From the NCBI RefSeq assembly GCF_019649055.1, contig NW_026570226.1:1054001-1118000 (forward strand): a stretch of DNA of 64,000 bases. The letters run 5' to 3'. Shown one piece after another: positions 1-64,000 of this stretch. A program made the translations under genes and the position numbers. The DNA comes from Paramacrobiotus metropolitanus (Eukaryota; Tardigrada; Eutardigrada; Parachela; Macrobiotidae). The notes under the pieces are model-generated. The model was given only the letters and a program-made list of their open reading frames with translations. It ran no database searches and was not told where the DNA came from. Every line of letters begins with the position of its first letter. The first letter of the stretch is position 1.

Positions 1-400
1 CCCTTATTGGCTCCATGCAAAGCCTTAGCTGAAGCAAATAGGCCAGTACGCGTATTCTTTACAACTTTAAGCACTCCACCCCTATCGTTAGCGATAATGA
101 TGCCGTCCAAGTTAATTTAGACTCTTGTGGGCCGAAACTGAAAGAAGGAAGGCATTGACAAACGACTGAATCGCAGATCATACACACGTATATTGCTCAG
201 GATACTTTTCCTTACCCAGGTCATTCTCAACCCCACCGTCAATGATCTTCACTTGACAGTTGTCGATTCCCTTTTCTCCTTTTCTCGTACATATGTGACT
301 GGGTTACTAATCTGTCTTGTGGTCAAATGGCCGTATACACGGATAAAGGTCACTTGAAACATTAATTTTGTGTTAGTGCCAGCCGCACTGCTGTACCATC
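1..400. other. 5' flank of the SIX3/6 gene
   Basis: Non-coding sequence upstream of the homeobox gene start codon. It presumably holds the promoter and 5' UTR. I see no clear TATA box or repeat that I would call, and no ORF here resembles a protein. Confidence 0.4.
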
Positions 401-3400
401 ATGGCCTTCACACCAACATCCTTCCGTGGCCTCCCACCATTTCCCTTTCATAACCAAATGCACATGCAGGCCATGGCCGCGGCGGCGGCGGCCCATGCGG
501 CCAATTCGGGAATGATTCCTACGGTCGCACCCGGCCTTGGTCTTGGTTTGTCCGTACAACAGATCGCCAAAGTGTGTGAAGCGTTGGAGGAGAGTAATGA
601 TATTGAACGGCTAGCTCGCTTCCTCTGGACACTGCCATTGTATAACAACGCCAGCCCTCAGGCCATGGAAGTGCGGAAACACGAATCGGTCCTCCGTGCT
701 CAAGCCATTGTTCTCTTTTACAGCGGAGATTACCGGAATCTCTATTATTTGCTGGAGAATCACCGCTTCAGTAAGGAACATCATCAGAAATTGCAGAGTA
801 TGTGGATGGAAGCGCATTATCTGGATGCGGAAAAGTTGCGCGGACGACCATTAGGCCCGGTCGATAAATACCGGGTGAGGAAGAAGTATCCGCTGCCGAA
901 AACTATCTGGGACGGCGAACAGAAGACGCACTGTTTTAAGGAGCGGACAAGAAATTTATTACGGGAATGGTATCTACAGGATCCCTATCCTAATCCACAG
1001 AAGAAAAAGGAACTGGCCCATGCCACCGGCTTGACACCCACCCAAGTGGGCAACTGGTTTAAGAACCGCAGACAGCGCGACAGAGCGGCCGCAGCCAAAA
1101 ACAAGTAAGTGATCCCGTTGCACATCCAAACTGCTTCCGCAACCATTACTCGGTAGTGCTACTCGGTTCCTGTTGCTACTCGGTAGTGAAAATTTGACAT
1201 ACAGTTTTAATCAAGTACAGAAATTCTGAAATATAATAACAATTAACAACCCATGTGCTCTTAAGGTAATTTAGTCGGTGCTATAAATTTTTCGTGGTTT
1301 TGATTACACTCATTATTGACTGCGAAACAGTTTTATATGGCATTTACGAGTATCATGACAATAAGCACGTATCAAAACAGGGAAACTAAAAAAAACAGGA
1401 TAATAGAAGAAATTTATTACTGAAGTACCGCAAAATTGTAAATCATGGAAGTATCTGTCAATGTGCTATAAATTTAACATTATGGTGGGTATTAAACTTA
1501 CATATTCCAAATCAGATGGGTACGTTTTTTAGCAAGAACAAGGTTTTATTGCATGGCTTCAATCAAAACGCAGAACGAAAATACATTATAATCTACAAAT
1601 GCGTATCTTATTTGCGTTTTTGTAAGATACCCAATATATATTTTCGGTATACAATAGGTAACAGTAAAATTTTAGTTACTTTGGTATGGAGTGCATGGGT
1701 GCATTTTTGCAAAGTTATATTTGAGTAAGGGCACAAAACTCTCGATCGGCGACTATAAAGCTCAATACATTTAATCAATGCAGAAAGTGATCTATATGCA
1801 GACTGCAGTGGTTAATTTTCGAGCTTATCGAATACGGAGAAAACAAACAAGTAGTCTGTATTTGGCCCGGAACTATTTTCTTTTGCTTGGCATGTTTGTT
1901 GCGTGAATATCGTTGAAGAGATCATTTCCGCGATGTCGTTAGTGATGCGGGGATTTTTGATGGGGTCGAGACAAATTGGATCTCGCTAACGTTTACATAG
2001 CCCGGAAGCGAGTCACATATAATACGTAGATATATCAACGTTCCCGAAAACTTTACCATGCACAATTCGGGATGAAGATTTCATGGCCCCCGGCATCAAC
2101 TTTAAGGGTTTATCATGCAAATGTTAGTTGATCTTTTAACGCTATCAAATTAGTAGAGCAGTATAAACATTGTGCGCAATCATTATTTTCTTTTTTGTTC
2201 TAGAAAAGTAATGGTAACACTTTCAAACTTTTTTCTTACTTTCAAACTTTTTGTTTCGCAGTTTATTGATACATATAGTATAGCGACAAGGAGATTCACC
2301 TAAGCAACGAAAATTATGACGGTTAAACTGCGAATCAGAGCATATTGGATTTTAATATCAATGAACAGAAGAAGTACCTGATCCAGCAGTTCAAGACAGA
2401 TTTTATACATCAAAGATAGCGCAAACTTGGTGACAATAATACGAACAAGACACGCAAATAGAATATCGGATTCTGACAGAAGTGTTCTCCATTTAGCACT
2501 GACGCGATTGCGTCCGCGGCCGTACGAGAGTGAATATGTGATTGTGCACACATCTGCATCAGCAGAACTCTTGTGTAGCAATGTCCTGCGGGCTAATATG
2601 ACAAGAGGCCAACATTATCATTGGATTTTTGTTGTCTGAAGAGATATAAATTAAATCTCTAATGTAAGCAACGGATTCATCAAATCGTTTGCCCTCAGCT
2701 AACCGCGACCGCTGCGTTGGTCGCCGAGCTTGCACATGCGCAGAGCTCATTCTCACTGAAAAGAAAATCATCCATTTAAAAAACCCCTAGGAGACGACAT
2801 AAACGAGATTAACTGTCTCAATAAACAAATACGTATTATTATGCACTACCGTTTTGCTAGAGTTTGCATATATCCTTTTCCGGCATTGAGCGGTGCTTGC
2901 GCGATCAGCTCATGTAATAATGTATATAGAAGTACTCCTACTCATAAAGTCACTCTACGCTCCTTGTGGTTTGGCCGCTTACGTTTTGCGTAATAAGTGC
3001 TCGTATATCAGTAATTCAGCATCAACTACCAAGTGCAAGTTATTTGTGCACGTTTTTTAGAAAATGCCGATCATTATAAGCGGTAAATCAATAAAATTTT
3101 TTTCTAGATACATGTATATGCAGCATCCTTCCACAAAATCGAAATAAGCGATCAGATTTTCATCTGATATAGATATCCTTTACAGTTATCATTGATTTAT
3201 TGTGTACGCCCGATTTACCTGAAATTACATATTTAGCATATGCAAGAGAAGTTTTGTGTGGTTTGGTATTTGCCATGGTATTTGAATGGGATGAAATAAG
3301 TAGTTATGCACTGTGCTTAACTTAAACTTGATTATAAATGCTGCAAATAGAACGCGGATTGAATGGCAAAAAAATTGTCAAAATGATTTTTGCCAAAAAA

Positions 3401-4136
3401 CTGCATCAAAAATTTATCTCAAGAATGCGAGCAACAGGCCATTGAAAATGGGTGTCGTCTATAGTAAACGGTGGTAAAAGGGTACCTATAGTGTCACATA
3501 AAAAACGAAAGAATTGTGAATTTTACGTATTGCAAATCTTGCAAAATAATATATGGACAGTGCCGATGTGTAATAAAATGTACTATTCATTTTAGGTTGC
3601 ATGGGTCACACATGGATCGCGGCATGTCCGTGTCCTCGGACGCCGACGACTGTAACAGTAAAGATATGGACGACTGGCCGGATGACGACAAGCTCCAGAA
3701 GAAATCTCCTTCCCCGCCATCGCCTTCCAACAGTATCCAACTGGCCTCCTCCACACAGCTTCCGCCAATGCATCCCTTAGGCCCGCCACCTTTTCTTTTC
3801 AGTCCACATCTATTTGCCAGTCACTGTGCCATAAATCCCGTCAAACCCGACGTTAGCGATATACTATCGACAATGCCGGTGCATAATTCTGAAGTGTCTT
3901 CAACATCGGCGCCCAACCATTTCACTCCATATCACCAATCAGAGCATCGACCCGATTCCCCACAGAGTTTCATTTCCACTGCATCGACCCAAAACAATCA
4001 GCGCAGCCGCAGTCGATCGCCGGCACCGCAGCCCCTACCAAACACCGGAGATGCACCCGCATCCGATTCAAACAGCACTTGTATCGATTTAAGTATGAAT
4101 GAGAAAGCTAAATTCCGTTCAGGCCGTCGAATATGA
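401..4136 (+). CDS. SIX3: SIX3/6-type (Optix) homeobox transcription factor
   Basis: Sequence-specific nuclear transcription factor of the SIX family, subclass Six3/6, which patterns the anterior head, eye and forebrain in animals. Exon 1 is 401-1104 (donor GTAAGT at 1105) and exon 2 is 3596-4136 (acceptor TTTTAG). The phases fit, giving 414 aa. An Ala-rich N-terminus (residues 25-35) precedes the SIX domain (about 50-165) and homeodomain (about 168-228). The homeodomain has WFKNRRQR and the [16 protein letters not shown] start typical of Six3/6, including the THCFKE signature. The C-terminal tail from exon 2 is disordered, rich in Ser and Pro, acidic near its start (SSDADD, DDWPDDD), and has an RSRSRSPAP run. 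The start is the first ATG in frame before conserved sequence. A possible poly(A) signal AATAAA lies at 4629. The subclass call is firm. The exact 3' exon choice is inferred but phase-consistent. Confidence 0.93.
1105..3595. other. Intron of the SIX3/6 gene
   Basis: A 2.49 kb AT-rich intron with a consensus donor (GTAAGT) and acceptor (TTTTAG). It is far longer than the 50-100 nt introns common elsewhere in the window. A short duplicated word, TACTCGGTAGTG, occurs twice near 1150-1190. It may carry regulatory sequence, but I see no gene in it. Confidence 0.6.
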
Positions 4137-7100
4137 TTGCCGGTGACCCCGTGCCATGTGCACCTATTCATCCGGTCGGCAGAAGGAAAGACTAAAGGTC
4201 ACCGATCAACTGGTTGGCCATATGCAAAAGAGTAGCGCGTGACGACTGAATCAAAGATGATTACGATGCGAAATCCAGGTGCATGTATTACCATTGTTCA
4301 GAAAATATATTGGTTGTTTAATTTTAATCTGCATTCAGCTCCATCAATAACATTATATTTGCCGTATAAACTATTATCTGCATTCGGTTAACTGTGGCCT
4401 TTTGTTACAATTACGAAGCGCATCGCTGAATAATTATAATGTTACCGACTCATTCATACGGTGGTTGATAGTTACTATTTCTTCCTATCTTCCGTGTACA
4501 ATGTACTACAACTTATAAAAAGCGTTGCTGCCAGCAGTTGCATTAGTTATTGAATTCACGCATTATATGTACACTTTTAACTGTTGCTATTCTTTTAAGA
4601 CGATTGAAATGGATGAGATAACTAAACGAATAAACAAACCAGCATTGAATGATGTGTTTAATTATCCGTCCATCGAACTTGTTTGTGACCGCTTAAGGTA
4701 ACCAGAAGCTAAACAAAACAATCATATCAAGTGTGTATTATTTGGTCGCCGTAATAGGACTTGGTTCGATGAGACGCCTGCCTTGGAAATAAATACCTAA
4801 TTGCGGCAAAAGATTTATTTCGCTGCTGAATACATGTCAACTAACAATGCCTGACAAGTTTCATTGAAATGTAAGAAAATAATTTCTAGTATGCCATGGC
4901 CAATATTCGTAGCTGGCAGCGCTTCTTGTAATAATCGACTACCAGCTGTATGTGCGCAAAATAAAAGAGTGTCTATTCGCGTGCAGCACGATAATCTCAT
5001 ACAGGTTATATTCAGTTCAACAACATATTTTTCCGCTCGATAACATTTTCAAACATAAATAGAAGACTCCTCTTGATTACCAGTGAGAAAATTTACAGAT
5101 GAAAAGCGGATTACTAGCCCGTGTTATTGATGCGTACTAAGCAACTGCGTACAATATACTACAAGATAGGATTGTCGGATTGTCCCAGCACGGGTTTATC
5201 CGGACAGACTATCGTTGAGTGCCAATACGGACCTTGTTGAACTTCTTGATTCCTTTTCGCCATTTTCTTGTTAGTGATCTGACTCATATCAACAAACGTT
5301 AGCCACATTCGACTTTTTATAATTATTCGTTACATTGAAATAACCGAGAACATGTAGCAAAAGCTTTTATTTATGTACACGAGTACTCCGTAGGTAACTT
5401 GCGCGTTCAGAACAAAAACATATAATGTGTTCTGTTATTTACAGCTAAAAATTCTCAAATCTTGAGCACTGTGCACTCCCACCATAATAATAATTATTTA
5501 TTTCTTCTGGTCGATTTGTTCAAACTTCTCGTTTCGTATTTTTTTAAATGCTATTGGCATGAAAACAAATCTAATGCAGTAATTGCAAAATACGGGTGAA
5601 ATTGCTTATCCTGCAAGCATTAAATCTTGGCGTATAATTTATGAACAACCTTATATTCTCATAATTTTTCGCTGACTTTCATAAATTTTAATTTGATTAA
5701 TGCAGGCATAAAGCGTGCATTCATACAATTGCATATATATTCTTTCCTGCGGATACATAGAATATTTTTCAAGAGTGTGAGTAAGGCTACCATAATGCCG
5801 TTAGAGCATACGATATTACAATTAACAGCGTTTTGTTGAAGTGTTTCTCGGGTCTATGTAACGAGATCCACAAGTCGAAATTTTCTTGCACCTGCTACAA
5901 CACGCTGCGCACGAAATCTCATAGATTTCGCAAGTGTCTGGAAAACATTTGTGAAGATGTTTAATAATAAGAACCGCCTTTATTCAAAAGGAGGAGATTA
6001 CCTGCTGGTGTGAATATCATCGCTAAAAACGTCACTGGAGAACTGTTCAAATACAATAATCGAGTGCTGGAACAATGGGGCGTATCGGTTATCAAAGTTT
6101 TCACATTCCATTGCGTCTATATACCGAAAGGTTAGCTTAACGAAAGTATTTCCATCACTTGACACTGAAGCTGCTAATAAGCGGCGGTGTTCTTTTCTAA
6201 AATCTGCTAATGTAATATGCAGATATCTGCGTCAACCAAGATTTTTATACATTTTAAATGATAAAGAACAAAATTTATAAATTGTAACACTGAAGTGCAG
6301 GCTGTTACTTCTATCATATTTATGAAAATTGTAGTAGTTTTGTCTTTTATGAAACTGCATTCCCTACACAGTTTAATTTACAGAAGCAAAATCGAAGGAC
6401 GATAAAGTCGATAATAAGAAAACGATAATAATCTGATAAGAAAATAATGCCGATATGACTCAGCCCCTTCTTTCCGATGCAAAAGAGATAAATTGGGTGA
6501 AATCTATCGGGTAATGGTTTTCATGCATGCAGTGTAATGCATGAGTGTGTACATCTTGGGCTATCCAGAACATTTATACTCGTACTGATCGAATAATTGA
6601 TCCTGCTCCAGCAGACATGTCGATTGCGCATCTAGTTAAGCTTTTAGCTTATATGGGGAACACACAAACTTCCGAACCTCAGTGCCTCACTGATGCTACC
6701 CAACAAAATTTACAAACGAAGGCTTCGAAAACCGAATTGTAAGACTTACAAAATTTTAATTTTACATATATGTACTGTCTGGTAGCCACGTTGCATTGCA
6801 AACAGAAATTCTTATTGGGTTATCAAGGATTCTGATACGGGCACTTCTGTGTATGTATATGCTGGGTAAAATGTGCACCGTATACAACGCTGCAGTAATG
6901 ACTGCAGCCATTATGCATGCATCGTCCATATTACGGCCACTCGTTAACACCGCGAATGGTCCATGTTGAATTGTGCTGTCCTTTGAAGACTTGATTTAAT
7001 TCTCGTTAAGCCTCAATAGAACGATTACCATCTGACACATTTTTGTCAATAAAATTACTTCACGCCTGACTTAATCAAATCCATTGAATCTAATGAAAGT

Positions 7101-10100
7101 AAACATAGCGGTCTCAGATACATGCAGTCTTTTCTTGAACTCACTTGTAGACGTTGCAGCAGTTAATTGCTAAACACTTTAGCAGGAAAAATGCCGCCAT
7201 AAACATATATATCACTATATTCTTATCATAATGACTGAGCTGGAATTATTTTTCAGGAAGCTTATATATTAGTTCAGCTTGCTGAATTCTGAACGGTGCT
7301 AGCCTATTATGCTACCTGCCACGTTGACGCGTACTGCGCAAGTTATATAGATTCCTTCATATATTTTCATTGAAACAGCAAATCCGCCCAATCGCTTTGC
7401 TGGACAATTAATCCTAACTGCCCGGGGTGTCCTTTGTGAACTTGTCCTTAACGCCTTCTACATCCCTACCACTATGAACAGAATGATTTACCAGGTTCAT
7501 CAAGGCTGGCTTAGGACGATAGACATCCTATTGTTGGAATAGATCACACACAGCAATTCATAAGACGAAGAAAGTGGAATGATAAGAAAAATGAATTGAT
7601 AGATTATGTCTATAGAGAAAATAGTTGCAATCAATGGGGATTTACTAGCTCACGCTTTGGCTTGCAATACATGTATAGCACAACAAAAACTGCCACGAAA
7701 AGAGTGACCGATGTGTACACCGAACCGGTGCGTTATCTTCCACTGCTGCACACCTTCCGACGGCTTGCCGACCATCAACTTTTAGCCTCATTATAATATT
7801 TTAAGTTTTAAAATCTTTTGTACATTTTAAATAAAAAAGCGAAAGATTGCCAGTTAAACCGTATAATAAATCCCTGAAAGGCTTTTACAAAAATCAGTGA
7901 AATTATTTCTTAGTAACACAGTAATTTGTTGGAGTGTCTACGAGTACTGCACTTCTAGTGCTAGTGCTAGTCTTTCCCGGCATTTTTAAGCAGATAACTA
8001 TCAACACGATAATAACCTCCGTTAGAAAAATGCCTGAAACTTTCAAACTGGCTGGAAAAGTAGAGAAACAACAATGGATGAACAAGCAATTTAGCGTCTC
8101 AGCCGGATGGCATGACATCAATTACCAGATTAACAATTCAACGGCCCAAGGGCTTCCCACATTACACAACGGGAGCCCAGAGCTTTTGTCGTGACAGTGT
8201 TCACAGAGTGAAAAGAGGCACGGTTTACAGAATGCGTGATAGAAATGACGCGTCGGCGGCGTCGACGTCTGCCGATATTAAAAACTACGTTGGTATCTGG
8301 TATGTAGGTACATATAAATTCTTTTATTCTGAACGACTACTTATTTGCTGCCTATATCCGTCAGGCCTTTTTCGCTCGCGGATCTCCATCCACGCGATAT
8401 GTGTGATATCTTTTCTTTTGGCCAACGAGACGGGTAGATGCATGTCTAAGCTAGTATACACAAGCCGCACTCTGCTGAGGCCGGCATACAAAAAACACCG
8501 ACGAAAAACGCTCGTCAGCAACGACTTAAGTGCTTGATGAAAAGAAAGCAATTCAAAAGGGAAAAAACAACATACAATCATGTGAATGCCGATCGATGGA
8601 AAGATAATATCACGATCCGTATATAGGCTGCGGCCGTATTTGTCGTCGTGCGGGAGTATTATGACGGTGATCAAGTTGTGCAGCGGCTGGTTCTTTGCAC
8701 TTTCAACGCTTGGCCGGCATTTCTCAATGCAACAAGCTAGTGTACTCGAGCAACATGATCCCGATGAGGAAGTTGTTGTTGGCAAATCGTTGCTTTGATT
8801 GAATTATATCCTAATTGTAGCGTTGCAGCCAGAAAGATCTAAGTTTATTTTTGCTAATATTTTGATTTACCGGCCATCGGCGTATCCACTTTCAAAAATT
8901 CAAGAATTTTTTATTCGCTGAAACGCTATGCGTGGGCTTATTACGCTGATGGCATCATATTCTACCGTACGAGTCAAAGTGCAAATGTAACCTTACCATT
9001 CTGGTGGCGTATTTAATCGCACCTGAAAAGTCTGCAAAGAGCAAGAGTATTTTATAATAACCGCGTCTTTGTTATTCGCCAGATACCGGTATCTATAAAA
9101 TCAGCTATACCATGCAGCTCATATTTATATGTTATTATGGAGGGATAGCTATTTTAATAGATGAAAATCAACTTTATTACAAAAACAAACGCGGCTAACC
9201 GAATCTTTAATACTAAGCAAATCGATCGCGATGCCATTGCGCTTGCGAAGGTTTACTGTTACCTATTTATAACTTCGATCAGTATAACAATAATTTTTAA
9301 AAAGGGGAAATAGTTACTAAAATAAACTAACACTGCTACCACAAATAAAAACCATGCATTTATGTGCGACATCAGTCCGTCTGAAGCCCGGTTCGTTTTT
9401 CCTCAAAGTTGTCATGCAGTTAAGAAAGGTGAACGTTGTCTTGTTGTTTGTGACATGCAACGATTTGGTGGTAACTAACAAATTACTTAATTTACTTATT
9501 AGTTGTACACTTTCAATTCAACAGCTTCCCTTTTAGCCTGTGTCATACTCAATTTTTTCGTTAGTGATGTAGTTTAGTTGCTTTCAATCTATAATGAAAT
9601 AATTCTCATGGCCATTAATTTGCTGACGAAAAAAATATTCGGACACATGACTGTACTGCATTACATTAACGATGTATATATGCCGGCAAAAATATAAAAC
9701 CTTAACTACAGATACATGTACAGCTGTAGCGAAGCGAAATTGACATATAAAACGGTGTGTAATGGGAGGAAATGACAATCCACTAGCGATATGCAGTGCT
9801 TAAAGCAAGCCATGCAAACAGAAGCAAGTATTTCCGATGGAATGGGCAAGAGGTCATCATGAATGCTTCATGAATAGTTTGATTCTATGGAAAATTGGCG
9901 TTAAAGTAGTTACACAAAGCAAAAGTGTATAAAGACATGATGGACGTGCTATTCGGCGTCCTTTAATGCTGTACTAGAATGCCTAAAAGGGGATCTCCTC
10001 CACATTCTAACATCCATCGAGCATACATTCTCATATCGGTTTTGGCGTCGATCCCATATCTACTCCAGCATAATATGCTTCACGAACCGGCATCCTTTAA

Positions 10101-13100
10101 TTGAGTTTGAATTGCTTTGCCTATTGCCCGATCAACTATTCACACGATAGAAGCCCGTAACATAATAAGCGACTTTCTTTTCAAAAGCTAACAAACATCG
10201 ACTTGCACCCGAACATGCACATCATTACCTCCAATATTATGTATGTACCCCGACCATCTGGATTTCGAAACGTTTACCGTAACTTTAAGGTAGAACTGGT
10301 AGATCACATCAAAGGTCTACGGAAAAAGATCACGCTGTCATAAATAAATATTACGCTACAATAAATGGGCATAACTGCGTAATGCTGTACACATTTTTAT
10401 AGTTAAAGAAAAATTAAAGATGATTCCCAAACTGCATTTAAAGCACAGGCCATAATACGTGAAGCGTTCATGTGCACTCCTGTTGTACCATCTACCAGAT
10501 GCCGAATTTTACATTAAAATCTGTTTTTCATGATATAGTTTTAATGCGTATTATTTATTCAATTTGCACTTTTTGCAAATTGGTGATAGCTGAAATAAAA
10601 AATAGCATGCTTAATGCGAGATACTTTGCAGTTAGCATTTTAATGCAATAATACAATTGCTTGGCATGAAAAGGATTAAGATTGTACTGTATATTCGAAA
10701 TAACATTGAAAAGTGCACATATAATATAGCGAGAAAGGAGTTAAAAATTCGTATAAGATTCAGTACAAAAATGAATTTATTTCAATGGGACAAAAAAAAG
10801 TGTATACTTGTATAGTAGCCTTGTACTATAGATAGTAGGTGATAATAGCCAAACATAAACATGTCATAGCAAGAAGACATCGAGAAGAATCGCAGAAAGG
10901 GAAAGATATGAAAATTTGACATGTTAATAATACGCCATTATGGGTGTCAGGAACTGACTGGTGAGTAGCGACTCCTCCCCGGCAATTATGGGCGCATTCA
11001 GACGGCAGCAATGAAGCAGAGATCGTCATCACCTGCAAAACCTGCCAGCTATCGCACGACATGCATGCCGCACTGGGCCGCATGTGCATGTCTGAAAATG
11101 TAATGGACCATGCTTACAACCTGTCACCATTAAAGACGGGAGGAAAATTGAACCAGCTTTTGATGCTATCCACGGTTATCTTTTGAAATTACACTAATAA
11201 GCATATTGAACACGCGCATTAAACCTAAACAGTTGGCTCCGGAGCCCATCTCAATAATTGCCAGCAAGCAATATGTCACGAGCTGGAGGCTGCTAATGAC
11301 CGGTAAATTTGCGTCTGTCGGCTGACAATTTCCATAACGTGCCAACTTCTGCTAAGTGTTATTGCTGCAATTTTCTAGGCGTGAGAATGGCATTTTTGGT
11401 TATCTGTTAAGTGATTGTCCCAATAAAACATCAAATAATATGTATCCAACAACCTACATCATCGTAGAAATAATTATAATCAATTTATATTAATCATATA
11501 ACTAGGATAAGCTAGGCTATTCATAAAAATAACAAAACCTGGCTCACATACAGATAGTACAAACACGCACTGGTTTTTGCTTAGTTTAGTAAGGTAGAGA
11601 TAAACATGCCTATTGCAAAGATGATAATTTTATATAAATTTATTCTTGGGACTTGTTTGTGCTTGTACGTTAACCTTGTGCCAATAATCAAGAAATTATA
11701 AACATTTTCAGTATTTAGTCATAACGAAATTAATGAAACAGCAAAAGTATCCAGCTACAGATTCTGATTGCGAGTTGCACGTTAATAAATACCGAGCGAA
11801 TTTCGACCACCGGACCTAAACGGTATAAGTAGTGTCGCATGCTATTATTATGATAAATCGACTTAAACAGTAGGATGCCTGCCATAGTTCACAACGACGA
11901 TCACCCGACACACCAGCACGGCACATCAGGAGAATGAAATGTGATGCCGGAATTTGTGGCGTTTGTTGCAACAGCCCACCAATCGACAAGATTCAGACGC
12001 ACATCGCGATCGAACGCTGGACGGAATTTCTGGCACGCGTAATTTCAGAAGGGTTTACCGGAGATGCTTGACGGGGTGTTTATGGTGAGGCGTCTGATGC
12101 ATACACAACGCCGGTCGCATCAACACTCCGGGAATCTGGCCCTTTACGATACAGAGATGCTCGTATTACACTATGGAGAAAATCGTGGTTAAGGGATTGG
12201 CCGAAATAATGAGCATGACAATGGGCGTCAGATATTATCGACGCTGAGCTGATGCTTTTGATATCCCATCCCAAAACGTTAAACTCATAATTAATACGTC
12301 CATGTCGGCTATGAGATTAACGGATAATTATAGACCAGGGATGGCTTATTCATTCTGACCCACGCTATATTCGGACGAGGCGAATAAAATCTATAATTTT
12401 AAGCAAGGCGCAGACGTACCCTTTACATATCAGTGTTGTCTGGCTGGCTGCATGCGTTAAAAGGGTTTAATAATATTGCCAGTTCTGATCGCAAAATTTT
12501 CCAATTCTGTTTTTCGTTATGTACACCAGCGTTTCTATCAGCACGTATAATTTTGTTTACACCTATGAGCTTGTATTACAATTTAACGAAAATTTTCTTC
12601 AACCTGATGCAGCAAAACTAAAATAGCCCTCAATCGGGAATAAAGCAGACATTTGTATATGGAAGATTAGTTTATAATATGCCAGTGACATATGATTCTG
12701 GCGCAGAATGCACCTGCATGGCTCAGTCAACAATCTGGAAAGCTGTTGAGTTACTCGCAATACATGGCTTCATTGAAAAAGAAATATGGTAAGCCGGTAA
12801 AAGCGGGGGTTACTACAGTGACACTCGTCGACATCAACTGACCGGTGCCCTTCAAACAACATGTATACCAATACTGAGTTGTGCCGCGCCGATACTAACA
12901 ATACACTGTCCTATACGATTGGAAACCAAGTGGTCAATTTGCAAACATCTTGGACGACTCAAATGACGCAGTGTCAATAGTTTAATAGCCCAAATATAGA
13001 GCGAGTTTGTTCTGTAGCGGAAAAGCAGCCGATTTGTAAAGCCGCTTTTGTTGGTTGCCGGAAAGTAGCGGGCAATACAAGCTGTATATATGTTGTGCCA

Positions 13101-14778
13101 CGGCACTGCATTATACCCCACCTGGCACATATCCGTTGTGAGCTGTCGCGCATCCTAAAATACTAACAATGCGGCTATTTTCCCAAATGTTTTCCTTAAG
13201 CGCTTGGCGGTGGCTTTAATTAAAAATTCGATGGGAATTTACTATTTCTACGTATACCAGGAAACATATTGAAATACGAACATCTGTATTGTTATTGCCC
13301 CGTTAACGCATACCTTTTTATTCTTGATTAAAATGTTGGTCGTAATCTGATCGACGTTGCCCTATGCTGCAGAAAAACTTTTTATTTATCAAATACTAAA
13401 AATAATACGTGAAATTTTGACAGCCATCGTCTCTTTTCGTACAGAATTATATTGGGTATTGCTTAGTACGCAGATGTGTATGTCCGACTATTATAACAAC
13501 GAATTAAGTAAGTAGTTTTCGTTGTTACTATTGTAACAACGAATTAAGTTATTTAGTTTATCGATTTTTATCATGTTGTTTTTCAATTCGTTCGTATGTA
13601 AGAACAATAGATGCATGTGGTAGAAACCGAGGAAGAAACTGTGTACAATAATATGTGCGAAAATCTGATACAACAGACACGGAACACAGTCAACAGGAAA
13701 AGATTATGACGGATCTAATTACATTTCCAACGCCTATCCATTTCCCCACTGTATGAATCACACTAGGTATTGTTTTGTTAAATTCTTAAGGATAATCCGG
13801 ACCTAATTAAGTGAGAGTGTGTAAACCGTGCAGCGGTCGATACAGTTCATGGACCGTCCTGCTCAATTAACTCCCTGCTAGTCAAGCTTCTGTTTTGTTT
13901 CAATTAGAAACATGTTCTTAATATCCCATTACACGCCAAAATGAACGACCACATTGTCTCAATGGCCAACAATTAACCATTCTATTACCGCGTCCAAGAC
14001 GAAAATGAGCAACTTCATTTTCTCACACATGCGATCGCGGTCGGCATTCAACTGAACGTGTTCGCAGTTTACTTTGGTCTTTGAAACGTGTCCTTCGGTG
14101 ATCGCAAAGAAAAACAGTGCGGATGGACTGTTTCGTCTACATGTACGAGTAATTATGTACTTTTCCTGCTTCTGCCTCTTGTACTTTCAGTTTAGAGTAA
14201 TATGGGTCTCAAGTAATATTTGCTAGTGCTGCTTTTTTATTACTGCATCTTGATCTTGCAAAGAAAAATTAAATTTTATGTTTTTTTTTATTGCTGTACG
14301 TTCTGCATAAAATGAAATTATTTAAAGGCATAATCGACGTATGCGTGGACAGCTATCCCAAACTATCAAAATGATGCAGTGTATATAACTGCGAACTGCG
14401 TACCTACCACGCTACAAGTAGAGCACACATTCGCGTGTACACTTTGTGTTAAAAATAACTGGAAAAACAAAATTACCAACTACGGCTTCTACAGAGGTAT
14501 TCGTAATAAATTGTTACATGAATATGAATATCTGTATAATATATTATATCTGTACACCTGTGACCGGAGTATAGCGCTTGGACTAATTTAACTGATGAAG
14601 TTTATCTACGAAGTATATACATAAATTTGAAATTTTCTCATTTTGGTTGTGTAGTTAATTATTGATTTATCGTCACCATTTTTATACGTCTGTCAAAACC
14701 AAATTAAAGGATGCACTAAATGTTAAACAAGAACAGGACTTTTTCGTGTATTGTTTCCGTTAGTCGTTGACGATTGCA
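4137..14778. other. 10.6 kb gene-poor stretch 3' of SIX3/6
   Basis: No ORF here has a recognisable domain, good splice partners or coding-like composition. All are short and scattered over both strands. The sequence is AT-rich, with a slightly more GC-rich block around 11880-12280. A small direct repeat (TAACAACGAATTAAGT) is seen at about 13493 and 13532. The position next to a head-patterning transcription factor suggests a cis-regulatory domain; that is inference. The first 500 nt hold the SIX3/6 3' UTR. Confidence 0.5.
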
Positions 14779-15189
14779 CTATTTTAAGAAGTGATTGACC
14801 TTTTCAGCAACAAAATTCGGTTCTTCCAACCGATTTTGTTCATGGCCATTGAAAAATTTGACCATTGTCGGTATGCTTTTGATATTGGCATTGGTCCGGA
14901 AAGGATTTCCGGGATTGTACCAAGCATCTCGATTTCCGACTGCTACACGGATGACTTCCAGTTCTCCTGAGGTCGCTTTAAGGGCGTCTCGTACTACGGG
15001 CTCCGCAAATTCACTATCCAGACACCAACTGCTTTTCGTCAAGGGATCGACGCTGCCGTAAAAGTACGCTATCACCGTCGATGAACGACCTTTAACTTCC
15101 TGCAGCGCGGTGTTGTATTCGCTCCATGTTGATACGTCATGAATTCTTGCTGCAGAACGCACAGCGGTGGATATCCAACGATTAAACAT
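14779..15189 (-). CDS. TXNDC17-like thioredoxin-fold protein with degenerate active site
   Basis: Single-exon ORF of 136 aa of the TXNDC17 (TRP14) family, small cytosolic disulfide reductases reduced by thioredoxin reductase. Family hallmarks are visible: IAYFYGS, the active-site loop, AEPVVRDAL, AVGNRDAWYNPGNPFR and the cis-Pro loop IPTMVKF. The WCPDC active site of the family is here WCLDS (residues 55-59), so the resolving cysteine and the Pro are lost and CxxC dithiol chemistry should be impossible. The first Met lies about 14 residues before the usual family start. The extra N-terminus (MFNRWISTAVRSAAR) has Arg residues and no acidic ones, as in a mitochondrial presequence. A TTCTGCAG just upstream of AARIHD could instead be a splice acceptor, so the start is uncertain. 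A canonical paralogue lies 2.3 kb away on the same strand. Confidence 0.85.
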   Translation of the reverse strand: MFNRWISTAVRSAARIHDVSTWSEYNTALQEVKGRSSTVIAYFYGSVDPLTKSSWCLDSEFAEPVVRDALKATSGELEVIRVAVGNRDAWYNPGNPFRTNANIKSIPTMVKFFNGHEQNRLEEPNFVAEKVNHFLK

Positions 15190-16220
15190 AGAGTGGGGAT
15201 CCAGTTCAAGCTGGTAGATAGAAAAAGACGATAGTTGCTATTAATTATTTTGCTGGTGTGGAAGTCGTAAATCCTGATGTAATTCCAAGACAGTTCTACT
15301 GGTTTAGGGATTGTGTAATAAGAAATAACGTGATCCACTGATCATATAGCAGCCGGGAGCCCACTTGCTGCATCATATTATCTGTAGATAACAGAGGATA
15401 ATTTGCTTTTCGTCGCGCATATGCATGCAAGCGGCGACCTTAAGTTCTACATGAAGTCTTTAATACTTGTACACCACCATGATAGTCAAACGTTTTTCTC
15501 GATAATCCAGTTGCGAACATTGTCACATTAATTCTTAAATTTATAAATTCTAATGCTCTAAAAATGATAATTGATCACAGGTTTTGAAGGTGTTCCCACT
15601 TTCCAGCCCTCGTGAAAAACTGTAAATTTGTAACCAAATTTTGTATTTTCTAAGTACGAGTATATACTGATATGGTTATACCATTTATACGTAACGCAAG
15701 TCGTAATAAAATTAATATTATCCATCAACCAACACTGCCAAATTACACTTTAGACACTGTCATCTGAATCATGGGATATGAAATTCCAGAAAATGTATGG
15801 TCCAGAGTCTCCAGACTCAAGTGTCAACCAATCTCACTTTTATAGTTTTTTTATAGTTCTTTACTGTATTTATTAAGTACTTTGTATTTTTACTGTATTA
15901 TAGTACTTAATTTACAGTGATTGCTGTACTGTGCTAAAACGGAAAACCATAAAAAACCAGGCAACAAGGATTTAGTCAGACTCAACTTCAAGTGAATTCC
16001 AGGTACTGTAAATACATTTTTTAATCGTTACTTACGATTTACCTAAGACTACAAAACATGACTGAAAACTTCCAAGTGGAACTTAATAGTAGTATTAGTT
16101 ACTACTGCTGTGGAAAAATCGGAATCGGACGGCGTCACAGCACTTTTTCGATATATTTTATTCCTATAAATTACAATTATATCAGAATGTATTACGAAAT
16201 CCACTGATAATGACATAACG
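15190..16220. other. Intergenic stretch upstream of the TXNDC17-like gene
   Basis: About 1 kb of AT-rich sequence between the degenerate TXNDC17-like gene and the inverted-repeat element. The short ORFs here look spurious. It presumably contains the promoter of the minus-strand gene. Confidence 0.4.
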
Positions 16221-17087
16221 TACCCGTATGGTCGTTTGAGTGGGCCACTATGGTAAGTCAATGAAAGATGGTCGTTTGAGTGGGCCACCCTAAATATTTT
16301 TTTCCCGAAACCGATTTTCTTCCGGTTTTCTTCTTTATCTGACCAGGCAAGACTTACCCTTCACAGAGTACTTGAAATTTTAAAAAAAGGTTGAACCGTT
16401 CTTTTGCAATTGCGACGTAAAAAAATCAGCGACGAAAGCGCTTTAGCCACGCCACCGAAGCCACTGCACTACACCAAGAAAAATGTAGCCACTGCCACAC
16501 ATGTGCGGCTGTTGTGAACGACACATGTGCACAATGTCGTAACGCTTTAGTTCAACTTACAAAGACCAACTTTGAAGAAGTAAAGGCTTAAATTTAAAAT
16601 AAAATAAATCTAACTGCATTGCTCAGCAGCACATCAGCGGTCGTGATTGCATTTTCCTTAGTGTAGTCCTTGATGTGCTGCTGAGCAATGCAGTTAAGAT
16701 TTATTTTATTTTAAATTTAAGCCTTTACTTCTTCAAAGTTGGTCTTTGTAAGTTGAACTAAAGCGTTACGACATTGTGCACATGTGTCGTTCACAACAGC
16801 CGCACATGTGTGGCAGTGGCTACATTTTTCTTGGTGTAGTGCAGTGGCTTCGGTGGCGTGGCTAAAGCGCTTTCGTCGCTGATTTTTTTACGTCGCAATT
16901 GCAAAAGAACGGTTCAACCTTTTTTTAAAATTTCAAGTACTCTGTGAAGGGTAAGTCTTGCCTGGTCAGATAAAGAAGAAAACCGGAAGAAAATCGGTTT
17001 CGGGAAAAAAATATTTAGGGTGGCCCACTCAAACGACCATCTTTCATTGACTTACCATAGTGGCCCACTCAAACGACCATACGGGTA
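16221..17087. mobile_element. 867 bp near-perfect inverted repeat (foldback/MITE-like element)
   Basis: The left arm (16221-16636, 416 nt) is the reverse complement of the right arm (16671-17087, 417 nt) around a 34 nt spacer. I saw a one-base indel near the inner end (ATCTAAC versus ATCTTAAC) and otherwise essentially exact matching. The outer ends read TACCCGTATGGTCG on the left and its complement on the right, so the element is bounded by TA on both sides, which would fit a TA target duplication. Within each arm a 21 nt word, TGGTCGTTTGAGTGGGCCAC plus one base, occurs twice at about 39 nt spacing. It has no coding capacity. Near-identity of the arms implies a recent origin or gene conversion. 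A transcript would fold into a hairpin of more than 400 bp. Confidence 0.9.
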
Positions 17088-17123
17088 GTGCATGACTGAT
17101 GACTGCGTCGAAGATTTAATAGA

Positions 17124-17167
17124 CAGTATTGTCAGGAAGAAACACCAGTATTGTCAGGAAGAAACAT
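17124..17167. repeat. Two-copy 22 bp tandem duplication
   Basis: CAGTATTGTCAGGAAGAAAC is repeated at 17124 and 17146 with a period of 22 nt, just outside the large inverted repeat. Confidence 0.8.
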
Positions 17168-17455
17168 TCTAATTCCACGTTAAAAAAGTAAAAAATTTCC
17201 TTTAAAGAACAGTCAGCGGATATTCCAAGAACAAAAAAATAGTATCACGTTCATAGTTCATTTATCAACCTAGCGTAAATAGAAAATCATAATATGGAAA
17301 CAAAAATTATATCGTTACAGTCGGTTATACTGAAAGGTTAAGGCGCTATTAAAAAATTAAAATGAATCACACAGTAAGAAAAACAGTAAAAAACGATCAA
17401 ACTATGAACGACGGCAACGGCATCGAATCAATATTTCACGTAAATTATAAATACT

Positions 17456-17836
17456 TCAGCTTCGTAGAAAACTGTTAACCTTCTCCGGAGCAGCGCAGTC
17501 CAGTTCCTCCAGTCTCCCAGCCTCTTCGCCATTCTCCAGCTTGATTAACGTGGGAATGCATTTAACTTTGGCTTTCAGTCTGTACACGTTGTCCGGGGTC
17601 TTCCAAGCAGCCCTCTCTCCGACGGCCACGCGAACTATCTCCAGGTCCTGGGGCGCATTTTTGAATGCTTCTTTAATGACTGGATCAGCTAGTACGCAAT
17701 CCGGACACCAGCTCTTCTTCGTCGCCGGATCCTCATTGCCGTAGAAGTACGCGAAAATTTTAGGACTCCGCACTTGGACTTCTTCAATGGCTGCGGAATA
17801 TTCGGGGTAGTCAGATACGTTATGAATTTTCGCCAT
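17456..17836 (-). CDS. TXNDC17: TXNDC17 (TRP14) thioredoxin-like disulfide reductase
   Basis: Small cytosolic oxidoreductase of the thioredoxin fold. Family members reduce cystine and protein disulfides using electrons from thioredoxin reductase. The 126 aa product is close to the roughly 123 aa of mammalian TXNDC17. It has the family active site WCPDC (Cys44 and Cys47), the FAYFYG strand, DPVIKEAF, VAVGERAAWKTPDN and the cis-Pro loop IPTLIKL. I start at the ATG of MAKIHNV because the frame upstream contains a good splice acceptor (CTTACTTGCAG, near 17883), so upstream sequence is probably 5' UTR or intron. An in-frame ATG at 17911 would add 25 residues. It is about half identical by eye to the degenerate copy downstream, so the two are probably an old local duplication. 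Confidence 0.92.
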   Translation of the reverse strand: MAKIHNVSDYPEYSAAIEEVQVRSPKIFAYFYGNEDPATKKSWCPDCVLADPVIKEAFKNAPQDLEIVRVAVGERAAWKTPDNVYRLKAKVKCIPTLIKLENGEEAGRLEELDCAAPEKVNSFLRS

Positions 17837-18782
17837 TCTTATCTTTAAACCAGTGACTTTGTCTAATGCGCATAACAGAATCTGCAAGTAAGGTCGAGAG
17901 GAAGTTAACATACCAAAGATGTAATACCGTTACGACTTACGTGACGCCTTCTGTACGAGCTGTAAATAATTCACAGGTGTCAAGTGTAAAGACAGTAAAG
18001 TAAAAAAATGTTTTCTTAAAACTTGCCAGAACAGTCAGTGCAAGCACGGTACGATGTCCAGACTCCAAAGTTCCAAACGAGAAAATTTTTTATAAAAGAC
18101 TGCTTCCCCGTGGTGGCTGCAACCACCACGTAATAATTCTCAAGTAAACTCGATCTCATGTCATTTTCTTATTGTTCCTTCAGCCTTGAAATCAATAAAG
18201 TTTTTCCTTCAATTTCAAAATGATGTTTGAAATTCTCACTACAGTCGCAAACGACAGCAGACTTTTCGGAATTTAGCCTGATTATTACCAAATTTGCTCG
18301 TAACAACTACGAAGTGCTTAACGGTTCAGCCGGATTCATGCGCTTTTGGCCTTTTTCGAAAGGTTACTTACTTTATTATACATACCTGCTACCAAAACAT
18401 TAAATTTGTACAAAGGTGAGACCAGAAGGTCAATAATATTGCCGGCCAAATCTTTAGGCACTACAGCACTCTAATTCTTTTACTGACAAATGCTAAAATT
18501 TAAGATGTGAATCATGAGGTTGCATTTGTATTTTAGATGTACTACGTACATAAACGCATAATATTATATGCTGGTGGGATACAATATTACTGTATGTATC
18601 TGCCACCGCATTTCTGTTGCACATTCTCTACCAAAAACTCTTAACATTTCAAACATGCAGCAAAAAAAATCTTACTGCTTCATCGCCAATAGCAGTGCTG
18701 AATGTGCCACCATCTGTAGTCTGTACACACAAAAGGTATTGCTGAAAAGTCAAATGTAATTCTGAAGGTCTGAATTTTTTCC
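17837..18782. other. Gap between TXNDC17 and MRPL13
   Basis: About 950 nt holding the TXNDC17 5' region and the MRPL13 3' flank. A perfect 8 bp hairpin (CGTGGTGG, loop CTGCAA) lies at 18109-18130. I see no gene. The short plus-strand ORF at 18568-18759 has no recognisable features. Confidence 0.4.
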
Positions 18783-20081
18783 TTAATTTTTCTTGGGTGT
18801 TTCTACTGGCATAACAGTAGGAACATCTCCTTCGATGACAAAGTCTTTCGGATAGGAAAATAAACGTGGAAAATTGTTCCTTTCTTCTTCGGAATATTCA
18901 TGCAGTTTCTTTGGTACGAACTGTATTTGCCGTATTTGTGCAGAAACATTCTTCATGATATGCTCCGGTACGTCCTAAAAAACAATCATTGCAACAAATA
19001 CTGCCGTGTAACTCTAAGGCTCACTTTATGATTTACTAGTAAATGTAAGAACCGACGGCCAGTTCATCTGCTTGAATATCTCACCAGTTCCGGATAAACA
19101 TGCAATCGGGCCATATATTCATCTCTCAATCTGTTCCCCTTAATTTTTCTTCGAAGATTACGCCGAAACATTTCCGTGGGATTCTCCTGATGGAGTTTCC
19201 AAGCCGGTGTCCATACCGCTCCTCCAGGATATCTATCCAAAATCAAAAGCTATGAGACAGTCGAAATTTCAGCTACATCATTACAATGTGGCTTTTTCCG
19301 TTTTCGCTGGAGTAATTACTAATGCATTTATACAACACTGGCAATAAAAGCAAGCATTCGCTGGTCCTCAGCTTCCAATAGTGAATATTAAACTCATCAT
19401 AATTATTTTGCTTATAATTTTGATTAAGCTTATCATAATTGGAAATTGATCAATTTTAATTATGATCAGCATAATCAAAATTCAACAATTTTAATTAAAC
19501 TGGAGTAGCCTTCCAAAAGTCCCAGTCTGTGGTCCAGTGCTAATGCATATATATTTCAGATGAACGAAGGTCTTCCACAAAAAACCGTACAAATGCGCTC
19601 AAATAATTATCGAAGAACCGCGGCGCGTACCCAGTATGGTGATAATATTCCACTCGTTCCCACAGATCGTGCTCCATAGTGATGTGCTTGGCGTTCACGA
19701 CGACCACATGGTCTCCGTGGTCACCTGAGAAAAAATATCTCAAACCAGTCTTCCCTTAAATCGCAAGAGCCAATTAGCCAAAATATTCACCGAGCGCGAC
19801 ATAATACGGCTTGTGTTTTCCTTGGAGATAAGGCCGAACTTGAAGTGCGGACCGAAATACGTCTTGTCCGTATGCATCATACAGCCACCATTGCCGCGCC
19901 ATCACTCCCCATTGCTAAACAGTGCAACGCAGAAGACATACATTTTCTAAACCACTATTGCAGTTGGACTGGCTTCGCGAAGCATCTGCAAAGGATTCCA
20001 TACCTGGACTCTCTTGAATATATTTTTTGGCACTTCGATGTTGTACAAGGTGGTCACCATACCCATACTGTTAACACTCAT
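18783..20081 (-). CDS. MRPL13: Mitochondrial large-subunit ribosomal protein L13
   Basis: uL13 homologue of the mitochondrial ribosome 39S subunit, used in organellar translation. Five exons: 20004-20081, 19791-19914, 19631-19724, 19085-19232 and 18783-18974. All have GT-AG borders and matching phases, giving 211 aa (human 178). Conserved blocks in order: QWGVMARQWWLYDA (start of the fold), GKHKPYYVAL, GDHVVVVNAKHI, HTGYPGG, the basic LRRKIKGNRLRDEYMARLHVYP segment, and a C-terminal LHEYSEEERNNFPRLF motif typical of MRPL13. The start is the first of three in-frame ATGs in exon 1 (20079-20081). The protein has a longer C-terminal tail than human. The third intron contains an AT-rich inverted repeat. 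Confidence 0.95.
19417..19481. repeat. AT-rich inverted repeat inside an MRPL13 intron
   Basis: Imperfect palindrome: ATTTTGATTA-AGCTTATCATAATT at 19417-19440 pairs with AATTATGATCAGCATAATCAAAAT at about 19458-19481 around a 17 nt loop. It could be a small MITE remnant or chance in AT-rich sequence. Confidence 0.6.
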
Positions 20082-20880
20082 TTTCGCAGTTTATGATTTA
20101 TACGTAATGTACTGCAAAATAAAAATTAAGCAGCGTCCGCCGTTAGGACAAGTAATCAAAACAGAAGAATATGATGTCCGCGATTTTAGCAAATAGAGTA
20201 TAGACCCTTCATAAACAGAAACTGAAACGAGACGCTCAGAAGCAAAATAAATCAAGTTCCTAACCATAAGAGTCATAAGACTATAAGAGTGCTCGTTTGA
20301 CGTACTTGTACGCGTGTTAGTAATAACACGCGTACGTTTGACTTTTGGTCAAAAACTTGGAAAAATGCAAAGCTGTTGTGGCCCAGCTGCTGCAGGCGGT
20401 TGGTGTGTACGCAGATTCCGTTCGCGTACGTCGCAGTGTCGCACAGTAAAAATATGTAAACTGTCAAGTGTCAAGCATTATAATGGTAAAAGTATCTATA
20501 GTTTTTTCGTGCTACATAAAATTTTAATTTTAGTTGTATGTTCTGACGATGCAAAACAGTCACAAGTTTTCTGTAAAGTGACAGATTTTCTCTGACTGAA
20601 CAGCCTCAGCCGACAACGGAAATAGGCGCTTATGTATACGGAACATTTCATCTAAATTACCATTTCCTCTAAAATTAATAATTATAACATTACCTCTGCA
20701 ATTAATTATGAATAAAACAATATAGTTTAGCCACCGGTACCGGACAGCATTCACATCAGGAGAAGGTAAAACAGGAAGTTACAATGCATGGGACCGGTGA
20801 CCTTAGTTCGACTATTCCAGCGAAACACATCGCCTGCAGTTTATTGAATTCAGGAAAACAATATCACAATTCATAACATA
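20082..20880. other. Intergenic region between MRPL13 and the tectonin-like gene
   Basis: About 800 nt with no convincing gene. It carries the MRPL13 promoter side and the 3' flank of the minus-strand gene at 20881-22425. Short ORFs on both strands have no recognisable features. Confidence 0.4.
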
Positions 20881-22425
20881 TCAGTAAGGATGGAGCTGAG
20901 CTATACCATCAGAATCCAGACATATGTAGGAATCTCGGCCAACAGAAACATCCGAGCACTTTTCCTCCATTGGTGTCCAAATACCATCGACACGTTTCCT
21001 AACGGTCATGTTGTCGCCGACCACAACGACCACGTCTGCATTGTAGATGCCAAACCGTCTGCCGTTTATTTCATACGGTACATATTTCCTGTTGCCGAAG
21101 TCCCACCGCCAGATGATGTGGTTAGAATCCGCATAGAGCAGTGATCCATCTATTCCCAGACCGACCATACTAACGTTTTTGGCACTTTCGTCCCGCAACC
21201 ATTGATGATCCAGCCAGCGGTACAAATCTCCTGTTGCTGTTGCCGCTTCGTCATAACTGCGAACTGCAACGAAGGTTGCGGCGGCGCCAGTTGGTAGATC
21301 CGGCAGCTGTTGACATTAAAAAGTCAGTCAGTGCTGATAACACTTAAGATTCGAATAAAATTAGAAAGCGTCAAGTTAAAGATATTAAAAAAATTAAAAA
21401 ATCCACTTTAGAACGCATATACACTAGTTGATATTAAATTAATAATTAACCACTCAAACGCTTTGTCTAGTTGAGTCTAGACATCTAAGACAGTACGACT
21501 ATATTATTATAATAATAAGAATAGTTATTACCGGCTCAGATTCTTTTGCGCCGCGAATTCGCCGAATTTGACCATTCTGCTGAATGTACCATACACTTCC
21601 ATCAAATCCCTGAGAAAAATGGCGAACATTTTCGGCAACGACAACGTCATTCCGGGTAAACAGACCGGTTATTTCGACGCGCCGGAGTTCATTATCGGCG
21701 TTAATATAGTGAAATGTTCCCGGTAGTTCGCAAGAATTGATGGTTCTGGCGTCGGAAGCGTATACAACGTTCCATCGGAAAATAAAATCCTGTGCTGATT
21801 TAGAGCGGCTTGCAGTTTCGTCAGTGTAGTTGACGAATGCGCCAGATGACGCAGTGACGGCTGTGTCGTTTTTTGGATAGCGATTTCCGTCGTCCAGAAG
21901 CAGCGAATCGTTGATGGTGTCTGTGTCGGTTGGTGGAGTCAATTTCTTGCTTGCCTTAGCACTTTTGTTATATTGCATCTGCTCGTCGAACGGAGATTGT
22001 TCGAATAGGTTACCGGTAATATTGCTCGAAATATTAGCAACGATCAGTGACGCGCTTGTTTCCACGACATCGCTGGTATTAGAAGGGAGTGGCATGTTCA
22101 GTAAACTGAAAACTGGTTTCATATTCTCCCGAGTGCTCGATGGTGCAGTGGCTGGTTCGATGCTGGATGTGTGGTGGTCACTTCCTAATGTGCTGGGTTG
22201 ACCGCTGAATGCCTGGTCGTTTGGTATCGATACTCTGGTCACACCCATACGCGCTGATGTTGCTGGCCACCAGTTCGGCGCATCGGTAGTCGGCAAAATA
22301 GGTTTTGGAATGTTAAGATTAAAATCTGGACTTGGACGGGAATTTACATAAACCGGTTGGCTTATAAACCCTTGAGAATAAGAGTGGTCCGGTTCGTATG
22401 AACTACCCGAATACTTAGACCACAT
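20881..22425 (-). CDS. Unrecognised protein with tectonin-like beta-propeller repeats
   Basis: Two exons, 21532-22425 (donor GTAATA) and 20881-21306 (acceptor TCAACAG), join in phase 0 for 439 aa. The first 200 residues are low complexity, rich in Ser, Thr and Pro, and look disordered. The C-terminal half contains repeated units of the form GxDGSxxYxxxNxxIxRW, seen as FDGSVWYIQQNGQIRRI, GIDGSLLYADSNHIIWRW and VSVGRDSYICLDSDGIAQL. Such units resemble tectonin/TECPR or other lectin-like propeller blades. I cannot assign an orthologue. There is no evident signal peptide from the chosen ATG. The frame stays open a little upstream (GLAY before the Met, behind a TTTCAG), so a further 5' exon is possible. 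Confidence 0.65.
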
Positions 22426-23505
22426 ATAAGCCAGTCCTCCTGAAACGTCCCATACATACTCGTATAAATGATTACTTATCTTAAGCTCTTGCTACCAAAA
22501 AGTACTGCAGCTGTATTACATAATATTTAACGTAAACATACAGATACTCAGTATATTGTCATATGTTGTTTTTGCACTTATTGCGTTGTTGCTGATTAGT
22601 GTTGCTGATTTGCACATGAAACCACCTACCTAACCCAAGCAGCGCTCCCCAGAATAAAGGACCCATTGCGTTAATTAAGAAAACCGGTATTTATTTTCAC
22701 GCAAGTCGATTGCAACACTGATTTTGGGAAAAATGCTACGTTAACGTCATAGACATGATACGGTATATGATATTTATAGTATCTGCGACACGGATTTGCA
22801 GGTGACACCGGAAGCAAAAGTATGAAACCCGTTTTGGCAATATCCGGCGTTCGCGGTTATCCGGGTTAACCAAACGGTAAGTTACCAACCGAATGTGCCG
22901 CAGTGCCTGGACACCAATTAACTCAATTAAACAAAACCTGGTGGTATTGTATATTACACCGGAAATGGATTGCCCTGGAGGGATGGCTTGAAATGGATTG
23001 TCCTGGAGGGATGGCTTGCCTAAAGGGAATATTACATATCTCGTGTTCACATAGTGCACTTTTAATAGAATTTTGGTTTCCTATTACAAAATAATAACAT
23101 CAGCAATCAAAATGATTTCTGATCTTTAACTTTAATGAACGACAATAACAGTGAGGGCTGACCGCGGATAGCTCAACATGCACGTTTTCAGAAATTACCA
23201 CAAAGCAAACTGCTCAGGTCATCCAGTATAAAATTAAACGGCTGTAATCAGGTAATATTGTCCTCATCTACAGATCGTTACAACACACCCGATATATGTT
23301 AGCAAAAACACAAACAAGCATTTCCCGCGACTACATAAAAAACAACCAATAAAATGGTTTAAAGAAAGAGCGAGATAAAACCAAGGTTCTGCTCCATGTC
23401 TGCCACTTATCCAAGGGCAGTATTCGAAATGGGACAAGTGATGACTGGAATCACACAATTCATCCTACGTCAAAACATTCATCGCTCAATCCACTGTGTG
23501 GAGAC
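22426..23505. other. Intergenic region upstream of the tectonin-like gene
   Basis: About 1.1 kb without a supported gene. It holds a two-copy tandem duplication near 22962-23017. The minus-strand ORF at 22736-23059 spans that duplication and lacks recognisable features. Confidence 0.4.
22962..23017. repeat. Two-copy 28 bp tandem duplication
   Basis: The 28-mer beginning GAAATGGATTG and ending GGAGGGATGGCTT occurs at 22962 and again at 22990, with one C/T difference. Confidence 0.85.
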
Positions 23506-26500
23506 TCATTTTCGACTCGGCGCACCTTGAGCACTACGCAGTTTTTTCACTTCCCTCAAGGCCCAACTGCTGAACGTTTTCGTTTTCCCCTTACTGGACT
23601 TCTTCCCTTTTTGCAACAGTTCAATAAAATCCGCTCGGTCCAACAACGGAAGAACTTCAGTGCCAAATAACCCACACAGTTCTCTGCAAAGCCGAAATGT
23701 TTTGCGACACCCCCATTTAACTGAAGTTGCAATATACTATTTAGTAGCGTTCACCGTAATACGAATATAAGATTTCTTGAAAATTCGCTTGTAATGAATT
23801 GTCCAAGAAGACAATGGTTTTGCTTATAAAACCCTTTAAAACAATTTACGCACCCAATAAGTCCGGCCGAACTGAGAATGGTACTGTCCTGAACACTGCT
23901 TGAGCCGTTTTCAGTGGCAACATGGCTGATCAAACTGATGATAAATTTGGTGTAATGGTGCACGACACTGCGTGCATCTTCTGCAAATACCACGATTACT
24001 GCTAATTCAAGATCTATTCATCAAACCGCTTACGACTCCATGTCTCGCCATTCCCTTTAAGACCATTAAGAATGCTGAGGGAAGCATCTAAAATGGCGTC
24101 TAAAATCTCCAACCATACGTCATGATCCTAAAAACAATCCCTATGTCAAAACAGGAACCCAGGTATCATCACAAAATTAGCAACCAGTCATACCTGAGGT
24201 ACCGAAATCGCCATGAGACATTCAAAAGACATGAGTGCGTAATTCTGAAAGTGGGTATTGAGAGATATGGCAATATCCCCAAGTGTCTGGACAGCTTTTG
24301 GTTTCATAAGTCCAGATGGATCACTCACATGCTGAAATGCAAACATTTTCACCCATTACAAATTCCCAATCCGTTTACAAAGAATTCTGTAACTGGTTTT
24401 GAAACACCGCAATAATTTAAAAAAATCAAAACGAATTACTAAATGAATCAATAACACTTAAAAATAAAAATCAACACGAATTATATCACTCACCTCAATC
24501 TAGCAAATTAAGTAACTGAAATGTCTGAACTTATCCCAATTCAATACTTACTGCGATAATGTGTAAGATAGCATCCAAGAGCTCGCCAATTAGAGGCATA
24601 ATCTTCACGTCGAACACGCGACACAACTCGCCAACAAAAGCTAAGGCGCTATTGACCAGCTGCAAAAATCATGTGAATAAATAGCGCCGATTACCAAATG
24701 AAAAGTGCATGCAAAGCAGCAAAGGCAACCCGCAGGACTCACCGAATGTTCATGATAAGCTTTTAAAGCATTCATAATGTGCGGCTTCACACGCTCCACA
24801 AACGGACTAAACATGTCTTGCAAACCTATGATTATTATCTTCATTAATTTAAGACTGATGAAGGTTAACTTCTTTTCAGAAACGTAAACAGCAAAACACT
24901 TGCCTTCCAGCATGACATATAAACACATGAAGGCTTCAGGTTCGGCTTGGAAACTCCGACCAAGAGGGTGCAGTTTCAGGATACTATCACAAACCACATA
25001 CACCTGCTCCGTAACACCTGAGAGTTCTTCTCTACGCAGCCGTTTTAATACTGTCTGCAACAAAAACGCACGAGAATAAAATTCTGGGTAGAAAACCACC
25101 ATAATTTTTCTTGTATTGTCGAGAGCGCTACTTAAGACGCAAGCACATTCGTATATCATAAATTTCGAATACCGAATTAGAAGTACACAGGAAACCTCAC
25201 ACGTGTAACAATCACAAAAAGTAAACTTATGTAAAAGAACTAACCTGCAACAAGGCCAAGAAATGCTGACAGAAATCTCCATGTTGGTGTCGCTCGCTTG
25301 CAGAGAGCTGTGGATCTTTCTGTATGATAGCATTCAACTGAGAGAAGATGACATTCGAGTATCTCAGAACGAATGGATAGCAATCCTGAAAAAAGCAGCA
25401 AATCTCAGCAACACTCATCTTCAGGATACTAAAAAAATGTAAGTAAGCTCACCTGTGGCGCATGACTGAGGAATTCCCCCAAAGCTCCAAATGCTGCAGT
25501 GCGCAAGTTATTCTGATCAGCGTCCGGGCTAAAAAAATCGAGTTAGATCTGCAAAGGTGTCTTAAAAAATACGTCAACGGGTGAACGAACGCATACCGAA
25601 AAACGATTGTTAAAAGCTGGCCAACGATAGCTTCGTAAGCGGAGGATAACGCAGAAGTAGCAGGAATTTCCGAGCCGCTGCCTTGAGCAGCTTCATAAGA
25701 TGCTTGTGCAAGTGTTCCTAATGCCTGAAGAACGGGTTTCTTACAGTGAAAATAACATTGTAACCAAATTCCTTCTAATACTCGTCAAATTAGATTTACC
25801 CAACAAACATTCGACGCGACGCGGGGAGGATCATTGAGATGGCCGCACAAAATTTGGACAGTATTTTGAAAGCGGTTCGGAACAAGAACGGCTTCTCGCA
25901 TCAGCTGGCACATCCGCTGAACAACCCATGCAGCGCTATCACGGACTGCGACGTTTCCGTCATCCATTTTCGCTAATATCACGTCGTACGCCTGGATCAC
26001 TATGGTTCTCAAATACTCTGGCTCTGGTCCTTCCAGCACCGATCCTAAACATTTCGAAATAACTCAGACCAGACTAATGATATATAAGTAATAAGCGCAA
26101 CAGCGACACACTCCTTCATAACACAGATGAAATCAATTCTTGCATTTACAGTCCTTAACAATAACTGCTAATTCCTTACCGAATGCAACGCATGCAGCAT
26201 CGCGAAAACGCCAGTCAGGATTATAAATATTTTGATCCACAAAAATAATAACAGGCTCCAGCACAGCCTTCTGAACACACTGAGCGATCAACATTAAGCA
26301 CACACTGGCGGCTTTACTCGGCACCCAGTCGTCGCCCTCATCAACTTCGGGTTGCTGCGCCAATAGCGTCAGCAGACATGGAACAACAAATTCGAGGTAT
26401 TCCAAGGAGAATTTATAGGATCTGTTTGCGGGTGTTCGGCCTTCATCTCTTGCCTAATAAATAGATTTCAGGCCTTACTATTCTTAGAACAAACATAAAT

Positions 26501-28119
26501 CAGGTAATAAGTACTTCAGCTTCCTCAAAATTTAGGTTGATCTCCGTTTCGCACACAGTGGACCAGAATTCAATACCCTGGAGAGTGATTTCGGGAACAG
26601 TAGCGCTCATTGCTTGGTATGAGATCTGAAACATTCAGCATGCAAACAAAACTCCTTAAAAACTCAAAAGAAAATTCTTACCGGAAAAAGAGCGACTTTC
26701 ATGTAAGGATGCATGAATTCATAATAGTACTGCAAAATTTTTACGACACACTGAAGAGCTCCAATCCGCAACTGAAACAAAACCAACAAAAAATTACAAA
26801 TCAAGGAAAGTTTGAGCGTTTCCGCTAACTTACTCGGGCATCATCGGCTTGTGTCGCCTCGCAAACCACTGTCATAATGTAATTCCTTTCTCGCTGCAAA
26901 AAAAGGGTCGTAAATTCTTCATGAACACATTCAGATTCCAATAGGACAACATATAAGAACCAGTAAAATTTTCACAACTGATCTCCCCTCACGAATGCTC
27001 TCACCTCGGTCTCGAAATTTGTTTTGAAGAAGTCCAACGAATTATACAGTGCCGTAGTGGCAGCAAAACGAATTTCCACACTGTAGAACAGCACAAGGCT
27101 TTCTTTACACACTGTTAAAAACCAGACTGCTGTCGTTAAATAATCACCTCGGCTGCTCTTTCTGCATGGACAAAACGATTGCCGAGAGGATTTCATTAGA
27201 ATAATTCCTCACAGCTTGGGTGCTCTGTAAATATTCAGATGCATCACAGACATAAATTCAGTCATAAGCGAAAGGTATTAAATACAGTACGATAGGACTT
27301 ACGATCTCCTCGCAAATATATCCAATAGCTTCCAAATAGGACTGTTTCGCAACGTTTCCAGTTTCCGAGCTCATAATGGAACTGGAGAGGAAAGGCAACA
27401 GATCCTGCCATTCGGAGCGTACAATTTCGGCCAATGCGATGTTGGCAACACACTGCGCAATGGAGCGACCCACAACTGCGTTGTCCGTTTTTAGAGCTTC
27501 CAAAATCTGCCAAGATAAAATGTTTTCATGATATTATCGCAACATGTCATCTTCAGATACTCGGATTTTGACGCGCTGCGTTTTAGTTAAAAACATAACA
27601 AATATGTATAGCATAACGCTAATATTCACGTGACGTCATCGGCTGGCTTTCCGGTTGGGTCCTTGCTAAACAAGACAGCTTTTTACTTACGTTCTGCTTA
27701 ATCATTCCTCGAACACTGGGAGGAACGGCCATCCAAGCATCCTGTCGACGCGCCTTAATTTCCGGGTCCTTCGCGTAAATGGCATTCTTGAAAGCCAACG
27801 CAGCACTCTGCTGCACGGTATCTGAGTGGGCAGCATTTTTCACGATTTCCGACAGCAGCAGAACGGTTTGTTGCTGTAACACAATCAAACTAGCACCAAC
27901 TTCGAATGCACCAGGGGAAACCAAAATCACTTACATATTCGCGTTCCAAAAAGCTGGCTAACGTTTGTTCTGCTGCCTTTTGTTCCGCTGAATCTGAAAC
28001 GCAAATCAACGGCAATTAACGATGACTCGAACGCAGCACCCGAGCTCTACGGAACTTCCGCAATACGAGCTATCAATACCTGTAGACAGTAGTTTCTCTA
28101 CCGCTCTCTCAAGGTCCAT
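23506..28119 (-). CDS. KPNB1: Importin subunit beta-1 (karyopherin beta-1)
   Basis: Nuclear import receptor made of HEAT repeats. It carries importin-alpha/NLS cargo through the nuclear pore and is released by RanGTP. I rebuilt 21 phase-consistent exons: 28080-28119, 27935-27993, 27691-27873, 27303-27506, 27148-27224, 27005-27080, 26834-26893, 26682-26771, 26515-26625, 26180-26453, 25800-26044, 25597-25724, 25453-25528, 25245-25385, 24904-25054, 24743-24825, 24552-24659, 24194-24331, 24034-24127, 23854-23980 and 23506-23683. The product is 880 aa against 876 in human. Conserved landmarks include AIGYICEE, the acidic insert EVDEGDDW, NPDWRFRDAACVAFG, EGPEPEYL, RVASNVCW, DQNNLR, SAGLIGELC and a basic C-terminus. 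Intron 15 appears to use a GC donor (GAAG|GCAAGT). Confidence 0.96.
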
Positions 28120-28859
28120 TTTCTATGGTAGTTCTCGTTTAGCAATATACAGCTGCCGTTGAAATCCTGGATAAATTAAACACATCCAAACGCAAGATCA
28201 TCAGAAAACAACGAATGCTCAATGATATCAGTTTTCCGTAGCACCCCAGAGAAGTTATGAAACCCCAGAGGAGTTAGGAATCTGGTCGTGTCACCAAGGA
28301 GTTATGAAACCGTGAGAAAACAACGAAGACAGACAAGTCAAAAAGTTCCACAGGATATTGTACCTTTTAACTGTTTTAATAGGACGATCGTACGAATCCG
28401 ATTTTACCACCGCTTTAATATTGCAGTTTTGAGTTTTATAAAATCGCGAAATGTAAAAAATAATCACCGATGGAAGCTGACAGCTCAGTACTGCACGCAA
28501 GCCGTGTTTGGAAAAACGGTCGGTTCCCAAACACCCACCAAACGAACCAAACGCAGTGCATACTGCATTTAAAATTTTGAAGAAACATGTACTGATGCAC
28601 AGTCCAGTTTTGTTTGATTTATTACCTTTTTCAAAACAATGAGGTGGTAAAGAGAAAAACTGAATTTGACCTTAATTCGGAGCCATAAACAAGTAAAATT
28701 TAAAATAGTTTGCCTTCTTTTGTTATAAAAATGCTCTAAAATGGAAAAGTAACGGCTCAAAATTGGTTTTCCGCCGGCTAAACCCGATTGAAAGCTGTTA
28801 AATACACGCTTACAGAGAATCCTTTACTACCGTCGTATAATCATATTAAAATCGCAAAT
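28120..28859. other. Upstream flank of KPNB1
   Basis: About 740 nt between the KPNB1 start codon and the first repeat element. No supported gene. Short ORFs on both strands overlap each other and look spurious. It probably contains the KPNB1 promoter. Confidence 0.4.
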
Positions 28860-30516
28860 AGTTGCTGTCAAATATGCTACGTTTCGGGACTCTGATGCGA
28901 ATTGTATCTAGGTCAAAACTCTCGAGTGCGCAACAACTCACGCACTGATTTGTGAGTCAGACAGATTCACTGATAACGCCGCGCGCATTGGTCAGATGGA
29001 GAATCAGTTGCTGAATTAGAAAACCGAGCTGTTGAGCTCGGTTTTATAATTCGCGCTCACATTCATGACCGCTTGCAACTCTTTAAAATTATCCTGCGCT
29101 GCTAATAAACGTTCGAGGTGATCCAGGCTGCATTGAACTGTATGTAATTATACGCTGTACTTCGTCATTAAATTTTAAGATAATAAGGTTTAATTAATTA
29201 ACCTAATAATTAGTAACTGAGCGAAAATTTGATGAACTAACTAGAGTCATTCACGCCTAATTAGCACATTTAGCAGCTAATTAATTAGCGAATCTGCCCC
29301 TAATTAGTAATTTCGCACCTGGCTTTTTTAGCACCTAATTAGCAAATTTATTGCACATGAAGAAAAAATTAATTACATGTCATTAAGCTATGTGAGGTTA
29401 TTTTTCTTAACAAGTTTGCGCTTGTTGTGTTGCGTTGTCCATGGTAGTGAATGGTACTGAAGGCAGATTTATTGCAGAATTCACGGTGCTGTCAGATTTG
29501 GTGTTTATTTCTACGAGTGTATTTATTATCAGTAGGCCCGATCAATCCTGTCTAATCTTCTCAAAAAAGATATCGCGAAATAAAATGTGAAAGCAGAATG
29601 CGTCACCAATGGATGACACACAGCAAAAAATACAAATGCGTTGGACCAGTAATAAGCAGTGGATCACCACAGAAAACGCAAGCACTGACTGTTAAATGAA
29701 TCGTGCTGCGTACACACAAACGAATTGTACAGGGCTGCAGGCGCGTTTTAATCCACATGCTTGAGGTGTCATTAATAAATGCAATTAATTTTCAACTTAA
29801 CTGAAGAAAAGAATGTATCCATTTACTCAATGTAACTTAGCTAATTAATACGCGTTACTAATTAATGTAATTAGACTTAATTACAGTAACGCAACCTACA
29901 CAATATCACAAGTGTGCATTGATAATTGCAATCACTAATAATAATTACTTTAATTACTAATCGTAATTACTAAATTAACAATCACTAATAGTCTAATAAC
30001 AACAACTAGTAACAACTTTTCAATCTAACAATAAGTGAGGATAAATTATTAATGCGGATTAATACCTGACCACATTTTATTAGCCAACTAGCAATTAGAA
30101 TGCTTTAATATTTACTATATGTTACGGGTTCCGGTGACCCTGTGTAAAGCTCGGTTGGCTATGCACCAGCAGCACCACAACGGAGGTGAATGTGTATGTA
30201 AAACAGAAAACACAGCTTCGAAGCTGCGTTTTGTAATTCATCTGTGGATCACGTAGCGGACCAATGAGCGCAGCCGTTAGCTTTCGGCTTGAGAATGTTG
30301 TGGTGACTAACTCGGGTTATCTTTCGGGCACGCAACGGAGCGTTGTGCCCCACTTCAGGCAAAACATCAGTGAGATAATTCTCATAGGATTGATTACCCT
30401 TAGTGGTGGGAACATGTTTCACTTTTTTTCTCTTAGTCATAGCGGAAAAATGAGTAACCGATACGTGCGCAGCAGTCGTGCCGCAGGTACAAGCGGGCTG
30501 CTGATATTTGACAGTC
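28860..30516. mobile_element. Non-autonomous repeat element, long copy
   Basis: The left part (about 28870-29525) and right end (30404-30515) match the short copy at 30523-31316. About 860 bp in the middle is unique to this copy. The ends carry CTGTCAAATAT and its inverse. Internally there is a perfect hairpin, stem AAAACCGAGCT with loop GTTG, at 29020-29045, and a second foldback near 30208-30233. No transposase-like ORF is present. Much of the body is built from AATTAGTAATT-like AT-rich words. Confidence 0.75.
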
Positions 30517-30522
30517 CTAAAT

Positions 30523-31316
30523 AGCAACTGTCAAATTTACCACGTATTGGGATTCAGATGCGAATTGTATCTAGGTCAAAACGCTCGAGTGCGCTCCAAC
30601 TCACGCACTGATTTGTGAGTCAGGCAGATTCACTGATAACGCTGCGCGCATTGGTCAGATGGAGAATCAGTTGCTGAATTATAAAACCGAGCTGTTGAGG
30701 TCGGTTTTATAATTCGTGGCCACATTCACGACCGCATATCAACTCGTTAAAATTATCCTGAGCTGCTTATAAATGTTCGTAATGATTCCGTGCTGCATTA
30801 GACTGTATGAAATTACGCTGTAGTCCATAATTAAGTGCTGAGATAATATGGTTTAATTAACTAAATTACTAATTAGTAATTAAGCAAAACTTTGATGAAC
30901 TTTGAATAACTGGAATCATTTACGCTTAATTAGAACATTTACACCTAATTAATTAGCAAATTTTGCACTTAATTAGTAATTTTGCACCTGAATTTTTAGC
31001 ACCTATTTAGCAAATTTTGCACGCACGAAGAAAAATTTAATTATTGCATGTCATTAAGCTTAAATTATTTTCTCAATAAGTTTGCACTTGTTGTGTTCTG
31101 TTGACCGTGGCAGTAAACGGCAATGATAGCTGATTTATTGCAGAATTCACGGTGCTCTCAGATATATGGTATTTATTTCTACTCGTGTATCCGTTATCAC
31201 TGGTGGGAACATATTTCAGTTTTTTTCTCTTAGTCATAGAAGAAAGATGAGTAACAGATACGTGCGCAGCAGTCGTGTCGCAGATACAAGCGGGCTGCTG
31301 ATATTTGACAGTTGCT
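30523..31316. mobile_element. Internally deleted copy of the same element with 14 bp TIRs
   Basis: The element is bounded by perfect terminal inverted repeats, AGCAACTGTCAAAT at 30523-30536 and ATTTGACAGTTGCT at 31303-31316, each next to a T/A, as in a TA target site. The body matches the neighbouring long copy on both sides of a roughly 860 bp gap, with scattered substitutions by eye. The two copies lie head to tail, 6 bp apart. The length of 794 bp and lack of coding capacity fit a MITE-type derivative. The superfamily is not determined. Confidence 0.8.
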
Positions 31317-31662
31317 ATTAAATATGTTATTGCTCATTTAGCAACAGAATTTCATGCCTGTTAGCAATTCCCTGTACATATTCGATCATGTTTTAACGCG
31401 CTGGCGTTTTGTCTGAACTTCGCTAGTTCCTACGATAGTTGACTCATATGCATCTGTTAAAAATTTTCCATTAATTTAATTTTTTGTATTCTTGTCTTCA
31501 ACACGTGAATGACCACTCGTTCTAAAAATTTAGAATTATTAGATGTAGCACTAGCATTTTTGTATTAGAAAATGAGTTACTGTATTCAAGTGATGACATA
31601 AATTTGTGGGTTAGGCGTCCGGCTGATCTCCTCTGTGGAATTTCGGAAAATTTGGTTTGGAC

Positions 31663-34619
31663 ATGCCTCCTCTATTTCGTTGCACCGCTCCTAGTCAGTT
31701 TTGTAAGTCTCCGCCTGCGGATGCAGAAAATCGAAAGCGCCGTTCGGATGAAGCGACGGAAACCCGTGTAAAAGTTTTGAAGATCGGTTTCGAGAATGTG
31801 TTCTTAAGCCACAAGGAATTCAAAGCGCCACCACAGGAACAGCTGGATGGCCAGATCCAGACCATTTCTGCCCACGAGCAGTTTATTCGACAGATCCTTG
31901 CCAAGCCTTTCAAAGTCCCCCTACCCGGTTATGAAGGACTCAGTGGACGAGCTCTGGGATTTCGACGGGATGGTGTACGTCGCGCGCTGCACGATCCTAA
32001 CGGTGATAATGCGCTTGTTCTATACACGCCTCCAGAGCTCACTGCACAGGAGGAGTTATCCATCAAACCTGACAAGCGTCTCGTGCATGTCGTAGTGGAT
32101 CCCCTGCTGACCAAAGTCCTCCGGCCACATCAACGTGAAGGTGTTCGCTTTATGTACGAGTGTGCCACGGGGGTTCGAATCCCTGAATTCTTCGGATGCA
32201 TTATGGCTGATGATATGGGCTTGGGAAAAACACTACAGACGATTTCTCTTCTGTGGACTTTGTTGAAGCAAAGCAAAGAAATGAAACCAGAATTGGACCG
32301 AGCAATGATTGTTGCACCCAGCAGTTTAGTTAAGGCAAGTGATTAGTTTGGCAAAGCGATTAAACACTTTTCAACCGATTCAGACTGCTCTCGGTTTTCT
32401 TTTGCGATGATTTTCGCTCTAGAATCGTGCAGCTTTAATAGCAGTTTATAGCATCGTAGTTTTGAAACTAACGGAATTTGAAAAGAAGTGTCTGCTCTAG
32501 ATCCGACACTGCACTTTTTTGGATTTTTGAAACAAACAATTTCGAACCTGCGCATGTAAAGTGACTATTTCCGTTAAATAAGTTCTCTTGTTGAATATTT
32601 TGAGTAATAAATGAGTGAGGGGCTGAATTTTCGGTTGTATAATTTTATTCCTGGACTTCATGTTTCAGAATTGGGCTAATGAAATAAAAAAATGGTTGGG
32701 AATTCGCCTTACGCCGCTGGTAATCGACTCCGGCTCAAAAGATCAGATTGATAAGGACCTTGGTTAGTACTTACCTAATACCTACTTATTTACCATTAGT
32801 AGTAATTTTATTTCTGGAATGCGTGGTACTCTTTGGTACAATAGTTCCGAATTCCTTTATTTTGATTGATCCGATGTTTCAGACCAGTTTGTGCGTCAAA
32901 GCGGGCGACGCATTGCGACTCCGATTCTCATCATATCGTACGAGACCTTTCGCTTGCATGCTGCTGCATTGCAAAAAGGCAAGAACGTTGGGATGATTGT
33001 TTGCGATGAGGGGCATCGGCTAAAAAATGCTGATAATCAGACGTACCAAGCACTGGATGCGCTGGAGTGCAGACGAAGAATTCTCATATCCGGCACACCT
33101 ATTCAGAATGATCTCACTGAGTATTACAGTATGGTTCATTTCGTCAATCGTGGCTTGCTGGGTACGCAGACGGAATTCCAGAAGAAATTTATGAATCCGA
33201 TTACGAAAGGCCGGGATGCTTGTGCCACTGACGATGCGGTAAAGAAAGGCGAAGCGCTTCTGGAAGAGCTAACGAAAATGGTCAACCGGTGTATGATTCG
33301 GCGTACATCAGCTATATTGTCAAAATACCTTCCTGTCAAAGTCGAACTGGTTGTGTGCTGCAAGCTTACGGATTTGCAAATGTCGTTGTACGAGAGCTTC
33401 CTCCAGTCTAAAGCTATTAAAAATCTTGCGAAAGGCGATGATGATACTAAAGGTATTGGATCTTCCTTGGCAGCTATTACTTCGCTGAAGAAATTGTGTA
33501 ATCATCCGGATCTGGTGTACGATCTGTGTAAGGAGAAGGCTGTAGGCTGGGAAAACGGGTTGGAGAAGTTTCCAGCTGGACATAATCCGACCAGGGCATG
33601 TGTACCGGAACTGTCAGGAAAATTGGCGGTGCTGGATGGATTGTTGGCTATCTTGAAAACAACCACAAAGGATAAAGTTGTGTTAGTGTCAAACTACACG
33701 CAGACATTGGATGTCTTTGAGAAGCTGTGTCATCAGCGGAGGTAATTACTGCACAATACTTTAAAATGAAATTTACGTAAGTTAATGTTATATTGAGTTT
33801 TTTATCGAAGAGCGCGACATTTTTGTGGCTTTTTATCCGGCTAAAGCCTTTAAGTAATCTGAAACATATTCATAGATTTACTGATGTGATAGGCTTACTG
33901 AAATCTGATTATTCATTTATGAAAATTTCGGGTTTTTTATGGCTTCCATGCGTGGTTTGTAAATAAGGACAATTAATCCCTTTAAGAAGTCCAAATATTT
34001 TAGGTACCGATATGTTCGCTTGGACGGGGCAATGACGATTAAAAAGCGAGGAAAAGTTGTCGAACGGTTCAACAGTCCGGACAGCGATGATTTCATTTTC
34101 ATGTTGAGCAGTAAAGCAGGAGGTTGTGGATTGAATCTGATTGGAGCCAATCGTTTGGTGATGTTTGATCCCGATTGGAATCCCGCCAATGACGATCAGG
34201 CTATGGCACGTGTGTGGCGCGATGGCCAGATCAAACAGTGCTATATTTACCGTTTGCTGAGCACTGGAACTATTGAGGAGAAGATCCTCCAGCGTCAGGC
34301 ACATAAAAAGGCCCTGAAGGATTGTGTGGTGGATGACATTGATGCTGAAAGGCATTTCAGTGCAGCCGATCTTCGAGATCTGTTCAAACTGAATAAAACG
34401 TGCTTGAGTGATACTCATGACCAAATTAAGTGCAAACGGTGCACAATGGGCAAGCAGGTGGTCGCTCCACATCCGGACAGCACGTGCACCAGTGATTACT
34501 CCCAGTGGCATCATCACTATGATCGGCGCAATGTTCCGGATGTCCAGTTGCAGCAGATCTGGCCCGTTGGAGTCACCTTTGCATTTCATCAGCGAAGCCA
34601 TGAACAAGCTAAACTGTGA
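31663..34619 (+). CDS. RAD54L: RAD54 homologous-recombination DNA translocase
   Basis: SWI2/SNF2-family ATPase that works with RAD51 in strand invasion and chromatin remodelling during double-strand break repair in the nucleus. Four exons, 31663-32334, 32669-32762, 32883-33741 and 34004-34619, give 746 aa (human 747). Walker A is DDMGLGKT (about residues 183-190) and the DEGH box is at about 297-300. The helicase C half has [14 protein letters not shown], the LDG motif, [17 protein letters not shown] and the motif VI region [11 protein letters not shown]. The N-terminus has the RAD54 segment [19 protein letters not shown]. The C-terminus retains [12 protein letters not shown] and ends [10 protein letters not shown]. 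The first intron uses a GC donor (TTAAG|GCAAGT), forced by the conserved SLVK|NW junction. The start is the ATG at 31663; the in-frame TTG before it is not used. Confidence 0.97.
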
Positions 34620-34924
34620 ATCTAGATATCTTTTTATTGTCTGTTTTACTGAATCTGTTGTGTTTGTTTACTAACCTTTATTCTTGCTTTTTTCAGATTT
34701 GGTCAGTTTTCCGCTTAAGATCGATTGTCTGAATTTGTTACTTCAAGTGACCTTTCTTGTTTTAACAGCTGCTGAACTATGCGCGGAAATTTCACACATT
34801 AGATAACGATCACTTACTGAATTTTACTCATGTAACATGTTAGCAAATTAGCATTCCCGTAAATTATTCACAACCGCCAACAAAAATCACTCAGTTCGAG
34901 GAAGAGAATAAGCGTAAGAGTCAA
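34620..34924. other. Convergent 3' gap between RAD54 and SON
   Basis: About 305 nt shared by the 3' ends of two convergent genes. No gene is visible, and I see no unambiguous AATAAA. Confidence 0.5.
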
Positions 34925-37900
34925 TTAGGGATTTGTTTTCAACTCAACGCCAATAGCTTGCAAACAATATTTAGCCGCTTCCGCCTTGGCGATCTTTTTA
35001 CTGCACCCTGGAACTGTCGGCCGATATTCGACACCGTTGATAATCACTTGAAAAAGGAACGTTTTTCGATGCGGTTGACCCCCTTCTTCCACCAGTATGA
35101 ATGATGGCGTCCCCCAACCATTTTTTGTACACACCTCGTTCAGTGCCGAACACGGATGCTGATTCTCGTATCCCGGAAAGCTGACTGTCTTCACGCCACG
35201 AAAGGACGTAGGCTGCTTCCCTCGTATTTCTTCCTGTGCAATCAATCCGCGTTTATCCATTTTAATGGTCATTTTCAACGGCTCCAGGGTTCCATGCTGG
35301 CGGACGCCCAGACTCTGCCCCGCAATCCAACCCATCTTCTGCAGTAAATACTGTCCTTTTCCTCCAACGGGCTTCAAATTCATCAACTGATCCTTTCGTG
35401 CCCATGCCTGTTTTCCGCTAGAGTGCGCCGACGCAGTGTTATATCCAGCAGTCTCTCCCGTAAATTCACCAGGATTTCCTGTGTAAGTGAACTGATTAGC
35501 CCACTCCAGCATTTGCTGTTGCGTCTCCTGCATCTGATTCAAAATGTACGGATTATCGGGATTTTTCGCCAGTTCTCGCTGGAACTTCAACAAGCGCAGC
35601 TTATCCGCAAAACTAATCGGAATTCGGTAGTCCGGAGGCGGTGGCTGAGCCTTCAGTTGATCTTCCAGTGTTAAGGCAGGTTTTTCCTTCTCTTTCGTTG
35701 GCTTCTTTTTCGGCACAGGATTCTCAGCATACCGTTCTTCCCGTTCATGAGAGATCACCGGCTGCCAAGTCATCTCGCGATGATTCGAGCCCGTGGAGAC
35801 AGGATATAGTTCCCGCAGCGGCAAGTTCAACGCAATCCGTTCTTGTTGCGTTTTCACTGGCACGGCTTTGGCGTTGTTAATGTGCATAATGATCTCAGTC
35901 AGAAGAGGACGGTCTTTGACGTGATAAGGATGATTATAAACTGGCAATTCCGATGCCACACTACTTTCTCTGTCTCCTTCTCTACTTCGTTGAGCCATCC
36001 GCTTGCAAAACGCGGTAAGATCCTCTAGGGATTTTCCTCCTGATCGCCACAGTGCGCGTTCTTCTGCCGACATTGTGTATTCTGGTGGAATCTTTCCCAT
36101 CCGACGTAACTCAATGGCATTCTTGATGGCCGCTTCCCTTAGCTTCTCGCAGTCGATCTGACTGCTGGCGATGGTGTCAAAGGAAGAAGCCCTTTGCCGG
36201 CGACTCAACGGCGCCGGGCTGCGACGCCGGGCGGGTGACACACTGCGACGGCGGGGTTGCCGGGTGCGGGTCATAACACTTAATGGCGACAACGAACGTC
36301 GGCGCTGACGCTGGCTATCCCGTTCCACGGATTTTCGTCGCGGTGTGTTCAAAGACGACTTCCGCTTCCGGTGGGACTTTTTCTCCTTATCACCGAAGAC
36401 TGACATTTTGGAGATAGAAACAACACTTTCCGTGTCCGAACAATCTGATTCCGAGGACACTTCCCCGTTTTCCTTCCCGCCTGTCTTCAGAAGGTGCTTT
36501 TCCAACAGATCCAAAATGTCTTTCATGGCTCCTTCACTGTCAGTAGATTCTTTAGGAGCAGGTGCAGGAGCGGCTTTTTTAATGGCAAAGGAAACCGGAG
36601 TCCTCTTCGGCTTTTCCGTAGAACGCTTCTCTTCTTGTCTGGTGCTGCTGGTGGATTTCGAACGACTCCGGGGAGGCGATCTGGAACTTCGCGAATGATT
36701 ATCCGAAGCCACCGATGACCGATCATGAGAATGTTCCCTTCGATAATCACGTTCCGTCCCCGCGTACTGGTACCCAACTTCATGAAGGTTTTGTCGCGGA
36801 AAACTACGTTCGCGCGAGTTCGACTTCACCCGCATTACTTGCTCACGATGGCGTTGTTCGCGCATGAACCAGCTGGACATACCGCGCTCTTCATCCTCCC
36901 AATCGACAATTTTCGACCGATGCGGCAGATAATCCGGAGATGGGGTCCTGCGTTCCTCCGGAGAATGGAATGACCGTCGCGTGTCTTGTGGTCTTTCCTC
37001 ATTTCGATGCTCCCATTTATGATCCTCTTCGCAGTCAGGCCAGGGGCACGAATAACGGTCACAGCTGGATCGTCTTTCAAGGCTGTGTCGCTTAAAAAGC
37101 ATATCATTTTCGGCATGACTATTCCCAAACGGATGTGGAAAATCATTCTCCTCTCTGGAGCTCCGTCTTCTAGTTCTGTTCTCCTTAACCTCCCAATCGT
37201 AATCACGATGACTCACGACATCATGCGGCTTTGACGGCAGATCGTCACTGTCTCTGGAATGCTTCCTGCTAAATTTGTTCTTGTTAAATTCCAGTTCAGT
37301 CGCATCCAGAATTTCACCCTCTTCAGGTTCCAACAGACTACATTCGATATTGTTACCAGTTTCTTTAGCCTTCTTCTTTTTGCCACTTTTTTCCGATTTC
37401 GATCTTTTCTCTTTTTTCTTCTTCGTCGATTCGTTTCTGCCGGATGAATCGTTTGACTTCTTGTGCGAATCACGAGATCGTTTTCTGTGCTTCTTGGATC
37501 GACTACGCTCTTTTTCCACTTTCTTATCGCTGTTCTGTTTCACCGATTTGTCTCGCTTTCTCTTCCGGTTAACTAAATCCAAGGCAGAATTTTTACGATC
37601 ATCCTGAACGTCCAGCACATCCAAAACCGCTGCCGAAATGCCATCGGTAGGTTCAGTCGTTGTAAAAATCTGAAAAACATTTAAGAAAAACTGTCAGAGA
37701 CATATTCATGGTCATTCATTAACGGTCAAATCATCCAGAGCGAAAAAGAGAAGGGTTGGTTCAACAAAGTTTAACGAAAGCCACCAAAACTTATGTTTAA
37801 AAGTAGCTAGTACTTTTTTTAGTAGTTTTTAGCAACTTAAATACGACCTACGACTAGAAAAATTCTACCTGCAAATTTTTAAAACTTGAATGAATTTGAG

Positions 37901-38609
37901 CATCAGTATTTTAGACACGCCAATAATTCTGCAGTAAATATCTTGCGAACCATACTTGTTTAAGCAGGCAGCCGCTCGCTACGCCAGCACCGGTGGAAAC
38001 CGGCACGGTTTCCTTCGCCTCATCCAGAGCATGGGCAATGTCCTTCTCGTCTGCGGACTGGATCACACGATTCACACCAGAATCCTCTTCGCATGCGCTC
38101 GGAATACGATTACTGATATTTTCATTAACCGTCTTTTCCGGTGGCGGACGTAGCTTCTCAGGGCTTTTCGTAGCGCACGATTCCACCAGCATCGCCGAAT
38201 TCGTCCACAAATCCGGGACGTCGGTGACGACATAATTGGGCCGTTTATACTTGTACGTAATCGTATTCCGCTGTGCATCTTCTTTGCGACGCAGCGTTGT
38301 GCCGAATGTGGCGGCCTGCACGGAATTCGATACAAAATTCACTGGCTTCATAGCCAGTGAAGATTTTTCCTTGGTGGGTCGGGTCGGAATGAAGGACGGC
38401 GGGGGCATAAGATGGCGATCAGCTGTGCTGGAAGGGCTGCGCGGCGAACTGTTTTGGTCAGGCGTGCTCGATCCGTCGTCCGCCCATGTTGTTTTCCGCC
38501 GGGTGTTCGATGCGCTACTGCTGGGGGTTGATACAAAAAGGACCTCATCTTCGTCAGGAAGGAAATCAATGGCAGACAGGGGCCCATTAGAATAAGACCC
38601 GTTAATCAT
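34925..38609 (-). CDS. SON: SON-like RS-domain splicing cofactor with G-patch and dsRBD
   Basis: Nuclear-speckle protein that supports splicing of weak introns. Two exons, 37956-38609 and 34925-37669, join in phase 0 at LLKQ|IFTTTE for 1132 aa. The order is a disordered N-terminus; long Lys/Arg/Ser-rich RS-like stretches; a conserved SON block with a LREAAIKNAIELRRMGKIPP-type helix and NHPYHVKDRPLLTEI; YPVSTGSNHR; a G-patch at about 987-1030 (LLQKMGWIAGQSLG); and a C-terminal double-stranded RNA-binding domain at about 1057-1128 (HPCSALNEVC, KTFLFQVIINGVEY, KKIAKAEAAKYCLQAIG). The large tandem-repeat region of vertebrate SON is absent, so this is a compact invertebrate form. Other G-patch/dsRBD proteins are less likely because of the middle block. 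Confidence 0.92.
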
Positions 38610-39920
38610 GGTAGTACAAACATGGAAACAACTGCAGTTTTCTATTGCAGGCTGCTCCTCTCCATGTCGCCAAGCTTACTCATTCATCTCTGAAAAACGC
38701 AAGAGCTTTATAAGATCAACGAATTTTACCTCGTTTTACTGTGCTGAAAACAAGAGGAAAGCCTGCGGGAATTTCTTACTTTGAAGCGAAGATCTTACGT
38801 TTCGCGCGAATCTTTAAGACGTTATCGATCAGCACAGAAACACTTTAACGCTGCTAAGCTAGCGTCGGTAAGGCAGCAGTAACAGCGGGAATTCGCTTCT
38901 GTCAGTGAAGGTTTCCGTTAATTTTATGTCAAATCAGCTAAACTTCCTTAATAATGGCCCAATAAGTTACAAGCGCTTGCAGGAAGGCATTTTGGTAATT
39001 TGGAGATCCCTCCAAAATAACAGAACTTATCATTCTTTTGTGAAAAAATTTGATAATTAAATTATTAAAATATATAGATTTTCCGTAAAGGGCTTTCGAT
39101 GTTTATTACTGCCTCTTCTGGGTGGTTGTGTGACTTGTGTCGAATACGCACAACGCGTCGAGCGACTGGATTAAGTCTATTAATTAATTAAAGTTCTATT
39201 AATTTGTCTATTTAAAATAATTTTTCTATTTAAAATATTTAACTGCTACCGATCGCGAAAAAGCGTTGATTGCTTATGTGACAACATTGTCACAACAAGC
39301 ACCGTTTTTCTCGATTGAACTAGCTTATTGAAAAAGCGGGCACTTTAACTGCTTTTCGAGAAAAACGTTTCGTATCACGTAATCTCAATCGCCACGCTTA
39401 AAAAGTTAAAACCTCTACTGTATAAGTACCCTCCTTTTAAATTAAATCAGGTTTTCCGATTATGTTGCCTGAACTCCAGAATGCAAATGGATTTGGTGAT
39501 ATTGGGTCCCATTTTTGTAAAACATTAGCTTGAAAACGTAATTTTGGTTTTCATAGTGGTATATCTTGAAACATCAATATCGGATTTCAACTATTCTGTA
39601 CCGTAAACTATACATATTAAATTTCTCTCAAAAAATGTACTCGTTACAAAATAAAAACTTTCAGGATCCCTATGCATGTGGGATTGAATATGGTTTCCGA
39701 ACGATATGCGCATGGTCATACTCGTACACATCTATATACATATGACTGGGTAGCAGACATTTATTACAACACGTGGAACTGCATTGTAACAATATAGATA
39801 TACTGCATGCAGCAAAAACAACAAGAAGCCACTTTCGTGGTACCGAGTAAAATGAAACCGGAAATGAGTAAATATAGTACTCGTAGCAATCTAAGACGCA
39901 GTTTGACAGAACCTAGAAGT
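38610..39920. other. Intergenic region between SON and TMEM138
   Basis: About 1.3 kb, AT-rich in the middle (39000-39700), with no supported gene. It contains the SON 5' flank and the TMEM138 3' flank. Confidence 0.4.
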
Positions 39921-40520
39921 TCAAACCCTCGTACGTAATTTCTCGCTACTGGTTGGACTATTCTCAAAAGGCGTGTAGAAAGCCGGTTCTTTGACGGGAA
40001 AGCTGGTCTTCTGTGTGGAGATTTGCAGAATACTGAGCCGTTTCTCCCTCGCGGCAGATTTAGCATCCGTGCCGGTTTTCGAGAAATTCTCAAATAAAAC
40101 AAATAGTTTGCGATAATAAACATAGTAATACAAATAACTAAAACAGCGTTGAACGGTATACAGGGCACGATATCCGACGATAAACATAAATGTCGTATCG
40201 CTCTGATACCACTGATTAATGGCCCAAATGTGAACGCCCAAGCATAAACCAAAATATCCCGTCCAAAATGGAGCAATGGCCACGTAGCTAATTAACGTCG
40301 GACGTGGTCCACCGTTCCGTCCGTAAAAAAAGGAGAAAATCTGAATACAGAAAATGGCTGCCGCTAGAACCAGGCAGACATCCTGCACAATGTACAAGGA
40401 AACTTGTATTTGCGTTGTTTCCATAAAGAGACCGACGATGATGTTGAAGGTCAAATCGGCCAGTAGAAGCACATGCTGGAAGAAGGCGAAAATACGGAAA
40501 CCATGTCCGGAAGCAGCCAT
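39921..40520 (-). CDS. TMEM138: Transmembrane protein 138 (ciliary)
   Basis: Four-helix membrane protein required for primary-cilium assembly in vertebrates and mutated in Joubert syndrome. Single exon, 199 aa (human 162). Four hydrophobic segments are visible. Family motifs include VSLYIVQDVCLVLAA, matching the LFIIQDI region of human, GVHIWAINQWYQ in the third helix loop, and ALYTVQRCFSYLYYYVYYRKLF at the end of the helical part. A polar tail rich in Ser, Lys and Thr follows, longer than in mammals. I start at the ATG at 40518-40520 because the frame upstream opens only with non-ATG codons. It lies head to head with AHI1, about 1.1 kb apart, so the two may share a promoter region. Confidence 0.88.
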   Translation of the reverse strand: MAASGHGFRIFAFFQHVLLLADLTFNIIVGLFMETTQIQVSLYIVQDVCLVLAAAIFCIQIFSFFYGRNGGPRPTLISYVAIAPFWTGYFGLCLGVHIWAINQWYQSDTTFMFIVGYRALYTVQRCFSYLYYYVYYRKLFVLFENFSKTGTDAKSAAREKRLSILQISTQKTSFPVKEPAFYTPFENSPTSSEKLRTRV

Positions 40521-41614
40521 TGCCCAATAATAAATGGGTGCAATCAAGGCGATTAATTTTTACAAATCGACAACTGCGAGCATTACAATTCACAAATTCG
40601 ACCCACGTTGCATCATATCTATACATTTAAGGAAAAATGTTAACACAACAATACTGGTCAGTTTATCGAAAAATCAGACGAATGCTTTAATCGCACGGTA
40701 GTAAGGTGGTAGTATACGAATGTGGGGAAGATAATGAAAATAGCATCGGTTAACGATAAACGAATTTACAACAAATTAGACAATGATAATAATACAATAA
40801 TGATCACCGTTCCGCACGAGTACAGTCATGCTCGAGGGATCAATTGAAACAGGTACATATTCTGTAAAATACGTGATGGCGAGGGATCTAAGGATGTTGT
40901 AGTACGCTGTGTTTGTCATGCTGTTCCGGTTGACTGTGAAATTCACAACCTGTCGGCCTTTCCATGTGCTGATCGATGCTGTGCCGGATCATCCGGTTGA
41001 TCTCCGCATCGTACCGACCCACGCTTCCCAGGATTTATTTTTGAGAGCCAGCTACCTTATCCTTTACTGAGTCAGGTACGATTTCATCAGTGAGATATTA
41101 TTGATTACTAAAATCTTCTTACCGTCTAATGCGTCTGCTCAGTTGCAAGGTACTCGCGCGTCAAATTCAATCAAAACATGGGTCCATATCTATATACTGT
41201 ATGTATGTATGGTACAATGTGCATACTGCCGCGTGTCAGTGAATGTGGTTTCTGCAGGTTCAAACTAGTACTGGAATCTACGCATCCATGGGTAATCTAC
41301 CGGCAAATATCGACAGCTGTTGGATCGACACTTACTGCTGTATTTAACTTTTAATAAAAAACGAATAATGGATTGCATAGCTGTTTCTCCGAGTTATATC
41401 TGCTGCTCCTGTTAAGTTTGTAAATCACATTCGGATGCTCCAATTTGGGTGGGAATTCGTTTTAATTCTGCTTGCCTCCAACCTTTGCGACTAAAATATT
41501 TTTATGTTACCGTTATACATTTTTTTGTTGGTCATGATACTTATTGAAGCAGTTCAAGTTGGAGCTATTCATGCCTTGTAATAAAAGCTGATCCAGCGCT
41601 TCTAACGCAATAAA
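40521..41614. promoter_or_regulatory. Putative shared promoter region of TMEM138 and AHI1
   Basis: 1.1 kb between two divergently transcribed ciliary genes. No gene is visible. I did not find a clear X-box (RFX site) by eye, but the two half-sites are degenerate and I did not score the region. The role as a bidirectional promoter is inferred from gene order only. Confidence 0.35.
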
Positions 41615-44600
41615 ATGGATCGTCCCGATGAAAGCTTTGCAAAAGCCGCTACCAAGCACTGGTTTCGTGACTTGCTGGGTGGAAAAAATAACTCTGCAAG
41701 GTCCTCCATTCCCAACACCGCGCGGACAGTCACGGAGCAGTATGACCTTACGGAACGGATTCCGTCCAATAAAAGGCGGACGCGATCGGCTGGACACTTA
41801 GAGTTTTCCAGACCTATGACCTTTGCTGCTGTTGACCATCCTGCTGGGTTGGCGGATGAGAAAGATGGTTCATACAGCGCTCAGGTGGCAACGGAGAGCT
41901 GCGAATCGAACTACGGATCTGAGACTGGTGGTCGAAATGCAGTTAGCACTCCGGAGAGCTCGCAAGGTATACAAAATTTATCTAATGACTGCATTAATGC
42001 GCCCTTCGGTTGCCAAACTGTCTTTTCTAAAATTGCAGGACGACACGACAGCCTCCGTATAGAAAATGAAATATCAGAAAACTACGCCGAAGAAAATACC
42101 TCAACTTCACCAAGAAAGGTACAGTCCTGTGTGGTGTTGAAATTAGTAAATACTTTTACATATATTTTTCAACACTCGTGATTAATTTTATCATCACTTG
42201 CCCTGCCCGTAAATTCTGTGGTTGACTAAAGTATACAGCTCGCGTACAGCTTGGCTGATTAGCTGACAATTATTACTTATTTTACCAACAAACTGTGATT
42301 TTATGATATCGCAGTCTTAGTGTCTTACAGTACTAAATTTTTTATTTGTACAATATTTTGAATTGCATGAAGGTCACTATTTCAAGGCACTATATAATAT
42401 AACTACATATATGTATGTCAATATTTTTCAGAATTTCGAGCATTCACTCACTAACCACGGTGACCCCAAAGAATCGGTAACTGACAACTCACTTATCGAA
42501 CGGAGTGCTGCTTCCCACCAGTCAAGCCACGAAATAACTCGCTCGGACAGCAGCTTGGCACTTCCTTTAAAACCATTCCCAAATAACAACGATTCTTATA
42601 TCAATGATGAAGATGTTAGGACAAATTCGGCAGAAAAGAAAGACGAAACATTAAAGCTACCATCACCGGGTTCGACCGACTCCGACGAATATTTGGTTGT
42701 CGTTAGCAAAGATTTGATACCAATAAAGAAGTACCGAAGGCGAAGGAAATTAGAATCCCCAGGTGGCGATCACACCAAAGAAACCGTGAATCTGCCGCCG
42801 AAGATGATCGTATCCGAAGTTAAATTACCTAAAGCAGAATTAAAGCACACTGAGCAGGAGCAAAAAGCGGAACCATCAGCGAAGATTGAAACTGAAGATT
42901 TCAGTCGTACAATAAACGTATCGGAAGAAGATATGATTGTAGCCGAAGAAAGCAACGAAGGTATTTGGCACAGCAATTGAAATAATTGTTGATAATATGG
43001 CATAGTTATTACAAATATTAATAGTGTATGTAGAAACTTTTGAAAAGCTTGAAAGGTCAGAAATATTGTTAAAGCAATTTATAAATAAGCAATCGACATA
43101 ACCAGTAATCACAAATACGGGTTTACCTGTCGTTGATCATTATATATGTCATAAACGGTAGTTTGCTAACACTATCAAGCAATCAATCACAATGTGAATT
43201 ATAAAAAATCTAAACAGGTGTGAGGTTTGCAGAACTTGAAGTGCAAGAGGAGGAAAGGATTTTGACTGCTTCCAAAGACAGATTGCGCAAAGTTTTCGCT
43301 TTAATCGTTCATCGTACAGACCGGCTGGCAGTGAGTTCTCTCGTCCAAAGCGTGGTGGTCAGAATAAGCATAATCGACAGATCGACTTCCGACTATCTTA
43401 AAAAAACAAAGCGGTACGCGCAAATCATATAACAGTCGACCATACTCACCATAAATTTCTCTCTTCTGTCAGATACGTATGCACAGAATTATAACGAACC
43501 TGCTTAATTTTTCGTGTTTTGACCTAAAATCTGATAGATTTGATCATTTTTTAGAGCAGCAACTTTTTATTACGAGAACGCCCGAAAGGACCTGGATTAT
43601 ATTCTGCCGGTTATGACCAGAATCTGTGATATACCAAAGTCTTCGAATCCAGTTACAAGTATACCGGCGTGGGAGGAACAGTTGCTATATAATGAAGAGT
43701 TCGCGCGATTTGCTTCTGAAGATGTTTTGCTGTTTTTCGAGGTAGTTATGAGCCGCAGTACGTGATGTCGTGATGTAATCAAACTTCGAACGAAACACAT
43801 TTATTTATGCCAAAACAAAATTTCCGCCCAAACAATTAGTTCAATTAGTTAGCAATTTCTGCCCAAACAATTAGTTCAAATGCCCGATGCGCGTATGCCA
43901 TAATATTTAATTGCAGTTACATACGTAAGATTTATATTTTTCGTATAAAGTTGCAAAAAGTTATAAAATTTTTCGTATAAAGGTATCTGTAAAAGTATAG
44001 AAGTATATATATTGCAGTACATTAACTGCAACTTATCATTTTAGCTGGCTGACTTCATCCCAGCAGCAAAAGCCACCAACCCATCCAAATCACACAAATG
44101 GGAAGATGCCTCCTTCAAACCAGTTGCTTGGGGGTTTTACAAAGTACAATCAGAAAATGTGGTGCAATATAGTTGTATTTTTTGAGTGCCGATTGTTTGG
44201 TTGCAGATGCAGTCGCTGTCTAAGAAAGTGACTACTGGAAGGAAACGGCTACAGCTATATTTGCCTATAAGTACGGGATTATTAAGCAAGCGGTCTGCGA
44301 CATTCCCCACCATTTACCGGTGGTACTTAACAAAAATTCGCATTCGCTATCCCTCGACTTTGTATGTAACATTAGTGGAAACAGAAATTTCCAACAAAGT
44401 GCCACCAGTTTTGCGTTCGGTGTTGCCGAATCAACCGGTAAGGAAAACTGGAACTGAAATTTTGTTATCGTTTGTGCGTAAGTTCCTGTTATATAACCGA
44501 AAGTTTTCTAGGAAATCGCTAAAGTCAGCTATACTCGTCTGAAAAGTATGCTAGGATCACAAATCAATCTTGAAGGGTCAAGGTAAGAATGCAAAACATT

Positions 44601-47186
44601 GTCCAGGTAGATTGTCCCTTAACCGCCTACAGAGTAAATGTGTTTTTTTATTATAAGCCTGTTCGGTAATACGTAATCAGGAAATTTATCTGTCACGTTA
44701 TCAGTTTTTCCTTGTACGTAGTGCTTCCGAAACAACGGTCGAGACTCACCCAAAGAACGATAACGAAAATGATGTAAAGTTGACCAGCGAACCGACCAAG
44801 CGCAAGCAGCGAGCTTCCGTCCGCTTACCACACCAGAAATGTCTAATACCGAACAATGTGCACATGGAAATCGCTGTAGGTCAGGAAGGAGCCACTGCTA
44901 CAAAATTCTCCATTAGCGGCAGGTAGAAAACATTTACCAGTCATTATCTGCACTCCCGGCTGTTGCACGTGGCAGTCACCGAATTAGTTGACCTTTAACT
45001 AGGAATATTGCTTTTGCTTGTTTTGAGCGACAAGCGGTGGCCTTCGTCCAAATCAACGATGTTCGCAGTAGTATTGTTCGCGGGCGATTGTATGGATCGT
45101 GCGGCATTATTTACGAGCTGGACTGGAACCGTGCAGATAGCAGAATATTGGCTGCTAGTGCTGACGGTACCGCAAAGTAATACATTTGTAGTAACATGCA
45201 GCCGAAGTAAATAATAATAATAAGTTTTTTAGTATATTTTAGTCACTGTAGACTTTCTGGCTGGCAAATGATTTAGCCTCATATTCAGAAATTTTTGTTT
45301 CAATCTTATATCAAGCCGGTTGTGAATATGGTTTATGCGCCTTTATTTCGCTAGCAGAGCTTTTACTTTTTTATCTCACCGTACCCTAGGATATGGAATT
45401 CCGAAACATGCCATCCAAATTTTCTAATTTCCTTGCCACATCCGGGATTTGTTTACTCTGCTCAGTTTCATCCCGTGCAGCAACACATTGTAGCAACCGG
45501 ATGTTTTGATGGTGTTATTCGTGTCTGGAACGTATCGACCAGCTGGAACGATGTAAGTCACCATTCCAATGAACACTTTAAACCAATATACCGGTAGATG
45601 CTTCAGATAATTTCAAAATTAAATTGTAACTTCAGTTCTGTAGTATCCAGTTAATCGAGTAATCTTTGGTGCAGAGTATTATATTTAAAAAGCTCAGATA
45701 AAAATATATGTTTTAGTTAAGCTATCGTACCCTTTTTCAGTTTCTCCTGATCGCAGAACTCTCCAGTCACTCTGGATTTATCAATTGCTTGCTGTTCAAC
45801 GAGCTCGGCAATGAACTGTTTTCGGCCGGAAGCGATGGATACATTAAAGTGTGGAAGCAAGGAGAAAGCGCATTAAAGGTTAATGAAAATCTGGCCAACT
45901 GGAGTCCCTCGCATGAACTGCTAATTCCAATCAACGTTAACACTGCATCGGGAATAACGGATCTTAAATGGATTCCAAACCGAGGAGTACTGCTCGCTTT
46001 GACCCAAGACGAAGAATTTCATTATATTGACACCAAACGGTAATGCGAACATGCAGTGACGGTAATAACGGAAAGGTTTAGTTTTACATATATAAATTGG
46101 TGCAGATTAAACATTTGCGATACAAGGCATGAGATATACTGAAACGCTGCTTAACATAAACTAAAAAAGGCGGTAGAAAAATTGCCACCATCAGAGTGTT
46201 ATAACAACGCAGTACGGACATTGGATGACGTTGATTAGTTCAAAGTGGTGTCTGCTTCCGTTATATTCAACTAAGGTATTTTTGGCAGCTTAATTGTAAT
46301 CGGAAGTGTCGTGATCGGTGCACCGGTGAAGTATCGCCTGCGCGGAGCAGTCACACCATGCGGCAGTCATTTATATGTGCCAACTAACGAATCCACCATT
46401 TCGGTTTTTAATCTCAGCGACGGAAAGCAGGAACGGCAAATCACTAATGCGGTCCCAAGCGCCGTCCTGGATGTGGACTTTCATCCTTCCGAACACATGC
46501 TAGCATATTGCGGACTGGGTTACCGCAGAAAGGCGGTGATAATGAACCACTACAAAGAATTCACGGATACCCCCACGTTAACGCTAAAGCGGAAAACAGA
46601 AAAAAAGCGGGAAATTCTGCCGGTCATCAAGCTTGCTAAGGGAATGTCCTTGATTGACTCCGGAAGGGCGTATTCGCAATCGGAAAAAATTTCGGTTGTA
46701 TTAGAAAAGCTGAATGAAATCACGGTATGTTAACGATTGTTATTCCGATATTGTTACTCGTTTGGCCTTCGGTCTTCCTTTCTATCGATAATACTTGACT
46801 ATTTTTTGGAAATATTTTACCGTTGTGACTCGGAAAGATACGATCGGTGTACATTTTAACTTTCGTTTGTTGTGTATACTAACCGCTGTCAAAACTGTCA
46901 AATCTTAACTCCTTTCTTAACAACCAGAGTACCTGGTATATTATACATTTCGGTCAAATATATGCATAACTCTATAAACTTCCCTGTTTTGCTTTTGCAG
47001 AATGATTTAAAAGCCCGGGAATCTTTAAGTATGGAGAACCCAAACCGGTTGTCCACAGCGGAAGGCAGGATCGCAGCAGCCGCGGAACATAACCGCAATG
47101 GCAGCTGGATTTCCCAAATGACGCACACGGGTACACATCACCAGCACACGCATAGAGGCTTTATGCTCAATTTGAGCAAGTTGTAA
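41615..47186 (+). CDS. AHI1: Jouberin (AHI1), WD40 ciliary protein
   Basis: Transition-zone and basal-body scaffold for ciliogenesis and ciliary signalling. Thirteen exons: 41615-42118, 42432-42960, 43218-43413, 43555-43741, 44045-44158 (or 44161), 44207-44437, 44512-44582, 44722-44922, 45003-45176, 45390-45552, 45741-46039, 46289-46724 and 47001-47186. They give about 1096 aa. Residues 1-345 are disordered, with a basic KKYRRRRK patch. Next is the jouberin-specific C2-like region (FAELEVQEEERI, ATFYYENARKDLDYILPVMTR, EDVLLFFE, RYPSTLYVTL). The WD40 propeller spans about 640-1000, with units such as GCFDGVIRVWN and FSAGSDGYIKVWK, and the jouberin TPCGSHLYV segment. The C-terminal SH3 domain of vertebrate AHI1 is not present before the stop. 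AATAAA at 47608 is a possible poly(A) signal. Confidence 0.93.
43839..43884. repeat. Short direct duplication in an AHI1 intron
   Basis: The word GCCCAAACAATTAGTTCAA occurs twice, about 34 nt apart, inside the intron after the exon ending at 43741. It looks like a small local duplication with no other features. Confidence 0.6.
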
Positions 47187-47701
47187 GGCGCGAAATTGGC
47201 TTGTAAACAATGACGTTAAAGAAGTTAATGCTGTTGCACGTGTTTAATGCGTTATAGCGGTCTTGATTGTACTATTACAGTAATTTTCAGCTGTACCGTT
47301 ATTGGTACTAACACCAAAAGTATTGTTACTATCAGACGGACCGAACCTGGGCTAAGTTTAAGGCTAACCACGAAAGGAGAACCAACTCTGTATAAAATTG
47401 TTTTCAGAGTGGATCCCACTTCTAATAAGATAGATGCTTCAGAACCAGTCACCAACGAAACGACTGTTTAGTACCGGGTACGACAAATGCTGACACGTTT
47501 CGAAAGACCGCATTTACAATATACACATGTACAGAGTACAGATACAACACAGCAGAGTGCATCTTTAGACTTTAATTGAGATCCATCAACACTGCCCCGA
47601 GTATTAAAATAAATAACAGTTGTTCAAACAACTATCATATGAAGTAACAGAGCTTTATACAAAATACTGTCAAAAAATTAATGTCACGAACCAAAATAGG
47701 T
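47187..47701. other. Convergent 3' gap between AHI1 and adenylyl cyclase
   Basis: About 515 nt of 3' flank for two convergent genes. AATAAA at 47608-47613 on the plus strand could serve AHI1. The overlapping short ORFs at 47247-47471 look spurious. Confidence 0.45.
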
Positions 47702-50700
47702 TTACTTTTTCCCAGTTAAAAAATAAGTTGTCATTTCTCCCTTTCCTTTGACCTGAACTGGACCCCGGCACTGGAAAATGTATCCTAAGGGTTCGAGAGT
47801 GCGATAAATTTCTTCCGTCACTTGGATCGTATCGGGTATTCCGGTGGATTCCATTCGTGAACTATGTAAAGGTCGTTCACGATAGTAACATGTACAGGCA
47901 GACAAATTTCCGATGGTTATCGATAACGCATTTCATCGTGATGATCCTTACCTTATATTGACTGCATTACCCCAAATGTCGTACTGTGGCTTTTTAGCGC
48001 CAATAACACCGGCAACCACTGGACCCATGCTCAGTCCTGTAAAAATTTCGCCGTATAAGACGTGTGCGGAAATTGCGAATATTGACCAACCAACTCACCT
48101 ATTCTTAAAGTGAAATTATTAAAAGAATGTTGGTTCACTTCGTTTAATTGGTCCTTTATGGCCATCGCGTAATCTGCTAACTGCAATAAACAACAATGTC
48201 GAAACAAGATTAAAAAATGGGTGATACCGACCTCTGCACAAAAATCAAATAATTATAACGCGATCTTGTTGGTAATACTACTTCTGTAAACGGTTCACAG
48301 AGAAATATTTACCTGAACAACATGCCGAAACTTGATGCGGTCAGCTGTGGCTGCTGTAAGGCCGGAAGCCGCCATGTAGCATTCTCCGATAGTTTTTATC
48401 TTTTCGATACAATTAAACTGTGGCTGCGATAACATCTATCGAAAGGAGGCACTGGCAATTATTGCTAAATGAAACTCATTCACTATTTTTTCACAAGCTT
48501 TTTATTACCTCGTCAAAATCCGCCAGTATTTCGTTCAGTAACCGCAAGCACTCCACCCCTTCGTTATTCGCTTCCAGTTCCACATAGAACTCCGAAAAAT
48601 TTGTAATTTTTGCGAACATTATACAAGCATCTTCGCATAATTCGGAGTAGAGATCTTCGTTTTTCCGCTCGCTTTGCATAAAGTGTGCCGCAACGTGGGC
48701 TGGCAGGATGTTCAAAACCAAAGTCTTGTTATAGGCCTGCAGCTTTTCCATTTCGTCCCTCTCTTCGTTAGCCTAAAGATTTCAGCGTATAACATTTTTC
48801 AATGTTTTGCAATAAATTATTCGTAATAACTCGTTTTGCTGTCAGCTGTTAAAGTAGCGCAGCAAAAAGGTCACACCTGCATTTTCCATAAGAAATCCAA
48901 GCGAAGCATCGATTCAATTTGATGTCCATGCGCAGTCAACATAATTACGAAGAGAAGCAGTATTCCAACGAATAACCACTTTGAACTGCTCAGATCTCGC
49001 AAACAATGGCTGAAACAGGCAACACGTCCTCTTTATCACCTATTGTGCGCGTGAAATACAAAACAATTCCGTACTTTGCACAAGATTGTACAATCAGGTC
49101 CCGAATGTCAAAGGCTAGTCCCATTGGCGTCATAAAAATAACTATCACAGTCAGAATTGATATTCCGATCAGCGTCAGGAATTTTACATTAGTATTGAGC
49201 AAACTGAATACGGAGCAAGACAGCATGGCAAGGATTACGCACAGTGTGATGTACTGTAAACAAAACGGAATTAATAATCAGATGAGAGGCGAAGTTTTGT
49301 AATGAGCCGGGAATACTGTACTCATTTGTACAGTAGTACATGTATGTATATACAAGTACGTACCACTGGCGATTCATACACGGAAATGCTGTTGCAGGAT
49401 AAGGCAACATATTTAGTCGAGACATTGACACTTCCGGTTGTCACTGGTGGTGGAGGGCTGGCACTGACTATCGATATGTTACAAATAGGACTGTAAAGGT
49501 TTCTTGAGAAGTTATCCTCCAGAAAAAGCTATTTTAAGGAGAGCATAATTACTACAATGGAATACGACCCAAATTAGGAAGTTCTCACATCTCATACATG
49601 ACTATGATGCAGGTGTCTTGTGTTAGTAAAGTGTAATAGCAAGTAAACAACTACAATAGTATCCTGTCATATCAGTAGAAATCTTATACAACGGAAAATT
49701 TGGTAAAGACGTTTGACTGCAAAAATTAGATAAGTCCAGTTCGATTCTTTGGTTTTTAAAGCAGTTCCACCGGAAGTATGCGATCCTGTTGTAGTGATAC
49801 ACTAATACTCACAGAAATAAATGCCAATAAGGACACGATAGCAATGATAGCAAGTGCCAAGAGTTGGGATAACGAACGGTGGCTAGCTATCCTCGTGGAC
49901 ATATTCCGTATTATCAGAGGAATCCATTTCCATTTCTCAAACGATATGAACAATACTAAGATCAGAATCATGACCAGGCATATCACAAATAGTCCAAGCG
50001 CGTGATGCGACCTGTAAACCAGCCATTTTATACCTTAAAAATGAAACATAATATCAAGTTCTTTATTGTACTTTTTTTGACTTACAACGGAATAATCGTC
50101 CATTGAATAAGAAATATCACAAGCCCAATCAAAAATGCACATACTGCATACGAGCTGAACATCTGATCACGGTTGGCTGAAAACTAAAAACAACAATCTT
50201 CCCAGACAGTTTCACGGTCAACAAGTCAGCGCTCATACCTTTGCTTCCACATCCGGATCACGAAAGGTCAACCTGAACTTCTTGCAGTGCTCAGCTCGTA
50301 GTCGGTCAATGCTGCGAGCGTCAATGGCGCGACTTAAGTAATCGTGCACATCATCGTCTGCACTTTTCTGCATTTCTTTTTCTGACAATTCTGTCAAGCC
50401 AAGCCTGTAAAAATACTCTTATTTTGCTTTTCCAGTACAATGCATAACGATAAAAAACTTAAGACATAATTCGATTTTTAAAACGCAACATGTTTACTGA
50501 CATACTTGGTATGGATTGCCGTATTAGCAATTCTTCCTGCTTGACTTTGCGAAGTATACTGAGAGTTTTTAAACGAAGCGCGATTTTTCGAGTTGACGCG
50601 TCGTTGACTGAACGTTCGACGAGGCACTCTTTCTTTGCGAGTGCCACTAGTAATGAAGTAGGTCTTAACGTGGTTCTTCCGTAAATAATCATTCTTTTCG

Positions 50701-53700
50701 CTCCCGTCAGTGGGTGCAACTTCGTATTCCCCGTTCAGGTACGCCAGCGTTGTGCCGCTTATATGGATGCGTCTAAAATAGTAGGGTAGGGAAATTTTTA
50801 CTTTAGTAATTAATTTTTAATTTAGTAGCTCATTCAGCCTTTTAACGTAAAATCTGTTGTTTCGCTAATACTAGTTCAAAGATCACGTTTTCACCCTGCA
50901 ATGCAAGTGTTTAATCGTAAATAAATGTATAGCTAAGCCGGTTTTTTAAGAAATTTCGGTCACTTAAGTAATTCAAGGCGCTATAGTGGCCGTTGGGATA
51001 ATCCAATGCGCGCCCTATGACAAGCTGATTTTCTTCGATAATCTCCGAAAATAGCAATCGAATGCTTGTCCAAATCGGATAAGCATTCTATCAATACCAC
51101 CATGAGAAGGGGAGTTGGACAATCGATTTTTTTCTCTTCATTCATGATCGCATTTGACGACTCCTCTTGAGAGCCGTCGAAGAAGTGGCCGGCGTGGCCG
51201 TCTAAGGACGGCTGTATACACATACACATATACACACTCCGCACTCTTACCCGGGACTGCCTGACTGTTCCATATTCGAGCCGACAGTCACGTCATTGCT
51301 CCACACATCATATTGCCACTTGCGCAATCCCAACACTCCACAATGAACTCGCCCGCTGTGGATACCAACGCGCATGTCTAAGCCCTCGACGCCCGTAACA
51401 TCCCGCACCAATCTATGCAATACAAGAGAGAGAACGCATTCGCTTGGTTAGAAGCAATTACAACAACGGCGGAACTGGTCAGCCGCTCCTGACAACTGAC
51501 TTGATTGCTTCAATCATATCCAATCCCATCTCTAGACGACAACAAAAAACCGGCCATGCTAAATCACTCATGGGAAAATTATACGCGGTGAATTGACCCG
51601 CCGTACCGACGCAACATTGCGCATGATCCGCTCGGGCATCAGGTAGACCGGATACGCAGTAATAGCAGTCGCCCAGAAGTTTGATCCGTAAACAGTTGTT
51701 CTCTTCCGCCAGCCGGTCGAATCGCCCGAAGAGCTCATTGAGGAGTCGGACTAGTTCGTCCGCGTTGCACTGGGACGAGAGCACCGTGAATCCGCAAATG
51801 TCAGCAAAAAGAATGCTGCAAAAACATAACACTTTTCAAGATTACGTTACGCTCATCGGTGCAGCAGGCACATTAACACATAACCCCGAACCGCGTTAAC
51901 AGTAATCGTAAAATCGAATTAATGTACTACGTTAGCTAGGCTAGAAATGACATCGACACATGTGCTATACGTTAATATATTCTGGCAGAATTCATGTGGG
52001 CTTTTTGAAGACGTTTAACGGTAATTACCAATACCATAAGAAAATACTATACGTTGCAGGTCATTTTACTGTAGCGATTTGCCATAAAAAATCGAATTGC
52101 ACACGAGTCGTCGAGTGTACTGAATAACTGCAATGATTTACGGACTCGTACTGATTAATTAACAACGTTTATGGTTTGTGAATGTAAATAACAACGCAAA
52201 CAATTGTAGTTTTTAGTTCCACTCCAAAATTTAAAGTTAATTAAAACTTCGCAAAATGAATCTAAAACTGTGCTCTCGGCTATGCTTATACTCAGTATTT
52301 CATTATTGACGTACCGGTACAAAGTGTTTGACAAGAGACATTTGTATGTAAAGTCATATTACAAAAATCAGAAGGAACAGAGTAACTTAATTCTGCATTA
52401 CTAGTAAAAATTTGTATGATACAATACGTTTTTCTTTGAAATGTGCGTTTCGATCAGTTTTCTGAAAACCTGAAACCATAATTGCATGGCATCCGAGAGC
52501 GAAATACAAAGTAACAAGTAAAACCAGAGCAAAAGGAAAAACAACAATTTCATTAATGCTCTACCCGCAATGAAAAAATTAAGCATCGCACAAGTAACTC
52601 GAACACGATAAAATGTGCGGTACCAAGTTGTCGGATTACAGCAAAACTGCTAACCTGACGTTATCGTGGCGCTGAATATAAATCTTGTGGAACATGGAAT
52701 CGTGCGGTTTTCCAGCAATGTCAGCTTTCATTTCCATTGCCACATGTCTTGGCAGAACGGAAAGTAGCAAGCGCTCCTGGAAGACAACACTCAAGAACGT
52801 TAATTGCATGCGACGGGAAAGTAACGCCCGTGTGCTCAAAATTTAGCGTGGTTACGAGATTAATAACACACACGTACACATGTGTGGTGAGATCAAGCTT
52901 ATAATACAAAGTGTGGCTTATAAGGCCATTAGGCTTATACAGGTAACAAGAAAGCGATCACAGCGATATTAAGCACGCACTAAATCTTGACAGGAAATCG
53001 ATATTTTTACCAATACGCAAAACAAAGCCGGCTAGAGGGAATATCCATAAATAATTCACACTTTCGTCGGAGTTACATAATTAGTACTGGCGCAAACACC
53101 CTCACCAAAAACATTCTACTTTTTGCAATACTCTACGACATCGTTTAACAAATGAATGCAACACATTTAAATTACAAATTGTAGGATAACTTACAATCTA
53201 CTAAACACCGTCGTGAGATGCCTAAAACTTTTTGCTAAGAAATAAAAACTGTTTATATTTTGATACATAATTGCAGTTCATAAGTACTACAGTAGCTAAA
53301 AGATGGTTGGCAATTTTAATGTGCAACTATATCAATTCTCTTTAACACATACAAAAAGCAAAAAAGTTAGTGATGATAAATTTTACGCGTAACAAATTGA
53401 GACAAATGGTATTTTTAGACGATGTATGACATTTTCTTGGCATCTCGTGATGACAGAATGCAGACAAATGGGCCAATAAACATCAGAATGTTATTTTGTT
53501 GAGACATTGGCAAATTAAAAGATTCAACAACGTCATTGATCATTCGCACACAACAGCACAACTGACCCGTGAATATATATAATATACCGGTTTCCCTCTT
53601 CCCTTACTTGTTGTTCGTTTTCCCTTTGTGATTGCAAGCGGGATTCAATACACTGCCGTGTCTCCAGAAATGCCTGCCTTTGCGTGACTTCCGTGGCGAA

Positions 53701-56129
53701 ATGGGTAAAGATTCCGGCTAAATGAGATCCTGCGGTATATGGAACATGGTAATTACCTGATCGCCCTGTGTGCAATGCGGAATCTCAGCGTTAAAATCAG
53801 CTTCCCCGCTTACCCACGAATATCAACAGATTGGCCGCCAGCTGCAACAGCACAACACACTACTGCAACATGCATGTGAAACTATAACAGCGGAACAATC
53901 TTAGGCGCAACCGGATCAGCTATGCTTCGATACGCTTCATTATCGCATTAGTTTAATTTGCTAACGCGATACACGCGCACAGGCGCTGTTTTTGGAAGTA
54001 ATTATTTTATAATCATTAATCTTTGTCGGTATCCGATCGCCTCTCCTTTCGGAAATATGAGATCCAGTTAATTTTACCTTATGTAAACAAATTTATTATG
54101 TCACTTGACTGTATTGCAGTAGATCATGTACCGCATATAAACTGCTGTAAAATAACGATGAGCGATTTTGCCAGTTAAATCAAGAAGATACGGATATGAT
54201 TATTAAGACACGTAGTCAATTATTTAAACAATCTTTATTATTTTGCTCATTATCTGTACAGTAGATCATTCGATCGTACGGTGGAAACAGCGTAGTATTT
54301 GATGAATAATGTAGTACTTCTAACGTAACTAAAATAAAGCCGGGCAACCGTTAAAAATCTTGTAATATTATTTAAAATATTTTTATGCATTCTTGGCATT
54401 AAAAGAGCTGGCGGTGGTAGCTAATCCACATTGTGAGTTTCTGCCTAATTTTTCGGCTACCTCTTGACATTCATGACATGTACGCAGAACACTCTGGATA
54501 ACAATGTAACAATACGTTCAGCATGCGGTTCGATTAAGGAATTGGCAGTGTTTCCGTTCGAATGCGAAAATATACAAAAAAACAGCTGAATGGGCACGAT
54601 GTAAAGTAACACAGTTGAATGCCACTATAAATGAGTGAAAAGTGCGTAATCAGTGCTCTTCAAAACAAGTTCATCTGAAAAGGAGAAAAAGTGCGCTGCC
54701 GCGGTTATAGGAGAAGTTTCAGTAGCGTAAAATGTATATTATTATTTCTGCATCAAACCGGATTAGATCGAGATACCATTTGTGTCCAATGGGCCACAAC
54801 AAATGAGCTGAGGATGAAGGAGCAGTAAATCTATTACCACAACAGACGACGAAATGCACTTCCCAATATTAGGCATGCTTTACACCCAGACCCTGAATGC
54901 TAAGTTTCCGGTGGCACACAGCGTTACAGTATCCGGCATTGCAGCTACACTCTTAGCTCCTCATTAATTAATGACCGCTATTGATTTTCCCTCATAGGGA
55001 TTATATCCCCTACAAAACAAACCGCTCTCTCCCCGTTCGGATTAGCTGTGACACTTTTGACAGATAGTCTTAAAGAAATTAAACAGCTGTTACAAAGCGG
55101 CGCAAACACGTATGCGTATATGTGCGGTGTACCTCCTGCCAAATAGACGCGGCACTGCTGGATACAGTCAGAATCAGGACCGATGTGAAGTGTACCACAC
55201 AGATCGCCACACCACCCAGAAAGGAGCCCAGGATCCAAATGGGTAATAAAGTATAAGAGCAATATATGAAAAATATTACAGTCCATACGCCGGTTGTCGG
55301 ACTGACGGGATAAGACTCGAACATGACCAGCACCTAGAAAATAACAAAATAATAAGCTCGGTAAACTCCACGTGCAAGGCAAGTGATATACAATATACGC
55401 TCGTAAAGTATGCCGACAATTTCAGCTAACTTTAACAACAGTTTTGAAATGTATTTCTCAACATCTAACGGAAATTCATGTACAACATTGTATGAACAGT
55501 TCCCAAAGCAGCAAAGATTTGCGCACGTAGCTGACCCTATTAATTACTGGTACACCGGAGATGAATTCAATATTTATAAAAGCATATTGTTACAGGATCA
55601 TCCTGTCAATACATAATTTGAACGTGGGTAGCTCTTGCACTAATTTAGTTATTACTTTTGTGCTTCGTATTCCAAAGCCCACCCAAGCAGGTATTCCAAG
55701 CGGTAAAGTAAAGGATGAAACTTTTTATATACGGATACATACCTGAATGCCCAGCATGATCATTATCAGCGAATACGACGATATCGAAAGCCATAATTGA
55801 TGGAAGAACTTCCTTTCAACTACCACTTCCAGGATAAAAAATATCACAAATAGCACAGCATAGCCGATTCCGGCTAACGCCGTTGTACGTCCACCGGAAT
55901 AATGGAATGCCGTCAGAAGTCCAACAAAGACCATAAATATTAGCAGCAGTGCCGCTAATCTTCCTTGATTCGGTCGAAGGACATATTTCTAAAAGTACAT
56001 ATACAAGTAGTGGAAGCACACACAAGAAGGGAATTTATTGTAACAGTTAAGATACAACGCACTTACCTGGTATAAGTGTTCAAGCTTTTGGGTTGTAAAC
56101 TTTCTGGAACGGATGAACTTCCGGAACAT
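47702..56129 (-). CDS. Membrane adenylyl cyclase, ADCY5/6-like
   Basis: Makes cAMP from ATP at the plasma membrane. Exons from the 5' end: 56067-56129 (start uncertain), 55743-55988, 55133-55333, 53814-53841, 53608-53729, 52655-52776, 51607-51815, 51501-51531, 51251-51412, 50506-50772, 50239-50404, 50086-50183, about 49803-50011, about 49364-49490, 49075-49253, 48877-49009, 48509-48772, 48313-48435, 48099-48180, 47952-48036 and 47702-47861; roughly 1020 aa. The order is six membrane helices, [18 protein letters not shown]1 ([20 protein letters not shown]), a linker with [15 protein letters not shown], six more helices with an extracellular NIS/NVS loop, then C2 ([46 protein letters not shown]). 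Linker and C2 are closest to ADCY5/6. The metal Asp residues of C1 are kept. The exon 13/14 border did not resolve in phase. Confidence 0.92.
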
Positions 56130-59100
56130 GATATCGAAATAATCCGTTCTGCCTTCCGAAAAATGAATTATCACAGAGCAGCTGTTCCTGTATCCGTACG
56201 GTGAAATTAGAGAAAACCACTTGCGGTATTATGACACCAATAGGGAAATTTTTTATCAAAGTGACTAAGTCAATATAGGCACATTTACTCGTAGCCGGTT
56301 ATAAAAGCGTTTGGGTTAGAAAAAATGTTGAATAGATCATTCTTACACCCAGTAGAGGAGGAAAATGTGGAAATTATTGAGCCGGGCGTACCCCCGGCTT
56401 TTTATTTGCTTTCGGCTGCCGTATTGGCGCTACATTCAGGATCAATCGCTAGTTGTGCCTTTGTATTACGAGCCACGGTTCCGCTATGGCTTGCGAGGTT
56501 GTACAGTGCATATGTATACGCTATTATGTCCAATCCCGTTCAATACTTACTACATAGCTAGCTCGCTCTATTACAACTCGATCGGCACAGGCCAAAACCA
56601 CCGGGAGAAACTGCCTTCTCTTCCACATATCCCCAATGTTGATGTTTTAGTCATCTTTTATTTGTTGTGGCTACTGGTTGCATACGGAAGGGGAGTGCGT
56701 ACACCGCGCAGCAATGTAAATGTGCTTTATTTAACTGGAGAACAGTAAATCCTCACTTTCCACTACGCTGCTTCGTGCTTGCATTCCCATTGCTAACCGG
56801 TAAGGTAAAAATGCAGAGTTGGTAATTATGTCGATGTGCCTCGCCAAAAAATATCTGTATTAGAAAAACGGTATTAATTTTGTGTATTCTGCAACAATAC
56901 GATAATCATTCCACACAGAACCGCATTAAAAAATTTATATATACAGTAAATACACCAATGAAACACTTGCAGCTAGTTTAAAGTAATTAGGAGTTGCGGT
57001 TGTAAGTTTGCGAACACAGTAAGTAGTCCAGAAGCCAAAAACCATTTTTATCATTCCATCACACCGTACTTCCGGTCGGAGTATTATTTGTGACCGGCTT
57101 AAAACGAGCACACTTTTGGAAGAACACTCCCGATATCGATGTCGTATTCGCTTTATGCACCGGCAATCAAAATTACAGCTGGTTTTGAAAAATTAGTCAA
57201 ACAAATAAGATTGTTGAACACTTGGAGAATCTGTATAAACTCGGATTCATCTGTGATACAACCAGACGCAGTACTAACAAACAAATTGCTGCACACTGCT
57301 GTACAAACTTTATGGGCAATCCAAACAGGCCCGAAAAAGCTCGGTACATAAAATTTGTAGCCCAAAAAACTTGTCTTAGCACCTAGTTTCTTTAGTAATT
57401 CTTATTAATTTTGCAAAAAATAACTCGAAACATTCGTATGTCTTTTTTGCTTTGAACTGATCTTATATCAACCTAAAAAAACTGATTTCGCATTGCATTG
57501 TAGGCTGACCGTGAATAGCTGATTTTTTCAACTTATTGTGTCGGACATTAAATAACTGTCCAACAGTGTTTAGATTTACAACTGCACATATAGCACAATA
57601 CACGCTTTCGTATTGCGCAGTATCAGGCGCAACAGTTCCAGCAAATTATGTGTGCGAAATAAATAAAATTAATGCGCCTCCCAGAAACGAAGCAATCCAG
57701 CAAGTTCCTTCCATAGGAAAACATAATATTATCAAAGTGCGCAAGTGACGCAAAAAAAACGAGGCAAAAACATCGAAGATTGTATTCGAGTGCAATTGAA
57801 TTGCTGAATAATTATTATCGTACAAACACGATAAAGCCAAACTCTTTATATCGAAAGGGTGGCCTTGGCCTGGTCGGTTACCGCAGTTCTTTAGCAGCTG
57901 ATAAGGAGCCGAGTGTGGAATGTCGGGAAGCCCTAGCAGGGACAGTGATACTGCTCCCGTAAACTCCTTGTCCCAGTGTGAATATGTTAAATTCTGCAAC
58001 AGTTTCGGCACGGTATAAAAGAGAAAAAAAATCCTTTATACCGTGGTTTCAGCTTCGGAGTTGCAGGAAAATGCAGTTCCGATTCAAAAATGTATACTCG
58101 TGCAACTGCTGAGCTTTTTATGCCCATAAATATACTCGTACATGGCATTGATAAGTTTAGTGTACCGGTATATAAGAAAAACTTTTACTATAAAGGTTTT
58201 TATTGTGCACAATAAACTAATCAGTAACTCGTATACTCTCAGTCACAAAACGCTCAGCAGTTATATACGGTTTTGAATCGGATCTTATAAAACTTTTATA
58301 AAATCTGAAGGTGTGCTGCGTAATTAACCGACAATATTGCACAACTGTTTTGTAAACGCTTCTCTTACATCCCGAGAGCAAAAAAAAAATATCACAGCGC
58401 TTCAAGTTACCAGGCATTGTTAGATGTCGCTTTCCGAGTCCGAACCCGAACTGAGTTTTTTGTCGCTGAAATTTCTGGTAACCCCAAAGACGTGCTACTT
58501 TGTAGCTACTCAGCTTGCCGAAGCTTCATAGCTTTTAAACGGTAACCTTGCAGCCGTCTCCATGGACCCATTTGGTCAAATGGTCAAAATAGAGTCCGGA
58601 AGAAAAATACACCGCGCAACTTTGGGACAAACCATCAGCAATATTAGTAATAAAACCGGCGACATCAGCAAGAAAGCCATGACCGACTGATGTCACACGG
58701 TGGTCCGAGGTTTTTATCATTCATGCACTGGCAAGCGCTATTTTATTTTAGTTTCATCAATTTAAAATACAATCACTCCGTATGTAAGGTCGGCACATGA
58801 CCGATTCGCAAAATGCACGATGTAGGAGATTCAGGTCTGATGCACTAATAAATTATAGGAGCTTCTTGTGATAAGTAAGTACGTATAAACAACAAAACCG
58901 CATGTCGGTATAAATTTTATTTAAATGCAGCAATAAATGATTCGGAACTATTACACAGAATACAAATTTTCCTAATCGCATCTGCTGCAAAAGCACCAGT
59001 TAAACACGCCTTAGTGGGCGAACCCGGCGAAGTATTGTGCAATACGTATGCAAACGAGTGCAGTACTTATTTATGCCGGATGCGTGCAGGTTAATCCCTT

Positions 59101-59737
59101 GCTGTAAGTTACTGGCAACGGTTACGTATTCATTATCATGTGCATTTTGTTGCGTTAAAATCCACCCAAATTTTGTTTTATGCCACAACTTTCGTTGACA
59201 TCGCATCATGAATATTAACCACGCCTAACCGTAACAGAATCAGCATATATGCGCATATTTACACTGTGCAGCAAAATCGTAGTCGAAAGGTCAAGCTCCA
59301 AGGGATTTGTTGCCGTAACGTAATGTATGAATGTTTGATTCGGGTGTTATGCCTTTTGGAACACTAGTAGCACAGCATGAAATTTTAATCTGACCACTTT
59401 GAATTAGAAATTACTTACCTATGTGCGGAAAGTGTCTTTACTTGGAAAACTCTATCAAAACTCCAAGCTCAACTCTACGCGCAGGTGACCTTGCACTGGA
59501 TTAAGCGGAATGTATTTTAACGCTACGCCGTCGCTCATGACTGGTTAACAATAAGCAATTTCATGATAATAATAATATCAAAATACAAAAACAGTGTTAA
59601 CGTAAACACTGTGGAAAAATGGCTTACAAACAGAAAACCAAGAAAAGCTTTCTCCAAAAGAAATTCAAGTTTGCATAAAAACACAAAATTAAAGTAATAA
59701 GAGTGTATTGATATAATTATGGCAATAATCTGGTTAG
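56130..59737. other. Intergenic region upstream of adenylyl cyclase
   Basis: About 3.6 kb without a supported gene. A further 5' exon of the cyclase may lie here, because the first exon found begins behind possible acceptors (GATACAG, GAACAG) near 56185-56195 and the usual long N-terminus is missing. ORFs such as 56365-56748 (+) and 57646-58011 (-) have no recognisable features. Confidence 0.4.
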
Positions 59738-62403
59738 TCAGATTTTAATTTTCTCGGCTGGTTTGTCACTGGTTTTCAGCAATCCTAAAGTGTTCCTTCT
59801 CAGCAACGCCGCAACCTTGCCTTTGGAATTCTTTTTTACAATTGGGCACGCAAAATTCACCAGTGATTTGCTGGAATCCTGCTTAGCCTTATTTATAGGG
59901 CAGTTTTTCCCTGGCATTTCTATATGGGGTTTGTTGCGGTGCCGGTACAATGCATCCCGAAATTCAGTGAAAAACCGGCTCAGCGCTTCCTGGGCTTATA
60001 AGTTTTCTGGTGTCAGAGAGTGCGATCGACATCAAATCCTACAGTACGTCGTACTTGGTACCTGTCAAGCGGATTTCCGGTGACGGTTGGTCCGGACTGA
60101 CCGCTAATATTTCCAGTCTGACGTCTTCCAGCCGGCGTATTCGCTTTTCGAGTTCCGACGACAAGTATAGCTGCTGGCGCTGCATATAACCATATAGTTC
60201 GGTGACTTTACTCACGACTTCCAATCCTGGCGCAATCCATCGAACGTTGTATTCCCGAACCTTTGGTCTAAACAATAAGCATAGTATCATAGTATCAAAC
60301 GCAAACCAATCAAAAGGTTACTGCCGATAGATAACTGCCGCTGCCAAATAATCTATCTCAGATAAATTAATACACAACCAGTGATAATTATTACTGGTAA
60401 GTATTAATTCAATGGAAATTCCCGAACGGTTTCTGGTAATTTAATTACTCTAGCAATAGCGTTAACAATCCCATTATTAGCTGTGAGGTACAGACTGTAT
60501 ACGTTTCATTCTCGTACCCAAATTACACAGACTATTTTATTGTATGCATAGACTATTTTTGCAAGAGGCACGAAACAAACTAATTGAAGTTAACGCTTTA
60601 ATCGTTAACTTGCTTTAGCGGCGTAAGAGAAAACACTGGCACGGCTGATCTCTCGTTCTGCGACGGGCAAACACGCTGGACTTTGCGCGGATCTGCTGCC
60701 TTCCTTCTATTGTCGTGGAATGTGGAATCTACCTATTGACCAGCGGATCTCCTGTCTCTTCTCTGCATGCGACCGTTCGAGCTGCCCTGCTTTCCAACAA
60801 TAGCCACCCTGCTCCTTCATCGACGGCCTGCTTGGTGATGGTTCCTGTCGTTTTCAGTGGAGGGCGGCCTAGTTTTGTTGCTGATTTTCCACAGATGGCA
60901 TATTGAATGTGTGTTAAGTTTGTGACTTTTGCATTTTGTCTTCTGCAGGCGGATTTGATTCAAAAGTTGTTCATTGACTGCTTGAATATTAAATTTCCGT
61001 GACCTTTAGTGTTATCGAAATTTACCTGCCTTCCCACCCAGTTGCATGCTACCAGCGATTTTGATATCTACTAAGCATTCACACAACGGTGTAACAATTT
61101 CTGATTAAAGGTCTGTCCTCACTCGCGCAGCTTTCTCGCTATGGTACGCGCAGAAGGGCACCGGAAGGCAGTATCATCTCCCTGGCCACGAATCAGGGGA
61201 AGCACCTAGCCACGCATCATGTGGTGGTCCCAACTCCTTGGGTGCGAGTCATCTGGCCATGCATCAGGTGCCTGTGATGGCACAGACGCGCACACGCATA
61301 CGCATACTGTACACTCCTTCCCGTGCGTGTTCTGACGATACCACGAGACTCAACGGCCGAGCTGAGTCTGGCCATTTAATGCCCCAAACCATTTGTCGGC
61401 GTTTCTCGAACATAGGCGTTAATGTGATGTTACCAATAAACGCTATTAACTGTGAGTAGTAAGTCTGCAGGAAAAAAAATTAGAATAGTATTACGGACGC
61501 ACTTTTCATCCGGATTTTGTCCACCGGCTCCGGTTATGCTTTTCCTGATTTCTCGCTGTGCGATCTGAACCATTTTTTTGACCGCATTTGGCTGGATAAT
61601 AAATATTTCAAATGCGCACTTAGTCGTTCTTTCTCCGTTATTTCCCCGTTTGATCAACTTGCAAATGTACACATCGGAGTCTTTCAGTTCCCTGTGATCT
61701 CTAACGTAGGGTGACAGTTCCCAGTAGTAATCGCCAATGGGCATCTTTTGCTCATTGGGTGGTTCCAGCGGAAACCGAACCACCTCTTTCTCCACTAAAA
61801 ACCTCCCGGTGTATACCAGAAGGTTCTCTTCCTGGCGAATCCATTTGTCAATTTCTATAAATGCTTATTGTTTTAGATTCTCATCTCCAAATAAGTATGG
61901 AATATTAATCGTAGCATATTTACATAACAAGCAGCAACCAAATGTTGTGGACATGAGGCAAAAATGTATTTTGGTATACGTTTATCAAATATATTTTGGT
62001 ACTGGTATATAAATATCAAAAAATGGCAAATTGTGATCACGTTCAATTTGTATACTATTCAACAGCTATTTAGTGCTGTTCCCTAAGGTCAACCGACAAT
62101 TGGTAGTATTAGTAATGTGGAATTACGAAGCCGTTCAAAATTGCTGAAAGCAGTTAGAGAAGACCATTAGTTCTTACTAATATTACGATATCTTTGAGGA
62201 ATGCAATCTAACCATGCACGAAAATCAACTACTCCGAAACAGTTGGCTTGAATGGGTTCAGTGGATACGGTGCCCGTGGTCTCCGGAAATCTCACTCGGA
62301 TCTGCTCGATTAAACTTTCACGAACTAATGTTAAAAGTGGAACATCCGGTATCGGTTTTTTTGTTAGCATAGCCTGCGCTATAGCCGAGCGCAGAAGTTC
62401 CAT
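59738..62403 (-). CDS. Unrecognised conserved-looking protein, four exons
   Basis: I do not recognise this protein. Four exons, 62178-62403, 61503-61854, 60048-60267 and 59738-59989, join with matching phases into 349 aa, and all borders are GT-AG. It starts MELLRSAIAQAML. The middle is a mixed, probably folded segment (FGVVDFRAWLDCIPQRY, GDYYWELSPYVRDHREL, DSDVYICKLIKRG, KCAFEIFIIQP). It continues with an amphipathic, charged helix that could be a coiled coil (YLSSELEKRIRRLEDVRLEIL) and ends in a Lys-rich tail. There is no signal peptide or membrane segment. If the last small intron (59990-60047) is not spliced, the protein ends earlier at TKYDVL (stop at 60039). The second intron is 1.2 kb and contains a GC-richer patch at 61100-61400. 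The gene model is moderately secure. The function is unknown. Confidence 0.6.
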
Positions 62404-63044
62404 CACGATAAAATAATGACACCTGTTAAAATTCTAAAGCAGTGCATTAATTTTATTAGATAGTTTGCATACAATCACTGCAAGACTCAATCTATAGCGC
62501 CGCCTTGGTATGACATAATAGTTGCTAAAAATTTATTTTTACGCACTGGCATACAGTAGTAACTAAGTGGTTACTATGGAAAGCGGTCGCGTTTTCTTGT
62601 ATAAAACCAGTGCAAATGCAATCAGCTTACGTATATTTGAATACGTGAATCGTAAATCCTCTCTAGTTTTTTTAAACTGAATAGCCAGATTCTGAAACAC
62701 TAACTACAGCAAAATAAACCAAAAAAACAGGTACAAAACCAACGTACAAAATATAACAAGAAGTACAACAAAGAGTTCATTGTCTTCACTGGATTACTAT
62801 AAATGGCACCGGTAAACTGATTGCACTGCAATTCAGAAACAGAGAATCTGAAAAGAGCAGTCACAGGCAGTTTTTAACAATCACCATCCCAATTTTCCCA
62901 GTCGAATGGAGGAAGTAGGAACGTCAAATTCGAATGCTTCCCGAAAAATTTTGAAATATGCTAGCAAGGAATGCCACCCGCAATTCATCCAGGGGTTACA
63001 TAATACTGTAAACCTGCAACGCGCACAGTGCGGTGTCTATCCGG
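62404..63044. other. Gap between the unrecognised gene and the SLCO gene
   Basis: About 640 nt of AT-rich sequence with no gene visible. It holds the 5' flank of the minus-strand gene below and the 3' flank of the transporter. Confidence 0.4.
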
Positions 63045-64000
63045 CTATCTGACAACGACCGGCGGTTCAACGGGTTGCGGTTCCGCCGTGACCGCGGCCT
63101 CCATCTCCAGGTCTGGCTGGGTCACCGGCGCATCTTTTTCGCTATCAGCTGCGTCCTCGAACTTTAAATCTTTGACTTTGAAAAACACCTATATCGCATA
63201 ATGCATAACTTAACTCAACAAGAATACAAGAAATAGTACATTTACTATACGCTAGGCTAAACCCAAAGCGATTATTACAATTATTGCAACATAGATCCGA
63301 ATTCCCGGATAAATGGTATTTAAGACTTACGTAGATTTCAAGAAATAACACCAAAAGCTTGCAGCAGGCCACCGCTAAATGCATACGAAAGCGAAATTTA
63401 TCCGTGTCGTAGAGCAGACACGATCCCTTCTCGCCACAAGCCCGCTCTTTCCATAATACACATGTGGAATCAATGATGGTTCCCATAAGAATCGGTGCAG
63501 GAAAATATCCTGTCCAAAAAATTATAGTTACATGTATTAGATTTATATTATAATTATTGTGGCCCTAATTTAGCAAGCAAATTATCAACCAGCGTATCAG
63601 CGTATGCCGTATGGTGTATTAACACAATAGGGCATACGCTGCTCCGTTTTTAATCAAAACAGTTAGCAATTACCAAATGCTGACATCATTAGTGCAGAAA
63701 CTGCATTAGCCATGGATTTAAGTTCCGGCTCCACAAGCCGAAAGGTCAGCATAATCGTCCCGGACAAAGGGAAACTTGCGATGGCTTTCAACAGAAACAT
63801 GACTGAAATAATAAGAAAGTCAACAACCCTAATGTTTCCATTGTAAACCTATAAAATCAGAGTTTGCGACGCGAAGGTAATGTGGAAGGTTTATTATCTT
63901 CACGGACAACACTGCTAAAATCATAGTAGGTAAATGTTAAACTATGGTAAAATACTGCAGCACTGTTACGAGGCACTTACGTAAATTATATTTTGATCAA
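63045..64000 (-). CDS. Organic anion transporter (SLCO/OATP family), 3' part
   Basis: Carboxy-terminal part of a 12-helix plasma-membrane carrier for organic anions. The gene runs off the window end. Exons seen: 63674-63802 (helix 11: PLSGTIMLTFRLV, then EPELKSMANAV), 63331-63509 (YFPAPILMGTIIDSTC, CGEKGSCLLYD, helix 12) and 63045-63188 (cytosolic tail, acidic and Pro/Val-rich, ending PPVVVR). Phases agree. The PELKSxA and PAPIxxGxxIDxTC motifs and the CGxxGxCxxYD loop are OATP signatures. A further exon probably ends at about 63983 (donor GTAAGTG), and one more may lie near 63850-63920, but I could not confirm the frame. The N-terminus, Kazal-like loop and first ten helices lie beyond the window or are unresolved. 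Confidence 0.85.

Follow-up and report, generated by a model that had tools for sequence, protein, structure and literature searches.

The closest described system is the JBTS2 locus of vertebrates, in which TMEM138 lies next to TMEM216; the two genes are arranged head to tail and RFX4 binds between them (PMC3631122, PMC12148096). An earlier note on the DNA analyzed here had stated that this vertebrate pair is adjacent and co-regulated, and both points are in those publications. A more general comparison is provided by the divergently paired genes of Drosophila, which are defined by start sites less than 1,000 bp apart and account for 31.6% of genes (PMC2670823), so divergent neighbours are common in that genome.

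We analyzed a window of 64,000 nucleotides and found TMEM138 beside a different partner. As in the vertebrate locus, adjacent Joubert genes that include TMEM138 are separated by a non-coding stretch. In contrast to the vertebrate locus, the partner is AHI1, the arrangement is head to head, and no X-box was found between the genes. Like divergently paired genes, the two are adjacent on opposite strands with their starts facing apart, but that definition is based on start sites, and the 1094 bp here is the distance between start codons. The features of the locus are as follows.

39921..40520, minus strand: TMEM138, coding sequence in one exon, 199 residues and a stop, Pfam PF14935
40521..41614, no strand: interval between the start codons, 1094 bp, with no X-box found; a third gene is unsupported
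41615..47186, plus strand: AHI1 (jouberin), 14 exons encoding 1072 residues and a stop
43218..44582, plus strand: AHI1 exons 4-8, stretch alignable with human AHI1, ahead of the WD40 repeats
45003..46724, plus strand: AHI1 exons 10-13, WD40 propeller
47001..47186, plus strand: last AHI1 exon, in which no SH3 was found; no Pfam matches up to E=1

TMEM138 and AHI1 are intact neighbouring genes

Both members of the pair are genuine and intact, and the gene names, strands and spacing given in the earlier note were correct. The TMEM138 reading frame runs on the minus strand from an ATG at 40520 to a stop at 39921. Residues 41-141 of its translation matched the Pfam TMEM138 family (E=3e-13) with a score of 50.9 bits, above the curated cut-off of 27, which places the protein in the family. 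Members of this family are expected to have four membrane-spanning segments. In a simple hydropathy profile of the translation, peaks stood out clearly around residues 10-18 and 36-51, with weaker peaks at 7, 27, 76 and 80 and no fourth above 1.3.

The exons of AHI1 were placed by hand, with boundaries picked to fit GT...AG and an open frame; the 13 GT-AG introns are therefore a product of construction. The spliced model is a single open frame with no internal stops. Residues 368-943 aligned with an approximate reference sequence for a central region of human AHI1 (E=1e-87; 180 of 583 columns identical, 31%). The alignment also covers the stretch ahead of the WD40 repeats, where a WD40 protein of another kind would not match. 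The repeats themselves were detected by Pfam (E=9.7e-21), so that the protein has the order expected of AHI1/jouberin, with an AHI1-type region first and the WD40 repeats after it. A search by sequence for PDB relatives of the region encoded by exons 4-8 found none (best E=0.42).

Human AHI1 carries a C-terminal SH3 domain, which invertebrate members may or may not retain. No SH3 was found by Pfam in exon 13 or exon 14 up to E=1, and none was among the 25 families listed, of 26, in a scan of the whole AHI1 protein. The predicted protein thus resembles vertebrate AHI1/jouberin in its conserved region ahead of the propeller and in its WD40 repeats, and differs from it in that the last two exons lack a detectable C-terminal SH3.

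Two features of the AHI1 introns were also observed. Six of the 13 end in TAG instead of CAG, a possible clue to lineage; such intron ends are unlike those of C. elegans and argue mildly against close kinship with it. In addition, the intron at 41967-42038 leaves the reading frame uninterrupted, and its retention is possible.

An error in the identity or integrity of one gene, which would make the pair unreal, appears very improbable. The hand-set exon boundaries of AHI1 and the possibly retained intron leave some room for it. Against it are the TMEM138 score above the curated cut-off and, for AHI1, a frame that stays open over 14 exons together with the strength of the alignment to human AHI1.

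The window as a whole is that of a gene-dense animal genome. TMEM138 belongs to a run of minus-strand genes, AHI1 is directed away from it, and an adenylyl cyclase gene converges on AHI1. Three further features were placed as follows.

401-1105, plus strand: SIX-class homeobox gene (SIX1_SD, E=3.9e-45), with a possible further exon at 3492-4133 (plus strand)
14782-15237, minus strand: TXNDC17-like ORF, judged by eye
17459-17929, minus strand: TXNDC17-like ORF (PF06110, E=1.5e-32)

The SIX gene is a diverged Six3/6-like gene. Compared with approximate reference sequences, its identity was 77% with human SIX3, 73% with fly Optix and 67% with worm CEH-32, values that do not favour a nematode as the host. 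Within an otherwise near-invariant homeodomain, it has two lysines in common with CEH-32 (KKKELA, AAAAKNK), and its N-terminus presumably resembles that of CEH-32. The two TXNDC17-like ORFs lie about 2.5 kb apart and appear to be a tandem duplication. Two ORFs at 20881-22491 (minus strand) may form one gene; their weak Tectonin match (E=0.0046) is below the cut-off, and the N-terminal part is unplaced. A coding-looking ORF at 37911-38609 (minus strand), between SON and TMEM138, had no Pfam match and is perhaps a 5' exon of SON. Pfam matches and known protein families also pointed to an exon of a mitochondrial-type L13 ribosomal protein, an adenylyl-cyclase-type gene and an OATP exon. We take a HEAT-repeat protein to be importin beta, a helicase to be RAD54, and a protein with G-patch and dsRNA-binding domains to be SON. 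No Rfam match was found in the window, nor any tRNA in a search that used the bacterial code.

The interval between the start codons

The earlier note had set an RFX-like site in 40521-41614 as a check on co-regulation. X-boxes are reported 100-250 bp upstream of the coding sequence in C. elegans (PMC2873420), and those listed for flies are mostly within about 320 bp (PMC2375033), which makes the whole interval the proper search region. The published degenerate consensus RYYNYY-N1-3-RRNRAC had no match there on either strand, compared to 1.85 expected by length; across the whole window it had 108. Five stricter published forms also had no match in the interval. A looser RYNNYY form matched once, at 41397 on the minus strand, compared to 3.32 expected.

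Scoring by matrix gave the same outcome. A first, approximate matrix gave a best score in the interval of 6.79 out of a possible 18.1; 94.9% of 315 segments and 89% of 300 Markov shuffles did at least as well. A second matrix drew on 28 X-boxes from 14 fly genes targeted by RFX (PMC2375033, Table 2); scored with one gene left out at a time, these sites had a minimum of 10.8 and a median of 18.1. The best score in the interval was 0.59, compared to at least 10.8 for the 28 published sites, on a matrix that is from fly and may not suit this animal. This best score was equalled or beaten in 251 of the 252 overlapping tiles, each 1094 bp long, into which the window was divided, and widening the search to 40320-42038 raised it to just 2.82. 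Left out of the fly matrix were two further pairs from CG9595, two from CG12548, one from CG13178 and the second pairing from CG15161, and table rows with 0 conserved X-boxes gave no site. Including the omitted weak sites would lower the score threshold; their consensus, RYYNYY-N1-3-RRNRAC, is still unmatched in the interval.

On the sequence, with two matrices and eight forms of the consensus applied, we rejected control of the pair by RFX through an X-box, and the missing site counts against the co-regulation that had been suggested. The strength of this result is limited. Fly control genes bear as many X-boxes as targets do, and just 70% of conserved fly RFX targets retain a conserved X-box (PMC2375033), so a search in a single species is weak either way. 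A study in C. elegans gives 102 ciliome genes with a predicted X-box and 61 without (PMC10393296). Some RFX targets have no recognisable X-box, and its absence here is weak evidence, not proof.

Just two sites in the window attained the scores of known X-boxes, and neither is upstream of TMEM138 or AHI1. The best, GTTTTCAGTGGCAAC at 23907, is most likely there by chance, since it lies inside the probable importin-beta coding sequence. The other, at 47619, is a palindrome, GTTGTTCAAACAAC, that scores like a known X-box and is located past the AHI1 stop, before the point where the converging cyclase gene ends.

The interval contained little else. Its direct repeats were two-copy families of 10-16 nt and its inverted repeats had widely spaced arms of 10-18 nt, all such as would arise by chance. 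When 386 ORFs were ranked by codon score, a single one of the top 90 was inside the interval, with a score of 6.7 that was below those of several antisense ORFs. The one interval ORF scanned (40776-40985, minus strand) had no Pfam match at E 0.01. Given the low codon score and the lack of a match for the scanned ORF, a third gene in the interval is unsupported.

Chance adjacency or selection

We consider chance adjacency of ordinary divergent neighbours the most likely explanation, with a probability of about two thirds. In this reading, TMEM138 and AHI1, both genuine transition-zone genes, happen to lie side by side and divergently in an animal genome that is compact. Each would most likely have its own promoter, no RFX site common to both being present, and their membership in one human disease group (Joubert) would most likely be coincidence. 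Coincidence is favoured because the DNA between the genes lacks the X-box, the switch expected for cilium genes. Of the two alternatives raised in the earlier note, chance adjacency is thus the more likely, and RFX co-regulation has found no support in the sequence.

The numbers expected by chance depend on the class of genes considered. If a genome of 10,000 to 20,000 genes is assumed to include 15 to 40 Joubert genes, it would be expected to contain 0.003 to 0.04 divergent adjacent pairs of them, and this low expectation counts against pure chance. Assuming a ciliome of 200 to 500 among 12,000 genes, 0.8 to 5 such pairs would arise by chance. The larger class makes the more appropriate reference, because the pair was spotted post hoc and in one of many windows. 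The 1.1 kb between the start codons is also not tight.

Other observations point toward selection. One review states that AHI1 cannot be placed in the distal transition zone of photoreceptors without TMEM138 (PMC12966366) and a second describes the two proteins as closely associated there (PMC12148096); each refers to work on Tmem138 and Ahi1 published in PNAS in 2022. With TMEM138 reported to be needed for AHI1 placement, the pairing is not one of arbitrary ciliary genes, and a divergent pairing of a protein with its placing partner is a sensible target of selection. The binding of RFX2 to Tmem138 in mouse testis (PMC4498915) also counts against the explanation that we prefer.

The pair could accordingly have been selected for joint work at the transition zone and have in common an element other than an X-box, such as a forkhead-type site, an RFX site that has diverged or an enhancer located beyond the interval. 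We regard this as unlikely, even with the reported functional link between the proteins (PMC12966366), the binding of FKH-8 with RFX to ciliome genes of C. elegans (PMC10393296), and the co-regulated ciliary neighbour that TMEM138 already has in vertebrates (PMC3631122, PMC12148096), since the interval has no X-box and its repeats are short and chance-like. Less likely still is that the adjacency is an old linkage from an ancestor of the lineage, kept by inertia and not by joint regulation. Intact genes and a missing X-box are compatible with such a history. Queries with SON and AHI1 against viral contigs and with TMEM138 against prokaryote contigs, collections in which animal genes would not be expected, found no relative. 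Among the matches listed in literature searches on the pairing and on AHI1 in nematodes or mosquitoes, none described a TMEM138-AHI1 pair. For the chance reading that we prefer, the two genes, their orientation, the interval and the missing X-box are observations, and from these we infer separate promoters and a chance origin.

AHI1 across animals

The significance of finding the two genes together depends on the host lineage. A survey of 44 proteomes reported AHI1 absent from two nematodes, Anopheles and Drosophila and present in Tribolium and Daphnia, and tied the protein to canonical triplet centrioles (PMC3454386). Its absence from Drosophila is repeated elsewhere (PMC5087661), and AHI1 is counted in a core set that spans ciliates and flagellates (PMC4092220). 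TMEM138 of C. elegans is found at the transition zone (PMC12148096). With AHI1 present in Tribolium and Daphnia, the two genes together would be unremarkable in a beetle or crustacean and notable in a nematode or fly. A nematode host is suspected from the two lysines in common with CEH-32, the presumed N-terminal resemblance and the compactness of the genome, which provide a lead and not a test. It is quite improbable that all of the following hold: that the host is a nematode, probably early-branching, that retained AHI1, and that its head-to-head arrangement with TMEM138, its presumed placing partner, is a second, independently evolved ciliopathy pair under regulation free of X-boxes. If the host were a nematode, its AHI1 would revise the reported absence from nematodes and limit the published link between AHI1 and canonical triplet centrioles.

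As the evidence stands, the result is a sound annotation of two genes whose adjacency is probably a coincidence. A conserved pairing would give a second neighbourhood of Joubert genes, in addition to TMEM138-TMEM216 in vertebrates. It would join a membrane protein with the protein that it reportedly places, and would raise the question of whether ciliopathy genes cluster beyond chance.
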